A program made the translations under genes and the position numbers. A stretch of DNA of 64,000 nucleotides from Tsukamurella spumae (GTDB lineage: Bacteria; Actinomycetota; Actinomycetes; Mycobacteriales; Mycobacteriaceae): positions 1-64,000 of the forward strand of contig NZ_JAAXOQ010000004.1 in assembly GCF_012396015.1 (NCBI RefSeq). The letters are read 5' to 3'. Each line of letters begins with the position of its first letter. Within the stretch, counting starts at the first letter, position 1. The notes beneath the pieces were generated by a model. It saw only the letters and a list, made by a program, of their open reading frames with translations. It had not been told where the DNA came from and did not search any database. This document shows, piece by piece, positions 1 through 64,000 of this stretch.

Positions 1-1
1 G

Positions 2-97
2 AGCCCGGTGCACGCCGAGCGGATCTACTACGATCGACACCAGGCCACCGAAACGGTGCCTACCCTGCCTGACCAGCTGGTCCAGGTAGCCAACTGA
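2..97 (+). CDS. C-terminal end of an unidentified gene (partial)
   Basis: An open frame enters from the left edge and stops at TGA 95-97, giving a 31-residue tail that ends LPDQLVQVAN. The frame is uninterrupted and its composition looks coding. No domain can be recognised from so short a piece. It converges on the truncated recombinase-associated gene whose stop lies 28 bases further on, so a recombination joint may lie near here. A transposase or integrase tail is possible given the surroundings, but this is a guess. Confidence 0.4.
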   Translation, partial: SPVHAERIYYDRHQATETVPTLPDQLVQVAN

Positions 98-124
98 GAG
101 ATCCTCCGGGAAACCCGGGGTGGT

Positions 125-580
125 TCAGATCAGGGCGCGGCGCAGGCCGGCGTTGGGGGTCCAGTCGCCGCGGCCGATCTTGGTTGCGGCGACGAACCGG
201 ACTTCGTCGGCGGCCGCCGCTGGGATGCGGCGGAAGTCGACGACCTGCGTGGTGGCGGGCCGTCCACGGGGCACGCCGACGGGCAGAGCGCTGGTGGTGG
301 CCCAGGCGTCAAAGTCGGCGGGCTGTCCAGCGCGGAACCACTGGAAGTAGTGGGCATAGCACAGCCCCGAGGTGGCGGCTGCGCGTCCACCGGGGCCGCC
401 GAGCCAGTACCGCTCGCCGTCGCAGTCGGAGACGGCGCACGGGTCGGTGGCGGCGCGGCGGCGGTCGCCGGCGATGTCGACGACCGGCCACGTCGATGCG
501 CACCAAGGCCCGTCCGGCACCTGCAGAGCGGGGACGCCGCGGGGCCCGGACCGGGCGCGCTCGCCGTTACCGCGCGCCAT
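125..580 (-). CDS. Zinc-ribbon protein, probably truncated second recombinase of the integrase module
   Basis: This 151-residue protein starts at ATG 578-580 inside the end of the integrase gene (14-base overlap), so it is translationally coupled to it. It contains a Cys48-x4-Cys53-x20-Cys74-x2-His77 arrangement followed by Tyr/Phe/Trp-rich sequence, typical of a small zinc ribbon. From memory of two- and three-gene tyrosine-recombinase modules (Tn554-like TnpA/TnpB), the gene coupled behind the first recombinase is often a long second recombinase opening with such a ribbon. Here the frame ends after 151 residues with no recombinase core. I therefore read it as a truncated second recombinase, though a complete small accessory protein cannot be excluded. 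Confidence 0.5.
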   Translation of the reverse strand: MARGNGERARSGPRGVPALQVPDGPWCASTWPVVDIAGDRRRAATDPCAVSDCDGERYWLGGPGGRAAATSGLCYAHYFQWFRAGQPADFDAWATTSALPVGVPRGRPATTQVVDFRRIPAAAADEVRFVAATKIGRGDWTPNAGLRRALI

Positions 581-1691
581 CGCCGTCTCCCTTCAGTCGG
601 TACTGCTGCGGTTCTCGCCAGACCAGATGCTCGGTGGTGCGGAGCTTTTCGGCGAGGTCGTCGCTGGCGAGGTGAATGTAGACGTCGGCGCTGGCCGAAT
701 GGGATTGGCCGAGGCGGGCAGCGATCTCGGCCGCGGTCCATCCGGCTTTGGCCAGGGCGGTGGCGTGGGTGTGGCGGAGCATGTGCGGGTTGAGGTCGTC
801 GATCCCGGCGGCGGCGCCGATCCGTTCGATGAGCTGGTAGGCGTTGGAGTAGGTCATCGGACCACCGACGGGTGGGCGTGAGAGGTTGACGAACACGTAA
901 TCGCTGTCGACGTGGGCGATCTCACCGAGCAGGTACGCGGCATACAGGTCGAAGAACCGCCGCGGAGCCTCGACGATGAATTGGGTCTTCTGCTTTGATA
1001 GCGCCCCGTTGGCGTTGTCGTCACGCCGGCGGATCATCACCTGCCTGCGCATCGGGTTCAAGTCGCCGTGGCGCAGGCCGAGCGCTTGGCCTACCCGCAG
1101 GCCCAGGTCGTACTGCGCCGACAGCAGCAGTCGGTCACGGGTGGTCGACGCCGCGGCGAGCAGCTTGGCGAAGTCGGTCTCGAAGTCGATGACCTGCACG
1201 GTCTCTGCCGACTGCCGGTCGGGCCGGGCCAGGCGGGAGACTTCGCGCGGACGGCGGTGTTCGAGGTGCGCAAGGAAGCTGTGCGCGCGCCGCGGCAGCT
1301 TCGACGGGTTGCGGGTCAGTACCAGATCCTGCGGTCCCCGGCCCTCGACGCGGTGGAACTCGTAAAACTCCCGCACCGCGGCGCTGACCGCTTTCACCGT
1401 GCCGGGTGCACGGCCCCCGCACCGCGACGGCAGCGGCGGCAGTCCAGCGGTGAGAACGGCGACGAAGTCACAAAGCTGCCGGAAATCCAGCTCATCCCAA
1501 ACGATTCCCCGCGCAGCCAGCCAACGATAGAACTGACTCAGGTGCCGCGCGTACGAGCGGACGGTGTTCTGAGAACGTCCGATCGCCCGCTGCCAATGCA
1601 GGAACTGCTCGATCTCGAGCACCGGCAAACCCTGTTGGTCGACGACGGTCCACGACCGGACCCCGTGGACCGTGACCGGGGCGGCCCTCAT
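567..1691 (-). CDS. Tyrosine recombinase / phage-type integrase
   Basis: This 374-residue protein is a site-specific recombinase that cuts and rejoins DNA through a tyrosine. A SAM-like core-binding domain covers roughly residues 22-115. The catalytic domain has Arg199 (LGLRVGQALGL), a Lys near 233-235, His303 and Arg306 (HMLRHT), His331 and the nucleophile Tyr338 (ADVYIH), so the active site looks complete. Length is usual for the family. Its ATG at 1689-1691 overlaps the stop of the upstream gene (ATGA, 1688-1691), and its end overlaps the next gene by 14 bases. The three genes therefore form one coupled unit. It is the likely recombinase of the genomic island that fills the left part of the window, although it lies about 14 kb from the tRNA attachment site. 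Confidence 0.9.
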   Translation of the reverse strand: MRAAPVTVHGVRSWTVVDQQGLPVLEIEQFLHWQRAIGRSQNTVRSYARHLSQFYRWLAARGIVWDELDFRQLCDFVAVLTAGLPPLPSRCGGRAPGTVKAVSAAVREFYEFHRVEGRGPQDLVLTRNPSKLPRRAHSFLAHLEHRRPREVSRLARPDRQSAETVQVIDFETDFAKLLAAASTTRDRLLLSAQYDLGLRVGQALGLRHGDLNPMRRQVMIRRRDDNANGALSKQKTQFIVEAPRRFFDLYAAYLLGEIAHVDSDYVFVNLSRPPVGGPMTYSNAYQLIERIGAAAGIDDLNPHMLRHTHATALAKAGWTAAEIAARLGQSHSASADVYIHLASDDLAEKLRTTEHLVWREPQQYRLKGDGDGAR

Positions 1692-2416
1692 CGCTGGTCC
1701 TCGAGGCCGTCGGCGCGGCGCGGCCGGCGGGTCGTGATGTCAGTGCGCCGACGCTGCTGTTCGTCACGCACATCGATGACCACGTCATCGGCGATCGCGG
1801 CGTCGGCGATCGACGCAGCGGGCAGCCGCCCGGGCAGCCAGCGCACGTCCCGCTTGCGCCACGCGGCGTACCTCTGCTGCACCTGGTCCATCGGGATCTC
1901 GAACCGTTCCCACTGCACCCCGGGGGCGCTGACCCAGATCCGCCGCACGTGCGAATCGGTCGCCGCGTCGTAGTCCCAGGTCAGCTCGCAGTGCGTGGGA
2001 TCGCCCACCAGCTGCAGAGTCTGCGAGTCCTGCTTGATGAAGGCCTTGCGCCGAGTGTTGGTGCCCTCCATCTCCTTGTGATGGATCGCCAGGTAAGTAC
2101 GGCCGTGACTACTCACCTCGGACCACTGATACGGCCGCTTGACCAGGTGCCCGGGCGGGTGCATCCCCTGGGTGCTCAGCCACACGTTGGTGCCGGCGGA
2201 GACAAACGCCGCAACGTGACTACCCCGCAGCAGCGGCTGCAGCACCGTCCGCAAGTGCGCCGGCTGCCCCGCGGTCAGCGTGTTCCAGTGATCGACCGCG
2301 GCCAGCAGCAGCGCGCCGACGCCGATCGTCACCGGGCGCAGGATCCGCTGCGCCTCCTTCCGAGAAACCGCTCCCGCGTCGAGCGGGTTGATGTCGTCGT
2401 CCATGAGTGCCGTCAC
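1688..2416 (-). CDS. Hypothetical protein, first gene of the integrase operon
   Basis: A 242-residue protein of unknown function. The GTG start at 2414-2416 has a GGGAGA ribosome site seven bases upstream. Its stop overlaps the integrase start by four bases, so both are made from one message. The N-terminal third is mildly hydrophobic (VTIGVGALLLAAVDHW). The middle is polar with several Trp and His residues, and the last 25 residues are Arg-rich, as expected for a nucleic-acid-binding tail. There is no signal peptide or recognisable catalytic motif. Position suggests a recombination accessory or regulatory protein, which is inference only. Confidence 0.65.
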   Translation of the reverse strand: MTALMDDDINPLDAGAVSRKEAQRILRPVTIGVGALLLAAVDHWNTLTAGQPAHLRTVLQPLLRGSHVAAFVSAGTNVWLSTQGMHPPGHLVKRPYQWSEVSSHGRTYLAIHHKEMEGTNTRRKAFIKQDSQTLQLVGDPTHCELTWDYDAATDSHVRRIWVSAPGVQWERFEIPMDQVQQRYAAWRKRDVRWLPGRLPAASIADAAIADDVVIDVRDEQQRRRTDITTRRPRRADGLEDQR

Positions 2417-2506
2417 GATCTGTCTCCCATCGATGTAATTACTTGCATGGAATCTTGCCTAACGTGGTACAGTTCTCAGCAAGACAACACGCCGTGACCT
2501 GCAGAA

Positions 2507-2550
2507 TTGGCCAAACCGTCTCGCCTCGCTCTCGCGAGCGAGACGGACGT
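2507..2550. promoter_or_regulatory. Inverted repeat between divergent genes
   Basis: CCGTCTCGC (2516-2524) and GCGAGACGG (2538-2546) are perfect 9-base arms around a 13-base loop that itself contains CTCGCGAG. The element sits between the integrase operon and the divergent ImmA-like gene, which encodes a helix-turn-helix. An operator bound by that protein is plausible. A simple hairpin is the alternative. Confidence 0.35.
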
Positions 2551-2692
2551 CACATCAGTCACTTGCGTTTCGGATGGAGATAACCGCGTCGGGCAGAAAG
2601 TCGCAGTTCACACGGTGTTTCTGCGCAGATTTCGGCTGTTACCGCGATAGCGTGGAACGCAGGGATCGATCGAGGATATGGAGGCGATCTGG

Positions 2693-3793
2693 GTGACGGC
2701 ACTCTTCTCGCAGGCCGAGGCGAACCCGGTGATGGTTGCGCTGACACGACTGGCGCACGGCTGGTCGAAGAAGCGGCTCGCTGAGGAGGCCGGGATCTCC
2801 GGATCGCACGTCACCCGGGTCGAGGCTGGCGCTCTGCCGCTGGCAGGTAAGGCGCTCGACGATTACGCCCGGGCGTTGCAATGCCCGGTCGAGGCGCTGT
2901 GCGTCGCGTTCGAGCGCTCACCTGCGCAGGGCACGCACTTCCGCGCCAACGCCACCACAGCGGAGTGGAAACGTGACCGCGTCTGGGCGCGCGCCAACCT
3001 GGTCGCGATGCGGCTAGGCCGGGTCGTCGCCCACACCGATCTCGATCCGGAACTGGCGCTGCCCGATCTCGACCCCGGGGACTACGCCGCCGATCTCGGC
3101 GAAATCACGGTCGCGCAAGTCCTGCGCCGGCTCTGGCGCATCGCCGGCCCCATCCGGTCGATGACCGAACTGCTGGAAGCGGCCGGGGTCTTCGTCGTCG
3201 TCGAGGACTTCCACGACCGCGAGATCGACGCGGTCACCCTACGCGCCACCGCGCATCACCCGCACCTGGTGTACGTCAACGCCGCACTACCGCCGGACCG
3301 GATGCGCATGACCCTCGCGCACGAACTCGGGCACCTGGTGATGGATGCGATGACCCTGGTCAGCCCCACCGAAACCGAGCGACGGGCAAATGTCTTCGCC
3401 GCCGAGTTCCTCGCCCCGGTCGACGACATCGGCCCGGCGCTGGACCGGGTCTCGACCCGGACCGTGCACGAGCTCGACGAGCTGCGCCTGGACTGGGGCG
3501 TGAGCGAGTCCTCGCTCGTTGTCCGAGCACGCGAGCGCGGCGTGCTCTCCGACCGGCAGTACCGGGCGATGTTCCGACTACTCAACGAAACCGGCCGGAT
3601 GTACGGCACCCGGCCCGGTGTCCCGACCGAGACACCCGAGCTCGCCCGCGATGTTCTCGCCCAGCTCGCCACCGACGGATACAGCACCACCGAGCTCGAC
3701 GCCCTGACACTGCTCACCGCCGAGAACCGCACCAGCCTGTTCGGCGCACCCGAGGGTGCCACCGCCGGCAGCCGTCACCTGACCGTCGTCTAA
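2693..3793 (+). CDS. XRE helix-turn-helix protein with ImmA/IrrE metallopeptidase domain
   Basis: A 366-residue fusion of a DNA-binding domain and a zinc peptidase, as used to control mobile elements by cleaving or sensing a repressor. Residues about 14-65 form a Cro/cI-type helix-turn-helix (KKRLAEEAGISGSHVTRVEAG). The peptidase motif His210-Glu-Leu-Gly-His214 lies in TLAHELGHLV, followed by the ImmA-type signature with ANVFAAEFLAP. I chose GTG 2693 because GGAGG lies eight bases upstream. An in-frame ATG at 2678 has no such site. Twelve bases at this start are identical to those at the start of the divergent gene at 2416. Its place beside the integrase suggests control of the island. Function is by family resemblance. 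Confidence 0.85.
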   Translation: MTALFSQAEANPVMVALTRLAHGWSKKRLAEEAGISGSHVTRVEAGALPLAGKALDDYARALQCPVEALCVAFERSPAQGTHFRANATTAEWKRDRVWARANLVAMRLGRVVAHTDLDPELALPDLDPGDYAADLGEITVAQVLRRLWRIAGPIRSMTELLEAAGVFVVVEDFHDREIDAVTLRATAHHPHLVYVNAALPPDRMRMTLAHELGHLVMDAMTLVSPTETERRANVFAAEFLAPVDDIGPALDRVSTRTVHELDELRLDWGVSESSLVVRARERGVLSDRQYRAMFRLLNETGRMYGTRPGVPTETPELARDVLAQLATDGYSTTELDALTLLTAENRTSLFGAPEGATAGSRHLTVV

Positions 3794-3813
3794 CAGCGCG
3801 GGGGACGCCAGGG

Positions 3814-4161
3814 ATGTCACGGTGGGGCTGGAACAGCAAGGACGCGGTCAAAGACCACCACTGGCGCGTCCCGCACGGGTCGAACAAGGCAGTGCAGGCC
3901 AAAGAGCAGGACGACGCCGCAGGCGGCCGCCACAACCGTGCCATCCGCACCGCACCGAACGCGCTGGGGCGGGTGGTCCTCCGGTGCCAGTACCGGCGCC
4001 TGTACGCGGAGCTGCGGTGGACCGATGCGACGAGGAAGCACGCCGAGTACCTCGGCGAGATGACCTGGCACAGCCGCGCCGACAACCTCGCCGCCGCCTG
4101 GCGCGAAGCACACGCCCGCGGTCTTACGACCAAGTCCTGCGACCGTCATCCAGTTATTTAA
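3814..4161 (+). CDS. Hypothetical protein
   Basis: A 115-residue basic protein starting at ATG 3814 with a GGGGGA ribosome site upstream, 20 bases after the ImmA-like gene and probably co-transcribed with it. It contains many Arg, His and Trp residues and no cysteine pair or membrane segment. The high charge suggests nucleic-acid contact. I do not recognise a family. It may be a small island accessory factor. Confidence 0.55.
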   Translation: MSRWGWNSKDAVKDHHWRVPHGSNKAVQAKEQDDAAGGRHNRAIRTAPNALGRVVLRCQYRRLYAELRWTDATRKHAEYLGEMTWHSRADNLAAAWREAHARGLTTKSCDRHPVI

Positions 4162-4269
4162 TCTGTCGATCTTACGGTGTGCGTTATCAGATAGCGAGCT
4201 GGGTGTGGGGCCGACGGGCCGCGTGCCGACCGTTATGTTTCGTCGTCATGCGGGCGCAGTGGATTCGGG

Positions 4270-7200
4270 TCACCCGTGTTTGCCTGGCCACCAGCTCGCT
4301 GGTCCGGCCAGGGTGGCGATTGCGGGTACGACGATCGTTCGGACGACGAAGGTGTCGAGGAGTAGTCCGACACCGATGATGAGGCCGACCTGGGTCATGA
4401 TGGCGATCGAGCCGACCATCAGTCCGAACATGCTTGCCGCGAAGATGAGGCCGGCGGAGGTGATGACGGAGCCGGTGTTGGTGACGGTTCGTAGGACTCC
4501 GATGCGAATGCTGCGGTGGGATTCCTCACGCAGCCTGGAGATCAACAGCATGTTGTAGTCGGCGCCGACGGCGACGAGCACGATGAACGCGAGAAGCGGT
4601 ACAGGCCAGGCAATCTCGGTGCGAAGGATGCATTGGAAGATCACCACCCCCACGCCGAGGGCTGCAGCGTAGTTCAGGATAACGGTTCCCAGCAGGTAAA
4701 GCGGTGCAATGAGCGCTCGGAGTAGTGCGATCAGGATGATGCCGACGATGATGAGGGTGGCCAGGGCGAGTAGCCGGAAATCGTGGCTGAGCAGGCGTTG
4801 CAGGTCGGCGTTGATGGCGGGGAATCCCGCTAGCGACACCGATGCGTTCTGCAGGGCGGTGTTGGGTCTCGCTGTCTGGGCTGCGGTGGTGATGGCGTTG
4901 GTGAGTTCAATCGCCTGGCTGCTGTAGGGATCGGCGTCGGTTTGGATGGCATAGCGCACTGTCCGCCCGTCTGGAGAGACGAATTGTGCAGCAACGTCGG
5001 AAAACTTTTGGTTGACGAACGCGTCAGGCGGTAGGTAGAAACCCGTGGCGGCGTCCGAGCCGCGGGTTTCGCGGGCGGTGGTCTGTAGTTGCGCGGCAAG
5101 GGTGGCCATCCCGGCGAACTGTTGCAGGTTGCTGTCGACGAGTGCGGCGACTCCCCCGGCAATCGCGCGGGAGCCAGCAGCGAGTTGACTCACCCCGTTC
5201 TGAAGCTGGGCGAGTTGTGCGGGGAGGTCGCGCGCGGTGACAGCACCCAGCGTTGTGTCCAATGTGTCCACTGCGGCGGTGAGTTGCGCGGTGATGGTGG
5301 TGATGGGTGTGCCGAGGTTGCCCAGTTGCCCGGAGAGAGCGCCGATTTGGAGGAGGAAGTTGGAATCCCGCAGTGTGCCCAGGGTCCGGAGTTGCTGTTG
5401 GACGGCGGCGCACTGAGGGATCGGGGCGCACCAGGGAGCGTTGTCGAGCAAGGGCCGCACGGCGGTCACGAGACTCAAGGCGTCGGATGCCTGCCTTGCC
5501 GCGGTGGCCAATTGCGGTGCCTGCCCAATGAGTTGGTCGAGTGCGGGTGCGGTTGTGCGGAGTTGACCGAGCAGTGGTCGGTATTGCTGGATCTGTTGTC
5601 CCGCGGTCGTGGCCTGGTCGAGAATTCGCAACAGCGGTGTCAGGTTGGCGCGGATCTGGCTGTCGAGCGTGGCAAGGCCGGTCGCGAGTTGGTCGGCGCC
5701 ATCTCGAAGTTGGAACAGGTCGCCAGTGCGTGATCGGCCGTCACTGACTGCCGCGGCGAGTCGGTCACCGATCTGTCCGTTCTGCCACGACAGCTGGGCT
5801 TGTTCGAGGCGGCTGCCGGTGGGTCGGGTCACGCCGACAACCCGGGTCACTCCCGGGACTTGCGCGACGCGTGATGCCAGGTCGTCGAGGTCAGCCAGCC
5901 CTTTCGCGGTACGCATGTCGTTCGGGGATTGGATCACGAGGAATTCCGGGACGGTAGTGTTGGTCGGGAAGTGCCGGTCGAGCAGTGCGTAACCCTCGTT
6001 ACTGTCAGTGGTGGCGGGTTGTCCGCTGCGGTCGTCGTAGGTGATGGTGATGCCCAACGCCACTGCGCCGAGGGCGAGCAGAGCGACGAGTGTCATAGCC
6101 AGTAGCGAGGCGGGGCGCCGTACGACGAGTACCGCGATGCGGTTCCAGTAGCGCCGCGTCAGGTCCGCGCGGGGTGCACCCCACCCGAGGTGGGAGGCGG
6201 CGTGCAGGACCGGCGGTAGCAGGGTGACCGTGGCGAGGAACCCGATGATGATCGCGATCGCACATGCCGGCCCGAGAGTGGAGAAGACGCTCAGTTTTCC
6301 GAACACCATCGCCAGGAACGCCAGGGCGACGGTTGCGGCGGAGGCGAGGATGACGCGCCCGATCGTAGCGGTGGCGTCGATGAGCGCAGGTGCGTGCTCG
6401 GCGCCCGACCGTAATCGCTCGTGGTAGCGGCTGATGAAGAAGACCGTGTAGTCGACGCCGGCACCGAGCAGGATCACCGTCATGAACGCGACGGTGAACT
6501 GTGAAACGGGCATTCCGAACTCGCCCAACGCTGACACCACACCGCGACCCACCCCGAGGCTGATCCCGATCACCAGCAGGGGTACGAGCGCGGTGAACAG
6601 CGACCGGTAGACCACCAGCAGGATGAACGCGATCAGCAGAACCGTGGCCATGGTGATCACCACAAGGTCCTTTTCGGCCGTGACGATCTGATCGCTGAAG
6701 GTGGCGGTGGGCCCGGTGACGTGTACGGTTGTACCGGTGCCGGAGAACGAATGATAGGCGAGGTCGCGCACGGAATCCAAGGCGCGAGTCGCGGCGGGGC
6801 CGCCCAGCGTTCCGGTCAGCCCCACCGGCAGGTACCAGGCCGTCCCGTCGCGGCTCACCGCCTGCGACGCCGTCGTCGGATCCCCCACCAGGTCACGGAC
6901 GGAAGCGACATCGGCGGTGGCGCCACGAAGTTTCTGAACAAGCTCGTCGTAGCGTACGCGCACCGTCGGGGTGAGGCCGCCACGGTTCTCCATGGCGATG
7001 AAAACCGTTGTCTTGGCGCCTTTCTCCCCGAACGCCGTACCCATCCGGTCGAAAGCCTGAAATGACGGCACTCCCGCAGGGATCGGATCGACCGATTGTT
7101 GGCGCACGACTGTCTCGAGCTGCGGGAACGCCAGCGCCAGCACCACACCCACCGCGAGCCACGCGCCGACGACGACAACCTTGTGCGCTAGCGCGTACCG

Positions 7201-7284
7201 AGCCACCCGCGCAAGCGTGGCGCTGTATTCCGCGCGTTCTGACCGCGCGCCAGCCGATCGCCGGTGCACCACCATCAACACCAC
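4270..7284 (-). CDS. MMPL/RND-family membrane exporter
   Basis: A 1004-residue inner-membrane transporter of the MmpL type, proton-driven exporters of lipids and hydrophobic compounds. One transmembrane segment follows the N-terminus (VVVVGAWLAVGVVLALAF). Then come a periplasmic loop, a five-helix MMPL block at roughly 185-365, a long second periplasmic region at about 400-790 rich in Gln and Leu (coiled-coil-like), and a second membrane block to the C-terminus. The length matches full MmpL proteins. No MmpS partner is adjacent. It is read from the same strand as the upstream TetR gene, and a perfect palindrome lies 32-48 bases before its start. Regulation by that TetR protein is likely. The substrate cannot be told from sequence. 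Confidence 0.9.
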   Translation of the reverse strand: MVLMVVHRRSAGARSERAEYSATLARVARYALAHKVVVVGAWLAVGVVLALAFPQLETVVRQQSVDPIPAGVPSFQAFDRMGTAFGEKGAKTTVFIAMENRGGLTPTVRVRYDELVQKLRGATADVASVRDLVGDPTTASQAVSRDGTAWYLPVGLTGTLGGPAATRALDSVRDLAYHSFSGTGTTVHVTGPTATFSDQIVTAEKDLVVITMATVLLIAFILLVVYRSLFTALVPLLVIGISLGVGRGVVSALGEFGMPVSQFTVAFMTVILLGAGVDYTVFFISRYHERLRSGAEHAPALIDATATIGRVILASAATVALAFLAMVFGKLSVFSTLGPACAIAIIIGFLATVTLLPPVLHAASHLGWGAPRADLTRRYWNRIAVLVVRRPASLLAMTLVALLALGAVALGITITYDDRSGQPATTDSNEGYALLDRHFPTNTTVPEFLVIQSPNDMRTAKGLADLDDLASRVAQVPGVTRVVGVTRPTGSRLEQAQLSWQNGQIGDRLAAAVSDGRSRTGDLFQLRDGADQLATGLATLDSQIRANLTPLLRILDQATTAGQQIQQYRPLLGQLRTTAPALDQLIGQAPQLATAARQASDALSLVTAVRPLLDNAPWCAPIPQCAAVQQQLRTLGTLRDSNFLLQIGALSGQLGNLGTPITTITAQLTAAVDTLDTTLGAVTARDLPAQLAQLQNGVSQLAAGSRAIAGGVAALVDSNLQQFAGMATLAAQLQTTARETRGSDAATGFYLPPDAFVNQKFSDVAAQFVSPDGRTVRYAIQTDADPYSSQAIELTNAITTAAQTARPNTALQNASVSLAGFPAINADLQRLLSHDFRLLALATLIIVGIILIALLRALIAPLYLLGTVILNYAAALGVGVVIFQCILRTEIAWPVPLLAFIVLVAVGADYNMLLISRLREESHRSIRIGVLRTVTNTGSVITSAGLIFAASMFGLMVGSIAIMTQVGLIIGVGLLLDTFVVRTIVVPAIATLAGPASWWPGKHG

Positions 7285-7315
7285 TCCTGCCGAAACGGAA
7301 CTACCTGGATCGGTA

Positions 7316-7332
7316 CGCTACATGATGTAGCG
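7316..7332. promoter_or_regulatory. Palindrome upstream of the MMPL gene, probable TetR operator
   Basis: CGCTACAT-G-ATGTAGCG is a perfect inverted repeat with 8-base arms, placed 32 bases before the MMPL start codon. Its half-sites share CGCTAC/GTAGCG with a second palindrome at 8052-8066 upstream of the TetR gene. This is the pattern expected for autoregulated TetR operators. Confidence 0.55.
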
Positions 7333-7386
7333 AAAAGCGGTGGCGCGGTCGCTCGTCTTCGGACTCGGCGTGGACCGTGCGAGCGG

Positions 7387-8001
7387 TCAGGGCATGCGGC
7401 GATGCGCCGTCAGGAAGTCGTCGACGATGCGGCGGCGGTCATCGGCGTCGACGGCCCGGATGCCGGTGATTTTGGCGAAGATCAGCGGTCCGACGAGCTG
7501 GGTGATGGCCAGGGTCAGGTCGAAATCGTCGAGCTCGTCGACGGCACTGGCACTGGTGAGCAATCGGTCGAACGGTTCGCGGTAGTGATCGACCACCCGC
7601 GCACGCAGTGGGGCCAGGGCGTTGCTCTGCTCGCCGGCCCGTTCGGGCACCATCGCCAACCACGCGACCGTGGTGACCTGCAGCGGCGCCTGTTCGATGA
7701 CGTCCGCCTGACGATCCATCAACCGGATCAAGTCCTCGCGCACCGACCCCGAGAGTTCGTGGCGATCGGCCTGGGGCAGCAAACGCTCGAAGGCAGCGGC
7801 GACCAGGTCGGTGGTACTGCCAAAGTGCCGGTAGAGGGTTGTGCGGGCAACCCTGGACAAGCTGGTGACCGCCTCGACGGTGACAGCCTCCACTCCCCCT
7901 CTGCGCAGCAACACCGCCGTGGCGTCGAGTAGACGGTTCCTGGAACGAACCCGCCGCGGATCGACGTCGTCGAGGCCATCGATGCTCACCGCTACCCGCA
8001 T
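7387..8001 (-). CDS. TetR/AcrR-family transcriptional repressor
   Basis: About 204 residues from the ATG at 7999-8001, which follows an AG-rich ribosome site. Extension to a TTG at 8040 is possible. The N-terminal helix-turn-helix is clear (LLRRGGVEAVTVEAVTSLSRVARTTLYRHFGSTTDL in pieces at about residues 30-65), followed by a helical ligand-binding domain. It precedes the MMPL exporter on the same strand and is divergent from the thioesterase gene. Palindromes with related half-sites lie on both sides of it. The simplest reading is a ligand-released repressor of the exporter, itself and perhaps the thioesterase. Confidence 0.88.
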   Translation of the reverse strand: MRVAVSIDGLDDVDPRRVRSRNRLLDATAVLLRRGGVEAVTVEAVTSLSRVARTTLYRHFGSTTDLVAAAFERLLPQADRHELSGSVREDLIRLMDRQADVIEQAPLQVTTVAWLAMVPERAGEQSNALAPLRARVVDHYREPFDRLLTSASAVDELDDFDLTLAITQLVGPLIFAKITGIRAVDADDRRRIVDDFLTAHRRMP

Positions 8002-8051
8002 TCTTCTCGCTGTTGGTCCACGTATGTGGCATCCTGCCAACGATACCGTCA

Positions 8052-8066
8052 GTAGCGGTCCGCTAC
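8052..8066. promoter_or_regulatory. Palindrome between tetR and thioesterase gene
   Basis: GTAGCGG-T-CCGCTAC is a perfect inverted repeat with 7-base arms in the divergent promoter region. It contains the same hexamer pair as the palindrome at 7316-7332, in opposite order. A TetR operator controlling both directions is likely. Confidence 0.45.
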
Positions 8067-8094
8067 CGGCACGAGCATCGATTCGAGGACTGTG

Positions 8095-8571
8095 ATGTCA
8101 GCACCCAGCAGACTGCCCGCGCACTCCCCATCGTGCATGGGCTGCGGGCCGGAAAATGCCAGCGGCCTGCAGCTCGAGGTCTACCGCGACGAGGACCGAG
8201 TCTTTGCAGATCACTCCTTCACCGAAAAGCATTCCGGTGGACCAGGTCTGGCGCATGGAGGGGCCATCTCGGCCGCGTGCGACGACATCATGGGATTTAC
8301 GCTGTGGATCGCCGGCACCCCGGCCGTCACGCGCACGTTGACGGTCAAGTACCGCCGACCGGTACCCCTCCACGTACCAGTACGCCTCACGGCGTGGATC
8401 GACGAGGACGCCGATCACACCCTGCACATCGGGGCGAGCGGGACCGTGGAGGGCGAGACCTACTTTTCCGCCACTAGCGAGTTCGTGAAAGTCGATCTCA
8501 CGCACTTCGCGCGCTACGCCGACACCTCCACGGTAGACAGCTTTTTCGTCAATTTCCTCCGCGCGGACTGA
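8095..8571 (+). CDS. PaaI-type hotdog-fold thioesterase
   Basis: A 158-residue single hotdog domain enzyme, expected to hydrolyse acyl-CoA thioesters in the cytoplasm. The family pattern is visible: an N-terminal CMGCGPENASGL stretch, the helix-capping GLAHGGAISAACDD motif and the strand TRTLTVKYRRPVP. The start is taken as ATG 8095 rather than the overlapping GTG at 8092. It is divergent from tetR and convergent with the AraC-type gene, whose end lies five bases away. A role in releasing fatty acids made by the nearby CYP153 system is conceivable, but the substrate is unknown. Confidence 0.85.
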   Translation: MSAPSRLPAHSPSCMGCGPENASGLQLEVYRDEDRVFADHSFTEKHSGGPGLAHGGAISAACDDIMGFTLWIAGTPAVTRTLTVKYRRPVPLHVPVRLTAWIDEDADHTLHIGASGTVEGETYFSATSEFVKVDLTHFARYADTSTVDSFFVNFLRAD

Positions 8572-8576
8572 CCTGC

Positions 8577-9602
8577 TCAGATGCCCGGCGCTGCCCGCTG
8601 ATTCGACGGTGCGCGGCGGAACTGAGTCGGGGAGCACCCGACCCACCGTGTAAATGCATGGGAGAAACTGGCGACCTCGGAGTACCCCAGTTCTGCGGCT
8701 ATCTCGCCGACACTGATGCCGGGATCCAGCAGTCGCGCGGTGGCTCGTTCTTGGGCGAACTGCTGCCGCAGGCGACGCAGGGTGGTGCCCTCGGCGTGCA
8801 GGCGTCGCTTGAGTGTGCTCACCGATGTCGCCAGCTCCGCCGCGATACGAGCGCCGTCAGCGCGCGCAGGGTCAGCATCGAACTGTGCGCGGACCAGCTG
8901 CGTGTAGGAATTGGGCCTGCGCTGTTCGTAGACGCGTCGAAGCTCGGCGATACCGATCCGGTAGGCCACGGGGTCGGAGAAGCGGCACACGTCGTAGAGC
9001 ACGGCAGCCGGTATATGCACGAACGCCGCGCGCGCGTCGAAAAGGATCCGATGGCCGATCTCACCCACGACGATCAGGTCTGCCGGCGCCTGGCATGTCA
9101 GATGAAGCTCCACGGAGGGGACGGCACCGGCGAGCATGTCCACCAACCGCAGGACAGCCAGACCACCGTAGGTGACGGCGAGACAATCGGTGCCGGGGCT
9201 ATCTGTGCGCCCGGCCAGAGCGATCGTCAGTCCAGAGTCTCCGTGCTGGAACTCGGTGCTCAGCGCGGTCGATATCAGGGGCAAGAACCGAAGCAGTTGA
9301 ACAACTTCGAGGACGGAACCCGCACTGACCAGCGGCAAACTGAGGGGGCCGAAAGAGGTCAGCTGGGCGTGCTCGGCGAACGCCACGCCCAACCGGAATC
9401 CCTGCTGGGCGTCCATCGCCGGATACACCTCGTGAAACCACCGGACAGGCACTTGGCCCTGTCGCGCAATGACGACCGCGAGATCGACGCCCTCGCGGGC
9501 CATGATGCGTCCGAACGCTCGCGTCTCCGCCGCGCCCAGGGCACCGCTGTCGAGGAGCTGCGCGAACGCTAGCGGCGGTATCCCCAACTCGACAAGGCTC
9601 AC
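8577..9602 (-). CDS. AraC-family regulator, probably of the CYP153 operon
   Basis: About 341 residues from GTG 9600-9602, the usual length of AraC regulators with an N-terminal arabinose-binding-like domain. A longer reading to 9668 adds 22 unlikely residues, and no start has a good ribosome site. The C-terminal 100 residues carry two helix-turn-helix motifs (LATSVSTLKRRLHAEG and IAAELGYSEVASFSHAFTRWVG). It is transcribed divergently from the ferredoxin-P450 operon with about 100 bases between. AraC genes next to CYP153 clusters commonly activate them in response to alkanes. That specific role is inferred from position. Confidence 0.85.
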   Translation of the reverse strand: MSLVELGIPPLAFAQLLDSGALGAAETRAFGRIMAREGVDLAVVIARQGQVPVRWFHEVYPAMDAQQGFRLGVAFAEHAQLTSFGPLSLPLVSAGSVLEVVQLLRFLPLISTALSTEFQHGDSGLTIALAGRTDSPGTDCLAVTYGGLAVLRLVDMLAGAVPSVELHLTCQAPADLIVVGEIGHRILFDARAAFVHIPAAVLYDVCRFSDPVAYRIGIAELRRVYEQRRPNSYTQLVRAQFDADPARADGARIAAELATSVSTLKRRLHAEGTTLRRLRQQFAQERATARLLDPGISVGEIAAELGYSEVASFSHAFTRWVGCSPTQFRRAPSNQRAAPGI

Positions 9603-9701
9603 ATGAGCCAATTTAACAAGACATCGCGACGTCCGAGCCTGGATCAAGCACATCTGCCGCGTGCACACTCACCTCTACGACCCACGAACAAGGAGGTGGC
9701 C

Positions 9702-10022
9702 ATGGCCACGATCACTTACGTGACCCACGACGGCGAGGACTACCCCGCGCCGGTGACGCCCGGCAGGTCACTGATGCAGATTGCAGTCGACGAGGCGATA
9801 CCGGGGATCGATGGCGACTGTGGCGGTGAGGCGGCATGCGGAACGTGCCACGTCGTCGTCGACAGCGCGTGGATCGACACCGTCGGACACAGCACAGACG
9901 TCGAAGAAGGCATGTTGAGTATGCACCCCGAACGTGAGGCCAACTCGCGACTGGCCTGCCAGATGACCGCCAACAACGAGTGGGACGGTCTGACCGTTCG
10001 CCTTCCCGAGTTCCAGTTGTGA
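9702..10022 (+). CDS. 2Fe-2S ferredoxin (P450 redox partner)
   Basis: A 106-residue plant/vertebrate-type ferredoxin, close in style to putidaredoxin and terpredoxin. Cluster ligands are Cys40, Cys46, Cys49 (CGGEAACGTC) and Cys86 (RLACQM). The start ATG 9702 has a strong AAGGAGGT site five bases upstream, while the longer open frame to 9603 has none. It is the first gene of the P450 operon, 26 bases before CYP153. It would carry electrons from the FAD reductase two genes downstream to the P450. Confidence 0.93.
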   Translation: MATITYVTHDGEDYPAPVTPGRSLMQIAVDEAIPGIDGDCGGEAACGTCHVVVDSAWIDTVGHSTDVEEGMLSMHPEREANSRLACQMTANNEWDGLTVRLPEFQL

Positions 10023-10048
10023 ACGTCTAAAGCGAAAGAGCAACATCT

Positions 10049-11440
10049 ATGAGCATCTCAACTGCCCTCGCCGACAAAGCGCAGTCCATGATCCCGATCG
10101 ATCTACAAATCCGTGGCGCCCACGTCTATGACAAGGCCCGCCGGATCGTCACCCGAACCGACGGCAAAAAGATCTTCACCGAGACCCCCATCCCGCCTGT
10201 CGAGGAAGTCGAACTCACCGACATCGATCTGAGCAACCCATTCCTCTACCGACAGGGCAGGTGGCGGTCCTACTTCGAGCGTGTGCGCAATGAGGCGCCC
10301 GTTCACTTCCAGCCCCGCAGTCCCTTCGGGCCGTTCTGGTCGGTCACTCGACATGCCGACATCATCGCTGTCGACAAGAACCACGACGCGTTCTCCGCCG
10401 AACCGTTCATCATCATCGGTCGGCCGCCCCGCTTCATGGACATCGCGATGTTCATCGCCATGGACCCGCCGCGGCACGACAAGCAGCGCGCCGCCGTCCA
10501 GGGAGTCGTCGCACCGAAGAACCTGCGCGAGATGGAGGGCCTCATCCGGTCGCGCGTCCGGGAAGTCCTCGACGAGCTACCGCTCGACGAACCGTTCGAC
10601 TGGGTCCAGACCGTGTCGGTCGAACTGACCGCGCGGATGCTCGCGACATTGCTCGACTACCCCTACGAGCAGCGCCACAAACTCGTCCAGTGGTCGGATC
10701 TGGCCACGTCGATGGAGCAGGCCAACGGCGGACCATCAGACAACGACAAAGTTTTCCGCGAGATGGTCGCGATGGCACAGGGCTTGAGTGCGCTATGGCG
10801 AGACAAGGCCGCGCGGACCGCGGCAGGCGAGGAGCCTGGTTTCGACCTCATCACCATGCTGCAGAGCAACGAGGACACCAAAGACCTTCTCGACGACAGC
10901 CCCATGGAGTTCCTCGGGAACCTCGTGCTGCTGATCGTCGGCGGCAACGACACCACCCGCAACTCGATGAGCGGCGGAGTGCTGGCTCTCAACGAGTATC
11001 CCGACCAGTTCGAGAAACTCAAAGCCAATCCGGACCTGATCCCCAACGCGGTGTCGGAGATCATCCGGTGGCAAACCCCCCTGGCGTACATGCGCCGGGT
11101 CGCCAAGAAGGACGTGATGCTCAACGGTCAGTTCATCCGCAAAGGCGACAAAGTCGTCATGTGGTACGCCTCCGGCAACCGCGACGAGCGAGTGTTCGAC
11201 CGCCCGGACGAGCTCATCATCGATCGGTCCAACGCTCGCAACCACATCGCGTTCGGTTTCGGCGTGCACCGTTGCATGGGAAACCGCCTGGCCGAATTGC
11301 AGTTGCGCATTCTCTGGGAAGAACTCCTCGAGCGCTTCGACGACATCGCGGTGGTCGGTGATCCGGAGTACGTGCAGTCCAACTTCGTTCGTGGGATCAG
11401 CAAGATGATGGTCCGTCTGACTCCCAAGCAGGAGACGTGA
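10049..11440 (+). CDS. CYP153-family cytochrome P450, alkane/fatty-acid terminal hydroxylase
   Basis: A 463-residue soluble P450. The oxygen-activating I-helix motif GGNDTTRNS is at residues 298-306 and the haem ligand is Cys409 in FGFGVHRCMGNRLAE. The EIIR motif of the K helix is also present. Several blocks (SPFGPFWSVTRHADI, FIAMDPPRHD, FDWVQTVSVELTARMLATL) match CYP153 enzymes as I know them. These hydroxylate medium-chain alkanes, alcohols or fatty acids at the terminal carbon. Ferredoxin and ferredoxin reductase genes on either side complete a class I electron chain, the usual CYP153 operon. Its stop overlaps the reductase start by four bases (GTGA). Substrate range is inferred from family. 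Confidence 0.9.
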   Translation: MSISTALADKAQSMIPIDLQIRGAHVYDKARRIVTRTDGKKIFTETPIPPVEEVELTDIDLSNPFLYRQGRWRSYFERVRNEAPVHFQPRSPFGPFWSVTRHADIIAVDKNHDAFSAEPFIIIGRPPRFMDIAMFIAMDPPRHDKQRAAVQGVVAPKNLREMEGLIRSRVREVLDELPLDEPFDWVQTVSVELTARMLATLLDYPYEQRHKLVQWSDLATSMEQANGGPSDNDKVFREMVAMAQGLSALWRDKAARTAAGEEPGFDLITMLQSNEDTKDLLDDSPMEFLGNLVLLIVGGNDTTRNSMSGGVLALNEYPDQFEKLKANPDLIPNAVSEIIRWQTPLAYMRRVAKKDVMLNGQFIRKGDKVVMWYASGNRDERVFDRPDELIIDRSNARNHIAFGFGVHRCMGNRLAELQLRILWEELLERFDDIAVVGDPEYVQSNFVRGISKMMVRLTPKQET

Positions 11441-12636
11441 GCACTGATCGGGTCGTGATCGTCGGCGCAAGCCACGCCGGCGCACAGCTGGCGGCCAATT
11501 TGCGCAAGGAGAAGTGGGCTGGAGACATCCTGCTGATCGGCGACGAGGGCCGCCTGCCGTATCAGCGGCCGCCGCTGTCCAAGGCATACCTGGCCGGCGA
11601 TTGCCATCTCGACGATGTCGCGATCCGAAGCCGCCAGTTCTACGACAAGCAACGGATCCAGCTCGTCGACGGAACCGTAACCTCGATCGACCGTGCCGAA
11701 CGAACCGTCACTCTCGGCAACAACGACGCGGTGTCCTACTCGAAGTTGGCCCTGTGCACCGGCGCTCGAGCTCGCGCACTGCCCGTCCCTGGGGCCGATC
11801 TGCCGGGCGTGCACTATCTGCGCACCGCCACCGACGTCGAGGCCATCCGCGCCGCCGCGGTCCCGGGTTCGCGGGTCGTCATTGTCGGCGGCGGGTACAT
11901 CGGCCTGGAGACAGCGGCCTCGCTTCGAACCCTGGGTGTCGAAGTGACCGTCCTGGAGGCGGCAGGACGCGTACTCGAACGTGTCACGGCGCCCGTCGTG
12001 TCGGAATTCTTCGATCGAATTCACCGCGAGAAGGGTGTCGACGTACGGATCGACGCAATCGTCGAGGGGTTCCGCGGCGACAAACGAGTCGCCAGCGTTG
12101 TCCTCGCCGGTGGAGAAACGCTGGCCGCTGACCTGGTCATCGTCGGCGTCGGCGTCATTCCGAACACGGAGCTCGCAGCAGCTGCGGGCATCGACGTCGA
12201 AAACGGCATCCTCGTCGACGACCGCGCTCGTAGCAGCGATCCTGACATCGTCGCAGCCGGCGACTGCGCCAACCACCGAATCGAGCGGTACGGGAGACGT
12301 GTTCGTCTCGAGTGCGTGTCCGCAACAACCGAGCACGCCAAAATCGCGGCGGCCACAATCTGCGACAACACAACCGGTCGTGCCGCACTGCCGTGGTTCT
12401 GGTCCGACCAATACGACCTCAAACTCCAGATCGCCGGGCTCAACACCGGATACGACGAGGTGCTGGTCAGCGGCGACCCCGCCCATGGCCGCGACTTCAC
12501 CTGCTACTATTTCTCCGCCGGAGAACTGATTGCAGCTGACTGCGTCAACAGACCCGCTGACTTCGTGAACGCCAAGCGCGCCATTGCACAACGAGCGCCG
12601 ATCGTCAGGTCCGCATTGATCGGAGCGACCCCATGA
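11437..12636 (+). CDS. FAD-dependent ferredoxin reductase
   Basis: A 399-residue flavoprotein that passes electrons from NAD(P)H to the ferredoxin of the P450 system. The N-terminal FAD-binding GASHAGAQLA lies near residues 8-17 and the NAD(P)H-binding GGGYIGLETA near residue 150. DPDIVAAGDCAN contributes to FAD binding, and a reductase C-terminal domain follows. It resembles putidaredoxin and rubredoxin reductases in length and order. The GTG start overlaps the P450 stop, and its own stop overlaps the next start (ATGA at 12633), so the operon is tightly coupled. Confidence 0.92.
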   Translation: MSTDRVVIVGASHAGAQLAANLRKEKWAGDILLIGDEGRLPYQRPPLSKAYLAGDCHLDDVAIRSRQFYDKQRIQLVDGTVTSIDRAERTVTLGNNDAVSYSKLALCTGARARALPVPGADLPGVHYLRTATDVEAIRAAAVPGSRVVIVGGGYIGLETAASLRTLGVEVTVLEAAGRVLERVTAPVVSEFFDRIHREKGVDVRIDAIVEGFRGDKRVASVVLAGGETLAADLVIVGVGVIPNTELAAAAGIDVENGILVDDRARSSDPDIVAAGDCANHRIERYGRRVRLECVSATTEHAKIAAATICDNTTGRAALPWFWSDQYDLKLQIAGLNTGYDEVLVSGDPAHGRDFTCYYFSAGELIAADCVNRPADFVNAKRAIAQRAPIVRSALIGATP

Positions 12637-13304
12637 CCACATCACCGACAAACGCGGTCAGCCCGGCGGCGCTGACGGGTTCACGCTTCCTCGACATCGA
12701 GCACGCCACCGTCGCGACCTTCACACGCGAAGCCGTCGGCAACGCGACCACCGACAAAGACAAAGCTCGCCGCCTGTTCACCGCGGTACGCGACGCCATC
12801 CGCTACGACCCGTACACCGTCTCCAACGACCCAGAGCATTACCGGGCCAGCCACGTAATCGAATCCGGACGTGGATACTGCGTCCCCAAGGCCGTCGTGC
12901 TCACCGCCGCATTTCGCGCCGCCGGGATCCCAGCGCGGTTCGGCTTCGCCGACGTCCGTAACCACCTCCAAACGGGCACCCTACGTGAGCTGATGGGAAC
13001 CGACGTCTTCGTCTATCACGGGTACAGCCACGTCTACATCGACGGACGGTGGCTCAAGGCAACACCCGCGTTCAACTCGGAACTGTGCGCACGGTTCGGA
13101 GTTGCCCCGATCGACTTCACCGGCGACAGCGACGCGTTGCTCCACGCTCACTCCGCGGACGGCTCAACACACATGGAGTACGTCCGCGAAAGAGGTACGT
13201 ACAACGACCTGCCTCTCGACAACATCCTGGCGGCTCTCAAACAGGCCTATGGCCCTCTGATATTCACGCAGCGTGCGACGCCACTAGATGCATTCCACGC
13301 CTAA
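12633..13304 (+). CDS. Transglutaminase-like cysteine protein
   Basis: A 223-residue protein with the transglutaminase/papain-like core. Cys83 (GRGYCVPKA) is followed by His133 (YSHVYIDGRW), and the third position is occupied in KATPAFN (Asn148) where a DPT-type Asp is common. Proteins of this fold act as proteases, amidases or acyl-transfer enzymes. There is no signal peptide, so it should be cytoplasmic. It is translationally coupled to the ferredoxin reductase (four-base overlap) and followed after about 75 bases by a second Cys-His protein. A role in processing an amide or thioester linked to the P450 product is possible, but nothing in the sequence fixes a substrate. Confidence 0.8.
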   Translation: MTTSPTNAVSPAALTGSRFLDIEHATVATFTREAVGNATTDKDKARRLFTAVRDAIRYDPYTVSNDPEHYRASHVIESGRGYCVPKAVVLTAAFRAAGIPARFGFADVRNHLQTGTLRELMGTDVFVYHGYSHVYIDGRWLKATPAFNSELCARFGVAPIDFTGDSDALLHAHSADGSTHMEYVRERGTYNDLPLDNILAALKQAYGPLIFTQRATPLDAFHA

Positions 13305-13378
13305 CCCGACCTGCCTCAGTCGTCGGCCGGCAATCGACTCTACGAACAAGATCCGCACCGCCTCAACACAGGAGACTC

Positions 13379-14437
13379 GTGTCAGTGTCCGGCCCCTCGA
13401 TGATCGACCCCTACCCGCACCGAATGGGCGGCCACTGTGGGTCCGGTGCGATGCGAGACCTCATGGAGTGGACCGGGCTCGGTTTCGACGGCCCACCCGA
13501 TGAGGGCCTCGTCTTTGCCCTCGGCGGAGCCCTCTCCCTCACCTACATTCGATCAAGCGCGCTGATGCCACCCGTGTACTTGGTCGGACGAGGACCTGAT
13601 TTTGAGGTGGACCTCCCCCGCCGTCTGGGCGGCACCGTCGAGGTGCTTGCCACCGACGACCCGGCCGAGGGTTGGGAGAACCTTCGTGGCGAGATCGATC
13701 AGGGCCGCCCTGCACTGGTCTGGGCGGAGATCGCAGAACTCCCCTATCTGCGGGTCCAGTTGCGCATGAGCCGCCACGACATCGTGGTAGTCGGCTACGA
13801 CGAGACGCAAGGCATCGCGTACATCGCCGACAACGATCGCGAAGATCTTCAACGCGTCCCACTGGACGCACTCGCACGCGCGCGCCGCTCGACCTCCTTC
13901 CCGGAGCCAACCCGACACACGCAGTTTCGTATCAATTGGCCACAGACGCCGCCTTCAATTATCGAGGTGGCCGCACAGGCATTCGCGCAATCCGCAGCGA
14001 GCCTGAGCACCCCAGGCGCATCGACGATCGCCGGGCCCGCAGAACATGGGTCACACGGCCTCGACGCGGCCAGCGCTCTCGCATCCGACGTCTGCAGCTG
14101 GGGAGCCCTGTCCACCGACGACCTCGAGATGCACTTATTCAGCCTCGGCGCCTTCATCGAGAAAGCGGGGACCGGCGGTGGCCTCTTCCGCCGACTGCTG
14201 GCACAGGGCTGCGATGAAATCGCACGCCTCACCGGCGATCACGCAACCGCCATCCTTGCAGCCAACGCCCACCATGCGGCGACATCCTGGACTGCAGTCG
14301 CACGCGCAGCAGTACAGAAGGATCACGCCTCATCCGAGCGGCTCCGATCCGTCACAACCCTCGCGGCAGCTCTACCCGAGGCGGAAGCGACTCTGGAGGC
14401 GTCACTGCGAAAGGCCGCAGCATCCTTGTCAGGCTAA
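13379..14437 (+). CDS. BtrH-like protein (BtrH N-terminal domain plus DUF4872-like region)
   Basis: A 352-residue protein resembling BtrH, the acyltransferase of butirosin synthesis that moves an aminoacyl group from a carrier protein to an aminoglycoside. The N-terminal domain starts with GGHCGSGAMRDLM. Cys20, His133 (SRHDIVVVGYD) and Asp151 (IADND) form a likely papain/C39-type triad. The C-terminal half (from about 185) is helical, Ala-rich and like DUF4872. GTG 13379 lies four bases after GGAG, and GTG 13385 is an equally credible start. It is the last gene of the P450 operon. The family call is from motif memory, and the chemistry here is unknown. Confidence 0.75.
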   Translation: MSVSGPSMIDPYPHRMGGHCGSGAMRDLMEWTGLGFDGPPDEGLVFALGGALSLTYIRSSALMPPVYLVGRGPDFEVDLPRRLGGTVEVLATDDPAEGWENLRGEIDQGRPALVWAEIAELPYLRVQLRMSRHDIVVVGYDETQGIAYIADNDREDLQRVPLDALARARRSTSFPEPTRHTQFRINWPQTPPSIIEVAAQAFAQSAASLSTPGASTIAGPAEHGSHGLDAASALASDVCSWGALSTDDLEMHLFSLGAFIEKAGTGGGLFRRLLAQGCDEIARLTGDHATAILAANAHHAATSWTAVARAAVQKDHASSERLRSVTTLAAALPEAEATLEASLRKAAASLSG

Positions 14438-14517
14438 CCGGGCCAGTCGCGGGAAGTCCGCGAGTAGGGCGCTAAGCAGGGCCGCCGCGTTCACACAACG
14501 CACGCAGGAGCACCACC

Positions 14518-14703
14518 GTGAGCAGGACGCCGGTTCCCGCTCACCTGGGTCCTGATCCGTCGTGGCGATCTGTCGACACGCTGCGAGCCATCGCCGTCGA
14601 CGCCATAGACGGTGCGTCGGGGCGATGCGACGGACGACTGGCGGATCCGGTCGTACAAGTCCCCCATCGTGGACCGCGGCCGACGAGGCCGATGGCCAGG
14701 TGA
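14518..14703 (+). pseudogene. Transketolase-like N-terminal fragment
   Basis: A GTG start with an AGGAG ribosome site opens a 61-codon frame. Its first 35 residues, notably SVDTLRAIAVDAIDGASG, resemble the helix that opens transketolases (typically DT-IR-LA-DAV-K-GHPG). The conserved GHPG is replaced by RCDG and similarity then ends, with a stop at 14703. I read this as the broken start of a transketolase-like gene joined to unrelated DNA. A real small protein is a weaker alternative. Confidence 0.3.
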
Positions 14704-14794
14704 TGCTCGAACACGGCCTCGAGGGGCGTGGTTGCCAAGCGCCTGTCCTCGCGCTCTTACCGGCCCGGTGAGCGCTCCCCCCGACTGGATCAAG

Positions 14795-14822
14795 CAACCG
14801 TTGCGGGTCAGCGCAACGGTTG
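14795..14822. repeat. Perfect 11-base-pair hairpin
   Basis: CAACCGTTGCG (14795-14805) and CGCAACGGTTG (14812-14822) are exact inverted repeats with a six-base loop. No T-run follows on either strand, so a standard terminator is not obvious. It may be the end of a lost mobile element or a transcription stop. Confidence 0.5.
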
Positions 14823-15015
14823 TGGTCCCCGGGGTGGATCGGGACACCGGGAGATCTCGAATCACTGCTCGCTCGCAGCAGTACACCCCGCCAGCGGGTG
14901 GCTATGTCAAGTTGGTCTGGCTCCAACCAGGGCGGTGTGATTTGGCCCCGACTGTAGGCGGGTGGCCGCGTTTGGTCGTAGGTTCGTGGATGTGGATGGG
15001 GAGGATGATCTGCAG

Positions 15016-15265
15016 ATGCCTTCTCGGCGGACGGTCGTTGTCCCGTCAGGGTGGGATCGGGCTTCGGTGTGCGCGTATGCCGAGCATGTGATCGCTCGGG
15101 ATACCGGGGCTTAGCAGTCATCTGTGGGTGCGGGTGAAGTTGCTTGAGGAGCAGCAGCTCGAGGATCTGACGTCGCGGTGGTCGGTGTCGTATGTGGTTC
15201 ACCGGCACCGCAAGGCGTTGTCGATTGTCACCGATCCGACACAGTCAGGCCCGAGGGCGCCCTAA
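15016..15265 (+). pseudogene. Small frameshifted reading frame, unidentified
   Basis: Two consecutive pieces look coding. ATG 15016 to TAG 15114 gives 32 residues (from MPSRRTVVVPSGWDRASV). A frame shifted by one base, from 15122 to TAA 15265, continues with a charged helix-rich stretch (VRVKLLEEQQLEDLTSRW). Codon third positions stay GC-rich across both. A single-base change would join them into one protein of about 80 residues. The family is not recognised. Confidence 0.25.
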
Positions 15266-15426
15266 CTTGGTTGTGGTGGTCTCGGCTGCGAGGGGATCGG
15301 TAGAGGCGGTGTTCGCCGTCTGAGTATCACGGGCATCGTCGTGGATGGCGCGCATGGGAGGATCGGTTTTGAGGCTGATTCCTCCACTGAGTAGCGGTGC
15401 GATATCGAGTGCTCTGACTAGGTTTT

Positions 15427-15642
15427 ATGCGCTCTGGCAGATCAGGGCCTGTGAAGCGGCGGGGAGGACTTGGAGGTGTTCGCGGAGCACCGTCGACAAA
15501 ACGCGGTGAAGACACAGAGCGCGGCGTCCAGGAACGCCTCACGTCGGCTTCGTCGGCGAACGTCGGCCTCCACACATCGATACGTACGCTGCGTCGGAGC
15601 CATGACGCCACAATAGTCACCCCGCGCACCCGCCACCATCAC
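15427..15642 (-). pseudogene. Remnant of a TetR-family regulator
   Basis: The minus-strand translation contains APTQRTYRCVEADVRRRSRR and then EAFLDAALCVFT. This matches the opening of many actinobacterial TetR regulators (RTYRGV-AD-RRAERRERLLEAAL-LF). After this the helix-turn-helix is missing. A shifted frame continues briefly with LSTVLREHLQVLP before a stop. The gene is therefore internally deleted or frameshifted and not functional. Confidence 0.4.
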
Positions 15643-15775
15643 GGACTCGCCGGACCAGCCTCATGGCCAGTCAAGCATTTCGTCATCTGCTGGACCTCCC
15701 AACGCTCAGAACCCCCGGGGCCGGCGATCCGGGGGGGGCTCCTAGCTGACAGCAGTCAGAAACTCATCATATCTG

Positions 15776-15848
15776 TGGAGGCTAGGGGATTCGAACCCCT
15801 GACCCTCGCCTTGCAAAGGCGATGCTCTACCAACTGAGCTAAGCCCCC
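15776..15848 (-). tRNA. tRNA-Ala (anticodon TGC), island copy
   Basis: Reading the minus strand, the 5' acceptor GGGGGCT pairs with AGCCTCC. The G3-U70 wobble that marks alanine tRNAs is present. The D arm is GCTCAGTTGGTAGAGC, the anticodon loop is CTTTGCAAG and the T arm contains GGGGTTCGAATCCCC. It is 73 nucleotides with discriminator A, and CCA is not encoded. It looks fully functional. Because a broken second tRNA-Ala lies 130 bases further on, this copy probably arrived with the island and replaces the host gene. Confidence 0.95.
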
Positions 15849-15975
15849 GTGTGTGGTTGTGCACCCGCTGCTGGGCACCGTCCCACCGCCAAACTACGAC
15901 CTCGTGACGGACATGTCCACCACAGCATCCCTGCTGGTCAACCCCTTACCAAGCCTGTCAGCTGGAGATAACCGA

Positions 15976-16032
15976 CGAACTCCTGACATCCGCCTTGCAA
16001 AGGCGGCGCTCTACCAACTGAGCTAAGGCCCC
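15976..16032 (-). pseudogene. Truncated tRNA-Ala (TGC), disrupted host alaT / attachment site
   Basis: On the minus strand the first 57 nucleotides of a tRNA-Ala are perfect: acceptor strand GGGGCCT, D arm, CGCCTTTGCAAGGCG anticodon arm and the first half of the T arm, ending GGAGTTCG. The sequence then changes, and the 3' acceptor strand expected to pair with GGGGCCT is absent. It sits just downstream of tRNA-Ile, where Mycobacteriales keep alaT. The break point at 15975/15976 is the likely junction between host chromosome and integrated island. Confidence 0.75.
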
Positions 16033-16046
16033 GGGACGGGGTGTGG

Positions 16047-16120
16047 TGGGCCTAGGAGGACTTGAACCTCCGACCTCTTCGTTATCAGCGAAGCGCTCTA
16101 ACCGCCTGAGCTATAGGCCC
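16047..16120 (-). tRNA. ileT: tRNA-Ile (anticodon GAT)
   Basis: A 74-nucleotide minus-strand tRNA. GGGCCTA pairs with TAGGCCC, the D arm is GCTCAGGCGGTTAGAGC, the anticodon loop carries CTGATAA and the T arm has GGAGGTTCAAGTCCTCC. It lies downstream of gyrA and the DUF3566 gene and next to alaT, the standard Mycobacteriales arrangement. Confidence 0.96.
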
Positions 16121-16123
16121 GTG

Positions 16124-16158
16124 AACCGAGGTGAAACATTACCAGCGCACCTCGGGTT
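16124..16158 (-). terminator. Hairpin after the gyrA operon
   Basis: AACCGAGGTG (16124-16133) and CACCTCGGGTT (16148-16158) form a stem with one bulged base, between the end of the DUF3566 gene and tRNA-Ile. It is placed to stop minus-strand transcription from gyrA or to separate it from the tRNAs. No long T-run is present. Confidence 0.4.
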
Positions 16159-16173
16159 CTACAAAACCGCTGG

Positions 16174-16878
16174 TCAATCCCTATCTGCGAGAGTCACCTC
16201 GATGCCGCCCACGAGGTCGGCGCAGAGGTTGTAGATGAACGCGCCCACGGTGGCGAGCGCGGTCAGCAGGACCACGTTCGCGAGCCCGACGAGGCCCGCG
16301 TAGGTGAACACATCGCCGGCGGTCAGGAGGCTCGCGCCGGCCTGCTCGTTGGTCAGCGTCTGGAAGCTGTCGTTGATCTTGCTCCACACGCCCATACCGC
16401 TGAGCACGATGTACAGCGCGCCGACCGCGATCATCCACACGAAGAACATCACCACCGAGATCACGCCGGTGACCTTGAAGGTGGTCCACGGGTCGATGCT
16501 GCGCAGCTGCATCCCGGCCCGCACGGGTCCGCTGGCGGCCTGCGTCTTCACACCCGCGGCCCGGGCCGGCGCGCCGCCCACGGTGTGCAGGTTCGACGGT
16601 GCCGCCTCCGCCGCCGGAGTGGCGGGAGCGTCCGATGCGGCGTCGGGTGCGGTGTCCGCCGGGGCGGCCTTCACCAGGGGCGCCGTGGGAGCGACCTGGT
16701 GGATCTTGTCGAGATCCGGCAGATCCTTGGGCAGCTCATCACGCTCGACACCCTCGGTGGGTGCGTCGATGACCCGCCCGACATCGGTGTCGCGTCGCGG
16801 GATCCGGACGGGCTGGCGACCCGCCTCCGGCCCGGTCTCCGGCGATCGGCCGCCGGGACCGGTTCCAGGGGTACTCAC
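16174..16878 (-). CDS. DUF3566 membrane protein downstream of gyrA
   Basis: A 234-residue protein like M. tuberculosis Rv0007. GTG 16876-16878 follows GAAGGAG by five bases. The first 130 residues are Pro/Ala-rich and disordered. The C-terminal DUF3566 domain has two membrane helices, one near residues 150-172 (GVISVVMFFVWMIAVGALYIV) and one near 205-228. It follows gyrA on the same strand with a 25-base gap, so it is probably co-transcribed. Function is unknown, though proximity to gyrase is conserved in the order. Confidence 0.88.
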   Translation of the reverse strand: MSTPGTGPGGRSPETGPEAGRQPVRIPRRDTDVGRVIDAPTEGVERDELPKDLPDLDKIHQVAPTAPLVKAAPADTAPDAASDAPATPAAEAAPSNLHTVGGAPARAAGVKTQAASGPVRAGMQLRSIDPWTTFKVTGVISVVMFFVWMIAVGALYIVLSGMGVWSKINDSFQTLTNEQAGASLLTAGDVFTYAGLVGLANVVLLTALATVGAFIYNLCADLVGGIEVTLADRD

Positions 16879-16903
16879 ATGCGCTCCTTCGAAGTCGCGG
16901 CGA

Positions 16904-19405
<2,502 letters not shown>

Positions 19406-19474
19406 CTCAAGTCCTTCAGCTTCAAGCGGTTCGACGGTGCGCGGTGCGCCGGTACCAGCCCGGCGCACCGTCGG

Positions 19475-21592
<2,118 letters not shown>

Positions 21593-21805
21593 TCAGCCGC
21601 GGGCACCGCGATGGTGATCGGACAGCGACCCCGAGGAGACGGGGCGCTCTTGCCCTTCCAGTCTACTCCTCTTCACGACGATGAACGCGCGTGGCGCGCC
21701 CTAATCGCCTCCCAGACGAATCCGACCTCGTTTCGGCGCGATCACCCCGGATCGCAATCGGATGCGTTCACGGCCACGCTGGGCCGCGAACCCGCAACCG
21801 CCCGC

Positions 21806-22348
21806 CTACCCGTACGTGTCGCGTGGACCGCGCCCGGGAACGTGCAGCGGACCCTTGCGCCAGCTCGGCGCGCTGGGGCCCGTGATGTTCAGAGAGGTCA
21901 CAACGCCCTGCCCGACGGCGGCGTTGATCTTGGCCAGCAGCTGGGACTGCATGAGCCGCAGCTGCGTGGCCCATGCGGTGGACTCCGCCCGGACGTAGAG
22001 CACCTTGTCCCGGAGGTTCACGGGCTGTGCGTGTGCGGCCACGTCGGCCCCCACCACCGTGTCCCAGCAGCCGAGAACCGTTCCCTCACTGACCTTCTTG
22101 TCCCAACCGCGTGCCTTGGCGATGCCCCCGATCAGGGCGCCGAAGGCCTGCGGGTCACGGTTGTCCGGCGACGGCCCACTCCACCGCTTGGAGCCCCGAC
22201 GCAGCCGGCGCACCCCACCGGTCATCGGCTCGGAGCGGCCCTGGCCGACGGACTTGCCGGCCGCCTTCGCGGCTGCGCGCGCCTCCTCCAGCGCACGCCG
22301 CGCGATGTCGGAACCGTGCAGCTCCGCGTCACCGTTCGACCCGGCCAT
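21806..22348 (-). CDS. dciA: DciA family protein (DUF721), replicative helicase loader/operator
   Basis: A 180-residue protein like M. tuberculosis Rv0004. The N-terminus is Ala/Arg-rich. The DUF721 domain spans about residues 65-160, with [32 protein letters not shown] typical in separate blocks. DciA helps place the DnaB helicase in bacteria that lack DnaC. The order recF-dciA-gyrB is conserved in Mycobacteriales. A 237-base gap to gyrB contains a weak CCCCG/CGGGG hairpin. Confidence 0.9.
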
Positions 22349-22412
22349 GCCACCTCCCCGCGCTCGCGAACTCGTGCCCTCAGGCTACTCGCCACCACTG
22401 ACGGATTCGTGC

Positions 22413-23633
22413 TTAGAGCGGACCGTCGTCCTCCATCGTCCGATCGGATGACGCGGCCGGGGCGGCGGCCCCCTCCAGGCGGGAGACGCGGGCGTCCGCC
22501 GGCCCCTCGACCGATACCTCGAAGGTGCGGGCCCGTAGCTCCGCGGGCAGGTCCTCCGGGACGGCTGCGGTGACGATCACCTGCTCGGTGTCCGCGGCCA
22601 CCGCGGCGAGCGCGGTCCGGCGTTTGGCGTCGAGCTCGGCGAAGACATCGTCGAGCAACAGCACCGGCTCGTTGCCCCCGGCGCGCAACAGTTCCAGGGA
22701 GGCCAGGCGCAGAGCCAGTGCGTACGACCAGGATTCGCCGTGCGAGGCGAATCCCTTCGCCGGCTCGTTCCCCAGCCGAAGGTCGAGGTCGTCCCGGTGC
22801 GGGCCGACCAGGCACACGCCTCGGTCGATCTCCCGCTGGCGCGCAGCGGCGAGGCCGTCCAACATCGCCTGCTCGAGCTCGGCGACGGACGCGGAGGCGG
22901 GGTCACCGTCGAACTCCTCGAACAGCGAGCTCGCGTACCCGAGCGTCGCGGCGCGGGAGTGCGGCGCGAGGGACGCGTACGCGACGGTGAGGTGCGGCGC
23001 CAGAGAGGCCACCACCTCGAGCCGTGCGGCCAGGACCTCCGCGCCGAACCGCGCGAGCTGCGCGTCCCAGACATCGAGCGTGGAGAGCATGGACTCCGCC
23101 TCCGCTCCCCCGCGCCGGGCGGCGGCGTAGGCGGTCTTCAGCAGGGCGTTGCGCTGCTTGAGAACCCGTTCGTAGTCGGCCTTCTCCGCTGCGATCCGGG
23201 GAGTTCGCAGGATCGCGAGGTCGTCGAGGAACCGGCGCCGGCCGCCCGGCTCGCCGCGCACGAGGGCCAGATCCTCGGGTGCGAACAGCACCGACTGCAG
23301 GATGCCCAGGAGGTCGCGTGGGCGGCGGCACGGCGCGGTGTTGATGCGCGCCTTGTTCGCCCGGCCGGCCACGATGTCGATCTCCGCCGTGAGCTCCCGG
23401 CCCGCGTTGTGCACCGTCGCCGATACGGACGCGCCCTCCGCCCCTACCCGGATGAGGGGCTGGTCGGTGGCGACGCGATGCGAGCCGAGCGTCGCGAGGT
23501 AGTTCAGCGCCTCGACGAGGTTGGTCTTGCCGAATCCGTTGCGGCCGACGAACACGCTGACGCCCGGTTCCAGGTCGACGGAGACGTCGTCCCAGGACCG
23601 GAAGTCGTGCAGAGCGAGCCGGCGGACGTACAA
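22413..23633 (-). CDS. recF: DNA replication/repair protein RecF
   Basis: A 406-residue SMC-like ATPase that loads RecA at gaps together with RecO and RecR. Walker A GRNGFGKTN is at about residues 29-37, the ABC signature is in SHGESWSYALALRLAS, and Walker B is LLLDDVFAELD. The last 30 residues are low-complexity. It starts 16 bases after the end of gnd, so the two are probably co-transcribed. Confidence 0.96.
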   Translation of the reverse strand: MYVRRLALHDFRSWDDVSVDLEPGVSVFVGRNGFGKTNLVEALNYLATLGSHRVATDQPLIRVGAEGASVSATVHNAGRELTAEIDIVAGRANKARINTAPCRRPRDLLGILQSVLFAPEDLALVRGEPGGRRRFLDDLAILRTPRIAAEKADYERVLKQRNALLKTAYAAARRGGAEAESMLSTLDVWDAQLARFGAEVLAARLEVVASLAPHLTVAYASLAPHSRAATLGYASSLFEEFDGDPASASVAELEQAMLDGLAAARQREIDRGVCLVGPHRDDLDLRLGNEPAKGFASHGESWSYALALRLASLELLRAGGNEPVLLLDDVFAELDAKRRTALAAVAADTEQVIVTAAVPEDLPAELRARTFEVSVEGPADARVSRLEGAAAPAASSDRTMEDDGPL

Positions 23634-23649
23634 CGAGCGATCGGCCCCG

Positions 23650-24540
23650 CTAGTCCGCGCGGCGCACGGCGTGTCCGCCGAACTGGTTGCGGAGCGCGGA
23701 GACCGCCTTCATCGTGTCCGAATCGTCCTCTCGGGACTGGAACCGGGCGAACAGCGCGGCAGCGATCACCGGCGCCGGCACCGAATGGCGGATGGCCTCC
23801 TCGACGGTCCACCGTCCCTCGCCGGAATCCTCGGTGTAGCCCGTGATCTCGTTCAGGCCGGGATCCTCCTCGAGCGCCTTCACCAGCAGGTCCAGCAGCC
23901 AGGACCGCACGACGGTGCCCTTGCTCCAGGCGCGCAGCGTGCCGGCCACGTTCTCGATGAGCGGCTCCGCCTGGAGCAGGTCGTAGCCCTCGCCGTAGGC
24001 CTGCATCAGGCCGTACTCGATGCCGTTGTGGATCATCTTGGCGTAGTGCCCGGCGCCGACGGGGCCGCTGTGCGCGAAGCCGTCCTCGCGCACGCCCTCG
24101 GGCCGCAGCGCGTCGAAGATCGGCATGGCGCGCTCGACGTCGGCGTCCGAGCCGCCGACCATCAGGCCGTACCCGTTCTCCAGGCCCCACACGCCGCCGG
24201 ACACGCCGCAGTCGAGGTAGCCGATCCCCTTGGTCGCGAGCAGCTCGGCGTTGACCTGATCGTCCGTGTACCGCGAGTTACCGCCGTCGATGACCACGTC
24301 ACCGGGATCGAGGATGTCGGCGAGCTTGCGCACCGTCTCGCGCGTCGGCTCGCCGGCCGGGACCATGACCCACACGGTGCGGGGCGCGGTGAGCGCCCCG
24401 GCGAGGGCCTCGAGCGAGGGCACGTCGGTGACCTCCGGTCGCGGGTCGTACCCGACGACCTCGTGGCCGGCGTTGCGGATCCGCTGGCGCATGTTCGCGC
24501 CCATCCTGCCCAGACCGATCAGACCCAACTGCATGCTCAC
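23650..24540 (-). CDS. gnd: 6-phosphogluconate dehydrogenase, decarboxylating (short type)
   Basis: A 296-residue enzyme of the short GntZ/YqeC class, which oxidises 6-phosphogluconate to ribulose 5-phosphate. The NAD(P)-binding LGLIGLGRMGANM opens the protein. GNSRYTDD, SGGVWGLENGYGLMVGG and the catalytic HYAKMIHNGIEYG motif follow. The GTG 24538-24540 start follows GGAGAGG by four bases, and an internal ATG two codons later is also possible. It sits between dnaN and recF, as in several Mycobacteriales. The short form often prefers NAD, but cofactor use is not proven here. Confidence 0.93.
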   Translation of the reverse strand: MSMQLGLIGLGRMGANMRQRIRNAGHEVVGYDPRPEVTDVPSLEALAGALTAPRTVWVMVPAGEPTRETVRKLADILDPGDVVIDGGNSRYTDDQVNAELLATKGIGYLDCGVSGGVWGLENGYGLMVGGSDADVERAMPIFDALRPEGVREDGFAHSGPVGAGHYAKMIHNGIEYGLMQAYGEGYDLLQAEPLIENVAGTLRAWSKGTVVRSWLLDLLVKALEEDPGLNEITGYTEDSGEGRWTVEEAIRHSVPAPVIAAALFARFQSREDDSDTMKAVSALRNQFGGHAVRRAD

Positions 24541-24571
24541 AGGACCTCTCCTCGCTGACGGACGATACGAC

Positions 24572-25735
24572 TCAGCCGGGCAGGCGTACCGGCATCAGCA
24601 GGTACGTGTACGCGCTCTGCGGCGCCGGGAAGGCGCCCGAGTCGTCCGGCTCGTAGCCATTGTCCACCGCGGGCCGCAGCACCGCAGGGCGACTGGGGGT
24701 GGTGAAGCCGAAGGTCACCGATTCGGTGTGGATCGCCGCCAGGCCGTCCTGCAGGTAGCCCGGGTTGAACGCGATCGTCAGGGCCTCGCCCTGGAAATCG
24801 GCGGGCAGCTCCTCCTCGGCGCGGCCGGCGTCATCGCCGCCGGCGGAGAGGCGCAACGAACCGTCGGCGAACTCCATCCGGACCTGTGCGCCGCGGTCCG
24901 CGACCAGGGCGACGCGCTTGATCGCCTCGAGGAGCGGGGCGATCTCCATCGTCGCGAGCGCGGTGTGCGAGGCCGGCAGCAGCTGCCGGAACTTCGGGAA
25001 GTCCGCATCCAGCAGGCGGGTGGTGGTCCGACGGTCCGCGCCGACCACGCCCAGCAGGCCATCGGCGCCCACGGCCGAGCCCGCGCCCAGGGCGATCCCG
25101 ACCTCGGGATCGACGGCGAAGGTCTTGGCGGCCTCCGAGAGGGTCTTCGCGGGGACCAGGACCGCGGCCTTCACATCGCCGGAGGCCGGCTGCCAATCGA
25201 ACTCGCGCACGGCGAGGCGGAAACGGTCGGTCGCGGCGAGGACCACCTTCTCGCCCTCGATCTCCACGCGGATGCCGGTGAGCATCGGCAGCGTGTCGTC
25301 CTTGCCGGCGGCGATCGCGACCTGCGCGATGGCCTCGGCGAAGGTGCCCCGCTCGATGGCGCCGGTCTGCTGCGGCAGCTCCGGCAGCTGCGGGTAGTCC
25401 TCGACGGGCATCGTGGGCAGCGAGAACTTCGCGCTGCCGCAGGTGATCGCGACGCGGGTGGTGTCGAGCTGGACGTCAACGGGCTTGTTCGGCAGGGCCT
25501 TGGTGATGTCCGCGAGGAGGCGGCCGGAGACGAGGGCTTGTCCCTCGTCGGCGACCTCGGCGGCGACGCGAACCTGCGCCGAGACCTCGTAGTCGAATCC
25601 CGAGACCGTCAGACCGTCGTCGCCGGCGGTGAGCAGCACGCCGCCGAGCACCGGCACCGGAGGGCGCGAGGGCAGGCTACGCGCCACCCACGCGACGGAT
25701 TCGGCGAACTCCTCGTGCGGGACGCGAAACTTCAT
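24572..25735 (-). CDS. dnaN: DNA polymerase III sliding clamp (beta subunit)
   Basis: A 387-residue protein with three repeated clamp domains. It begins [14 protein letters not shown] and ends with the conserved LLMPVRLPG-type clamp C-terminus. It forms a ring that tethers polymerase to DNA and docks other repair proteins. It lies next to the putative origin, on the same strand as dnaA but separated from it by an MmpS-like gene on the other strand. Confidence 0.97.
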
Positions 25736-26191
25736 GCCGACGGGGCCTTTCGGTGGGGGGCGTTCGGGTACGGCGTGGCGGGCACGACCGTGAGGTCTTC
25801 GATGCTATAGGAGCGCGCTTGATCCGGTGGCGTTCAGGTGTCCGCCGGCCCGAACCACACGTCCGAGCGCGTGAAGCGCACGAGACGTTCACACAGCCTC
25901 TTTTCAAAAGAAGTATCTAGAGAAGAAATATGTCATCGTCATAGGCCCTGTGGAGGATGTGGAAACTCCGGGTCGGCGCAGTTCTCCGTGCGTGTCGGGG
26001 TGTTGACGACGCGCCGCAGGGATTGTGGAACTACATCCGTGTGATTGTTGACGGAGCCTCCCTGTGGAAACCTGTGGATGAACTCTCCCCAGGTCACTCC
26101 TGGGATTTCGCCGATTCATCCACAGGTTGTGGGAAGTACTCATCGGTAACTCTCAGCCGGGCCGACGGCACCGTGCGCGTACGGTGTGACC
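25736..26191. other. oriC: Putative chromosomal origin (oriC) between dnaN and the MmpS-like gene
   Basis: This 456-base gap contains an AT-rich tract at about 25,899-25,945 (TTTTCAAAAGAAGTATC and following), exceptional in this GC-rich window and a good unwinding element. Beside it are DnaA-box-like nonamers: TGTGGATGA at 26073-26081 and TCATCCACA at 26116-26124 (each one base from TTATCCACA). Weaker TGTGGAAAC copies occur near 25958 and at 26063, and TGTGGAGGA near 25949. Position next to dnaN is where mycobacterial origins lie. I cannot compute GC skew, so the assignment rests on motifs and context. Confidence 0.7.
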
Positions 26192-27073
26192 ATGGGATAT
26201 CCGGATCCACAGCACCCGGGACAGCACCCCGGCGACCAGAACTACCCCGCGACGCCCGCGGAGCCCCGCCCGACCCGCGAGTACGAGCGGGGCGAGTACG
26301 GAGTAGACGGCACCGGCGAACCACAGGGTCCGCCGCCGCTGCCGCAACGTCCCGCGGGAGACCCCGGACCCGGGCCCGGGGTGCCGCAGGGCCCCGGCTA
26401 CGGCGCCGGCTACGGGGCGCAGCAGGACCCGCCGACGCAGGCCTACGACGGTGGCTATCAGGTGGGCTACGCGCCCGGCGGCCCCGGAGCGCAGTACGGG
26501 GGCGGCGTTCCCCCGACGGGTCCTCCCACGGGCCCCGGCGGCCCCGGTGGGGGTTCGGGCGGCGGCGACGGCTCCGGGGGCGGCAACAAGAAGCTGCTGT
26601 GGATCGCCGTGGCGGCGGTGGTCCTGGTCCTGATCCTCGCGGTGATCGTCGTGGTCGTCGCGACGGGCGGCACCAAGAGCACCCCGACATCGTCGGCCGT
26701 CACGACGCAGACCACGACCGCACCCACGACGACGCGCAGCGGGATCGCACTGCCGACGGGCCTGCCGTCGGGCATCTCGATCCCGCCGATCTACGGGGGC
26801 TCGACCACCGGCGCCAACGCGAAGAAGTGGGTCGTCGAGGTCACGGGGAGCGGCTCCGCGCAGGTGATCGCCGTCGGTATCCCGGACACGAACACCCTGG
26901 GCTCGCAGACGCTCCCGTGGACGAAGTCGTTCACGGCCGACAGCTTCCTGGTGACGGTGACGGTGTTCAGCCCGAAGCCCGACATGGCCTGCAAGATCAC
27001 CCGCGACGGTGCGGTGGTGGCGGAGGAGAAGGCCTCGTCGGGTCCGCTCATCTGCACCGCGACCGGCTCGTAG
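26192..27073 (+). CDS. MmpS-like single-pass membrane protein in the dnaA-dnaN interval
   Basis: A 293-residue protein whose first 130 residues are a Pro/Gly/Tyr/Gln-rich cytoplasmic tail. One membrane helix (LLWIAVAAVVLVLILAVIVV, about 138-160) and a Thr/Ser-rich linker follow. The C-terminal domain of about 85 residues resembles MmpS proteins (VVEVTGSGSAQVIAVG, LPWTKSF, MACKITRDGAVV). MmpS proteins assist MmpL exporters outside the membrane, but no mmpL is adjacent. GTG 26186 is an alternative start and neither has a clear ribosome site. It converges on dnaA, with a strong terminator between, and diverges from dnaN across the putative origin. Confidence 0.8.
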   Translation: MGYPDPQHPGQHPGDQNYPATPAEPRPTREYERGEYGVDGTGEPQGPPPLPQRPAGDPGPGPGVPQGPGYGAGYGAQQDPPTQAYDGGYQVGYAPGGPGAQYGGGVPPTGPPTGPGGPGGGSGGGDGSGGGNKKLLWIAVAAVVLVLILAVIVVVVATGGTKSTPTSSAVTTQTTTAPTTTRSGIALPTGLPSGISIPPIYGGSTTGANAKKWVVEVTGSGSAQVIAVGIPDTNTLGSQTLPWTKSFTADSFLVTVTVFSPKPDMACKITRDGAVVAEEKASSGPLICTATGS

Positions 27074-27089
27074 GAGCTCCGCGCCGGAA

Positions 27090-27131
27090 CCCGCCCGGGC
27101 GCAGGGGGTGCGCCTCCCGCGCCCGGGCGGG
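27090..27131. terminator. Strong bidirectional terminator hairpin
   Basis: CCCGCCCGGGCGC (27090-27102) and GCGCCCGGGCGGG (27119-27131) are exact 13-base inverted repeats. The loop (AGGGGG...CTCCC) can itself pair. It lies between the ends of the convergent MmpS-like gene and dnaA, and probably stops transcription from both sides. U-tracts are absent, as is common in actinobacteria. Confidence 0.75.
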
Positions 27132-27145
27132 GCTGTGCGGCAACG

Positions 27146-28639
27146 CTACTGGCTGCGCCGCTTGATGCGGGTGGTGAGCTCCTGCACCTGGTCGTACACG
27201 CGGCGACGCTCGGGCATCTCCTTGCGGATCTTGCGCTCGGCGTACATCACGGTCGTGTGATCGCGGTCGAAGATCTGCCCGATCTTCGGCAGCGACAGTT
27301 CCGTCAGCTCGCGGCACAGGTACATCGCGATCTGGCGCGCGTGCGTCACGGCTCGGGCCCGCTCGGTGCCCTTGAGATCCGCGACGGAGATCTCGAAGTA
27401 CTCCGCGACCACCGAAAGAATGGTGCTGGAGGAGATCTCGAGCGTCGTGGTGTCCGGCACCAGATCGCGCAGGACCATCTCGGCCAGCTCGTAGGTCACA
27501 TCGGTCTGTGTGAGCGAGGCGAAGGCCGTCACGCGGATCAGCGCACCCTCGAGCTCGCGGATGTTGCGGTCGATGCGAGTGGCGATGAGCTCCAACACAT
27601 CCGGCGGCACATGGATCCGTTCCATCTGCGCCTTCTTGAGCAGGATCGCCATACGGATCTCGAGCTCCGGCGGCTGGACATCGGTGATCAAGCCCCACTC
27701 GAACCGCGTCCGCAGCCGATCCTCCAGTGTCGCCAGCTGTTTCGGCGGCCGGTCGGAGGAGATCACGATCTGCTTGTTCGCGTTGTGCAGGGTGTTGAAG
27801 GTGTGGAAGAACTCCTCCTGGATACCCAGCTTCCCTTCGAGGAACTGGATGTCGTCCACGAGCAGGATGTCCACGTCGCGGTAGCGCTGCTTGAACTGGA
27901 CCTGGCGATCGTCCTTGAGCGAGTTGATGAAGTCGTTCGTGAACTCCTCGGTGGAGACGTACTTCACGCGCATTCCGGGGAACAGCCGTCGCGCGTAGTG
28001 GCCGGCGGCGTGCAGCAGGTGAGTCTTACCGAGGCCGGATTCGCCCCAGATGAAGAGCGGGTTGTAGGCGCGGGCCGGCGCCTCCGCGACGGCGAAGGCC
28101 GCGGCGTGGGCGAACCGGTTCGACGCCCCGATCACGAAGGTCTCGAAGGTGTACTTCTGGTTGAGGCTCGAGCCCGACGAGCCCGACGGCTCGGCTCCGT
28201 TGCCGCTCGAGGACGGTCCCGTCATGGGCGGTGGCAGCTGGACGGACGGCGACGGTGCGCCGGGCATGCCGGAGGAGATCCCCGTCACCGGTACGGCCAG
28301 ATCCGCGGTACTCGGCCCCGACGGTGGCTCCGTGGGTTCGGCCACGGCGGGCGCGACGACCGGTGGTGTGGCGTCGGGAGAGATGCGTACGCCGAGCTCG
28401 ACGTCCTGTCCGAGCCTCGTGGTGAGCGCAGCGACGAGGGGCTCGCGCAGGCTGCGGTCGATCGCGTCCTTCATGAGCTGTGAGGGCACCGCGACGAGCG
28501 CGAAACCCTCGGTCAGAGTCAGCGGCTGGACGAGCTTGAGCCAGGCCTTCTCCTGCTTCGTCAGGGTGCGATCGGTGTTGTCTCCGCAGAGCTCGTCGAC
28601 CACGGCGGTCCACGTCTCGATCAGCGGATCAACGGTCAT
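27146..28639 (-). CDS. dnaA: Chromosomal replication initiator DnaA
   Basis: A 497-residue AAA+ ATPase that binds DnaA boxes and opens the origin. Domain I covers about 1-85 and a Pro/Ser-rich linker 86-158. The AAA+ core follows, with Walker A GESGLGKT (199-206), Walker [12 protein letters not shown] and an arginine-rich sensor region. Domain IV ends with the signature [14 protein letters not shown]. Two groups of DnaA boxes flank the gene, one in its own upstream region, consistent with autoregulation. Confidence 0.98.
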
Positions 28640-28756
28640 CTGGTCCTCCGCACCGGTTCGAAAGCTTTCGTCTTCCGGCTTCCGACCGGCGTTCTCGTCA
28701 CGTCCAATATCGAGCTGTGCATATCGGAACCCCCAGTCGACCTGCGCCAGAGACTG

Positions 28757-28798
28757 TACTCCACAGGTTCATCCACAGGTGTGGACAACTGTGAATAC
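28757..28798. promoter_or_regulatory. Cluster of four DnaA boxes upstream of dnaA
   Basis: Within 42 bases lie TACTCCACA (28757-28765), TCATCCACA (28769-28777), TGTGGACAA (28780-28788, an exact inverse of TTGTCCACA) and TGTGAATAC (28790-28798). They are 118-160 bases before the dnaA start. They may autoregulate dnaA or form one part of a bipartite origin with the cluster beside dnaN. Confidence 0.7.
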
Positions 28799-29271
28799 AG
28801 GCGTTGCCAGCCGCCTACATCGGCCGTGGAGAGATACCGCAGACTGCAGATTCAACGGTCGGTACGGACGGGCTAGGGCGCAGCCCCGAGGCCACTACAC
28901 GCCCGGTACCCGTCGGCCCGACGCTGCCGTGCTCGGACGCCACGGGGTGCCGTGGCCGTGCTCAGCAATCGCATTCGGCAAAGTTAACAGAGTGGAGCGC
29001 AGTCCTCAACACCGAGCACATTCCCGCAGCACGATGTGGGATGTCGGGGCCTTTCGGCGTGTCGGGTCGGATGGGGTGTGAGCTGCGTCACTGCCGTGAA
29101 GGCGGTCCGGTTTGACCTTGTCAGTGGGGATAAGTAGGCTTGACCGGTCTGTGCGCACAACCGATCCGTCGGTCGGGTTCGACCTCAGGTCGAGCTTCAT
29201 GTGCCGCCGAAGAGTTTCCGTCCACCACAGACGGCGCACGAGCGCCGTCTACTTATGCAAGGAGTGTCACC
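28799..29271. other. dnaA-rpmH divergent intergenic region
   Basis: Apart from the DnaA boxes just to the left, I see no gene in this stretch. Small open frames here are not conserved types. It must hold the divergent promoters of dnaA and rpmH. Moderately AT-rich patches such as AATCGCATTCGGCAAAGTTA near 28,970 are candidates. Confidence 0.5.
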
Positions 29272-29415
29272 GTGGCCAAGGGCAAGCGGACGTTCCAGCC
29301 GAACAACCGTCGCCGCGCGCGGGTGCACGGCTTCCGTCTTCGTATGCGTACCCGTGCCGGGCGCGCCATCGTCTCTGCGCGTCGGACCAAGGGCCGCGCG
29401 AAGCTGACGGCCTGA
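29272..29415 (+). CDS. rpmH: 50S ribosomal protein L34
   Basis: A 47-residue very basic protein ([20 protein letters not shown] onward, ending KGRAKLTA) of the large ribosomal subunit. The start is GTG 29272, with AAGGAGT six bases upstream. Longer frames to the left lack any ribosome site. It heads the rpmH-rnpA-yidD-yidC-jag-rsmG group conserved next to bacterial origins. Confidence 0.97.
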
Positions 29416-29432
29416 TTTCGACTTTCGCGTAG

Positions 29433-29466
29433 CGCCACCGCGTCCGGGTCACCGGGTGCGGTGGCG
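29433..29466 (+). terminator. Hairpin between rpmH and rnpA
   Basis: CGCCACCGC (29433-29441) and GCGGTGGCG (29458-29466) form a nine-base stem with TTCG following. It could attenuate transcription after rpmH. L34 is needed in far greater amount than the RNase P protein, so partial termination here would make sense. Confidence 0.5.
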
Positions 29467-29502
29467 TTCGTGCAGAGGTGAGAAGAGAAGGCAGACCGAC
29501 AC

Positions 29503-29904
29503 GTGTTACCAGCCCGCCATCGGATGAGCTCGTCGCGCGATTTCGCCGCGGCGGTCAAGGGTGGCAGGCGTGCCGGTCGCCGATCGATCGTGGTGCACGT
29601 GGCGAATACGACGAACCGGAGCCCGGTCCCCGCTTCCGAGGGGGGGCCGGGCATCGTCGTGCTCGCAGACGACCTCGTGGTGCCGGCCCCGCGGGTGGGG
29701 TTGGTCGTGTCGAAGGCCGTGGGTGACTCGGTGACCAGGCATGCGGTGGCCCGGAAGCTGCGCGCCGCTGCGGCTTCCGTCACCGCCGACTTGGACGACG
29801 GTGCCCTGGTGGTGGTCCGGGCGCTGCGCGCGTCGGTGGATGACGACGCCAATGAGCTGGCGGCGCAACTGCGGTCGGGCCTGACGAAGCTGGGTGCGTT
29901 GTGA
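29503..29904 (+). CDS. rnpA: Ribonuclease P protein component
   Basis: A 133-residue basic protein that binds the catalytic RNA of RNase P to mature tRNA 5' ends. The N-terminus [21 protein letters not shown] is typical. The conserved RNA-binding helix appears as [16 protein letters not shown] loop around residues 44-60 ([12 protein letters not shown]) is longer than in short homologues. The GTG start is at 29503. Its stop overlaps the yidD start (GTGA, 29901-29904). Confidence 0.93.
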
Positions 29905-30161
29905 GCGGCGCAGACTCGACCCCCGTCGGCACCCGGCTGCGCACTGCGCCCCGTCGAGCCCTGATCTCTCTGGTTCAGCTGTACCGGACCTGGATCTCCC
30001 CCGTCCGCCCCCCGACCTGTCGGTTCGTTCCCACCTGCAGCGAGTATGCGGTGGAGGCGCTTTCGGCGCACGGCGCTGTGAAGGGCCTGTACCTCAGTAC
30101 CATTCGGCTGCTCAAGTGCGGGCCGTGGCACCGCGGCGGTTGGGACCCCGTCCCGGAGTAG
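29901..30161 (+). CDS. yidD: Membrane protein insertion efficiency factor YidD
   Basis: An 86-residue protein with the invariant pattern [36 protein letters not shown] and [17 protein letters not shown]. It associates with the inner face of the membrane and aids YidC. It is coupled to rnpA by a four-base overlap and is followed by yidC after about 90 bases. Confidence 0.95.
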
Positions 30162-30250
30162 CCGCTCCCCCGCAGGCGCCCGGCGCCGTCCGCGCGGATC
30201 ACCGCGCCCGAGAACCTCTTCCGCAAAGAACAGCTAGGAGTCAGAGAACC

Positions 30251-31441
30251 GTGGCTTTCAATCCAGTCTCGCTGGACTACGTGTACTACCCGGTTTCGGG
30301 GATCATGTGGGTCTGGCACAAGGTGTTCTCCTTCGTGCCCGGTCTCGGCCCGGACAGCGGTATCACGTGGGCCCTGTCGGTGGTCTTCCTCGTGCTCACG
30401 CTGCGCGCGATCCTGTACAAGCCCTTCGTCCGGCAGATCAAGACGACCAGGCAGATGCAGGAGTTCCAACCGCAGATGCAGGCCCTGCGGAAGAAGTACG
30501 GCAAGGACCGGCAGAAGCTGGCCCTGGAGATGCAGAAGCTGCAGAAGGAGCACGGCTTCAACCCGCTCCTCGGCTGCCTGCCCGCGCTGCTCCAGGTGCC
30601 GGTGTTCATCGGCCTGTTCCACGTCCTCCGCTCGTTCAACCGGATGCACGAGGGCGGAAGCCCCACGTCCTTCCTCAGCGGCCCGAAGATGACGGCCGAG
30701 GAGACGCGGAACACGGCCAACTACTTCTTCTCCGCGCACGACGTCTCGAGCTTCCTCGACGCTCGCCTGTTCGGTGTGCCGCTGTCGTCCTACGTGCAGC
30801 AGAACCCGAAGGAGTGGGTGGCGTTCCTCAACCCGCCCGTGCCGTACCACGAGGGCATGGACTTCGGTTTCACCAAGTGGAACATCCTGGCCTTCGCGCT
30901 GCCGCTCATGATCGTCGCCGCGCTGGCCACGCACTTCAACGCGCGTGCCTCGATCTCGCGGCAGCCCGTCGCGTCCCTGGAGAACCCGCAGACGGCCATC
31001 ATGAACCGTCTCATGCTGTGGATCTTCCCGCTGGGCGTGCTCGTCGGTGGCTTCTTCCTGCCCGTCGCGATCCTCATGTACTGGGTCACCCAGAACATCT
31101 GGACCTACTTCCAGCAGCACATCGTGTTCGGCCGCCTCGATAAGGAGGACGAGGAGAAGAAGCGTCTGGCCCAGGAGAAGCGCGCCGAGAACGCCCCGAA
31201 ACCGGGCGCGAAGCCCAAGCGCGGCGCCGTCGCCCTCACCAAGTCCACCGACGCCGACGCCACGGATGCCGAGGTCGCCGACGACGATGCGGACGAGAGC
31301 GCGGCACCGTCGACCCCGGCCCCCGGAGCGAAGCCCGCAGCGGGCGCGAAGCCCAAGGCCCAGCACCCTTCCGCGAACGCGCGGCAGCAGCAGCGCAACC
31401 AGCAGCAGCGCACGAACAATCGCAAGAAGCGCAAGCGCTGA
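30251..31441 (+). CDS. yidC: Membrane protein insertase YidC
   Basis: A 396-residue insertase of the Oxa1/YidC family that folds proteins into the membrane. The start is GTG 30251, with AGGAG 11 bases upstream. The first helix is near residues 32-50. The conserved positively charged cytoplasmic loop ([20 protein letters not shown]) follows, then [20 protein letters not shown] and further membrane segments to about 305. The C-terminal 90 residues are a long Lys/Ala/Gln-rich cytoplasmic tail, a trait of actinobacterial YidC that may contact the ribosome. Confidence 0.96.
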
Positions 31442-31495
31442 CGGCGCCGTCCGTGCCCCGAAACCCCCTATTGAATGATTCCCAAGGAGTACCCC

Positions 31496-32041
31496 ATGGC
31501 TGACGACGTGACCGTCGAGGAGGAGCAGACCACCGACACCGCCCCGGCTGCCGCCGAGAGCGCTGCTGCGGAGGAGGACGACGATCTGGTCGAGGAGGGC
31601 GAGATCGCCGCCGACTACCTCGAGTCCCTGCTCGACATCCTTGATTTCGACGGCGACATCGATCTGGACGTCGAGGGCGGCCGGGCGATCGTCGCGATCG
31701 ACGGCGGCGAGGATCTGGCGAAGCTCGTCGGCCAGCGCGGAGAGGTGCTGGACGCGCTGCAGGAGCTGACGCGCCTCGCCGTGCAGCAGTCCACCGGCGA
31801 CCGCAGCCGCCTCATGCTCGACGTGGCCGGCTGGCGCGCCGGTCGCCGGACCCGCCTCTCGAGCCTCGGCGCCGAGATCGCGCAGCGCGTCGTCGAGTCG
31901 GGCGAGAAGGAGTCGCTGAAGCCGATGACGCCGTTCGAGCGCAAGATCGTTCACGACGCCGTCGCCAAGGTCGACGGTGTGCGGTCCGAGAGCGAGGGCG
32001 CGGAGCCCAACCGCCGCGTCGTGGTGCTCCCCACCGCATAG
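31496..32041 (+). CDS. jag: Jag/KhpB RNA-binding protein (KH-R3H)
   Basis: A 181-residue RNA-binding protein. After an acidic N-terminal 40 residues comes a KH-type domain (IDGGEDLAKLVGQRGEVLDA), then an R3H domain ending near VHDAVAKVDGVRSESEG. ATG 31496 has AAGGAG seven bases upstream and is preferred over ATG 31475. In M. tuberculosis the homologue is Rv3920c. Partners in other bacteria link it to cell-shape control. It follows yidC in the conserved cluster. Confidence 0.93.
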   Translation: MADDVTVEEEQTTDTAPAAAESAAAEEDDDLVEEGEIAADYLESLLDILDFDGDIDLDVEGGRAIVAIDGGEDLAKLVGQRGEVLDALQELTRLAVQQSTGDRSRLMLDVAGWRAGRRTRLSSLGAEIAQRVVESGEKESLKPMTPFERKIVHDAVAKVDGVRSESEGAEPNRRVVVLPTA

Positions 32042-32057
32042 ACTGCGAGATAGGTGA

Positions 32058-32094
32058 ACGATGGGTCCCGGGCCGTGCGCTTGGGGCCCATCGT
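32058..32094 (+). terminator. Terminator after jag
   Basis: ACGATGGGTCCC (32058-32069) pairs with GGGGCCCATCGT (32083-32094) through 12 positions, one of them G-U, followed by CGTTT. It lies 17 bases after the jag stop and before rsmG, so rsmG probably has its own promoter. Confidence 0.7.
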
Positions 32095-32161
32095 CGTTTC
32101 AGCGAGGCCGGTCCGGGCGGTGACACCCGCGGTGCCCCGACGAGTGGTGTGTGACAGGAGT

Positions 32162-32177
32162 GGTTTCACGTGGAACG
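32162..32177. promoter_or_regulatory. parS: parS-like site overlapping the rsmG start
   Basis: GGTTTCACGTGGAACG matches the ParB-binding consensus TGTTTCACGTGAAACA at 13 of 16 positions. The central CACGTG contains the rsmG GTG start codon (32170-32172). Confidence 0.65.
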
Positions 32178-32892
32178 GCGCGACGAGGTGACGGAGAGTT
32201 CCGTCGACGGTGACACGACCCCGGAGACATTGCCCCCGACTCCCCCGATCGCGGGTCAGGTGTTCGGCGAGCGGCTCGCGCTCGCGGAGGAGTACGCGCG
32301 CGTGCTCGCGACGGACGGGGTGGTGCGCGGCCTGATCGGTCCCCGCGAGGTGCCTCGGCTCTGGGAGCGGCACGTGTTGAACTGTGCCGTGCTCGGCGAG
32401 CTGATCGAGTCGGGCGAGACTCTCGTGGACATCGGGAGCGGCGCCGGCCTGCCCGGCGTGCCGGTCGCGATCGCGCGCCCGGATGTCGAGGTGGTCCTCG
32501 TCGAGCCGCTGCTTCGTCGCGCAGTCTTCCTCGAGGAGTTCTGCGGTCCGCGGCTCCCCAATGTCCGGGTGGTGCGCGGGCGGGCCGAGGAGCGTTCAGT
32601 GATCGAGGCGGTCGGCGGTGCCGATGCCGTCACCTCCCGCGCGGTGTCGGGGTTCCCCAAGTTGGCACCGTGGTCCGCTCCCCTGCTCCGGGACGGCGGT
32701 CGGCTGCTCGCCCTCAAGGGCTCGCGCGCCGCGGAGGAGATCCAGGAGCACGGCGCGATCCTCCACAAAGCGGGTCTCCGCGATCCCGAGGTCGTCCTGT
32801 GCGGCGTCGGGATCGTCGACCCCGCGACGACGGTGGTGCGCGCCGTTCGTCGTGCGCCCGCGTCGAAGAAGGCCGGCCGCTCGCGACGGTAG
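32170..32892 (+). CDS. rsmG: 16S rRNA (guanine-527-N7) methyltransferase RsmG
   Basis: A 240-residue SAM-dependent methyltransferase (GidB) that modifies 16S rRNA near the decoding site. Its loss gives low-level streptomycin resistance in mycobacteria. The SAM-binding motif is DIGSGAGLPGVPVAIARP. The start is GTG 32170, with CAGGAG upstream. The C-terminal tail is basic. The start codon lies inside a parS-like sequence, so ParB binding could affect initiation of its transcript. Confidence 0.95.
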   Translation: MERRDEVTESSVDGDTTPETLPPTPPIAGQVFGERLALAEEYARVLATDGVVRGLIGPREVPRLWERHVLNCAVLGELIESGETLVDIGSGAGLPGVPVAIARPDVEVVLVEPLLRRAVFLEEFCGPRLPNVRVVRGRAEERSVIEAVGGADAVTSRAVSGFPKLAPWSAPLLRDGGRLLALKGSRAAEEIQEHGAILHKAGLRDPEVVLCGVGIVDPATTVVRAVRRAPASKKAGRSRR

Positions 32893-33378
32893 ACCGTAAT
32901 TCGGGCATTTCCGACCCGGAATCCTGGTAGCCGACTACCCACGGGATGTTTCGACACGTGACGGTTCGGTTGCACCGACGGTCAGCCCGAGGCTTCTTCG
33001 GACCGAAGATCAGGTACGTACGTACTAGTTTGGGCTCGATTGCGAGGCCCGAATCGGATCGGATCGGCGTGCCGACCGTGACTCCGAGGACCGCGCCCAG
33101 GGCGGGGAGGGATGTCGTCGCGCCGGGTCGGCGGGGGCGATGGAACGGCTGGCGCCCGGGACGAGTGGCCGTCGGTGCGCGGCGACGGGCCCGCCGTCGG
33201 TCGCCGACCTATCGACCGATGCACGAGCGGAGCGCGTCGCGGTGTCGAGTGCGCGCTGCGCCAGGGTCTGCCGTTCGCGGGCCTCGGACTGGGCGCGACG
33301 ACCGTTCGGCGGGCGCCCGCGCCCGAAGGTGATCCGGACGGCGTCCCGTTGCGTCCGCAGGGCAGAGGCGCCGGGTCA

Positions 33379-33394
33379 GGTTTCACGTGAAACT
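33379..33394. promoter_or_regulatory. parS: parS site (perfect core)
   Basis: GGTTTCACGTGAAACT contains the exact 14-base palindrome GTTTCACGTGAAAC (33380-33393), the canonical ParB-binding core. It lies in the gene-free rsmG-parA interval. Confidence 0.92.
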
Positions 33395-33869
33395 CACGCG
33401 GGGCACCGGGACGGCATGTACGTGAGACGAGAGACGATGGCGGCATCGCTTTCGGGGAGGCAGGCGGTCGGGCGGATAGCAGCAGTCGATGCTGATCCGT
33501 CGGAGCTGCGGTACCGGCGGACCGGCCTACAGCTCCGCGCGTCGCGCGGATGCGGGGCCTCGGAGGAGGATCTTGTCGTCCTGCGCTCGCGAAGGCACGG
33601 TCCTGTGGCGTGCGTGCCGGGCCCGACGCGCGGTAGGACTCAGCGCGACGTGTCCGGAGCCGCGCCGGGCGCAGCGAGCGAATCGGCCGGAGTGGGGAGT
33701 GCTGCGATGCTGCGACGACCGCGGATCGGTCTGGGGTGGTCGGACGCCAGCATCTGGGGTTCGGACCTGACCCGGCAAGGCGCATCGACGACGGCGGTAA
33801 CGTCCGTCGTCGACGAGGGCGCCGCTAGCCGTGGTATGACCCGACGGGGTCCGTGTGCCACGGCTGTGT

Positions 33870-33885
33870 TGTTTCACGGGAAACA
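33870..33885. promoter_or_regulatory. parS: parS-like site
   Basis: TGTTTCACGGGAAACA differs from the consensus TGTTTCACGTGAAACA at one central base. It lies about 490 bases from the perfect site. Confidence 0.75.
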
Positions 33886-34407
33886 TCGCGCGGTGCTCGA
33901 TCGCATCCACGCCCGAGGCGTTGGATCGAACCTGTTTCCCGTGCGCGAATAGTGGCCGTGCTGGCTCAGCTGTCGACGACGCGCCGGCCCGACGGCAGCC
34001 GCCGCAACGCGCGACCCGGTGGAGAACTGTTGACCGGCGCGATGCGTTCGCTCCGTGGCCCGGGCAGACGGCGTTGGGCCCGGCGACAGCGGTTCGACGG
34101 GGCCGGACGTACCGCGCGCTGGGCGCACCCGCCGGGCACGGCGGCGCGGCGCAGGATCCGCGGAGCGAGCCGGAGGGAGGGAGAGCGCACCGTCGCACCG
34201 CCTGCGGCGCGTCCGGACGGGCGGCGCGTCCGGACGGCGGGGGCGCTCTGAGGCGAGGGGGAACCGTCGGGCTTCGGGACTCCGGCGCATGCGCGTCCAC
34301 CGGTGGCGCACGGGCGCTGCGGCGGCAGATTGCGGGAAGGAGTCGGACGCCCGGCTGACGCCGTCGGAGGGAGAAACTAGGATGGGGGCAACAGCTGAGG
34401 AGAGTAC

Positions 34408-35322
34408 GTGACTGATCACGAATCCGGCTTCAACGTTTCACGTGGAACCACTGAAGACGACACCCCCATCGCCGCCGCCGCGCAGCGCGCCAGTCAGGTC
34501 CTGACGCCGGGGGCCGCGGGCACGTTGCCCAAGCCCCGCGCACGACGCGTCCTGACGATCGCCAACCAGAAGGGCGGCGTCGGCAAGACGACGACCGCGG
34601 TGAACCTCGCGGCGGCACTCGCGCTCCAGGGCCTCAAGGTGCTCGTCGTCGACCTCGACCCGCAGGGGAACGCGAGTACGGCACTCGGCGTCGACCACCG
34701 GTCGGGGGTCCCGTCGACGTACGAGCTCCTCCTCGGAGAGACCACGCTGGAGGAGGCGATGGCGCAGAGCCCGCACTCCCCCAACCTGTTCTGCGTGCCC
34801 GCGACGATCGACCTCGCCGGCGCGGAGATTGAACTCGTCAGCATGGTCGCCCGCGAGACGCGGCTCAAGAACGCGCTCAACAGTCCGGCCGCCGCCGACA
34901 TCGACTACATCTTCATCGACTGCCCGCCGTCGCTGGGACTGCTCACGGTCAACGCGCTCGTCGCGGGCCGCGAGGTGCTCATCCCGATCCAGTGCGAGTA
35001 CTACGCGCTCGAGGGGGTCGGGCAGCTGCTGCGCAACATCGAGCTGGTGCAGGCGCACCTCAACCCGGACCTCCACGTGTCCACGGTGCTCCTCACGATG
35101 TACGACGCCCGGACCAAGCTCGCGGACCAGGTCGCGGCGGAGGTGCGCAACCACTTCGGCGACCGCGTCCTGGGCGCGATGATCCCGCGCAGCGTCAAGG
35201 TCTCCGAGGCGCCGGGCTTCGGAACGACGGTGCTCGACTACGACCCGGGTTCGCGGGGCGCGATGAGCTACCTCGACGCCGGCCGCGAGCTCGCCTTCCG
35301 CGGCGCCGAGCAGGTGGTGTGA
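34408..35322 (+). CDS. parA: Chromosome-partitioning ATPase ParA
   Basis: A 304-residue deviant Walker ATPase that segregates origins with Par[10 protein letters not shown] is near residues 55-63, [10 protein letters not shown] near 88-97, and IDCPPSLG follows. The N-terminal 45 residues are a variable extension. The start is GTG 34408, with GAGGAGAG upstream. Codons 9-14 coincide with a parS-like sequence. The stop is immediately followed by parB, with GTG 35319 overlapping it. Confidence 0.95.
34434..34449. promoter_or_regulatory. parS: parS-like site inside the 5' end of parA
   Basis: CGTTTCACGTGGAACC matches the consensus at 13 of 16 positions. It encodes part of NVSRGT near the ParA N-terminus, so the site is embedded in coding sequence. 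Confidence 0.7.
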
Positions 35323-35324
35323 TC

Positions 35325-36359
35325 GTGGCCGGCCAGAAGAAGGGCGGTCTCGGCCGCGGGCTCGCCGCGCTCATCCCCACGGGGCCCGACGAGGGTCCAC
35401 GCCTCGGCAACGCCGCGGCGGACGTCATCATCGGGGGCCGGCCCGTCGCCCCGTCGGCGAAGACGCCGGCGGAGCGGCCGCGCGGCTCGGCCCGCGAGAG
35501 CGCGCCTCGGACCGCGGCGGAGCCGGCACCGTCGGACCTCGCGGAGGCGGGCGCGGTCTACCGGGAGCTGGCGCCCACCTCGATCCAGCCGAACCCGCAG
35601 CAGCCGCGGTCCGTCTTCGACGAGGAGGCCCTCGCCGAGCTCGTCCACTCGATCCGCGAGTTCGGGCTCATGCAGCCGATCGTGGTGCGCCCACTGCCCA
35701 CGCCGCGCGGCGACATCCGCTACGAGCTCGTCATGGGCGAGCGGCGCTGGCGAGCGAGCCAGGAGGCCGGCCTCACCGCGATCCCGGCGATCGTCCGCGA
35801 GACGGCCGACGGGGACATGCTCCGCGACGCCCTCCTGGAGAATATTCACCGCGTTCAGCTGAACCCCCTCGAAGAGGCCGCGGCGTACGCACAGCTGCTC
35901 GAGGAGTTCGGCGTCACCCACGACGAACTCGCCTCCCGCCTGGGGCGCTCGCGACCGGTCGTGACCAACACCATCCGGCTCCTGCGGCTGCCCGTCGCGG
36001 TACAGCGCCGGGTCGCGGCGGGCGTGTTGTCCGCGGGGCACGCGCGGGCGCTGCTGTCCCTGGACGCCGGATCCGAGGCGCAGGAGGTCCTGGCCGCCCG
36101 GATCGTCGCCGAGGGAATGTCGGTACGCGCGACGGAGGAGGCCGTGACGCTGGCGAACCGTGGGGACGGCACCGTCGCCGCCGCCCCGCAGCGGCGGCAG
36201 CCGGTGGATACCGGACTGCGGGACCTGGCCGACCGGATCGCCGACCGCCTCGACACCAAAGTCACCGTCTCGATGGGCAAGCGCAAGGGCAAGATCGTGG
36301 TCGAGGTGGGCTCCGCCGACGACCTCGAGCGCATCGTCGCCCTGCTCGCCCAGGGGTAG
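35325..36359 (+). CDS. parB: Chromosome-partitioning protein ParB
   Basis: A 344-residue CTP-binding clamp that loads at parS and spreads. The N-terminus has [17 protein letters not shown]. The CTPase/ParB N-domain holds [14 protein letters not shown] and [14 protein letters not shown] helix-turn-helix parS reader follows ([20 protein letters not shown]), then [12 protein letters not shown]. The last 50 residues form a dimerisation domain. GTG 35325 has AGGTGG seven bases upstream, and GTG 35319 is an alternative. Confidence 0.95.
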
Positions 36360-36364
36360 CCGCC

Positions 36365-37087
36365 ATGGCCCTGACGATCGTGCCGCTGACCCTGGGCGGA
36401 TTCGACGACCTGCCGCGCCACGTCCGACGGTGCGTCTACTGGGAGGTCGCGCCCGACAGTGCGACTCTCACGGACACCGAGTTCGACAAGGAGGCGTGGC
36501 TGTCGATGCTCATGCTCGAGTGGGGCTCGTGCGGGCAGGTCGCGATCGACCACGCCGTGGACGGCTCCACGCGGGTGGTGGGCGTGGCCTTCTACGCGCC
36601 GCCCAGCAGTGTGCCCCGCGCGTCCCACTTCCCCACCGCGCCCGTGAGCCCCGACGCCGTCCTGCTCACCTGGGTGGGCGCGGAGCCCGGCGTCGAGGTC
36701 CGGGTCCAGGAGGAGCTGGTCACGGCCGTCTGCACCGACCTGGTGCGGCGCGGCGTACGCGCCGTGGAGGCCTTCGCGCTGCTGACCCCGGTTGGCATGC
36801 GCACCGAAGATGTTGTGGCACAACTTGATTGCGGACCGTGCGGGTGCAAGCAGGTGCCGCTGAGCGACGCCGACTTCCTCGAGGGCATGGGCTTCGAGAC
36901 GGTCGCGCCGCACCACCGCTTCCCGCGGTTGCGGCTGGAGCTCTCCGAGGGTCTGGGGTGGAAGGCGGGCGTCGAGCACGCCCTGGAGCAGCTGCTGGCC
37001 GCCGGTGCCGCCGAGGCGGCGCTCAGGACCGCGCTGGAGGGCACCGGGGAGACCGCGGCACCCGTGGGGAGGTCGGAAGCTCCGTAG
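36365..37087 (+). CDS. GNAT-fold-like conserved protein downstream of parB
   Basis: A 240-residue protein at the place of M. tuberculosis Rv3916c. It has an acetyltransferase-like layout (VTAVCTDLVRRGVRAVEAFAL, then FLEGMGFETVAPHHRFPRLRLEL at the C-terminal core). A classical acetyl-CoA loop is not obvious. Five cysteines, including DCGPCGCKQ, are of interest but unexplained. It starts six bases after the parB stop and is clearly co-transcribed. The substrate is unknown. Confidence 0.75.
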   Translation: MALTIVPLTLGGFDDLPRHVRRCVYWEVAPDSATLTDTEFDKEAWLSMLMLEWGSCGQVAIDHAVDGSTRVVGVAFYAPPSSVPRASHFPTAPVSPDAVLLTWVGAEPGVEVRVQEELVTAVCTDLVRRGVRAVEAFALLTPVGMRTEDVVAQLDCGPCGCKQVPLSDADFLEGMGFETVAPHHRFPRLRLELSEGLGWKAGVEHALEQLLAAGAAEAALRTALEGTGETAAPVGRSEAP

Positions 37088-37138
37088 TCCCGTACGGGCC
37101 GCTTCAGCCCCGTATCCGCGGTATCGCGGGCCGGACCG

Positions 37139-38332
37139 TCAGGCCCGGTGCTCGGCGCTCTCCTCGAGCTCGAGCAGCTCCGCGAAGGTGTAGGTGCCGG
37201 TCGGCCGGTCGTTCTCCCCCAGCAGGTACAGGCGCTTCACCGCGACCAGGATCGCCTCGGCGATGGTGTCGCGCATCTGCGGGGAGGCGAGGACCGCCGC
37301 GTCGCCCGCGTTGGTGGTGTAGCCGATGTCGATCTGGACCGTGGGCATCCTGGTCAGGCGGACGATGTCCCAGGTGCGACCGTGGTAGTGGCAGTCGCTG
37401 AGCGGGGTACGGGCGACGATCTCGCGCTGGATGAATCCCGCCAGGTTGCGGCCGATGTTCGAGCTCGCGCCGTGCGTGTTGCCGAAGTGGAACGACGCCA
37501 CGCCGTGCGCACGGTCGTTGCGGTAGTGCGCCGTACGCAGCGCGATCATCATGTCGGCGTCGAAGGTGTTGGCCGTGTAAGCACGGGTGCTGTCGTCGGC
37601 GTCCATGCCGCGCGGCCGCGACAGGTAGGTCTCCATGCCGGCGGCGGCCATGCGGCCCTCCAACCGGGAGGCGAGATCCCAGAGCATCTCCTCCTCGGTC
37701 ACCGGACGCCCGTCGGGGCCGATCACCGCGAGGCCGCGGTCCGGCCCGCCCAGGCCCGGATCGATGACGATCCGCTTGCCCGACAGGCGGGGCCCGGAGC
37801 TGCGCACGTGCTCCTCCTCCTTGATGGCGTGCGGCGAACCGCCCGTCACCCGGGAGCCGAGGAAGGTCAGCGAGCGCAGCGTGGCCGGCCCGCAGATGCC
37901 GTCGGAGACCAGGCCGAACTCGCGCTGGTACGCCGACAGGCCCAGATGGGTCTGGGGACCGAACAGGCCGTCGATCATGCCCGCGTAGAAGCCCAGGTTC
38001 TGCAGTCGGGCCTGCAGGGCCGCGACATCGTCGCCCGACGGCGGCGCGGACGCGATGTAGCTCAGCGTGCGGGCGCCGAGCCGATAGGTGGACTCGCGCA
38101 GCGCGCGGTAGGTGGCGGGGCCGACGACACCGTCGACCAGGAGGCCGCGCTGCTGCTGGAAGGCCCGCGTGGCGCGGTCCAGCCGGCGGTCGAAGACGGC
38201 CTCGGGCACCGTCCACCCGCCGACCACGAGCTCGGTGGGTGCCACGTGATTCCGCAGGAAACCCTGATCGGCGAGGATGCCGCGGATCTCGGCCACGGCA
38301 CCACCGTGATCACCGAGGCTGATGCGTGGCAT
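37139..38332 (-). CDS. cwlM: CwlM-type amidase-like regulator of peptidoglycan synthesis
   Basis: A 397-residue protein with two peptidoglycan-binding domains (about 5-80 and 100-158) and an amidase_3-like domain from about 187. In mycobacteria CwlM is cytoplasmic and, when phosphorylated by PknB, activates MurA. The first zinc-ligand His of true amidases (DPGHGG) is Leu194 here, and the SIHAN motif is replaced by ALRTAHY, so amidase activity is unlikely. The C-terminal NDRPTGTYTF keeps Thr378, Thr380 and Thr382 in the phosphorylated region. The start is ATG 38330-38332. It is followed upstream by trxA and trxB on the same strand. Confidence 0.9.
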   Translation of the reverse strand: MPRISLGDHGGAVAEIRGILADQGFLRNHVAPTELVVGGWTVPEAVFDRRLDRATRAFQQQRGLLVDGVVGPATYRALRESTYRLGARTLSYIASAPPSGDDVAALQARLQNLGFYAGMIDGLFGPQTHLGLSAYQREFGLVSDGICGPATLRSLTFLGSRVTGGSPHAIKEEEHVRSSGPRLSGKRIVIDPGLGGPDRGLAVIGPDGRPVTEEEMLWDLASRLEGRMAAAGMETYLSRPRGMDADDSTRAYTANTFDADMMIALRTAHYRNDRAHGVASFHFGNTHGASSNIGRNLAGFIQREIVARTPLSDCHYHGRTWDIVRLTRMPTVQIDIGYTTNAGDAAVLASPQMRDTIAEAILVAVKRLYLLGENDRPTGTYTFAELLELEESAEHRA

Positions 38333-38436
38333 GGAGGACCCTTCGGTAGCTTCCTGCGGGCGGGTGGCCAACAGGGCGGGAAATCGAGTACACGATACGG
38401 CCTCGACGCCCGTCCACCCAACCGGACGGCGGCGCG

Positions 38437-38760
38437 TCACACCAGCCCGTCGAGCTCCTTGAGGATCGCCGACTTGCTCTTGGCGCCGACCAGCTTGCCG
38501 GTGGGCTCACCGTTCTGGAACAGGAGCAACGTGGGGATGCTCAGCACCTGGTAGTCGCGCGGTGCGCCCGGGTTCTGGTCGACGTCGATCTTGGCGAAGG
38601 TGACCTTGTCGCCGTGCTCCGCGGCGAGCTGCTCCAGCACCGGTGCGACGACCCGGCACGGCCCGCACCAGGTGGCCCAGAAGTCGACGAGGACGGGCTT
38701 GTCGGAGTCGAGCACCTGCTGCTGGAAGGTGTCGTCGGTGACGGTGACGATCTCGGCCAT
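38437..38760 (-). CDS. trxA: Thioredoxin
   Basis: A 107-residue cytoplasmic thiol-disulphide oxidoreductase. The active site is FWATWCGPCRVVAP, and the cis-Pro is in VLSIPTLLLFQNGEP. The length is normal. It lies between thioredoxin reductase (39 bases upstream) and cwlM, and would receive electrons from TrxB. Association with sigM suggests oxidative-stress control, as in M. tuberculosis. Confidence 0.97.
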   Translation of the reverse strand: MAEIVTVTDDTFQQQVLDSDKPVLVDFWATWCGPCRVVAPVLEQLAAEHGDKVTFAKIDVDQNPGAPRDYQVLSIPTLLLFQNGEPTGKLVGAKSKSAILKELDGLV

Positions 38761-38799
38761 GGTTTCTCCTGGAGGAAGGGGTGGGGTGTGGGTCGGTGA

Positions 38800-39756
38800 C
38801 TACTGCGCGACCGCGGCTTCGCGGTGGTGGGCGAGCCAGCGCTCGGCGTCGATCGCCGCGGAACAGCCGCTGCCGGCCGCCGTGATGGCCTGGCGGTAGG
38901 TGTGGTCGACCAGATCGCCGGCCGCGAACACGCCGGGCACGCCGGTGGCCGTGCTGCGGCCCTCGACCTGCACGTAACCCTCGTCGTCGACGGTGACCTG
39001 GCCCGCCACCAGCTCGGACCGCGGATCGTGACCGATGGCCACGAACAGGCCGGTGACCTCGAGCGTGGCGACCGCGCCGGTCACGGTGTTCTCGACGAGC
39101 AGCGACTCGACCGACTTCTCGCCCTGCACCGCGTTGACTTTGGTGTCGGTCAGGAAGCGGATCTTCTCGTTGGCCTTGGCCCGGTCGAGCATGATCTTCG
39201 ACGCGCGGAAGCTCTCGCTGCGGTGGATCAGCGTGACCGACTTGGCGAACTTGGTGAGGAAGATGGCCTCCTCCATCGCCGAGTCGCCGCCGCCGACCAC
39301 GGCGATGTCCTGCTCGCGGAAGAAGAAGCCGTCGCACGTGGCGCAGGCGCTGACGCCGCGGCCCAGCAGGGTCTCCTCGCCGGGGATGCCGAGGTAGCGT
39401 GCCGCGGCACCCATCGCCAGGATCACGGAGCGGGCGCGGTAGGTGCCCTCGGAGGTGACGACCTCCTTGATCTCGCCGTCGAGCTGAGCGGACTCCACGT
39501 CCTCCATGCGCAGGTCCGCGCCGAACCGGATGGCCTGCTCGCGCATCTCGTCCATGAGCGCGGGGCCCATGATGCCGTTCTGGAAGCCGGGGTAGTTCTC
39601 CACCTCGGTGGTGGTCATCAGGGCGCCGCCGAAATTGGTGCCCTCGAACAGGATGGTGTTCAGCTCGGCGCGACCGGCGTAGACGCCTGCCGTGTATCCG
39701 GCCGGACCCGATCCGATGATGATCACGTCCGCGATATCGGTGCCTGCTGCAGTCAT
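38800..39756 (-). CDS. trxB: Thioredoxin reductase
   Basis: A 318-residue FAD enzyme that reduces thioredoxin with NADPH. The FAD motif is [18 protein letters not shown], the redox pair is CATC in [11 protein letters not shown], the NADPH motif is [13 protein letters not shown], and the C-terminal FAD contact is [10 protein letters not shown]. It shares strand and spacing with trxA and follows the sigM/anti-sigma genes. Confidence 0.97.
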
Positions 39757-39857
39757 CTACCTACCCAACCTCGAAGAAAGCGCCCGGATCACCCGAGCCG
39801 ACATCTGTTGCCAACGGCGCCGGGCCCGGAGATGTTCCCGCACCGCCGTCCCCCAGG

Positions 39858-40487
39858 TTACGGCGTACCCGTCCGCCCGGCCGTGCCGGCGGGCAGCACG
39901 CGGTTCACCAGGACGGCCGATGCGTCGCCCTGTGCGCACGACGGTGTGACCGCCAGGACGCGCAGGTCACCGAGGCGGCCGCCCGGGAGCAGTAGGACGG
40001 TGGCGGGCTCGCCGCGCAGATCCATCCTCCCGGCGCCGAGGAGCGTGCGTCCGCCCGGCGCGACCGCTGCGGCGTCGAGGCACCGGGCGAGGGCGGCACC
40101 GTCGGCGAAGGGCCCCCTGTCTCCCCCCGGCGATGCCGCGGCGAGGAGCACCGCGGGCTCCGGCATCGTGCTCGGTTCTTCCACCGTGCTCAGGGCGACG
40201 GCGCCGGCCAGCACACCCACCGCCGCGGCAGTCGCGGCGAGGCCGTACCGCAGGCGCCGACGGGGCAGCGTGGGGGCCGGGGCCGCGCGCAGCGCGGCCT
40301 CGATCCGATGCACGGCCAGAGGTGAGACGTCCGCCGGGCCGTCCGGGCCCACCCACTGTGCGAAGGTCCGATCGCTGTACTCGGCGAGCGCCGCGTCCAC
40401 CCGCGCCTCCTGGGCACGGCTGAGCCGCGGGGCCTTCTCGCCCTCGTCGTCCTGGCCGCGGTGCGCCCGCGATGCTGCGTGCCCCAT
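39858..40487 (-). CDS. Anti-sigma-M-like single-pass membrane protein
   Basis: A 209-residue protein at the position of M. tuberculosis Rv3912, the SigM anti-sigma factor. The cytoplasmic N-terminal 90 residues are charged. One membrane helix follows (YGLAATAAAVGVLAGAVAL, about 85-103), and the outer part has two cysteines (ARCLDAAAV and TPSCAQGD) that could form a disulphide. ATG 40485-40487 has a strong GGAGG site. It is 117 bases downstream of sigM. The function is inferred from position and topology, and sequence similarity to known anti-sigma domains is weak by eye. Confidence 0.75.
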   Translation of the reverse strand: MGHAASRAHRGQDDEGEKAPRLSRAQEARVDAALAEYSDRTFAQWVGPDGPADVSPLAVHRIEAALRAAPAPTLPRRRLRYGLAATAAAVGVLAGAVALSTVEEPSTMPEPAVLLAAASPGGDRGPFADGAALARCLDAAAVAPGGRTLLGAGRMDLRGEPATVLLLPGGRLGDLRVLAVTPSCAQGDASAVLVNRVLPAGTAGRTGTP

Positions 40488-40604
40488 CGTAACCTCCTCT
40501 CATCAATTGGACGCACCAGCGTGCCGATCGGTTCCCACCGATCTCAGTACGGATTGTGCGGTGCCGGTGCGAGAGGCCTCCGGCCCGGCGCGGGGCTCAG
40601 CAGG

Positions 40605-41255
40605 TCAACGCAGGAGGCGCTCGAGCCGGGCCCGGGCGCGCGCACGGCGGCTCTTGACGGTACCGGGAGCGACGCCCAGCAGCTCCGCCGCCTGGGAGAC
40701 GGAGAGCCCGTGCATGTCCACGGCGATCACCGCCGCGCGCTGGTCGTCCGGCAGCATGCGCAGCGCGGTGTCCACGGAGAGTCTTCGCTCGAGATCCGCG
40801 GCGGTGCGGCCCTCGTCCGAGGCGAGGCCGCTCGGATCGTCGGGCATGGGCAGGGTCGTCCGGACCTGGTTGCGGCGCGCTCGGTCCAGGCACGCGTTGA
40901 TGACGATGCGGTGCAGCCAACTGGCGACCCGGCAGTCGCCGCGGAAGCCCGGGGACAGCTGATACGCGCGGAGCATCGCGTCCTGCAGGCAGTCCTCGGC
41001 GTCGGCGTGGTCCCGGATGGTGCGCAGGGCCGTGGCCATGAGTTGTTGGCGGTGGCGCCGGAACAGCCGAGCGAAGGCCTCGTGATCGCCGCGCGAGGCG
41101 GCGCGCAGCAGTCGCTCGTCCGACACGTCGTCCGGGGCGTCCACGTGCGTGGATGACGGTGCGGCAGTGGATGGGTGCGGCTCCGCGCCGGTGCCGTCGG
41201 TCGCCGGGCCCCCCGACCCGGACGACCGCGAGATGGTGTTCCCCCGCTCGGTCAT
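40605..41255 (-). CDS. sigM: ECF RNA polymerase sigma factor SigM
   Basis: A 216-residue extracytoplasmic-function sigma factor. After a disordered 45-residue N-terminus, region 2 covers about 50-120 (DAEDCLQDAMLRAYQ, FRGDCRVASWLHRIVINACLD in parts). Region 4 has LSVSQAAELLGVAPGTVKSRRARARARL. The gene order sigM, anti-sigma, trxB, trxA, cwlM matches M. tuberculosis. It probably controls envelope or redox stress genes and is held by the membrane protein downstream. Confidence 0.92.
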   Translation of the reverse strand: MTERGNTISRSSGSGGPATDGTGAEPHPSTAAPSSTHVDAPDDVSDERLLRAASRGDHEAFARLFRRHRQQLMATALRTIRDHADAEDCLQDAMLRAYQLSPGFRGDCRVASWLHRIVINACLDRARRNQVRTTLPMPDDPSGLASDEGRTAADLERRLSVDTALRMLPDDQRAAVIAVDMHGLSVSQAAELLGVAPGTVKSRRARARARLERLLR

Positions 41256-41456
41256 GCAGGGATGTTAGGGCGTGCCGAGACCGATCCGAGACATTTCTCT
41301 GCTATTCAATTATCGACACCGAGCGGCTATCGAGATTCGGGATTTCACATGTGTTCGGCGATTCGACGTGAGCGGCGTTAGAGTCGTCGGTAGGCCAGGT
41401 GGCGCACCCGTCGCTGTGGATTCTCCATTCACGCGCGAGCTATCAGGAGGCCTCTC

Positions 41457-44400
41457 ATGGTCGAACCGTCCCGTTTTCCGTCCGACGACGCGTCCACGCC
41501 CGTCCACGACACCCCTTCCGCGGCTGCTCCGGATCACCTCGTCGACGCCACCGTCGCCCGTGCACAGCGCTGGCTGCGCGCGAGCCGCGGCGAACGCCCC
41601 GCGGAGGTGGGCCGGCGCGAGGCGGCCGCGACCGCGAGCCTCGCTGCGCTGCTGCATGATCCGAGCGGCGTCGAGTTCACGATGGGCTTCGTCGACCGGG
41701 TCGCGCGCCCGGAGGACGACCGGGTCGCGGCGAAGGCGCTGCGCCGACTCGTCTCCCCCGCCGGCGGCGGCGCCCCCGGGTCGACGTTCATGAGCCCGCT
41801 CGACGCGGCGATGCTCCGGGTGGGCACCATCGCCGCCGGGATCGCGCCGTCGGTCGCGATGCCTGTTGCGCGGCTGCGGCTGCGTCAGCTGGTGGGGCAC
41901 TTGGTGTTCGACGCCGACGGCGAGAGGCTGCAGCGTCGCCTGCGCCGGGCCCGCGAGGTGGGGGTCAGGCTCAACCTGAACCTGCTCGGCGAGGCGGTCC
42001 TCGGCCAGGGCGAGGCCGACGACCGGCTCTCGCGCACCCACGAGCTGCTCGCCGACCCGTCGGTCGACTACGTCTCGATCAAGGTCTCCTCCGTGGTGGC
42101 CCAGCTCGTCCCATGGGACCTCGAGGGCAACCGCGAGCGGATCGTCGAGCGGCTGCGGCCGCTCTACCGCACCGCCCGCGACGGTGGGAAGTTCGTGAAC
42201 CTGGACATGGAGGAGTACAAGGACCTGGACCTGACACTCGAGGTGTTCACCGCGCTCCTCGGCGAGCCCGAGTTCCTTTCGCTCACCGCGGGAATCGTGC
42301 TGCAGGCCTATCTTCCCGATGCCCCGGCCGCCCTCGCGCGGCTCACCGACTTCGCCCGCCGCCGCGTCGCCATGGGCGGCGCGCCGATCAAGGTCCGGCT
42401 GGTCAAGGGCGCCAACCTCGCGATGGAGCGCGTCGACGCGGAGCTCCACGACTGGCCGCTCGCGACCTACGGCGACAAGGCCGACGTGGACGCCAACTAC
42501 CTCCGGATGGTCGATACGGCGCTGCGTCCCGAGAACGCCGACGCGATCCGGATCGGCGTCGCCTCGCAGAACCTGTTCTCCGTGGCCTACGCGGTGGAAC
42601 TCGCCGCTGCACGGGATGTGCAGCGCCAGTTGGACATCGAGATGCTGCAGGGAATGGCGCCGATGGAGGCGGCCGCCGTGCGCGCCGACGTGGGCTCACT
42701 CATCCTGTACACGCCCGTGGTGCACTCCGGTGACTTCGACGTCGCCGTGTCCTACCTCGTGCGCCGCCTCGAGGAGAACTCCTCCAGCGACAACTTCCTG
42801 TACTCCATGTTCAGCCCCGACGCCGGCGCGATCGACCTGGAGGAGCGGCGCTTCCGGGCGGCCGTCGCGCGGCGCGATGCGGTGCGGAACGGGCCGAACC
42901 GGGTGCAGGACCGCGGGAACGACGCGGTGGAGCGCCGCGACGGCGCCTTCGTCGGCGAGCCGGACACCGACCCGTCGACACCGGGGAACCGGGCATGGGC
43001 CCGCGCGGCCCTCGCGAGTCCGGTCAGCGTCGAAACGCCCGCGCCGGTGACGGATCCCGCGGACGTCGACGGTGCGGTGGAGCGGGCGCTGGCCGCGCAG
43101 CGGCGGTGGTCCCGCTCGCCCGCCGCCGAGCGAGCCGCGCTTCTGCACCGGGTGGCCGAGGAGCTGGCGCGGCGGCGCGGCGATCTGCTGGGCGTGATGT
43201 CCTACGAGGCGGGCAAAACCGTCTCCGAGGCCGATCCTGAACTGTCCGAGGCGATCGACTTCGCGCGGTACTACGCGCAGAGCGCGCTGGACCTCGATGC
43301 CGTCACGGCCGGCGAAGCCGTTTTCACGCCGCACCGTCTCGTCGTGGTGACACCGCCGTGGAACTTCCCCGTCGCGATCCCCCTGGGCGGCGTGCTGGCC
43401 GCGCTCGCGGCGGGCGCCGCGGTGATCCTCAAACCGGCCCCGCAGGTGCTGGGGTGCGCGACCGCGGCGATCGCCGCGCTCCACGCCGCCGGCGTTCCCG
43501 AGGACCTGGTGCAACTGGTGAACGCCGACGAGGCGGACGCCGGACGCCGCCTGGTGACCCACCCCGACGCGGATGCGGTGGTGCTGACGGGCGCCAGCGA
43601 GACGGCGGCGCTGTTCCGTGGCTGGCGACCGGACCTGGACCTGCTCGCCGAGACCTCCGGCAAGAACGCCATGATCATCACCCCCGCGGCCGACCCCGAT
43701 CTCGCGGTGAACGACCTGGTGCGCAGCGCCTTCGGGCACGCGGGCCAGAAGTGTTCCGCCGCGTCGCTGGCCATCCTGGTGGGCAGCGCCGGCCGCTCGC
43801 AGCGCGTGCTGGGACAGTTGCGGGACGCCGTCCGCACCCTGGTGGTGGGCGAGGGGTACGACCTGGGCACCACCGTCGGCCCGCTGATCGAGCCCGCCAC
43901 CGGCAAGCTCCTGCGCGGGCTCACGCGGCCGGGGCCCGGCGAGAGCTGGCTCGTCGAGCCGCGCAGGCTCGACGACGCGGGGCGCTTCTACTCGCCCGGC
44001 GTGCTCGACGGTGTGGTCGAGGGCAGCTGGTTCCACACCACCGAGCTGTTCGGGCCGGTCCTGGGCATCATGCGGGCCGCGACCCTCGACGATGCCCTGC
44101 GGTTGCAGAACTCCACCGGCTACGGGCTCACCGCGGGCCTGCACAGCCTGGACCCCGACGAGATCGACCACTGGCGCGAGAAGGTGGAGGCCGGGAACCT
44201 CTACATCAACCGCCACATGACCGGCGCCATCGTGCAGCGGCAGTCCTTCGGCGGCTGGAAGCGCTCGTCCATCGGCCCCGGTGCCAAGGCGGGTGGCCCC
44301 AACTACGTGGCGCAGTTCGGACGGTGGGCCGACGCCGCGCCGGCGACGGGTCCCGACGGGTCGCCGGGACTTCCCGAGGTGGCGCCCACCGTGTTCAGCG

Positions 44401-44942
44401 AGCGGATGATCACCGCGGCCGGGGACCTGTCCACCGCGGACGAGCAGTGGCTGCACGCCGCCGCCGCGTCCGACGAACGGGCCTGGGACGCCGAGTTCGG
44501 GGTGGAGCACGATCCCACCGGGCTGACCAGTGAGGCGAACGTGTTCCGCTACCGCCCGCTCCCCCACCTGGAGGTGCGGGTGGGGGTCGGTGCTCGCCCG
44601 CGGGACCTGGTGCGGCTCCAGCTGGCCGCCGCCCGCACCGGTACCAGGCTGGACGTGACCGTCAGCCCCGACGCGCCCGCCATGCCCTTCGCGGCGCCCG
44701 AGCACACCGCGCAGGACTACGCCGACGGCCTGGCGGGGCGCGCCGAACCCGTGCGGATCCGACTGCTCGGCGAGGCCGAGCCCGAGGTGGCGGCCGCGGC
44801 CGCCCGGCACGGTCACAGCGTGCTGCGCGGGCCGGTCCTGCTCTCCGGCCGACGGGAGATGCTCTGCGTGCTCCGCGAGCAGGCGGTGAGCACCACCAGG
44901 CACCGCTACGGCCACATCGCAGGCGGCCCGGCCGGCCTATAG
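41457..44942 (+). CDS. putA: Bifunctional proline dehydrogenase / glutamate-semialdehyde dehydrogenase
   Basis: A 1161-residue enzyme that oxidises proline to glutamate in two steps. The FAD-dependent proline dehydrogenase barrel spans about 90-470 (KVRLVKGANLAMERVD, GVASQNLFSVAYA). The NAD-dependent aldehyde dehydrogenase covers about 520-970, with the catalytic Cys in FGHAGQKCSAASLAIL. A C-terminal 200-residue region of the long PutA type follows. M. tuberculosis has separate genes for the two steps. There is no N-terminal ribbon-helix-helix, so it should not be a DNA-binding PutA. It overlaps the end of the convergent tag gene by six bases. Confidence 0.95.
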   Translation: MVEPSRFPSDDASTPVHDTPSAAAPDHLVDATVARAQRWLRASRGERPAEVGRREAAATASLAALLHDPSGVEFTMGFVDRVARPEDDRVAAKALRRLVSPAGGGAPGSTFMSPLDAAMLRVGTIAAGIAPSVAMPVARLRLRQLVGHLVFDADGERLQRRLRRAREVGVRLNLNLLGEAVLGQGEADDRLSRTHELLADPSVDYVSIKVSSVVAQLVPWDLEGNRERIVERLRPLYRTARDGGKFVNLDMEEYKDLDLTLEVFTALLGEPEFLSLTAGIVLQAYLPDAPAALARLTDFARRRVAMGGAPIKVRLVKGANLAMERVDAELHDWPLATYGDKADVDANYLRMVDTALRPENADAIRIGVASQNLFSVAYAVELAAARDVQRQLDIEMLQGMAPMEAAAVRADVGSLILYTPVVHSGDFDVAVSYLVRRLEENSSSDNFLYSMFSPDAGAIDLEERRFRAAVARRDAVRNGPNRVQDRGNDAVERRDGAFVGEPDTDPSTPGNRAWARAALASPVSVETPAPVTDPADVDGAVERALAAQRRWSRSPAAERAALLHRVAEELARRRGDLLGVMSYEAGKTVSEADPELSEAIDFARYYAQSALDLDAVTAGEAVFTPHRLVVVTPPWNFPVAIPLGGVLAALAAGAAVILKPAPQVLGCATAAIAALHAAGVPEDLVQLVNADEADAGRRLVTHPDADAVVLTGASETAALFRGWRPDLDLLAETSGKNAMIITPAADPDLAVNDLVRSAFGHAGQKCSAASLAILVGSAGRSQRVLGQLRDAVRTLVVGEGYDLGTTVGPLIEPATGKLLRGLTRPGPGESWLVEPRRLDDAGRFYSPGVLDGVVEGSWFHTTELFGPVLGIMRAATLDDALRLQNSTGYGLTAGLHSLDPDEIDHWREKVEAGNLYINRHMTGAIVQRQSFGGWKRSSIGPGAKAGGPNYVAQFGRWADAAPATGPDGSPGLPEVAPTVFSERMITAAGDLSTADEQWLHAAAASDERAWDAEFGVEHDPTGLTSEANVFRYRPLPHLEVRVGVGARPRDLVRLQLAAARTGTRLDVTVSPDAPAMPFAAPEHTAQDYADGLAGRAEPVRIRLLGEAEPEVAAAAARHGHSVLRGPVLLSGRREMLCVLREQAVSTTRHRYGHIAGGPAGL

Positions 44943-45551
44943 GCCGGGCCCGGCGTCCCAGACGCCGGAGCTGCCGCGCCGGTGGCTGCCCACCAGATGA
45001 TCGTCGACGATGCCCACCGCCTGCATCAGGGCGTACATCGTGGTGGGACCCACGAACCGGAAACCCCGGCGGCGCAGCTCCTTCGACAGCGCCACCGACT
45101 CCGGTGAGGTGGCGGCGACCTCGGCTATCGTGCGCGGCGCCGGTGTGCGCTCCGGCCGGAACGACCACACCAGCGGGACCAGGCCGCCGTCCTCGCGCAG
45201 CGCGACGGTGGCCCGCGCGTTGCCGATGGTGGCCTCGATCTTCTGCCGATTCCGGATGATCCCCGCATCGGCCATCAACCGCTCGACGTCCGTCTCGTCG
45301 AACGCCGCCACCGCGTCCGGGTCGAAGTCCGCGAAGCCGGCCCGGAACGCCGGGCGCTTGCGCAGCACCGTCGCCCAGGACAGGCCCGCCTGGAAGCCCT
45401 CGAGCGCGATGCGCTCGAACAGTCCGCGCTCGTCCCGGACGGGCATGCCCCATTCCGTGTCGTAGTACTCCCGCAGCAGACCGTCGGCCGCCCAGGCCGG
45501 GCGCGCCAATCCGTCGTCGCCGATCACAACGCCGTCCGTCGATTCCGTCAT
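44937..45551 (-). CDS. tag: DNA-3-methyladenine glycosylase I, lacking most zinc ligands
   Basis: A 204-residue base-excision enzyme that removes 3-methyladenine. The family blocks YYDTEWGMP, LEGFQAGLSWATVLRKR, AGIIRNRQKIEATIGNARA and RRGFRFVGPTTMYALMQAVG are clear. In E. coli Tag a zinc snap uses Cys4, His17, His175 and Cys179. Here the N-terminal Cys is absent (ARPAW), YHD is YYD, and VVGCC is LVGSH, so only the His of DDH remains. The pocket Glu and Trp are kept, so activity may persist without zinc. ATG 45549-45551 is chosen over the longer frame. It converges on putA. Confidence 0.92.
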   Translation of the reverse strand: MTESTDGVVIGDDGLARPAWAADGLLREYYDTEWGMPVRDERGLFERIALEGFQAGLSWATVLRKRPAFRAGFADFDPDAVAAFDETDVERLMADAGIIRNRQKIEATIGNARATVALREDGGLVPLVWSFRPERTPAPRTIAEVAATSPESVALSKELRRRGFRFVGPTTMYALMQAVGIVDDHLVGSHRRGSSGVWDAGPGL

Positions 45552-45676
45552 CTCGTTCCCCCCGATCGAGTGCGCCCGGCGGGCGCCGTCACCGTCGAAC
45601 GTAGAGCACACCCCTGACGAGTTCCCGCCAAGCGCCGGCCAAGGCTTCGTTCAGCGGCGTGGACGAGGATGCGGTC

Positions 45677-46558
45677 ATGTCCGATTCCGTCGATCCGCTC
45701 CGCGTCCTGCGCGCGCGGTGGTGCCTGCTCGCCGCGGCGGAGCCCGTCCTCGCCGCCGCGGGTGCCCCCCTGCCCTTCCGAGTGACGGTGAGCGCCGGCG
45801 ATCGCGGCGTCGCCCGCTACGACGCGTCGTCGACCGCCGGAGCGACCCTCACCTGGTTCGGCCCCGATCGGGCGGTGCTCTCGTGCGGGGATCTCGGGTG
45901 GCGCGTCCCCGGTGCGCAGGGGCCGGAGGACCGGGTGGCCGGCGCACCGTCGTGGATGGAGCACGTGAGCGCGCTGGACCACCGGGTGGCCGCTCAGCAC
46001 TACGGCTGGCTGGGCGTCTGGGACGACGGGGCCTGGGCGGCGGATGCGGCCCCCGAGCCGGGTGCGCCGCTGCCGCCCGTTCAGGGCACGGCGGCGACGG
46101 CGCTCGCCCTGGGCGCGCGCCTCGAGCAGACCGACTCGCTGTTCCACCTCGTCCGGATGTGCGAGTACGAGTGGCTCGATGCCGCGGCGTGGTGGACGAT
46201 CTTCCGCAGCCTGGCGCCCGAGCGCGTCATCGACGAGTCCTGGACGCAGCTCATCGACCTCGGACTGACCCAGTGGACGGGCGGGGGTCCGGTGTTCGAC
46301 GGGGTGCCCGGACGGACACCGTCGGAGGCGGAACATGCTGCGGCGGAACACGCCCGTGAGCGCGGCCTGCAGATCCCCGACGAGGTGCGGGTGGCGGCGG
46401 CCATGCGGACGCGGGACGGCTGGCAGGTGCGCTTGCTGGACTATCGCGACGCCGATAGGTCACGGCCGCTGGTGATCTCGGTGCCGGACCAGGGTTCGGC
46501 GTGGATCGAGGACGCGACCTCCGCCGGGCTCAGGAGCCCTGGAACTCGACCTGATTGA
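45677..46558 (+). CDS. Hypothetical protein
   Basis: A 293-residue acidic protein with many Trp residues and no signal peptide or membrane helix. ATG 45677 has GAGGA upstream, and GTG 45659 in the same frame is an alternative. Blocks such as LVRMCEYEWLDAAAWWTIFRS suggest a helical core. No enzyme motif is visible. It converges on murJ, and their 3' ends overlap by 29 bases (46530-46558). I do not recognise the family. Confidence 0.7.
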   Translation: MSDSVDPLRVLRARWCLLAAAEPVLAAAGAPLPFRVTVSAGDRGVARYDASSTAGATLTWFGPDRAVLSCGDLGWRVPGAQGPEDRVAGAPSWMEHVSALDHRVAAQHYGWLGVWDDGAWAADAAPEPGAPLPPVQGTAATALALGARLEQTDSLFHLVRMCEYEWLDAAAWWTIFRSLAPERVIDESWTQLIDLGLTQWTGGGPVFDGVPGRTPSEAEHAAAEHARERGLQIPDEVRVAAAMRTRDGWQVRLLDYRDADRSRPLVISVPDQGSAWIEDATSAGLRSPGTRPD

Positions 46559-49500
46559 TCGTGGTGTACCACTCGTTGCCGGACTCCTTGGTGAGGCCGG
46601 TGATCCACACCAGGACGTAGCGCGTGCGCGGAGCGACGGTACTGACGTGGAAGTCGTTCGCGCCCTTGCGGATGGTGCCGGACCAGACCACGGAGGTCTC
46701 GTCCAGGGTCTTCACGGAGTCCTTGGTGGCGGTGCGCACCTCGATGGTGCTGCCCTGACTGGGCGAGGTGATCGTGCCGCGGGTGAGCGAGACCGCCTTG
46801 TCGAGCGTGACGATGAAGCCGACGCCCTTCTTGAGGTTCCCGAACGCGGGGCCGACCTTGTAGGTGTCGGTCTTCCACGCCGGGGTCTTGCCCGTGAGCA
46901 CGTTGCTCAGGTTCGCCGCGGAGTCCTTGGAGGAGGCGAAATCGACCAGCGAGACACCGGTGCCCTTGACCGGGGCACCGACCCCGGGTGCCGGCGCGGG
47001 CGCTGCCGCGGCGGACGAGGCGGTGGTGGACGGGTAGAGCGAGCCGACGCTCGACTGCGTGTCCTTGCCACCGGTCAGGTTGCTGATCAGCAGCGTCAGG
47101 CCGATGATGACGAGAAGCACGACCACGCACGCGGCGATCACCAGCAGCGGCACGTTCTTCTTGCCGCCGCCGATCCGGCTCAGCAGCGACTGCTTGGACT
47201 GGATCCGCTTGGCGGGTGTGGGGCGGTCCGCGAGGGAGGGCACCGCACGCGGCGGCACCTCACGGGGTGCCCCGCGCGGCGGCTCCTCGCGCACCGGCGC
47301 GAGCAGGTCGGTCTTCACGTCCACGACGGACGCCTGGTCCAGGAGCTGCTGGACGGTGGCCGCGGTGCGGATGCCCTGGCCGCCCTCGAGCGTGCGGGTG
47401 GCGACCGCCGAGATCTCGAACGGGATGTCGCCCTTGGCGTCCCGGGGCTCCACCGGACTGCCGTTCGCGTCGGCGTCGGCCTGCCGGATCCCGGCGACGG
47501 TGCCGGTGCCGGTGGTCACCGTGCGCCCGGTGGCGGCGTCGAGGGGCCAGCGCTCGAGCAGCAGCGCGTAGAGCACGGCGCCCAGCCCGCGGACATCGGA
47601 CTCCTTCGAGGCATCGGCCAGCGTGCCGGGGAACGCGAGGAAGGCGTGCCCGTCCTGGGAGATGCGTACACGGTCGGGATGGTCGATGGACAGGGCCGCG
47701 CCGGCGCGGTGCGCGCCCTCGGCGGCCCCGGCGAGCGCGCGAACGGCCTTGGCCGCGCCGATCGCCGACGGATGCGTGCCGGCCACGTCGGCCAGCGAGC
47801 TGCTGGGAATCCACTCGGCCACGACGATGCCGCCCGAGCTGCCGCGCACCACGTCGAGCACCCTGGCCAGGCCGTTCGAGTGGACGCGACCCAGGCGCAG
47901 CGTGCGCGAGAGGATCGACTGGGGGCCCTCGCCGCGCAGGCTGATCTGGGCGCCGCGCTCGGGCGCCGGGGCGCGTTGCTCGGAGTCGACGAAGGTCAGG
48001 GCCACATCACGGTCGAGGTTGATGTCGCGCGCCTGCCAGAACTGCAGGCCGCGGATGCCGCCGTAGTGCTCGATCAACCGGTAGCGGCCACCCGCCACGA
48101 CGGCGCCCGGGATGAGCTCCGGGCCGCGGGGGGCGTCGTCGCCCTCGTCGAGCGGGGCCGGCATGCTCGGCTGCGCGGACGGCAGCCGCATCTGACCGGT
48201 GCCCGGTGCCTCGTGCCCGGAAGTACCTGCGGAGTCGTCCTCGGTCACTGCGAATGCTCCTCTTCTGCGGTACCTGAGGCCCGTGGTCGGTTGTTCGGCG
48301 CCCGCCCGCGGGCGTCGGGGAACATGGCTTTGACCAGCATACGGGAGGCCGATGTCGTCGGCGATCCGCGGCAGCTGGGCGGTGATCTCCTCGCGACGGA
48401 GGCTCGCGTAGGCCTCGAGCTCGTCGAGTCGCATCTCCCGGGTATCGGGGGCGCGAGCGGCCTCGCGCTCCGGTTCCGACGGTGCGCTGGCCCGCAGGGC
48501 CGGGACGAACCGGCCCGCGATGCGCCGCAGGGGTGCCAGGATCGCCAGCACGTCCGGCACCCGCCACAGGGCGAGCAGCGCATAGATCAACGTCATGCAG
48601 AGTACGCCTGCAATTGCAAGGTACACGAAGGCGCCCGCCGGGCCGCTCCGGTCGATCGCCTTGAGCACGCCGAGTTGCATGACCGCGTAGATCGTGACGA
48701 CCACCAGCACGGAGACCGTGGTCGTCTGGATCAACGTGCGGGTGACATTCGTCAGGCGCAGCGGTCCCAGTGTCCGGCGCAGGAGGTACCAGCCCATGAT
48801 GGCGCCGGCGGTGTACGCCAGGCCGCGGGCGGTGCCGACGAACTCGACGATCCGGTGCTCGTCGTCGACGAGGACCGGCACCAGGTACGACAGCCCGATC
48901 TGCGCGGTCACGATGACGACGACGATGCCGGTCGGGATCCAGGCGCGCTCCTGGGCGTAGAAGACCCGCAGGTGGATGAGCACCATCGCGTACGGGACCA
49001 GCACGAACGCCGAGAACGAGATCGCGGTGCCCAGGAAGTTCGCGTCGTCCTGGCTGAACTGCCCGACGTTGAACAGCGCGCGCCCGATGGACGGGCCGAA
49101 GACCGTCAGGAAGGCCACGACCGGCACCAGCGCGACCATGGTGATCCGGGTGGCCACCGACAGGTCGTCGAGGACGGCGTTGCGATTGCCCTCGGCGGCG
49201 TTGCGGGACAGTCGCGGCATGACCGCGGTCAGCAGGGCGACGCCGATCACGCCGTACGGCAGCTGCAGCACCATCCACGCGTACTGGTAGATCGCGGGCC
49301 CGCCGTCGGAGGCGTGCGAAAGGATCGGCGTGACGGCGTACCAGCCGGCCAGGGAGATGAAGACATAGGCGACGATCGCGATGCCCATCGACCCGAAGTG
49401 CTTGAGCCGGTCGTCGATGCCCCAGCGCAGGCGCAGCTTGATCCCGGACCGGCGCATCGCGGGGATCTGGATCAATGCCTGCAGCACCACACCCAGGGTG

Positions 49501-50174
49501 CTGCCGATGCCCAGCACCAGCAGCTTCGGCTGGCCCATCGCCGTCGGATTCAGCGTGAGCTCGCCGGGCATCAGGTAGAAGAGCACCAGCGTGGCGATCT
49601 GCACCGTGTTGCAGGCCACCGGCGCCCAGGCTCCCGGCTTGAACTCGTCCCGGGTGTTGAGCATCGCGGTGAACAGGGCCGACAGTCCGAAGAACACCAG
49701 CTGCGGCAGGAACATGATCACGAGGGCCTGGGTGAGGCCCTCGTCGACCTTGGACCCACCGACCAGGAGCCCGACCAGCACGGGGGACAGCGCGAGCGAC
49801 ACGACCAGCGCGATACCCAGGATGGTCAGCGAGAGCGTGAACAGGCGCTCGAAGAAGGCCTGGCCCCGATCCGTGTCCTCCATCTCCGCGCGCACCAGAA
49901 CGGGGATCACCAGCGCGGTCAGCACCTGGCCGAGCACCAGCTCGGAGACCTGCTGCGGCATCTGGTTGGCGATGCTGAACGCCGAGGCGACCGCCGGCCC
50001 CAGGATCGCCGCGAGCAGGATCGTGCGCAGGAAGCCGGTGACCCGCGAGGTGAGCGTCGCAACCGCGACCGAACCCGTGGAACGCAGCAGACTGGAGGTA
50101 CCGCCGCCGTCGCCTTCACCGCGGGTGGCGGACTGGCTGCTCGGCGGGATGTGCCGGGGCTCGGCGCGGCTCAT
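46530..50174 (-). CDS. murJ: Lipid II flippase MurJ with pseudokinase domain
   Basis: A 1214-residue membrane protein like M. tuberculosis Rv3910 (MviN). The first about 530 residues form the multi-helix MurJ flippase that moves lipid II across the membrane. A cytoplasmic pseudokinase spans roughly 680-950. Its VAIK lysine is replaced (DVALTFVD), and HRD and DFG motifs are missing. One helix (VPLLVIAACVVVLLVIIGLT) and an extracellular beta domain follow. In mycobacteria the phosphorylated pseudokinase recruits FhaA to control peptidoglycan synthesis. ATG 50172-50174 overlaps the stop of the DUF6049 gene, so they are coupled. Confidence 0.95.
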   Translation of the reverse strand: MSRAEPRHIPPSSQSATRGEGDGGGTSSLLRSTGSVAVATLTSRVTGFLRTILLAAILGPAVASAFSIANQMPQQVSELVLGQVLTALVIPVLVRAEMEDTDRGQAFFERLFTLSLTILGIALVVSLALSPVLVGLLVGGSKVDEGLTQALVIMFLPQLVFFGLSALFTAMLNTRDEFKPGAWAPVACNTVQIATLVLFYLMPGELTLNPTAMGQPKLLVLGIGSTLGVVLQALIQIPAMRRSGIKLRLRWGIDDRLKHFGSMGIAIVAYVFISLAGWYAVTPILSHASDGGPAIYQYAWMVLQLPYGVIGVALLTAVMPRLSRNAAEGNRNAVLDDLSVATRITMVALVPVVAFLTVFGPSIGRALFNVGQFSQDDANFLGTAISFSAFVLVPYAMVLIHLRVFYAQERAWIPTGIVVVIVTAQIGLSYLVPVLVDDEHRIVEFVGTARGLAYTAGAIMGWYLLRRTLGPLRLTNVTRTLIQTTTVSVLVVVTIYAVMQLGVLKAIDRSGPAGAFVYLAIAGVLCMTLIYALLALWRVPDVLAILAPLRRIAGRFVPALRASAPSEPEREAARAPDTREMRLDELEAYASLRREEITAQLPRIADDIGLPYAGQSHVPRRPRAGAEQPTTGLRYRRRGAFAVTEDDSAGTSGHEAPGTGQMRLPSAQPSMPAPLDEGDDAPRGPELIPGAVVAGGRYRLIEHYGGIRGLQFWQARDINLDRDVALTFVDSEQRAPAPERGAQISLRGEGPQSILSRTLRLGRVHSNGLARVLDVVRGSSGGIVVAEWIPSSSLADVAGTHPSAIGAAKAVRALAGAAEGAHRAGAALSIDHPDRVRISQDGHAFLAFPGTLADASKESDVRGLGAVLYALLLERWPLDAATGRTVTTGTGTVAGIRQADADANGSPVEPRDAKGDIPFEISAVATRTLEGGQGIRTAATVQQLLDQASVVDVKTDLLAPVREEPPRGAPREVPPRAVPSLADRPTPAKRIQSKQSLLSRIGGGKKNVPLLVIAACVVVLLVIIGLTLLISNLTGGKDTQSSVGSLYPSTTASSAAAAPAPAPGVGAPVKGTGVSLVDFASSKDSAANLSNVLTGKTPAWKTDTYKVGPAFGNLKKGVGFIVTLDKAVSLTRGTITSPSQGSTIEVRTATKDSVKTLDETSVVWSGTIRKGANDFHVSTVAPRTRYVLVWITGLTKESGNEWYTTINQVEFQGS

Positions 50175-52654
50175 GTGTCCTTCGGTTCGGGATGCTCGTG
50201 CGGATGCTGATTCGACGAGGTCGGTCGATGAGCAGCGTAGCTGTTCGCGATGCGCTTCTCGTGCTCGTCCGCCGCGGGACGGTCCGCATCGGCGGGGTCC
50301 GGACGGCCGCGGAACCGGCGCCACAACCGCCGCCCGGCCAGCAGGACCAGCAGGACCCCGGCGCCGCAGGTGATCCAGAACAGCGACTTGCCGTACGCAT
50401 TGGAGTGCACCGAGATGGAGATCGGGCTGCCCAGCGGCATGTCGCTGCTGGTGCGCAGCGTCATCTGCACGGAGATCTGGCGCGAGTAGTCGACGGTGGT
50501 CGGCAGCTCGATCTGCCGGGTCCCGCGGGCGGGCAGCTCCTGCACCTCCGACGCGTCGATGGTGACGCCCTCGGGCGCGGACCAGTGGATCTTCGTGCGG
50601 ATCGGCAGCGGCAGGTCGTTCCGCGCGACGATCAGCAGCGGCGACTTGTCGGAGGCCAGGGTGTAGGCCCCGCCGGGACTCACGAACTGCACCGAGCTCA
50701 GCTGCGCGGCCATGGAGGCGCGCGCGGCCGTCAACCGGAGCGAGGCGTCACCGTCGACCGCCGGACGCGACGGGGCCCACCGGAGCGCGCGCACGGCGTC
50801 CTCCCGCAGCGGCGAGGTGTAGACGAGCGGGGTGAGCGGGGTCTTGGGCAGCGGCAGGAGGGCCGCGCCGAGCTGGTCGACCTGGCGCACGTGGGCGGCG
50901 GCCGCGCCGACGATCGAGTCCGGGACCCGCGACGCGGCGGTCCCGGGCGGTTGCCGCAGCTGCCACGGATCGGCGCTGCGGGCCGGGTCGCGTCCGGCGG
51001 ACTGCGCGGAGGCGACCACGTCGCGGAAGGTCCGCGGCCCCGCGAGGCCGGCCTCGAACTGCGCCGAGAGGGCGTCGAGTACCGCGCGGGCGTCGGCGGG
51101 GCCCGCCGCCCAGACCTGGGGCGGCATGATCAGCGCGGACCGGCCGGTGACCCGGGCGACCGGGTCCGGGGTGGTGTTCGCGGCCCACCCGTTCGGCGGC
51201 GCGTAGCGCTGCGTCGGGTCCAGGGCCGCGGCCGCGAGGGCGCCCACCGCGGCCTGCCGCCGCATCGTCGCCGACTCCTCGCCCAGGGTGAAGGTCGACG
51301 CGGTGGGCACGGTCCCCGTCGGACCCGGAGCGACGCCGCGCTCGGCGCCGTCGGGTAGCCGGCCCATCGCCGCCAGCGCGGCCGAGACGTTCGGGTCGAA
51401 GACGGCCGCGCCGAGCCCCTGCCCCACCGCCACGATGCCCGACGGTGTTCCCGGGTTCCGGGCGGGAGCGCCCACCGCGGTCGCGGCGAGCACCGTGGCC
51501 GAGATGTCCGAGGCCCGCAACTGTCGGGCACCGTCGGACAGGAGCAGGCCGGAGGTCGGGATCGCGACGCCCCGGACCGATTGCACGCCGAGGATGGAAT
51601 CGATGACGTCCGAGGGTGTGTCCAGCGCCGCGCGCTGAAGCGAGGGCTCGGCGGAGCGGGCCAGCGCCTCGAGGTCGACCTGGCCGAAGGGCAGGGCCAC
51701 CACGCAGGAATCGGCCGCGACGCGCCTGAGCCGGTCGAGCCACGCGCTCGCCCGGTCGCTGCCGGTGCCGGCCGTGGTCGGTCCGCGCGGGTCCGCGGGA
51801 TTGCGGGAGACGCGGTACGCGCCGGTCATGGCCTGGACGGTCACCAGCAGGTCGGGGTCGATCGCGAGGCACGCGGCGGCGCGCAGTGCGGTGTGCCGCG
51901 GGTCGGGCCCGCGGGTGGCCTCCTCGAACGCGGCGAGCAGGCCGTCGAGCCGGCCGCCGGGCGCGAGGGAGCCGGCGAGGTCGTCGTCGACGAGGCGCAC
52001 CGCGGAGTCGCCGCCGCCGGGTACGCCGCCCGCGAGCTTCGGGTTGTCGGCGAGCGGCCACAGGAGCGTGACCTGCGAGGGCGAGGTCGTCACGGGCTTG
52101 TCGACGGTGCCGGCCGCGCGGGTGTCGCCGTCGGGGAGGGCGTACACGGGCAGCAGCGTCCGCGAGTCGTCGAGTCGCGCGACTCCGCCGTACGCGGGCT
52201 TACCGTTGAGATTGAGCAGGATCGGGTACACGCCGGGACGGTCGATGCCGAGTGTCGGGCCGCTGGTCGTGGTGGTGGGGCGTACCGGGATGCTCACGTT
52301 GAAGGCGGTCTTCTCCCCCGGTTTGAGCACCTTCGACACGGGTTCGAACCGGCCCAGCGTGTCGTAGACGTTGTTGTCGGCGACCAGGTCGGAGCGCAGC
52401 TGGGCCGAGGTCGACACGGCGGGCGCGCGCTGGATCCGCAGGTCGAGGTCGCTGACATCCCGGTCGCCGAAGTTGGTCACGCTGCCGCGCACCACGACCT
52501 CGTTCGGGGAGCTGTCGGTGACCCGCGAGGTGACCTCGTCGACGGTGATCCGCACGAACTGCGCGTCCGGGAGACCGGCCCCGCTGAGGGCGGGTACACC
52601 GGTCAGGGCGACCAGGAGCGTCAGCACGCACAGGAGGCGGGCCGACCGGATCAC
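50171..52654 (-). CDS. DUF6049-type secreted/membrane protein (Rv3909-like)
   Basis: An 827-residue protein with an N-terminal signal peptide ([20 protein letters not shown]), a large extracytoplasmic region and a C-terminal membrane helix ([20 protein letters not shown]) with a short charged tail. The N-terminal part looks like an immunoglobulin-type beta fold ([21 protein letters not shown]). GTG 52652-52654 overlaps the NUDIX gene stop (GTGA), and its own stop overlaps murJ (ATGA). This constant three-gene coupling suggests a role in cell-wall export with MurJ, but the function is unknown. Confidence 0.85.
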
Positions 52655-53562
52655 GTCTGACCGCTCCCGCCGCCGCTCCCGCCGCCGCGCCGGCCCCGCG
52701 AGCGCCGGCCGCCGCGCCGTCTGCGCGGCTTCGGCGGGTCGTTGCGGACCGCGTTGCGCTCGGCCGCCGCTTTCTCGTAGGCCGACGGTTCGCTGCGGGG
52801 CTCGGCGGCCACGCGGGCCGCGAGCTCGGACGGATCGGCCGTCAGGTCCTCGATCACGGTGCGCGCGGTGGCGACGAGCTTGCGCTCGTCGGAGTAGGTG
52901 AGCCTGGTCGCGAGCTCGGTGAGGGGCACCCATGCCACCTCCGAGACCTCGTAGTCCTCGGTCGAGAGGTCTCCGCTCTGCCAGGACAGCAGGAAGTGGT
53001 GCACCGTCTTGTGCACGCGCCTTCCCTCGACGGCGAACCAGTAGTCGATCTTGCCGATCGGCACGAGCACGGAGCCGGTCAGTCCCGTCTCCTCCGCGAT
53101 CTCCCGGATCGCGGTGAGCTCGGCGGTCTCCCCCGTCTCGATGTGGCCCTTGGGCAGCGACCACAAGGTCCGGCCGCGGCGGTCCACGCGCCCGATGAGC
53201 GCGGCCCGCAGCTCCTCGTCACCGTCGAATCCCGCGACCACGAGGCCGCCGGCGGAGGTCTCGCGGACCGTGCGGACGCGCGGATCGGGCCGCCCCCGTC
53301 CCGGCCCGGGACGCTTCGCCGTGGGCGTCGGTCCGCCCTGCTTGCGGGCGGGCTTGGCCGGCCGTGCCGGGTCCGACGGTGCCGCGTCCGGCTCCGGAGC
53401 GACCTTCTGGTCGGTGACGGCCGACAGCTGCGCCCGGCCCCGCCCACGGCCACCGCGGCGTCGCCTGCGCCGGGGCCGGGAGGCCGCTCCGCCCGCGGAG
53501 TCGCCGACGGAGCCCTGGCGCTGGGGGCGCCCGGGGCTGTCGGCGGATTCGGCGGAGGTCAC
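52651..53562 (-). CDS. mutT4: NUDIX hydrolase (MutT4-like)
   Basis: A 303-residue protein whose central domain (about 98-235) carries a full NUDIX box, [14 protein letters not shown] then REIAEETGL, for Mg-dependent hydrolysis of nucleoside diphosphate derivatives. Both ends are unusual: an Arg/Pro/Gly-rich N-terminal tail and an Arg/Gly-rich C-terminal tail that may bind RNA or DNA. M. tuberculosis Rv3908 is the positional homologue. The true substrate is not evident. It is first in the NUDIX-DUF6049-murJ operon and divergent from pcnA. Confidence 0.88.
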
Positions 53563-53636
53563 CCCCCGATGCTACTGGCCGGTCGGTCCCGGATACGCCA
53601 CCGTCGCGTTTTCGACCGGCAGTAGACTGGCGTGTC

Positions 53637-55093
<1,457 letters not shown>

Positions 55094-55097
<4 letters not shown>

Positions 55098-55597
55098 CGG
55101 GGCTCGGTGTACGGCGTGCGCGGTCCCGCGATGGCGGCGATCCGCGTGTCGAGTTGGCTCGGGAGCTTGCCGAGGGCGGTCCAGCCGCGGGAGTCGGGAT
55201 TGTCGACGGTGGCCTTGAGCACCGTGCCGTCCGACGCGCGCACCGTGGCGGCGACGATCCAGCCGTCGTAGATCACGGCCTTGCGGTCGTAGTTCGGACG
55301 GTTGCGGAGCACCTTCTCGGTGATCGCGCGCAGGTCGGCGACGTCCGCGGGCGTGCCGTGCAGTTCGACGAGGCCGCCCTTCGCGGACACGGCCTTGGTG
55401 ATGATGCGCCCATCGGCGTACACGGTGGTGCGCGGCGGGGTGTCCGAGGTCAGGAAGACGGTGGTCCGGACGTCGACGACCACCGTGTTCGGCGGCTGCG
55501 GTGCGGGCGTGGGGGCGGCCGTGGCGATGCCCGGCGCCGCGGCGAGTGTCGCGGCGAGAAGGGTGACCGCCGAGGCGGTTCGGAGGGGATTGCGCAT
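55094..55597 (-). CDS. Small secreted protein of unknown function
   Basis: A 167-residue protein with a classical signal peptide (MRNPLRTASAVTLLAATLAA, cleavage after ATAA), then a Pro-rich stretch and a beta-rich domain (VVVDVRTTVFL, AVIYDGWIVAATVRASDGT). There is no cysteine, so no disulphide or lipid anchor is expected. ATG 55595-55597 is chosen because it begins the signal peptide. The stop overlaps the pcnA stop on the opposite strand. The family is not recognised. Confidence 0.7.
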
Positions 55598-55639
55598 GGC
55601 GTCAGCGTATCCGCGATCCACAGGAAACGAAAGACTCGA

Positions 55640-56173
55640 TCACTGTTGTCGTAGATCGGTCGCACCGTCGACGGTGCCGTCGCCGTCGGTGTCGAACAGC
55701 AGGACGTCCGGCGCACCGTCGGCGTCCGTGTCGACCACGGCCTGCCGCGGCGGTTGCCCGGGCTCGGCGGGGACCGGGGTGACGGGCGCAGTCGCCTCCT
55801 GCTCCCCGACGCGTCCCACGCCCGGGATCGGGCAGGTCGACGGTGTCCGTGGCGTCGGCCCGACGGTGTCGCCGGCGCGCGAGGACGAGGGCGGCGCGGC
55901 CGCCGCGGGTGTCGCGGGTGCTTCGGCGGGAGCGGGCTGCGACCACGTGCCGGACCCGTCGTCCCGGTAGCGGGTCTCGCGGACGCCGTCGTCGTCGAGA
56001 TCGAGTGCGGCGACATCGGCCCGGCCGTCCCCGTCGAGGTCGAGCATCGCGTCGTCGACGCGGCCGTCTCCGTCGAAATCGAGCAGCACCGCGCCGTGCA
56101 CCCCCGGCGAGGTCCAGCGGGTCACGTGCCCGTCACCGTCGCCGAACCAGTACTCGATGGAAACGTCCCCCAT
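55640..56173 (-). CDS. DxDGDG-repeat (calcium-motif) protein, DUF6802/Rv3906c-like
   Basis: A 177-residue acidic protein. Repeats of DFDGDGRVDDA, DLDGDGRADVA and DLDDDGVRETR near residues 26-65, and DTDADGAPDVL, DTDGDGTVDGA at the end, are calcium-binding loops like those of thrombospondin-3 or dockerin domains. A Pro/Ala-rich linker separates the two groups. No signal peptide is seen from ATG 56171-56173. The MFS gene ends just upstream. Position relative to pcnA resembles M. tuberculosis Rv3906c. Confidence 0.72.
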   Translation of the reverse strand: MGDVSIEYWFGDGDGHVTRWTSPGVHGAVLLDFDGDGRVDDAMLDLDGDGRADVAALDLDDDGVRETRYRDDGSGTWSQPAPAEAPATPAAAAPPSSSRAGDTVGPTPRTPSTCPIPGVGRVGEQEATAPVTPVPAEPGQPPRQAVVDTDADGAPDVLLFDTDGDGTVDGATDLRQQ

Positions 56174-56174
56174 A

Positions 56175-57515
56175 TCAATTGGACGCGCGAGCGGCCTCCG
56201 CGGTTCCCGGCGGCGTGGTCTCGGTGCGGCGGTAGAGCAGAACCACCGCGACCACGGCCACGGCGTAGAGGACCGCACCGGCGGCGGCGAGCGGGCGGGA
56301 GGCACCGTCGAACGGGACGACGGCGGCGGCGAACGCGACCGCGCCCACGAAGGTCACGTTGAAGAGGGCGTCCTGGAAGGCGAAGACCTGCCCGCGGCGT
56401 TCGTCGGGCACGTCGAGCTGCATGGCCGCGTCGCCGGAGAGCTTGATCACCTGACCCGCGAGCCCGAGCACCGCGGCGGCGAGCACCAGTACGGCGAAGT
56501 TCAGTGACAGGACGGTCAGCTGGGTGAGGCACGCGGTCACCAACGCCCCGACGACGGTGTTCCGGCGGCCGCACCTGGCCACCGAGAAGGGGGTCAGCAC
56601 CGCCGCGACGAACATGCCCACGGCGGTCGCGCCCGCGACGGACCCGAAGCCGGCGAGTCCGAGCGTGCCGTCGGCGAAGCGGTGCCGGGTCAGCAGGAGC
56701 AGCATCAGGGTGTTGAAACCGAACACCACGCGGTGCACGCCGATGCCGCTGAGGGCGGCCGTCACCGCCGGTGCCTCCCATGCCGCACGGGCGCCGTGCG
56801 CGAGGCCCGCGGCCACGTCCCGCAGGGCGGTCGGCGATCGGTCGGCGGCGGGGATGTCGTGGTCGGGCCCGAGGACGCCGCGCGGGAACCGGGTGGACAG
56901 GAGTGCCCCGAGCACGGCGACCAGCGCCGCGCAGGCGAGGACCCCGCCGCTGCCGGCGTCGTCGGACCCGAACAGTGCGCGCAGCCCGACCGCCGTGCTC
57001 GCGCCGAGCGCGGTGGCGCCCGCGCCCAGGGTGGTGGTCACGGAGTTCATGGCGACCAGCTGCGGTCGGTCGACCACGTGCGGCAGGGCCGCGGAGAGTC
57101 CGGACGCGACGAACCGGCCGGCGCCGCCCACGGCGAGCGCGACGATGAAGATCGCGGTCTCGCCCGCTCCGGACGCGAGCACGGCCGCGCACGCGACGAT
57201 GAGAAGCGCACGGACCAGATTGGCGACGATGAACACGCGCCGCCGGTCCCAGCGATCGAGGAGTGCGCCCGCGAAGGGTCCGATCGCGGAGTACGGCAGC
57301 AGCAGGACGGCGAGGCCGGCGGCGATGTCGGCGGGCGAGGCGCTGCGTTGCGGATTGAAGACGATCGCCGTGCCCAGCCCGGCCTGGAACAGGCCCTCGG
57401 CGTACTGGCTGAGGAGCCGGACTCCGAGGAGTCGCAGCAGGTCGGGTAGGTCGCGGAAGGTCCGCCACGCGGGTTTCGGCGCGGCCGCTGGGGCATCCGG
57501 GCCGCTGGTGGTCAC
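56175..57515 (-). CDS. MFS transporter
   Basis: A 446-residue protein of the major facilitator superfamily with about 12 membrane helices. The loop motif GALLDRWDRRRVFIVANL between helices 2 and 3 is characteristic. It resembles M. tuberculosis Rv0037c, which is likewise divergent from a YqgE gene (Rv0038). The substrate is unknown. It ends one base before the start of the calcium-motif gene, with which it may be co-transcribed. Confidence 0.87.
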   Translation of the reverse strand: MTTSGPDAPAAAPKPAWRTFRDLPDLLRLLGVRLLSQYAEGLFQAGLGTAIVFNPQRSASPADIAAGLAVLLLPYSAIGPFAGALLDRWDRRRVFIVANLVRALLIVACAAVLASGAGETAIFIVALAVGGAGRFVASGLSAALPHVVDRPQLVAMNSVTTTLGAGATALGASTAVGLRALFGSDDAGSGGVLACAALVAVLGALLSTRFPRGVLGPDHDIPAADRSPTALRDVAAGLAHGARAAWEAPAVTAALSGIGVHRVVFGFNTLMLLLLTRHRFADGTLGLAGFGSVAGATAVGMFVAAVLTPFSVARCGRRNTVVGALVTACLTQLTVLSLNFAVLVLAAAVLGLAGQVIKLSGDAAMQLDVPDERRGQVFAFQDALFNVTFVGAVAFAAAVVPFDGASRPLAAAGAVLYAVAVVAVVLLYRRTETTPPGTAEAARASN

Positions 57516-57589
57516 GGTCTACAGCCTATCGAGGTGGAGCCTTCCCCGTCGGCGGACCCCGACGCTGGTCCGCGTGCCATGATGGGGGT

Positions 57590-58219
57590 GTGGGTCCCGA
57601 TCGTTCGAATGAATCCGCACCCGAAGACGCGTCCTCCGGTGAGCCGACGGGCGCGGGATTCGACGTGTCGTCCGGCACGCTCCTGGTGGCCTCCGCGGAG
57701 CTCGTCGAGCCCACCTTCTCGCGCACCGTGGTGTACCTCATCGAGTACAACGAGTCGGGCAGCCTGGGCGTGGTCCTCAACCGCCCGAGCGAGTCCGCGG
57801 TGCACGGCGTCCTCCCCCAGTGGCACGACCTCGCGGCCAAGCCGAAGGCCGTCTTCGTCGGTGGCCCGGTCAATCAGTCGGCGGCCCTGTGCCTGGGCGT
57901 GGTGAAGGCGGGCGTCGATGTCAGCGGCATCCGGGGACTGCAGCCGGTGTCCGGCCGCGTCGTGCTGGTGGACCTGGACTCGGACGTCGAGATGATGGAC
58001 GAGCTGCTCGACGGTGTGCGCGTGTTCGCCGGCTACAGCGGCTGGGGCATGGGCCAGCTCGACGACGAGCTCGATCGCGGCGACTGGATCCCCTGCGCGT
58101 CGCTGCACACCGATGTGCTGGCACCGGGACGGGTGGACCTGTGGGGCAGGGTCCTGCGCCGCCAGGGCTTCCCCACCTCCCTGCTGGCGACGCATCCGGT
58201 GGACGTCTCGGTCAACTGA
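57590..58219 (+). CDS. YqgE/AlgH family protein
   Basis: A 209-residue member of UPF0301 (DUF179). Typical blocks are GTLLVASAELVEPTFSRTVV, SLGVVLNRPSE, FVGGPVNQSA, RVFAGYSGWGMGQLDDEL and RGDWIPCAS. The GTG start is at 57590, and the first 25 residues are a variable tail. The biochemical role of the family is not settled. It is divergent from the MFS gene and upstream of the iron-regulated lipoproteins. Confidence 0.92.
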   Translation: MGPDRSNESAPEDASSGEPTGAGFDVSSGTLLVASAELVEPTFSRTVVYLIEYNESGSLGVVLNRPSESAVHGVLPQWHDLAAKPKAVFVGGPVNQSAALCLGVVKAGVDVSGIRGLQPVSGRVVLVDLDSDVEMMDELLDGVRVFAGYSGWGMGQLDDELDRGDWIPCASLHTDVLAPGRVDLWGRVLRRQGFPTSLLATHPVDVSVN

Positions 58220-58227
58220 CCATCGAA

Positions 58228-58246
58228 TTAGGGTAGTCTTACCTTC
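58228..58246. promoter_or_regulatory. DtxR/IdeR-like iron box
   Basis: TTAGGGTAGTCTTACCTTC agrees at 14 of 19 positions with the IdeR consensus TTAGGTTAGGCTAACCTAA and keeps the two half-site cores. It lies 19 bases before the first lipoprotein start, overlapping the expected promoter, so iron-dependent repression is likely. Confidence 0.7.
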
Positions 58247-58264
58247 CTCAGACGAGGAGGGTTC

Positions 58265-59263
58265 ATGAAGCGGATCAATGTGCGGCTCGTCGCCGCGGTC
58301 GCGGTGGTCGGGTTCGTCACGACGGCGTGCGGCGGTTCGGGCTCCGACGGTGCTGCCGCATCCAGCACGGTGACGATCTCGCAGGTTCACGGCGTGACCG
58401 AGTTCCCGGTGGGAGCCACCCGGATCGTCGCCACCGGGTACTCCATCGACAATCTGCTGGCCATCGGGGTCAAGCCGGTCGCGGTCGTCGAGACCGGACT
58501 GCCGCTTCCGGCCCCGTGGCAGGGCAAGCAGCTCGACGGGATTCCCATCATCAAGTCGCCGGACAAGAAGTCGATCCCGGTCGAAGAGGTGGCCAAGTAC
58601 CGTCCGGACCTCTTCGCCGGCGACAACTACGTCGTCGACCAGCCCACCTTTGCGCGAGTGTCTTCGGTGACCAAGGTGCTCGGCGGCATCGAGGAGAACG
58701 GGTCCAGCGCCGCGTGGGACGTGCAACTCAAGGCCCTCGGCCGGATTCTCGGCAAGCAGGACGAGGTCGCGCGGGTGCTGGCGGACGACAAGGCGCGGTT
58801 CGCGAAGGTCCGCGAACAGCACCCGGGATTGGCGGGCAAGTCGGCCGTCCTGGCCCAGTACCTCGCGGTGTCCAGCACGTTCAACTTCGTCTCGTCGAGC
58901 ACGGACCCCACCAACACCATGTTCGCCGAGCTGGGCATGACATTGCCGAAGGCGATCAAGGACGACCCGATGTTCGCCAGCGGTGCGGGCGCACAGGGCG
59001 GCCGCACCCCGGTCTCGCTGGAGCTGCTGCCCCGTATCGCGGCGAACCTCATGGTCATCTACCCGGCGGGAGCCACCGCGGCGGATCTCGAGCGGCTCCC
59101 CGGCTACGCGGGCCTGCCGCAGGTGCGGGCGGGCGCGACGAAGGTGGTGGACCTGTCCACGGTGATCGCGCTGAACCAACCCACCCCACTGAGCCGGGAG
59201 TGGATCCTGCCCCAGCTCGAGCCGCTGTTCGTGAACGCGGCGCAGCAGCAGGGAGTCGCGTGA
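58265..59263 (+). CDS. Iron-siderophore-type substrate-binding lipoprotein 1
   Basis: A 332-residue FecB/FepB-like binding protein. The signal ends in the lipobox VTTAC at Cys22, so it is anchored outside the membrane. Two alpha/beta lobes follow (RIVATGYSIDNLLAIGVKPVAV, EEVAKYRPDLFAGDNYVV, LELLPRIAANLMVIYP). ATG 58265 has GAGGAGGG upstream. It is preceded by an iron box and followed, with a one-base overlap, by a paralogue. No permease or ATPase gene is in the window. Confidence 0.9.
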   Translation: MKRINVRLVAAVAVVGFVTTACGGSGSDGAAASSTVTISQVHGVTEFPVGATRIVATGYSIDNLLAIGVKPVAVVETGLPLPAPWQGKQLDGIPIIKSPDKKSIPVEEVAKYRPDLFAGDNYVVDQPTFARVSSVTKVLGGIEENGSSAAWDVQLKALGRILGKQDEVARVLADDKARFAKVREQHPGLAGKSAVLAQYLAVSSTFNFVSSSTDPTNTMFAELGMTLPKAIKDDPMFASGAGAQGGRTPVSLELLPRIAANLMVIYPAGATAADLERLPGYAGLPQVRAGATKVVDLSTVIALNQPTPLSREWILPQLEPLFVNAAQQQGVA

Positions 59264-60237
59264 TGCGGCGTCTCGCGGTTGTCGTGTCGGTTCTCGCCCT
59301 CCTTGCGGGCTGTGGTGGCAACGATGCCGAGCGGGCGGCACCGTCGGCCGCAACGGTCTCGATCACTCAGGCCAACGGGACCGTCGAGTACCCGGTCGGC
59401 GCGAAACGGATCGTGGCGCAGGGCTACTCGATCGACAATGTGCTCGCGCTGGGGATCAAACCGGTTGCGATCGTCCAACTGACCCAGCCGCTGCCCGCTG
59501 CGTGGCAGCGGGAGTTGCTCAAGGACGTTCCGGTGATCGCGGCGTCAGGCGCGTCGACCCTGCCCGCGGAGGAGATCGCGAAGTACAAGCCGGACCTGTT
59601 CGTGGGCGACCATCGCGTGGTGAGGGGCCAGAACTTCACCGCGCTGAGCGGCGTGACCAAGGTGCTGGGCGGCATCGCCGCGACGGGCAAGGAGTCGGGT
59701 TGGGACGCCCAGCTCCTCGCCCTGGGCCGGATCCTCGGCAAGGACGACGAGGCGAGGCGCGTGGTCGCCGCCGATCGCAATGCCGTCGCGGAGTTCGCGA
59801 GCCGATACCCGGGACTGAAGGGGAAGACGGGCTTCGTCGCCCAGTACGCCGCTGCGGCATCGAGCTTCAACGTGATCGCCGGCCCTGAGGACCCGACGAA
59901 CCTCTTCTTCGCGGAGCTCGGCCTGACGGTGCCGAAGGCGATCCGCGAGGAGCCGCGCTTCGTCAACCCCGCGACGCGCGGGATGGTCTCGCTGGAGCTC
60001 CTCCCCCGCGTCGGCGCGAACTTCATGGCGATCTATCCGAACGGGGCGACGGGCGAGGATCTGCTGCGGCTGCCCGGTTACTCGGCGTTGCCGCAGGTGC
60101 AGCGGGGTACCGCGGTGGTGGCCGACCTCGACCTCACCTACTCCGTCTACCAGCCCACATCGCTGAGCCGCTCCTGGTTCCTGCGGACCATGGAGCCGAC
60201 GCTCGCGAAGGTCGCGGAGCAGCCAGTCGTGGAGTAG
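59263..60237 (+). CDS. Iron-siderophore-type substrate-binding lipoprotein 2
   Basis: A 324-residue paralogue of the preceding gene (both have RIVA-GYSIDN, LGGI and GRILGK blocks). The lipobox is LLAGC at Cys17. The ATG shares its A with the preceding TGA, so translation is coupled. The pair arose by tandem duplication and has diverged well. They may bind different siderophores and share a permease encoded elsewhere. Confidence 0.9.
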   Translation: MRRLAVVVSVLALLAGCGGNDAERAAPSAATVSITQANGTVEYPVGAKRIVAQGYSIDNVLALGIKPVAIVQLTQPLPAAWQRELLKDVPVIAASGASTLPAEEIAKYKPDLFVGDHRVVRGQNFTALSGVTKVLGGIAATGKESGWDAQLLALGRILGKDDEARRVVAADRNAVAEFASRYPGLKGKTGFVAQYAAAASSFNVIAGPEDPTNLFFAELGLTVPKAIREEPRFVNPATRGMVSLELLPRVGANFMAIYPNGATGEDLLRLPGYSALPQVQRGTAVVADLDLTYSVYQPTSLSRSWFLRTMEPTLAKVAEQPVVE

Positions 60238-60319
60238 CGGCCATGCGCACTGCACGAGGAAATGTCGGCGCCTACCGCTACCATTTCGATCGACATGCTT
60301 CCTCTCAAATCAACGGCTG

Positions 60320-61606
60320 GTGAATCCCTTGAGTGACGATCAAGACACGGTTGTCCCGCTCTACACGCTCGCGACGGACGACGTTGGGCCGCTGCCCGTG
60401 TCGGCCGACGTGGACGGGATCACGCCGGAACGGTTGCGAGAGCTTCGCAGTGCGCTCGCCGTCCTTGCAGATGCTCCCATCGCTACCCTTGAGGTGCACC
60501 ACGCGCCGGAGGGGGTGGATAGGTCACGCGGGATCCCGCTGGACGTGGCCAGCCCGCTCGCGCAGCAACTAGCCCTGCTGGTGGCTGGCGCTTCCCGCGT
60601 CGCGAAAGGCGGTTCCGGCGAGGTGCTCTACAGGATGGTCGTGCCGGCGAAGGTTGCGGGAAGGCTCGGGGCCGGGGTGGTTCCGATGGCATCCAAGTCG
60701 GTGGCCGGAGGCATCCATAGCGCGATGGTCGGGAAATCAGGCATCGCCGCCCATGCGTCCTTCGTGCCGGTCGCGGGGAAGACGGGCCTGGCAGGCGGAG
60801 TCGCCGGGGCTGCGGGTGCGGGCGCTGCGATGACGATTGCGGCACCCCTGGTCCTGATGGCGGTGGCAGCCGGTTTGAGCGCGCACGCCGAGCAGCAGCG
60901 TCGGGAGCAGATGGAGAAGATCGCTGCGCTCCTTGAGAAGGCGGACCGAGCCAGGTTGGAGAGTGAGCGCAATCAGCTCGACGGCTGCCGCAGCGCGATC
61001 GATAAGGCCACGGCAGTTCTGCTGGACGAGGGGCGTATCGGTGCATCGCTCGGCTTGGACTCGGCGGCGCACGCAATCGACACGGCCGTGGCGACCGCGG
61101 ACCGGAGGCTTGGCACCTGGGAGAAGGCGCTGGCGGATCTGCCGGAAGGCAAGGTCGAACTAGGGCAGCTCCGCAACCTGCTTCCGGGTGTCGATGACGA
61201 AGCCGGAGAGTTTCAGATCCAGCTTGAGCTGGCGGGCCTCGCTCTGGCTCTCAAGCGCCGCGTGATTCTCCTTCAGGCGGTCGAGCACGCGCAGTTGGAA
61301 GAGGGGAACCTCTTCGAGAACTTCACCAGGACACTGCGGCTAGACCAAAAGAATGTGGAGCGAGTGGAGTCCGGTCTGTACCGCGTTCTGAGTACCCTCT
61401 CCCAGGTTCGACTCGACCGTTCCCACGGGATCCGAGATATCGTCTTCCGCGCGGGACAGGTCGATGAGCTCCTCGAGGCGGGCGAGCGATTGCGGGCGCT
61501 CGGCAACCGGGTGGCTGACCCGGCGGGTGCCCATCGCGATGTGGCGATCGATATCGTCGGAGCAACGGATGGATCGGTCGTGGTTTTGCCGGCCGTCGCG
61601 TCGTGA
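60320..61606 (+). CDS. Hypothetical protein with hydrophobic Gly/Ala segment and coiled coil
   Basis: A 428-residue protein of unknown function. Residues about 145-190 are Gly/Ala-rich and hydrophobic (GLAGGVAGAAGAGAAMTIAA, then LVLMAVAAGLS), able to form a membrane hairpin. A charged helix follows at about 192-225 (EQQRREQMEKIAALLEKADR), and the rest is helical. The GTG 60320 start has no clear ribosome site. It converges on the NucS-like nuclease. The layout recalls membrane-acting toxins or regulators, but nothing more can be said. Confidence 0.6.
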   Translation: MNPLSDDQDTVVPLYTLATDDVGPLPVSADVDGITPERLRELRSALAVLADAPIATLEVHHAPEGVDRSRGIPLDVASPLAQQLALLVAGASRVAKGGSGEVLYRMVVPAKVAGRLGAGVVPMASKSVAGGIHSAMVGKSGIAAHASFVPVAGKTGLAGGVAGAAGAGAAMTIAAPLVLMAVAAGLSAHAEQQRREQMEKIAALLEKADRARLESERNQLDGCRSAIDKATAVLLDEGRIGASLGLDSAAHAIDTAVATADRRLGTWEKALADLPEGKVELGQLRNLLPGVDDEAGEFQIQLELAGLALALKRRVILLQAVEHAQLEEGNLFENFTRTLRLDQKNVERVESGLYRVLSTLSQVRLDRSHGIRDIVFRAGQVDELLEAGERLRALGNRVADPAGAHRDVAIDIVGATDGSVVVLPAVAS

Positions 61607-61622
61607 CCGAATTCGCAGTAGC

Positions 61623-62729
61623 TCAATCCAGGCCGAAGTGGCTGGAGGCCTCGGCGATGGTGTACTCGTTTCGCAGTTTGCAGGCGGAATTCTGGTTCGC
61701 GAAGAAGCCGGGCTTCCACACAGCCTCGGCGCGTGGCACTGCTCGAGTCCATCGCACAGGAACTACCCATTCCCTCCGATCCTGTGAGTCGTCAGTCGTC
61801 GGGTAGACGTAGTTGCCCCGCAGCGGAAGCGATGACAGTGGCATCGACTTTCCTTCCTGGGTGACCGTTGCTTCTTCGAACGGAACGGCCGCGGCGAGTA
61901 CTTCGCCGACGCCGACGTACCCCGACTTAGGGATGTGGGTGAACACTCGGGCGCCAACGGGTAGTTGCCGCAGAGTGCGGGAGAACCATTCGCCCCCACC
62001 TGCCGAGACGAATCCGAACGTACGGGCGTCGTCCCAGCTGCGTCCGCCGGACTCCTCCCCGTAGCTCACGTACCAGTCGTGACCGTTCCACACTGCCTGT
62101 TTCTTCGCCGCCGACGCCGCACCGCTGCGCGTTGCGGTGAGGCCAGCATCGTCGATCAGCCAGGTACGGGCGAGGTACTCGCGGTCTCCATCGGCGAAGT
62201 AGTCGAGCAGAAGCACGTTGATAGGCACCTGATAGCCGCCGGAAAGATAACCAACGAGTCTTTCAGTGGCACCGTCCATATCGCTCGCGACCACGATCAG
62301 CTGGTGCCGAGAGTTCAGGTCGTCGGGCGCACCGTCGCCGAAGACCTCCGCGAACGCCTCGTCGAAGGAGGCGGCGCCGCCGGTGCGCCGCCGGTAGTCG
62401 TCGAATATCGCGCGGACCTCGGGATTCTCCAGATCCTGGACCCAGGAGGCGTAGTCGAGGATCTGCGCGACGACGTCGCGGGGAGTGCGGTCTCGCTTGA
62501 GCTCGATGACAACCACGTCACCTTCGGCATTGACGCCGAGGAGGTCGATGAACTTCCCGTAACTCGTGGGGACCTGGCGTCCGATCAACAGGATGGGTTG
62601 GCCGAGCACGTCGGTCTGCGTCTCGATGATGTCCTCGAGACGCGATTCGAGGGCCAACTTCGTCGGTTGCACGCGGCGCGGCTCGCCGTCGATCCGCCAC
62701 ATCGCGATCTTCGTACCCACGGACCTCAC
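61623..62729 (-). CDS. NucS-like (DUF91) nuclease with C-terminal PUA/EVE-like region
   Basis: A 368-residue protein. The N-terminal about 120 residues form a PD-(D/E)XK nuclease like NucS/EndoMS: FIDLLGVNAEGDVVVIELKR supplies Asp and Glu-x-Lys, and VAQILDYASWV the Gln motif. Residues about 205-320 (WYVSYGEESGGRSWDDARTF, GFVSAGGGEWFSRTLRQL, HIPKSGYVGVGEV) look like a PUA/EVE-type fold that could read modified bases. The GTG 62729 start is plausible. It is not the housekeeping NucS, which lacks this tail. A restriction or repair role is inferred. Confidence 0.75.
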   Translation of the reverse strand: MRSVGTKIAMWRIDGEPRRVQPTKLALESRLEDIIETQTDVLGQPILLIGRQVPTSYGKFIDLLGVNAEGDVVVIELKRDRTPRDVVAQILDYASWVQDLENPEVRAIFDDYRRRTGGAASFDEAFAEVFGDGAPDDLNSRHQLIVVASDMDGATERLVGYLSGGYQVPINVLLLDYFADGDREYLARTWLIDDAGLTATRSGAASAAKKQAVWNGHDWYVSYGEESGGRSWDDARTFGFVSAGGGEWFSRTLRQLPVGARVFTHIPKSGYVGVGEVLAAAVPFEEATVTQEGKSMPLSSLPLRGNYVYPTTDDSQDRREWVVPVRWTRAVPRAEAVWKPGFFANQNSACKLRNEYTIAEASSHFGLD

Positions 62730-62792
62730 CTCACCTTGATCGTCGACTGCTTCTCGGGCAGCGTACGCGGATTGGGAGCGTTGACACGCGTC

Positions 62793-63782
62793 TCAGGCCG
62801 CGGCTGGCGTCGGCTCCAATTCTCGCCCGTACCGACCGGCCAGCCACGCGCACGTCATCAGCTGGACCTGATGGAAGATCATGAGCGGGAGCACCAGCAG
62901 GCCCACGGGCTGCCCGGCGAAGAGTACGGCGGCCATCGGCAGACCCGTGGCCATGGACTTCTTGGTGCCGCAGAACTGGATCGCGATCATGTCGGCGCGG
63001 TCGAATCCGAGCTTCTCCGCGGTGGCGCGCGTCATCCACAGCATGAGCAGCACGAGCGCCAGGGACAGCACGATCAGCTGCGTGACGCCCACCCAGGAGA
63101 CCTGGCTCCAGATGTGCTCGCGCATACCCGCCGAGAACGCGGAGTAGACCACCAGCACGATCGATCCACGATCGACGTACTTCAGAGCCGCCGCGTGCTT
63201 CTTGACGAATCCGCCCACCCAGGGCCGCAGCAGCTGGCCGAGCAGGAAGGGCAGCAGTAGCTGCAGGCACAGGTCGACGATCGAGCCGCTGTGGAACTTC
63301 ACCTGGCCGGTGGTGGCCATGAGGGCCAGCACGAGCAGCGGCGTCACGAAGACGCCGAGCAGGTTCGACACCGAGGCGCTGACGATCGCGCCGGGCACGT
63401 TGCCGCGCGCGATCGACGTGAACGCGATCGACGACTGCACCGTCGACGGCAGCAGCGTGAGGAACAGGACGCCCGCGTACAGCTCGGGCCGCAGCAGTGC
63501 GTCCGGCGCGAACCGCAGCAGCACACCGATGATCGGAAACACTACGAAGGTGAAGCTCAGGATCACCGCGTGCAGGCGCCAGTGCCGCAGCCCGGTGAGG
63601 GCCTCGCGCGGGTGGATCCGCGCGCCGTACAGGAAGAACAGGATCGCGATGGCCACCGTCACCGCGTCGTCGACGATCGGTTCCGCGCGACCGGTCGCCG
63701 GGAACAGCGCCGCGATGCCGACGGCGGCGAGGATCGCGAGGATGAAGCCGTCGATCGACAGCTTGTCGAGGAACTTGCGCAT
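62793..63782 (-). CDS. Bile acid:sodium symporter family membrane protein
   Basis: A 329-residue protein with about ten membrane helices of the SBF-like (YfeH/P7) family. Conserved pieces include LPSTVQSSIAFTSIARGNVPGA, FCGTKKSMATGLPMA and LMIFHQVQLM. Members carry organic acids or are of unknown substrate in bacteria. ATG 63780-63782 begins MRKFLDKLS. The longer frame to 63830 is unlikely. The next gene upstream ends four bases away, suggesting an operon. Confidence 0.88.
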   Translation of the reverse strand: MRKFLDKLSIDGFILAILAAVGIAALFPATGRAEPIVDDAVTVAIAILFFLYGARIHPREALTGLRHWRLHAVILSFTFVVFPIIGVLLRFAPDALLRPELYAGVLFLTLLPSTVQSSIAFTSIARGNVPGAIVSASVSNLLGVFVTPLLVLALMATTGQVKFHSGSIVDLCLQLLLPFLLGQLLRPWVGGFVKKHAAALKYVDRGSIVLVVYSAFSAGMREHIWSQVSWVGVTQLIVLSLALVLLMLWMTRATAEKLGFDRADMIAIQFCGTKKSMATGLPMAAVLFAGQPVGLLVLPLMIFHQVQLMTCAWLAGRYGRELEPTPAAA

Positions 63783-63786
63783 CGCG

Positions 63787-64000
63787 TTACGCAGGTCGTG
63801 CCTCGTGGTCGCACATGCCCTTGAGGGCACAGGCGCCGCAGCCTCCGGTCACGCCGCAATCCGCGGAGGGGTCGTCCGACGGTGCGTCGTCGGCACTGCA
63901 GCACGTGGCCTCGGGCATCTGCAGGCGCGCCTGGATCGAGGCCGCGCGGGCGCCCTGGAGGGCGCCGAAGCCGGCCAGGAAGAGGCCCGCGACCACGGCC
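63787..64000 (-). CDS. Cysteine-rich C-terminus of a protein running off the window (partial)
   Basis: A minus-strand frame of at least 70 codons continues past the right edge. A hydrophobic start of the visible part (VAGLFLAGFGALQGARAA) may be a membrane helix. The tail has Cys-Cys, then DCGVTGGCGACALKGMCDHE, a cluster able to bind metal or an Fe-S centre. It is probably co-transcribed with the symporter gene. Identity is unknown. Confidence 0.5.
   Translation of the reverse strand, partial: AVVAGLFLAGFGALQGARAASIQARLQMPEATCCSADDAPSDDPSADCGVTGGCGACALKGMCDHEARPA

Follow-up and report, generated by a model that had tools for sequence, protein, structure and literature searches.

The locus and its alkane-hydroxylase core

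The window, by which we mean the whole 64 000-nucleotide stretch of Tsukamurella spumae DNA that was analysed, carries five genes on the same (+) strand between positions 9702 and 14437 (Table 1), and domain matches confirmed the identities proposed for them in an earlier note on this DNA. The gene ends of the P450 and the reductase overlap by 4 bases, as do those of the reductase and the Transglutaminase/NAT-fold protein (TG), and TG is separated from the BtrH-like gene by 74 bases if the latter starts at its GTG codon and by 95 bases if it starts at its ATG. The gene set is wider than first described, since genes for an AraC and a TetR regulator, a PaaI-type thioesterase and an MMPL/RND transporter lie alongside, and these neighbours also accompany the operon in close relatives; the transporter keeps its position in the Tsukamurella and Williamsia copies and is a remnant in those of Gordonia. 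Promoter and terminator scans of positions 9500–14700 gave no signal exceeding that of shuffled sequence.

Table 1. Genes in and around the CYP153A operon of the window
Feature	Position	Strand	Basis
Tyrosine recombinase, flanks mobile block	567..1691	-	Aligned stretch in locus L009 annotated tyrosine-type recombinase/integrase
RND/MMPL-type transporter	4270..7284	-	T. tyrosinosolvens copy annotated RND family transporter
TetR-family regulator	7387..8040	-	TetR_N 2.3e-10
PaaI-type hot-dog thioesterase	8092..8571	+	4HBT 7.4e-08
AraC-family regulator, divergent from operon	8577..9668	-	HTH_18 3.6e-19
2Fe-2S ferredoxin	9702..10022	+	Fer2 1.4e-09
CYP153A-like cytochrome P450	10049..11440	+	PDB relatives 5fyf/8hgd/8b2p, CYP153A7 3rwl
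Ferredoxin reductase, FAD-dependent, GTG start	11437..12636	+	Pyr_redox_2 2.5e-67, Reductase_C 1.8e-26
Transglutaminase/NAT-fold protein (TG)	12633..13304	+	Transglut_core 3.3e-21
BtrH-like protein (BtrH_N + DUF4872)	13379 (GTG) or 13400 (ATG)..14437	+	BtrH_N 6.7e-38, DUF4872 1.1e-36

The first three genes were recognized as an alkane-hydroxylase set of ferredoxin, CYP153 and ferredoxin reductase, and this assignment was borne out by their Fer2, CYP153A-like P450, and Pyr_redox_2 and Reductase_C matches, respectively. In a comparison with PDB sequences the best solved relatives of the P450 span nearly its whole length (best E value 6.7e-208); among its relatives are 5fyf, which we take to be CYP153A33, and the entry named CYP153A7 (3rwl, 3.7e-136). 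The genes expected of a CYP153A operon are present, namely a CYP153A-type P450, an adjoining 2Fe-2S ferredoxin, an FAD ferredoxin reductase and an AraC regulator (2.6e-15 and 56.6 bits against the NCBIfam CypR model, cut-off 500), and terminal alkane hydroxylation by the P450 system is the predicted function.

The BtrH-like and TG proteins

Both domains of the BtrH-like protein score above the gathering threshold (PF14399, 130.4 bits, cut-off 29.7; PF16169, 126.6 bits, cut-off 28), and the residues that had been proposed as its triad, Cys20, His133 and Asp151 (Cys13, His126 and Asp144 when counted from the ATG), are all invariant in the 48 of 48 aligned members. The closest solved folds to the full-length structure model (pLDDT 89.9) are small-molecule acyltransferases and AziU3, and among the best 50 fold matches only AziU3/U2, CtaG and CcbD match both domains. 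Identity to CtaG and CcbD is 9–17 %; searches of PDB sequences with the BtrH-like protein gave no match, and a further such search gave three matches only, none better than E 0.48. The relation to CtaG and CcbD is accordingly one of fold alone. Fold and triad together support the prediction that the protein is an acyltransferase of the kind that forms amides. BtrH (butirosin) and the DarH-type acyltransferases have BtrH_N and DUF4872 in common with the window's protein, which nevertheless falls far below the curated cut-off of the DarH equivalog model (NF053550; 59.7 bits against 300), a model matched at E<=0.001 by all 48 of the 48 aligned members, and no antibiotic or pigment cluster was recognized around its gene. 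No relative was found in the phage collection at E<=1e-5.

Known biosynthetic members of the BtrH family have a carrier protein encoded nearby, which is a feature of these systems rather than a formal criterion of the family. No carrier-protein (PP-binding) domain was found on the window's contig; the genome has 14 matches at E<=0.001, all on other contigs, where a carrier may yet be encoded. In contrast, CtaG (closthioamide) and CcbD (celesticetin) take their acyl group from carrier proteins, and the triad reported for CcbD is Cys-His-Glu where the window's protein has Cys-His-Asp (PMC12945683 and PMC6772006). Compared with the NRPS-independent amide assembly of the closthioamide type, a CtaG-fold transferase is predicted at the locus and a transglutaminase is present by fold only, and no carrier proteins were found on the contig.

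The Transglut_core domain of TG (76 bits, gathering cut-off 23) was assigned the pair Cys83/His133 in the earlier note. Cys83 stands, being present in all 34 relatives, while His133 is rejected as the catalytic residue because His occupies this position in only 7 of the 34 and His129 is found in every one, at what motif spacing leads us to assume is the family's expected catalytic His position. At the usual position of the catalytic Asp (Thr144 here) the relatives have Thr (29) or Ser (5), so that the Cys-His-Asp triad of the transglutaminase-like superfamily is absent from TG, if, as we presume, the Cys83, His129 and Thr/Ser columns correspond to the family motif. The same Thr/Ser distinguishes TG from the transglutaminase CtaJ, the amide synthase GdmF and the arylamine N-acetyltransferases, which are fold neighbours of the TG model (pLDDT 82.4) at Z scores for which a similar fold is by itself hardly informative. 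A TG profile had no match among PDB sequences at E<=0.01.

Linkage across genomes

A survey of genome neighbourhoods for co-occurrence of CYP153, TG and BtrH-like genes, a check suggested in the earlier note, spoke by a wide margin for a conserved association, with the gene set linked in several genera and also in another phylum. The idea that the two additional genes are a local accident of the window was rejected, since the association recurs in other genomes. Relatives of the ferredoxin and of the PaaI-type thioesterase are present in 56 and 61, respectively, of 80 BtrH loci. The identity and E-value cut-offs applied were chosen after inspection of the match lists, and the Fisher P values for the association are uncorrected for kinship and transfer, many copies being plasmid-borne near-copies. 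The CYP153 label must change eight times or more on the BtrH tree, six of these changes being forced by starred branches; the tree was built by a quick method and three of its loci (L015, L017 and L018) have very long branches, so that separate recruitment in Acinetobacter is plausible rather than proven.

The association is not absolute. Among the 47 BtrH loci with good flanks, 13 lack CYP153, and the TG/BtrH pair is thus not exclusive to alkane hydroxylation; relatives of BtrH in Streptomyces (L017) and Haladaptatus (L018), at 25–31 % identity, are in unrelated settings lacking CYP153. BtrH occurs mostly apart from TG in Dietzia (TG in none of five loci, several of which are incomplete), in Williamsia (TG in one of six) and on the PR4 plasmid, and three genomes (G138, G209 and G221) carry TG either on a different contig or at a distance of 13–15 kb; the two genes are therefore not always used together. 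For a Marinobacter CYP153 (64 % identity) there was no annotated BtrH within 9 kb. AlkB as a substitute for CYP153 was found in none of 100 loci (80 + 20) by a single-motif scan, which is a weak test.

The wider context of the BtrH/TG loci is mostly acyl-CoA chemistry. Many loci of Rhodococcus, Nocardia and Nocardioides include dehydrogenase and acyl-CoA ligase genes in the operon itself; neither a ligase nor a dehydrogenase is found within the window's operon. No amine-forming gene was seen in the annotated operons examined, the nearest being a glutamine synthetase gene 3.6 kb upstream of BtrH, beyond a transposase, in a Nocardioides locus (L085). At five loci with TG and no BtrH (L109–L113) the neighbours include acyl-CoA ligase, enoyl-CoA hydratase, SDR and alpha/beta hydrolase genes together with nitronate monooxygenase, amidohydrolase and unrelated genes, a mixture that provides no clear context for TG alone.

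Possible roles of the pair

Our working hypothesis, towards which we lean with some reserve, is that the window contains a mobile CYP153A operon for alkane oxidation that ends in the genes of a cysteine acyl-transfer pair acting on acyl thioesters of the oxidized chain. The P450, ferredoxin and reductase would hydroxylate the terminal carbon of an alkane, and dehydrogenases and an acyl-CoA ligase, presumably encoded elsewhere in this genome, would then yield the acyl-CoA. Cys13 of the BtrH-like protein, activated by His126 and Asp144, would take up the acyl group and hand it to a nucleophile in the manner of CcbD and CtaG, and Cys83/His129 of TG may perform a second acyl transfer or a hydrolysis. 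On such a scheme, in which we infer both the catalytic activity of the two proteins and their joint action, CoA is a more likely thioester donor than a carrier protein. Among possible acceptors an amine is only slightly ahead of an alcohol and water, which we hold equally likely, and anything else is less likely. The proposal that the hydroxylated chain ends as an amide is retained in part: the acyl-transfer type of the BtrH-like protein agrees with its fold and triad, while an amide product is left unsupported by the contig's lack of a carrier domain, the lack of an amine-forming gene in the operons examined, the mostly acyl-CoA context and a TG without the usual Asp.

The pair might instead be catabolic helpers, thioesterases or deacylases that hydrolyse stalled or branched acyl-CoA or conjugates for beta-oxidation, so that CoA is recovered without formation of a new bond. 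Loci without CYP153 indeed have acyl-CoA ligase, acyl-CoA dehydrogenase and thioesterase genes among the neighbours, TG relatives of about 50 % identity are found in operons with CoA-transferase, MaoC, acyl-CoA dehydrogenase and enoyl-CoA hydratase genes (on the two roseobacter-group plasmids examined), and a Dietzia CYP153 mutant is impaired on branched pristane (PMC12472514). Two more hydrolases nevertheless look redundant where so many loci already have a PaaI-type thioesterase, and the solved folds nearest to the BtrH-like model are those of acyltransferases and AziU3; we consider this explanation rather unlikely. Slightly less likely again is a use of CYP153 in biosynthesis, in which the pair, resembling CtaG/CtaJ without dedicated carriers, would build an N- or O-acyl lipid moved by the MMPL transporter. 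Action on a protein rather than a lipid, as a peptidase or transglutaminase of the P450 system, regulator or transporter, is improbable given the narrow set of two-domain matches among the 50 best folds and non-CYP153 contexts that, where examined, share lipid enzymes and no common protein target.

Mobility itself could account for the arrangement if the two genes were hitch-hiking neighbours with no functional link. Several Tsukamurella genomes share the block at 99.9 % identity or more, two of them carry it twice, and it adjoins a tyrosine recombinase. Linkage nevertheless persists at 51–65 % BtrH identity, with the genes in varied order and orientation, and at 26 % in Acinetobacter, and together with the repeated changes on the BtrH tree this makes hitch-hiking very improbable.

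If the acyl-transfer pair that we favour makes a conjugate, alkane degraders would have a second product from an operon hitherto studied as an alkane hydroxylase; if it only salvages acyl-CoA, a gap in the processing of awkward chains would be closed; and if the biosynthetic reading is true, a widespread mobile pathway to a lipid that serves as surfactant, signal or storage form would lie hidden in operons read as plain alkane degradation. The recurring partnership hints at an undescribed step in the microbial handling of oxidized oil chains. In the open-access literature of PubMed Central we found no discussion of TG or BtrH-like genes in CYP153 operons and nothing on DUF4872 or on CYP153 together with transglutaminase, papers on BtrH/butirosin and alkanes being off-topic by their titles or abstract openings, and it appears that two genes kept in many actinobacterial CYP153 operons are undiscussed there. 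The three-component CYP153A operons described, for example, from Dietzia and Amycolicicoccus consist of the same genes (ferredoxin, CYP153 and ferredoxin reductase) with the same type of regulator (AraC), whereas that of the window carries the TG and BtrH-like genes in addition, which are unmentioned in the available parts of those descriptions (PMC3743902; PMC12472514). The genes are present in cultivable strains (Rhodococcus erythropolis, Dietzia and Gordonia), so the question is directly testable. In two Dietzia loci (L079 and L084) the BtrH-like gene lies directly with CYP153.

Linkage of CYP153 with the BtrH-like and transglutaminase-like genes

The earlier note described a CYP153 operon extended by a transglutaminase-like protein (TG) and a BtrH-like protein, and this association is borne out in other genomes, concordantly in samples drawn from the order, from the genus and from loci chosen by BtrH. 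The association is real. Among 397 genomes of the order, picked independently of these genes, 19 had a CYP153 at E<=1e-120, and for 12 of these the identity was at least 81%. All 12 carry a BtrH-like gene (E 4.4e-94 down to 1.2e-230), located 1.4–5.0 kb from CYP153 in nine and, in the other three, elsewhere on that contig at distances of 19, 32 and 48 kb; BtrH was present at E<=1e-50 in 23 of the 397. TG of at least 50% identity occurred in 11 of the 12, as against 7 of the remaining 385 genomes, and lay at most 3 kb from BtrH in eight of those 11, the separation being 13 kb in genome G209 and 15 kb in G221, with the two genes on separate contigs in G138. The Fisher p values over the 397 genomes were 5e-17 and 4e-16, with cut-offs chosen after the lists had been seen and kinship uncorrected. 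In contrast, BtrH was found in only one (G247, 11 kb away) of seven order genomes having only a 65–68% CYP153.

Within the genus, the BtrH association held in all six genomes whose complete CYP153 showed 85% identity or more, compared with none of the five having only the 66–68% class. This second class stands without BtrH or TG nearby. Its open frame is 819–934 aa in genomes G005, G006 (contig C10), G008, G009, G010 and G015, as if fused to a reductase, and a P450/oxidoreductase annotation appears in one plasmid record; in the window's own genome the frame is 580 aa, with ferredoxin and reductase matches adjoining.

In the best 80 of 348 BtrH loci, many of them cut by contig ends, CYP153 (at least 75% identity) was present in 57, TG in 59, both in 48 and a PaaI-type thioesterase in 61. 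Where at least 8 kb was available on each side (47 of these 80), the counts were 34 for CYP153, 39 for TG, 42 for either and 43 for PaaI, 13 loci being without CYP153. Genera with CYP153 at the BtrH locus include Gordonia, Rhodococcus, Nocardia, Nocardioides, Williamsia, Dietzia and Aeromicrobium. Among plasmid records, 45 from Acinetobacter have a match to the BtrH-like protein and 45 have one to CYP153; in the 19 among the matches listed for both, mostly near-copies, the two genes are 3.8–3.9 kb apart, one pair spanning the record start. Searches of an open-access library turned up no paper on the association.

The locus, its neighbours and a possible function

In the window, whose genome comprises 79 contigs (4.46 Mb), the ferredoxin, the P450 (CYP153A-like across almost its whole length), the reductase, TG and the BtrH-like protein are all encoded on the + strand, with 4-base overlaps at P450/reductase and reductase/TG and 74 or 95 bases between TG and BtrH. 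The genome resembles Tsukamurella, with an alignment to T. tyrosinosolvens (L009) of 97.8% across 21.7 kb, gyrA within. Rhodococcus sp. 008 has ferredoxin, CYP153, reductase, a second P450, TG and aldehyde dehydrogenase, followed by SDR, BtrH, fatty acid-CoA ligase, thioesterase and a third P450, and the runs of M. aubagnense and PR4 include SCP2, ligase and NDMA-dependent alcohol dehydrogenase genes. On plasmids of M. avium and M. chubuense NBB4, genes for a ligase and an alcohol dehydrogenase accompany BtrH and TG; CYP153 is absent from the 9 kb examined there, and on the NBB4 plasmid lies about 33 kb away (86.7%). At annotated loci without CYP153, BtrH neighbours thioesterase, acyl-CoA ligase, acyl-CoA dehydrogenase and MMPL genes; one Nocardioides locus has glutamine synthetase 3.6 kb upstream, with a transposase in between. 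TG relatives (~50% identity) on two roseobacter-group plasmids (L119, L120) sit in acyl-CoA operons without BtrH, beside CoA-transferase, MaoC, acyl-CoA dehydrogenase and phenylacetate-CoA ligase-like genes. PP-binding domains number none on the window's contig and 14 on other contigs of the genome. Because of the linkage, the neighbouring genes and the lack of PP-binding domains on the contig, we favour acyl-thioester chemistry on an oxidized chain. CoA is the likelier acyl donor, and amide formation, as the earlier note proposed, may serve as a first guess for the acceptor, from the fold.

A cassette of diiron oxygenase and flavin monooxygenase, often with SDR and an RND/MMPL transporter, recurs close to BtrH at 10 of the best 80 of 348 loci (L022, L024, L031, L035, L045, L061, L073, L096, L097 and L098); the diiron oxygenase of L097 belongs to the AurF family. 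Mce/MlaD-type lipid transport genes adjoin BtrH/TG operons at one Nocardioides and one Rhodococcus locus, and a predicted metal-dependent hydrolase is a recurrent neighbour of BtrH across phyla, in mycobacteria as well as in Acinetobacter.

Features in the window and in other genomes and loci (G, genome; C, contig; L, fetched locus or record)
Feature	Location	Strand or orientation	Remark
Tyrosine recombinase	window 567-1691		
AraC regulator	upstream of the five genes	divergent	
PaaI-type thioesterase	upstream of the five genes	+	
TetR regulator	upstream of the five genes	-	
RND/MMPL transporter	upstream of the five genes	-	
Second-class CYP153	G000:C24:39838-41190		L116
Partial CYP153	G007:C1:59220-60230		337 residues, 96%
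Partial CYP153	G015:C3:110-979		291 residues, 84%, with stop
Mce/MlaD-type genes	L029:1220-3888		
Mce/MlaD-type genes	L122:16586-19374		
Predicted metal-dependent hydrolase	L015:7392-8261		PF10118
Predicted metal-dependent hydrolase	L014:11976-12845		
Predicted metal-dependent hydrolase	L016:10900-11775		

Mobility and gene order

The block around the five genes moves, and a tyrosine recombinase gene sits beside it. Of 16 genomes examined in the genus, six have the BtrH-like protein, five of them at 100% identity; G007 and G015 have two copies each. The 12.6 kb around its gene (3400-15971 of the window) is 99.98% identical in T. conjunctivitidis (L025), and plasmid pGKT3 of Gordonia KTR9 matches at 94.9% over 6.7 kb. 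Besides full copies, G007 and G015 hold partial CYP153 genes, as though older copies of the block were in decay.

Gene order around BtrH is not fixed: TG comes immediately before it at 14 loci and immediately after it at 10, and 7 of the 57 CYP153-bearing loci from the best 80 of 348 have CYP153 on the opposite strand. A BtrH tree comprised 100 rows, 84 of them labelled; at least eight changes of the CYP153 label are required on it, compared with a mean of 20 when shuffled; the label is thus clustered, yet with several gains or losses.
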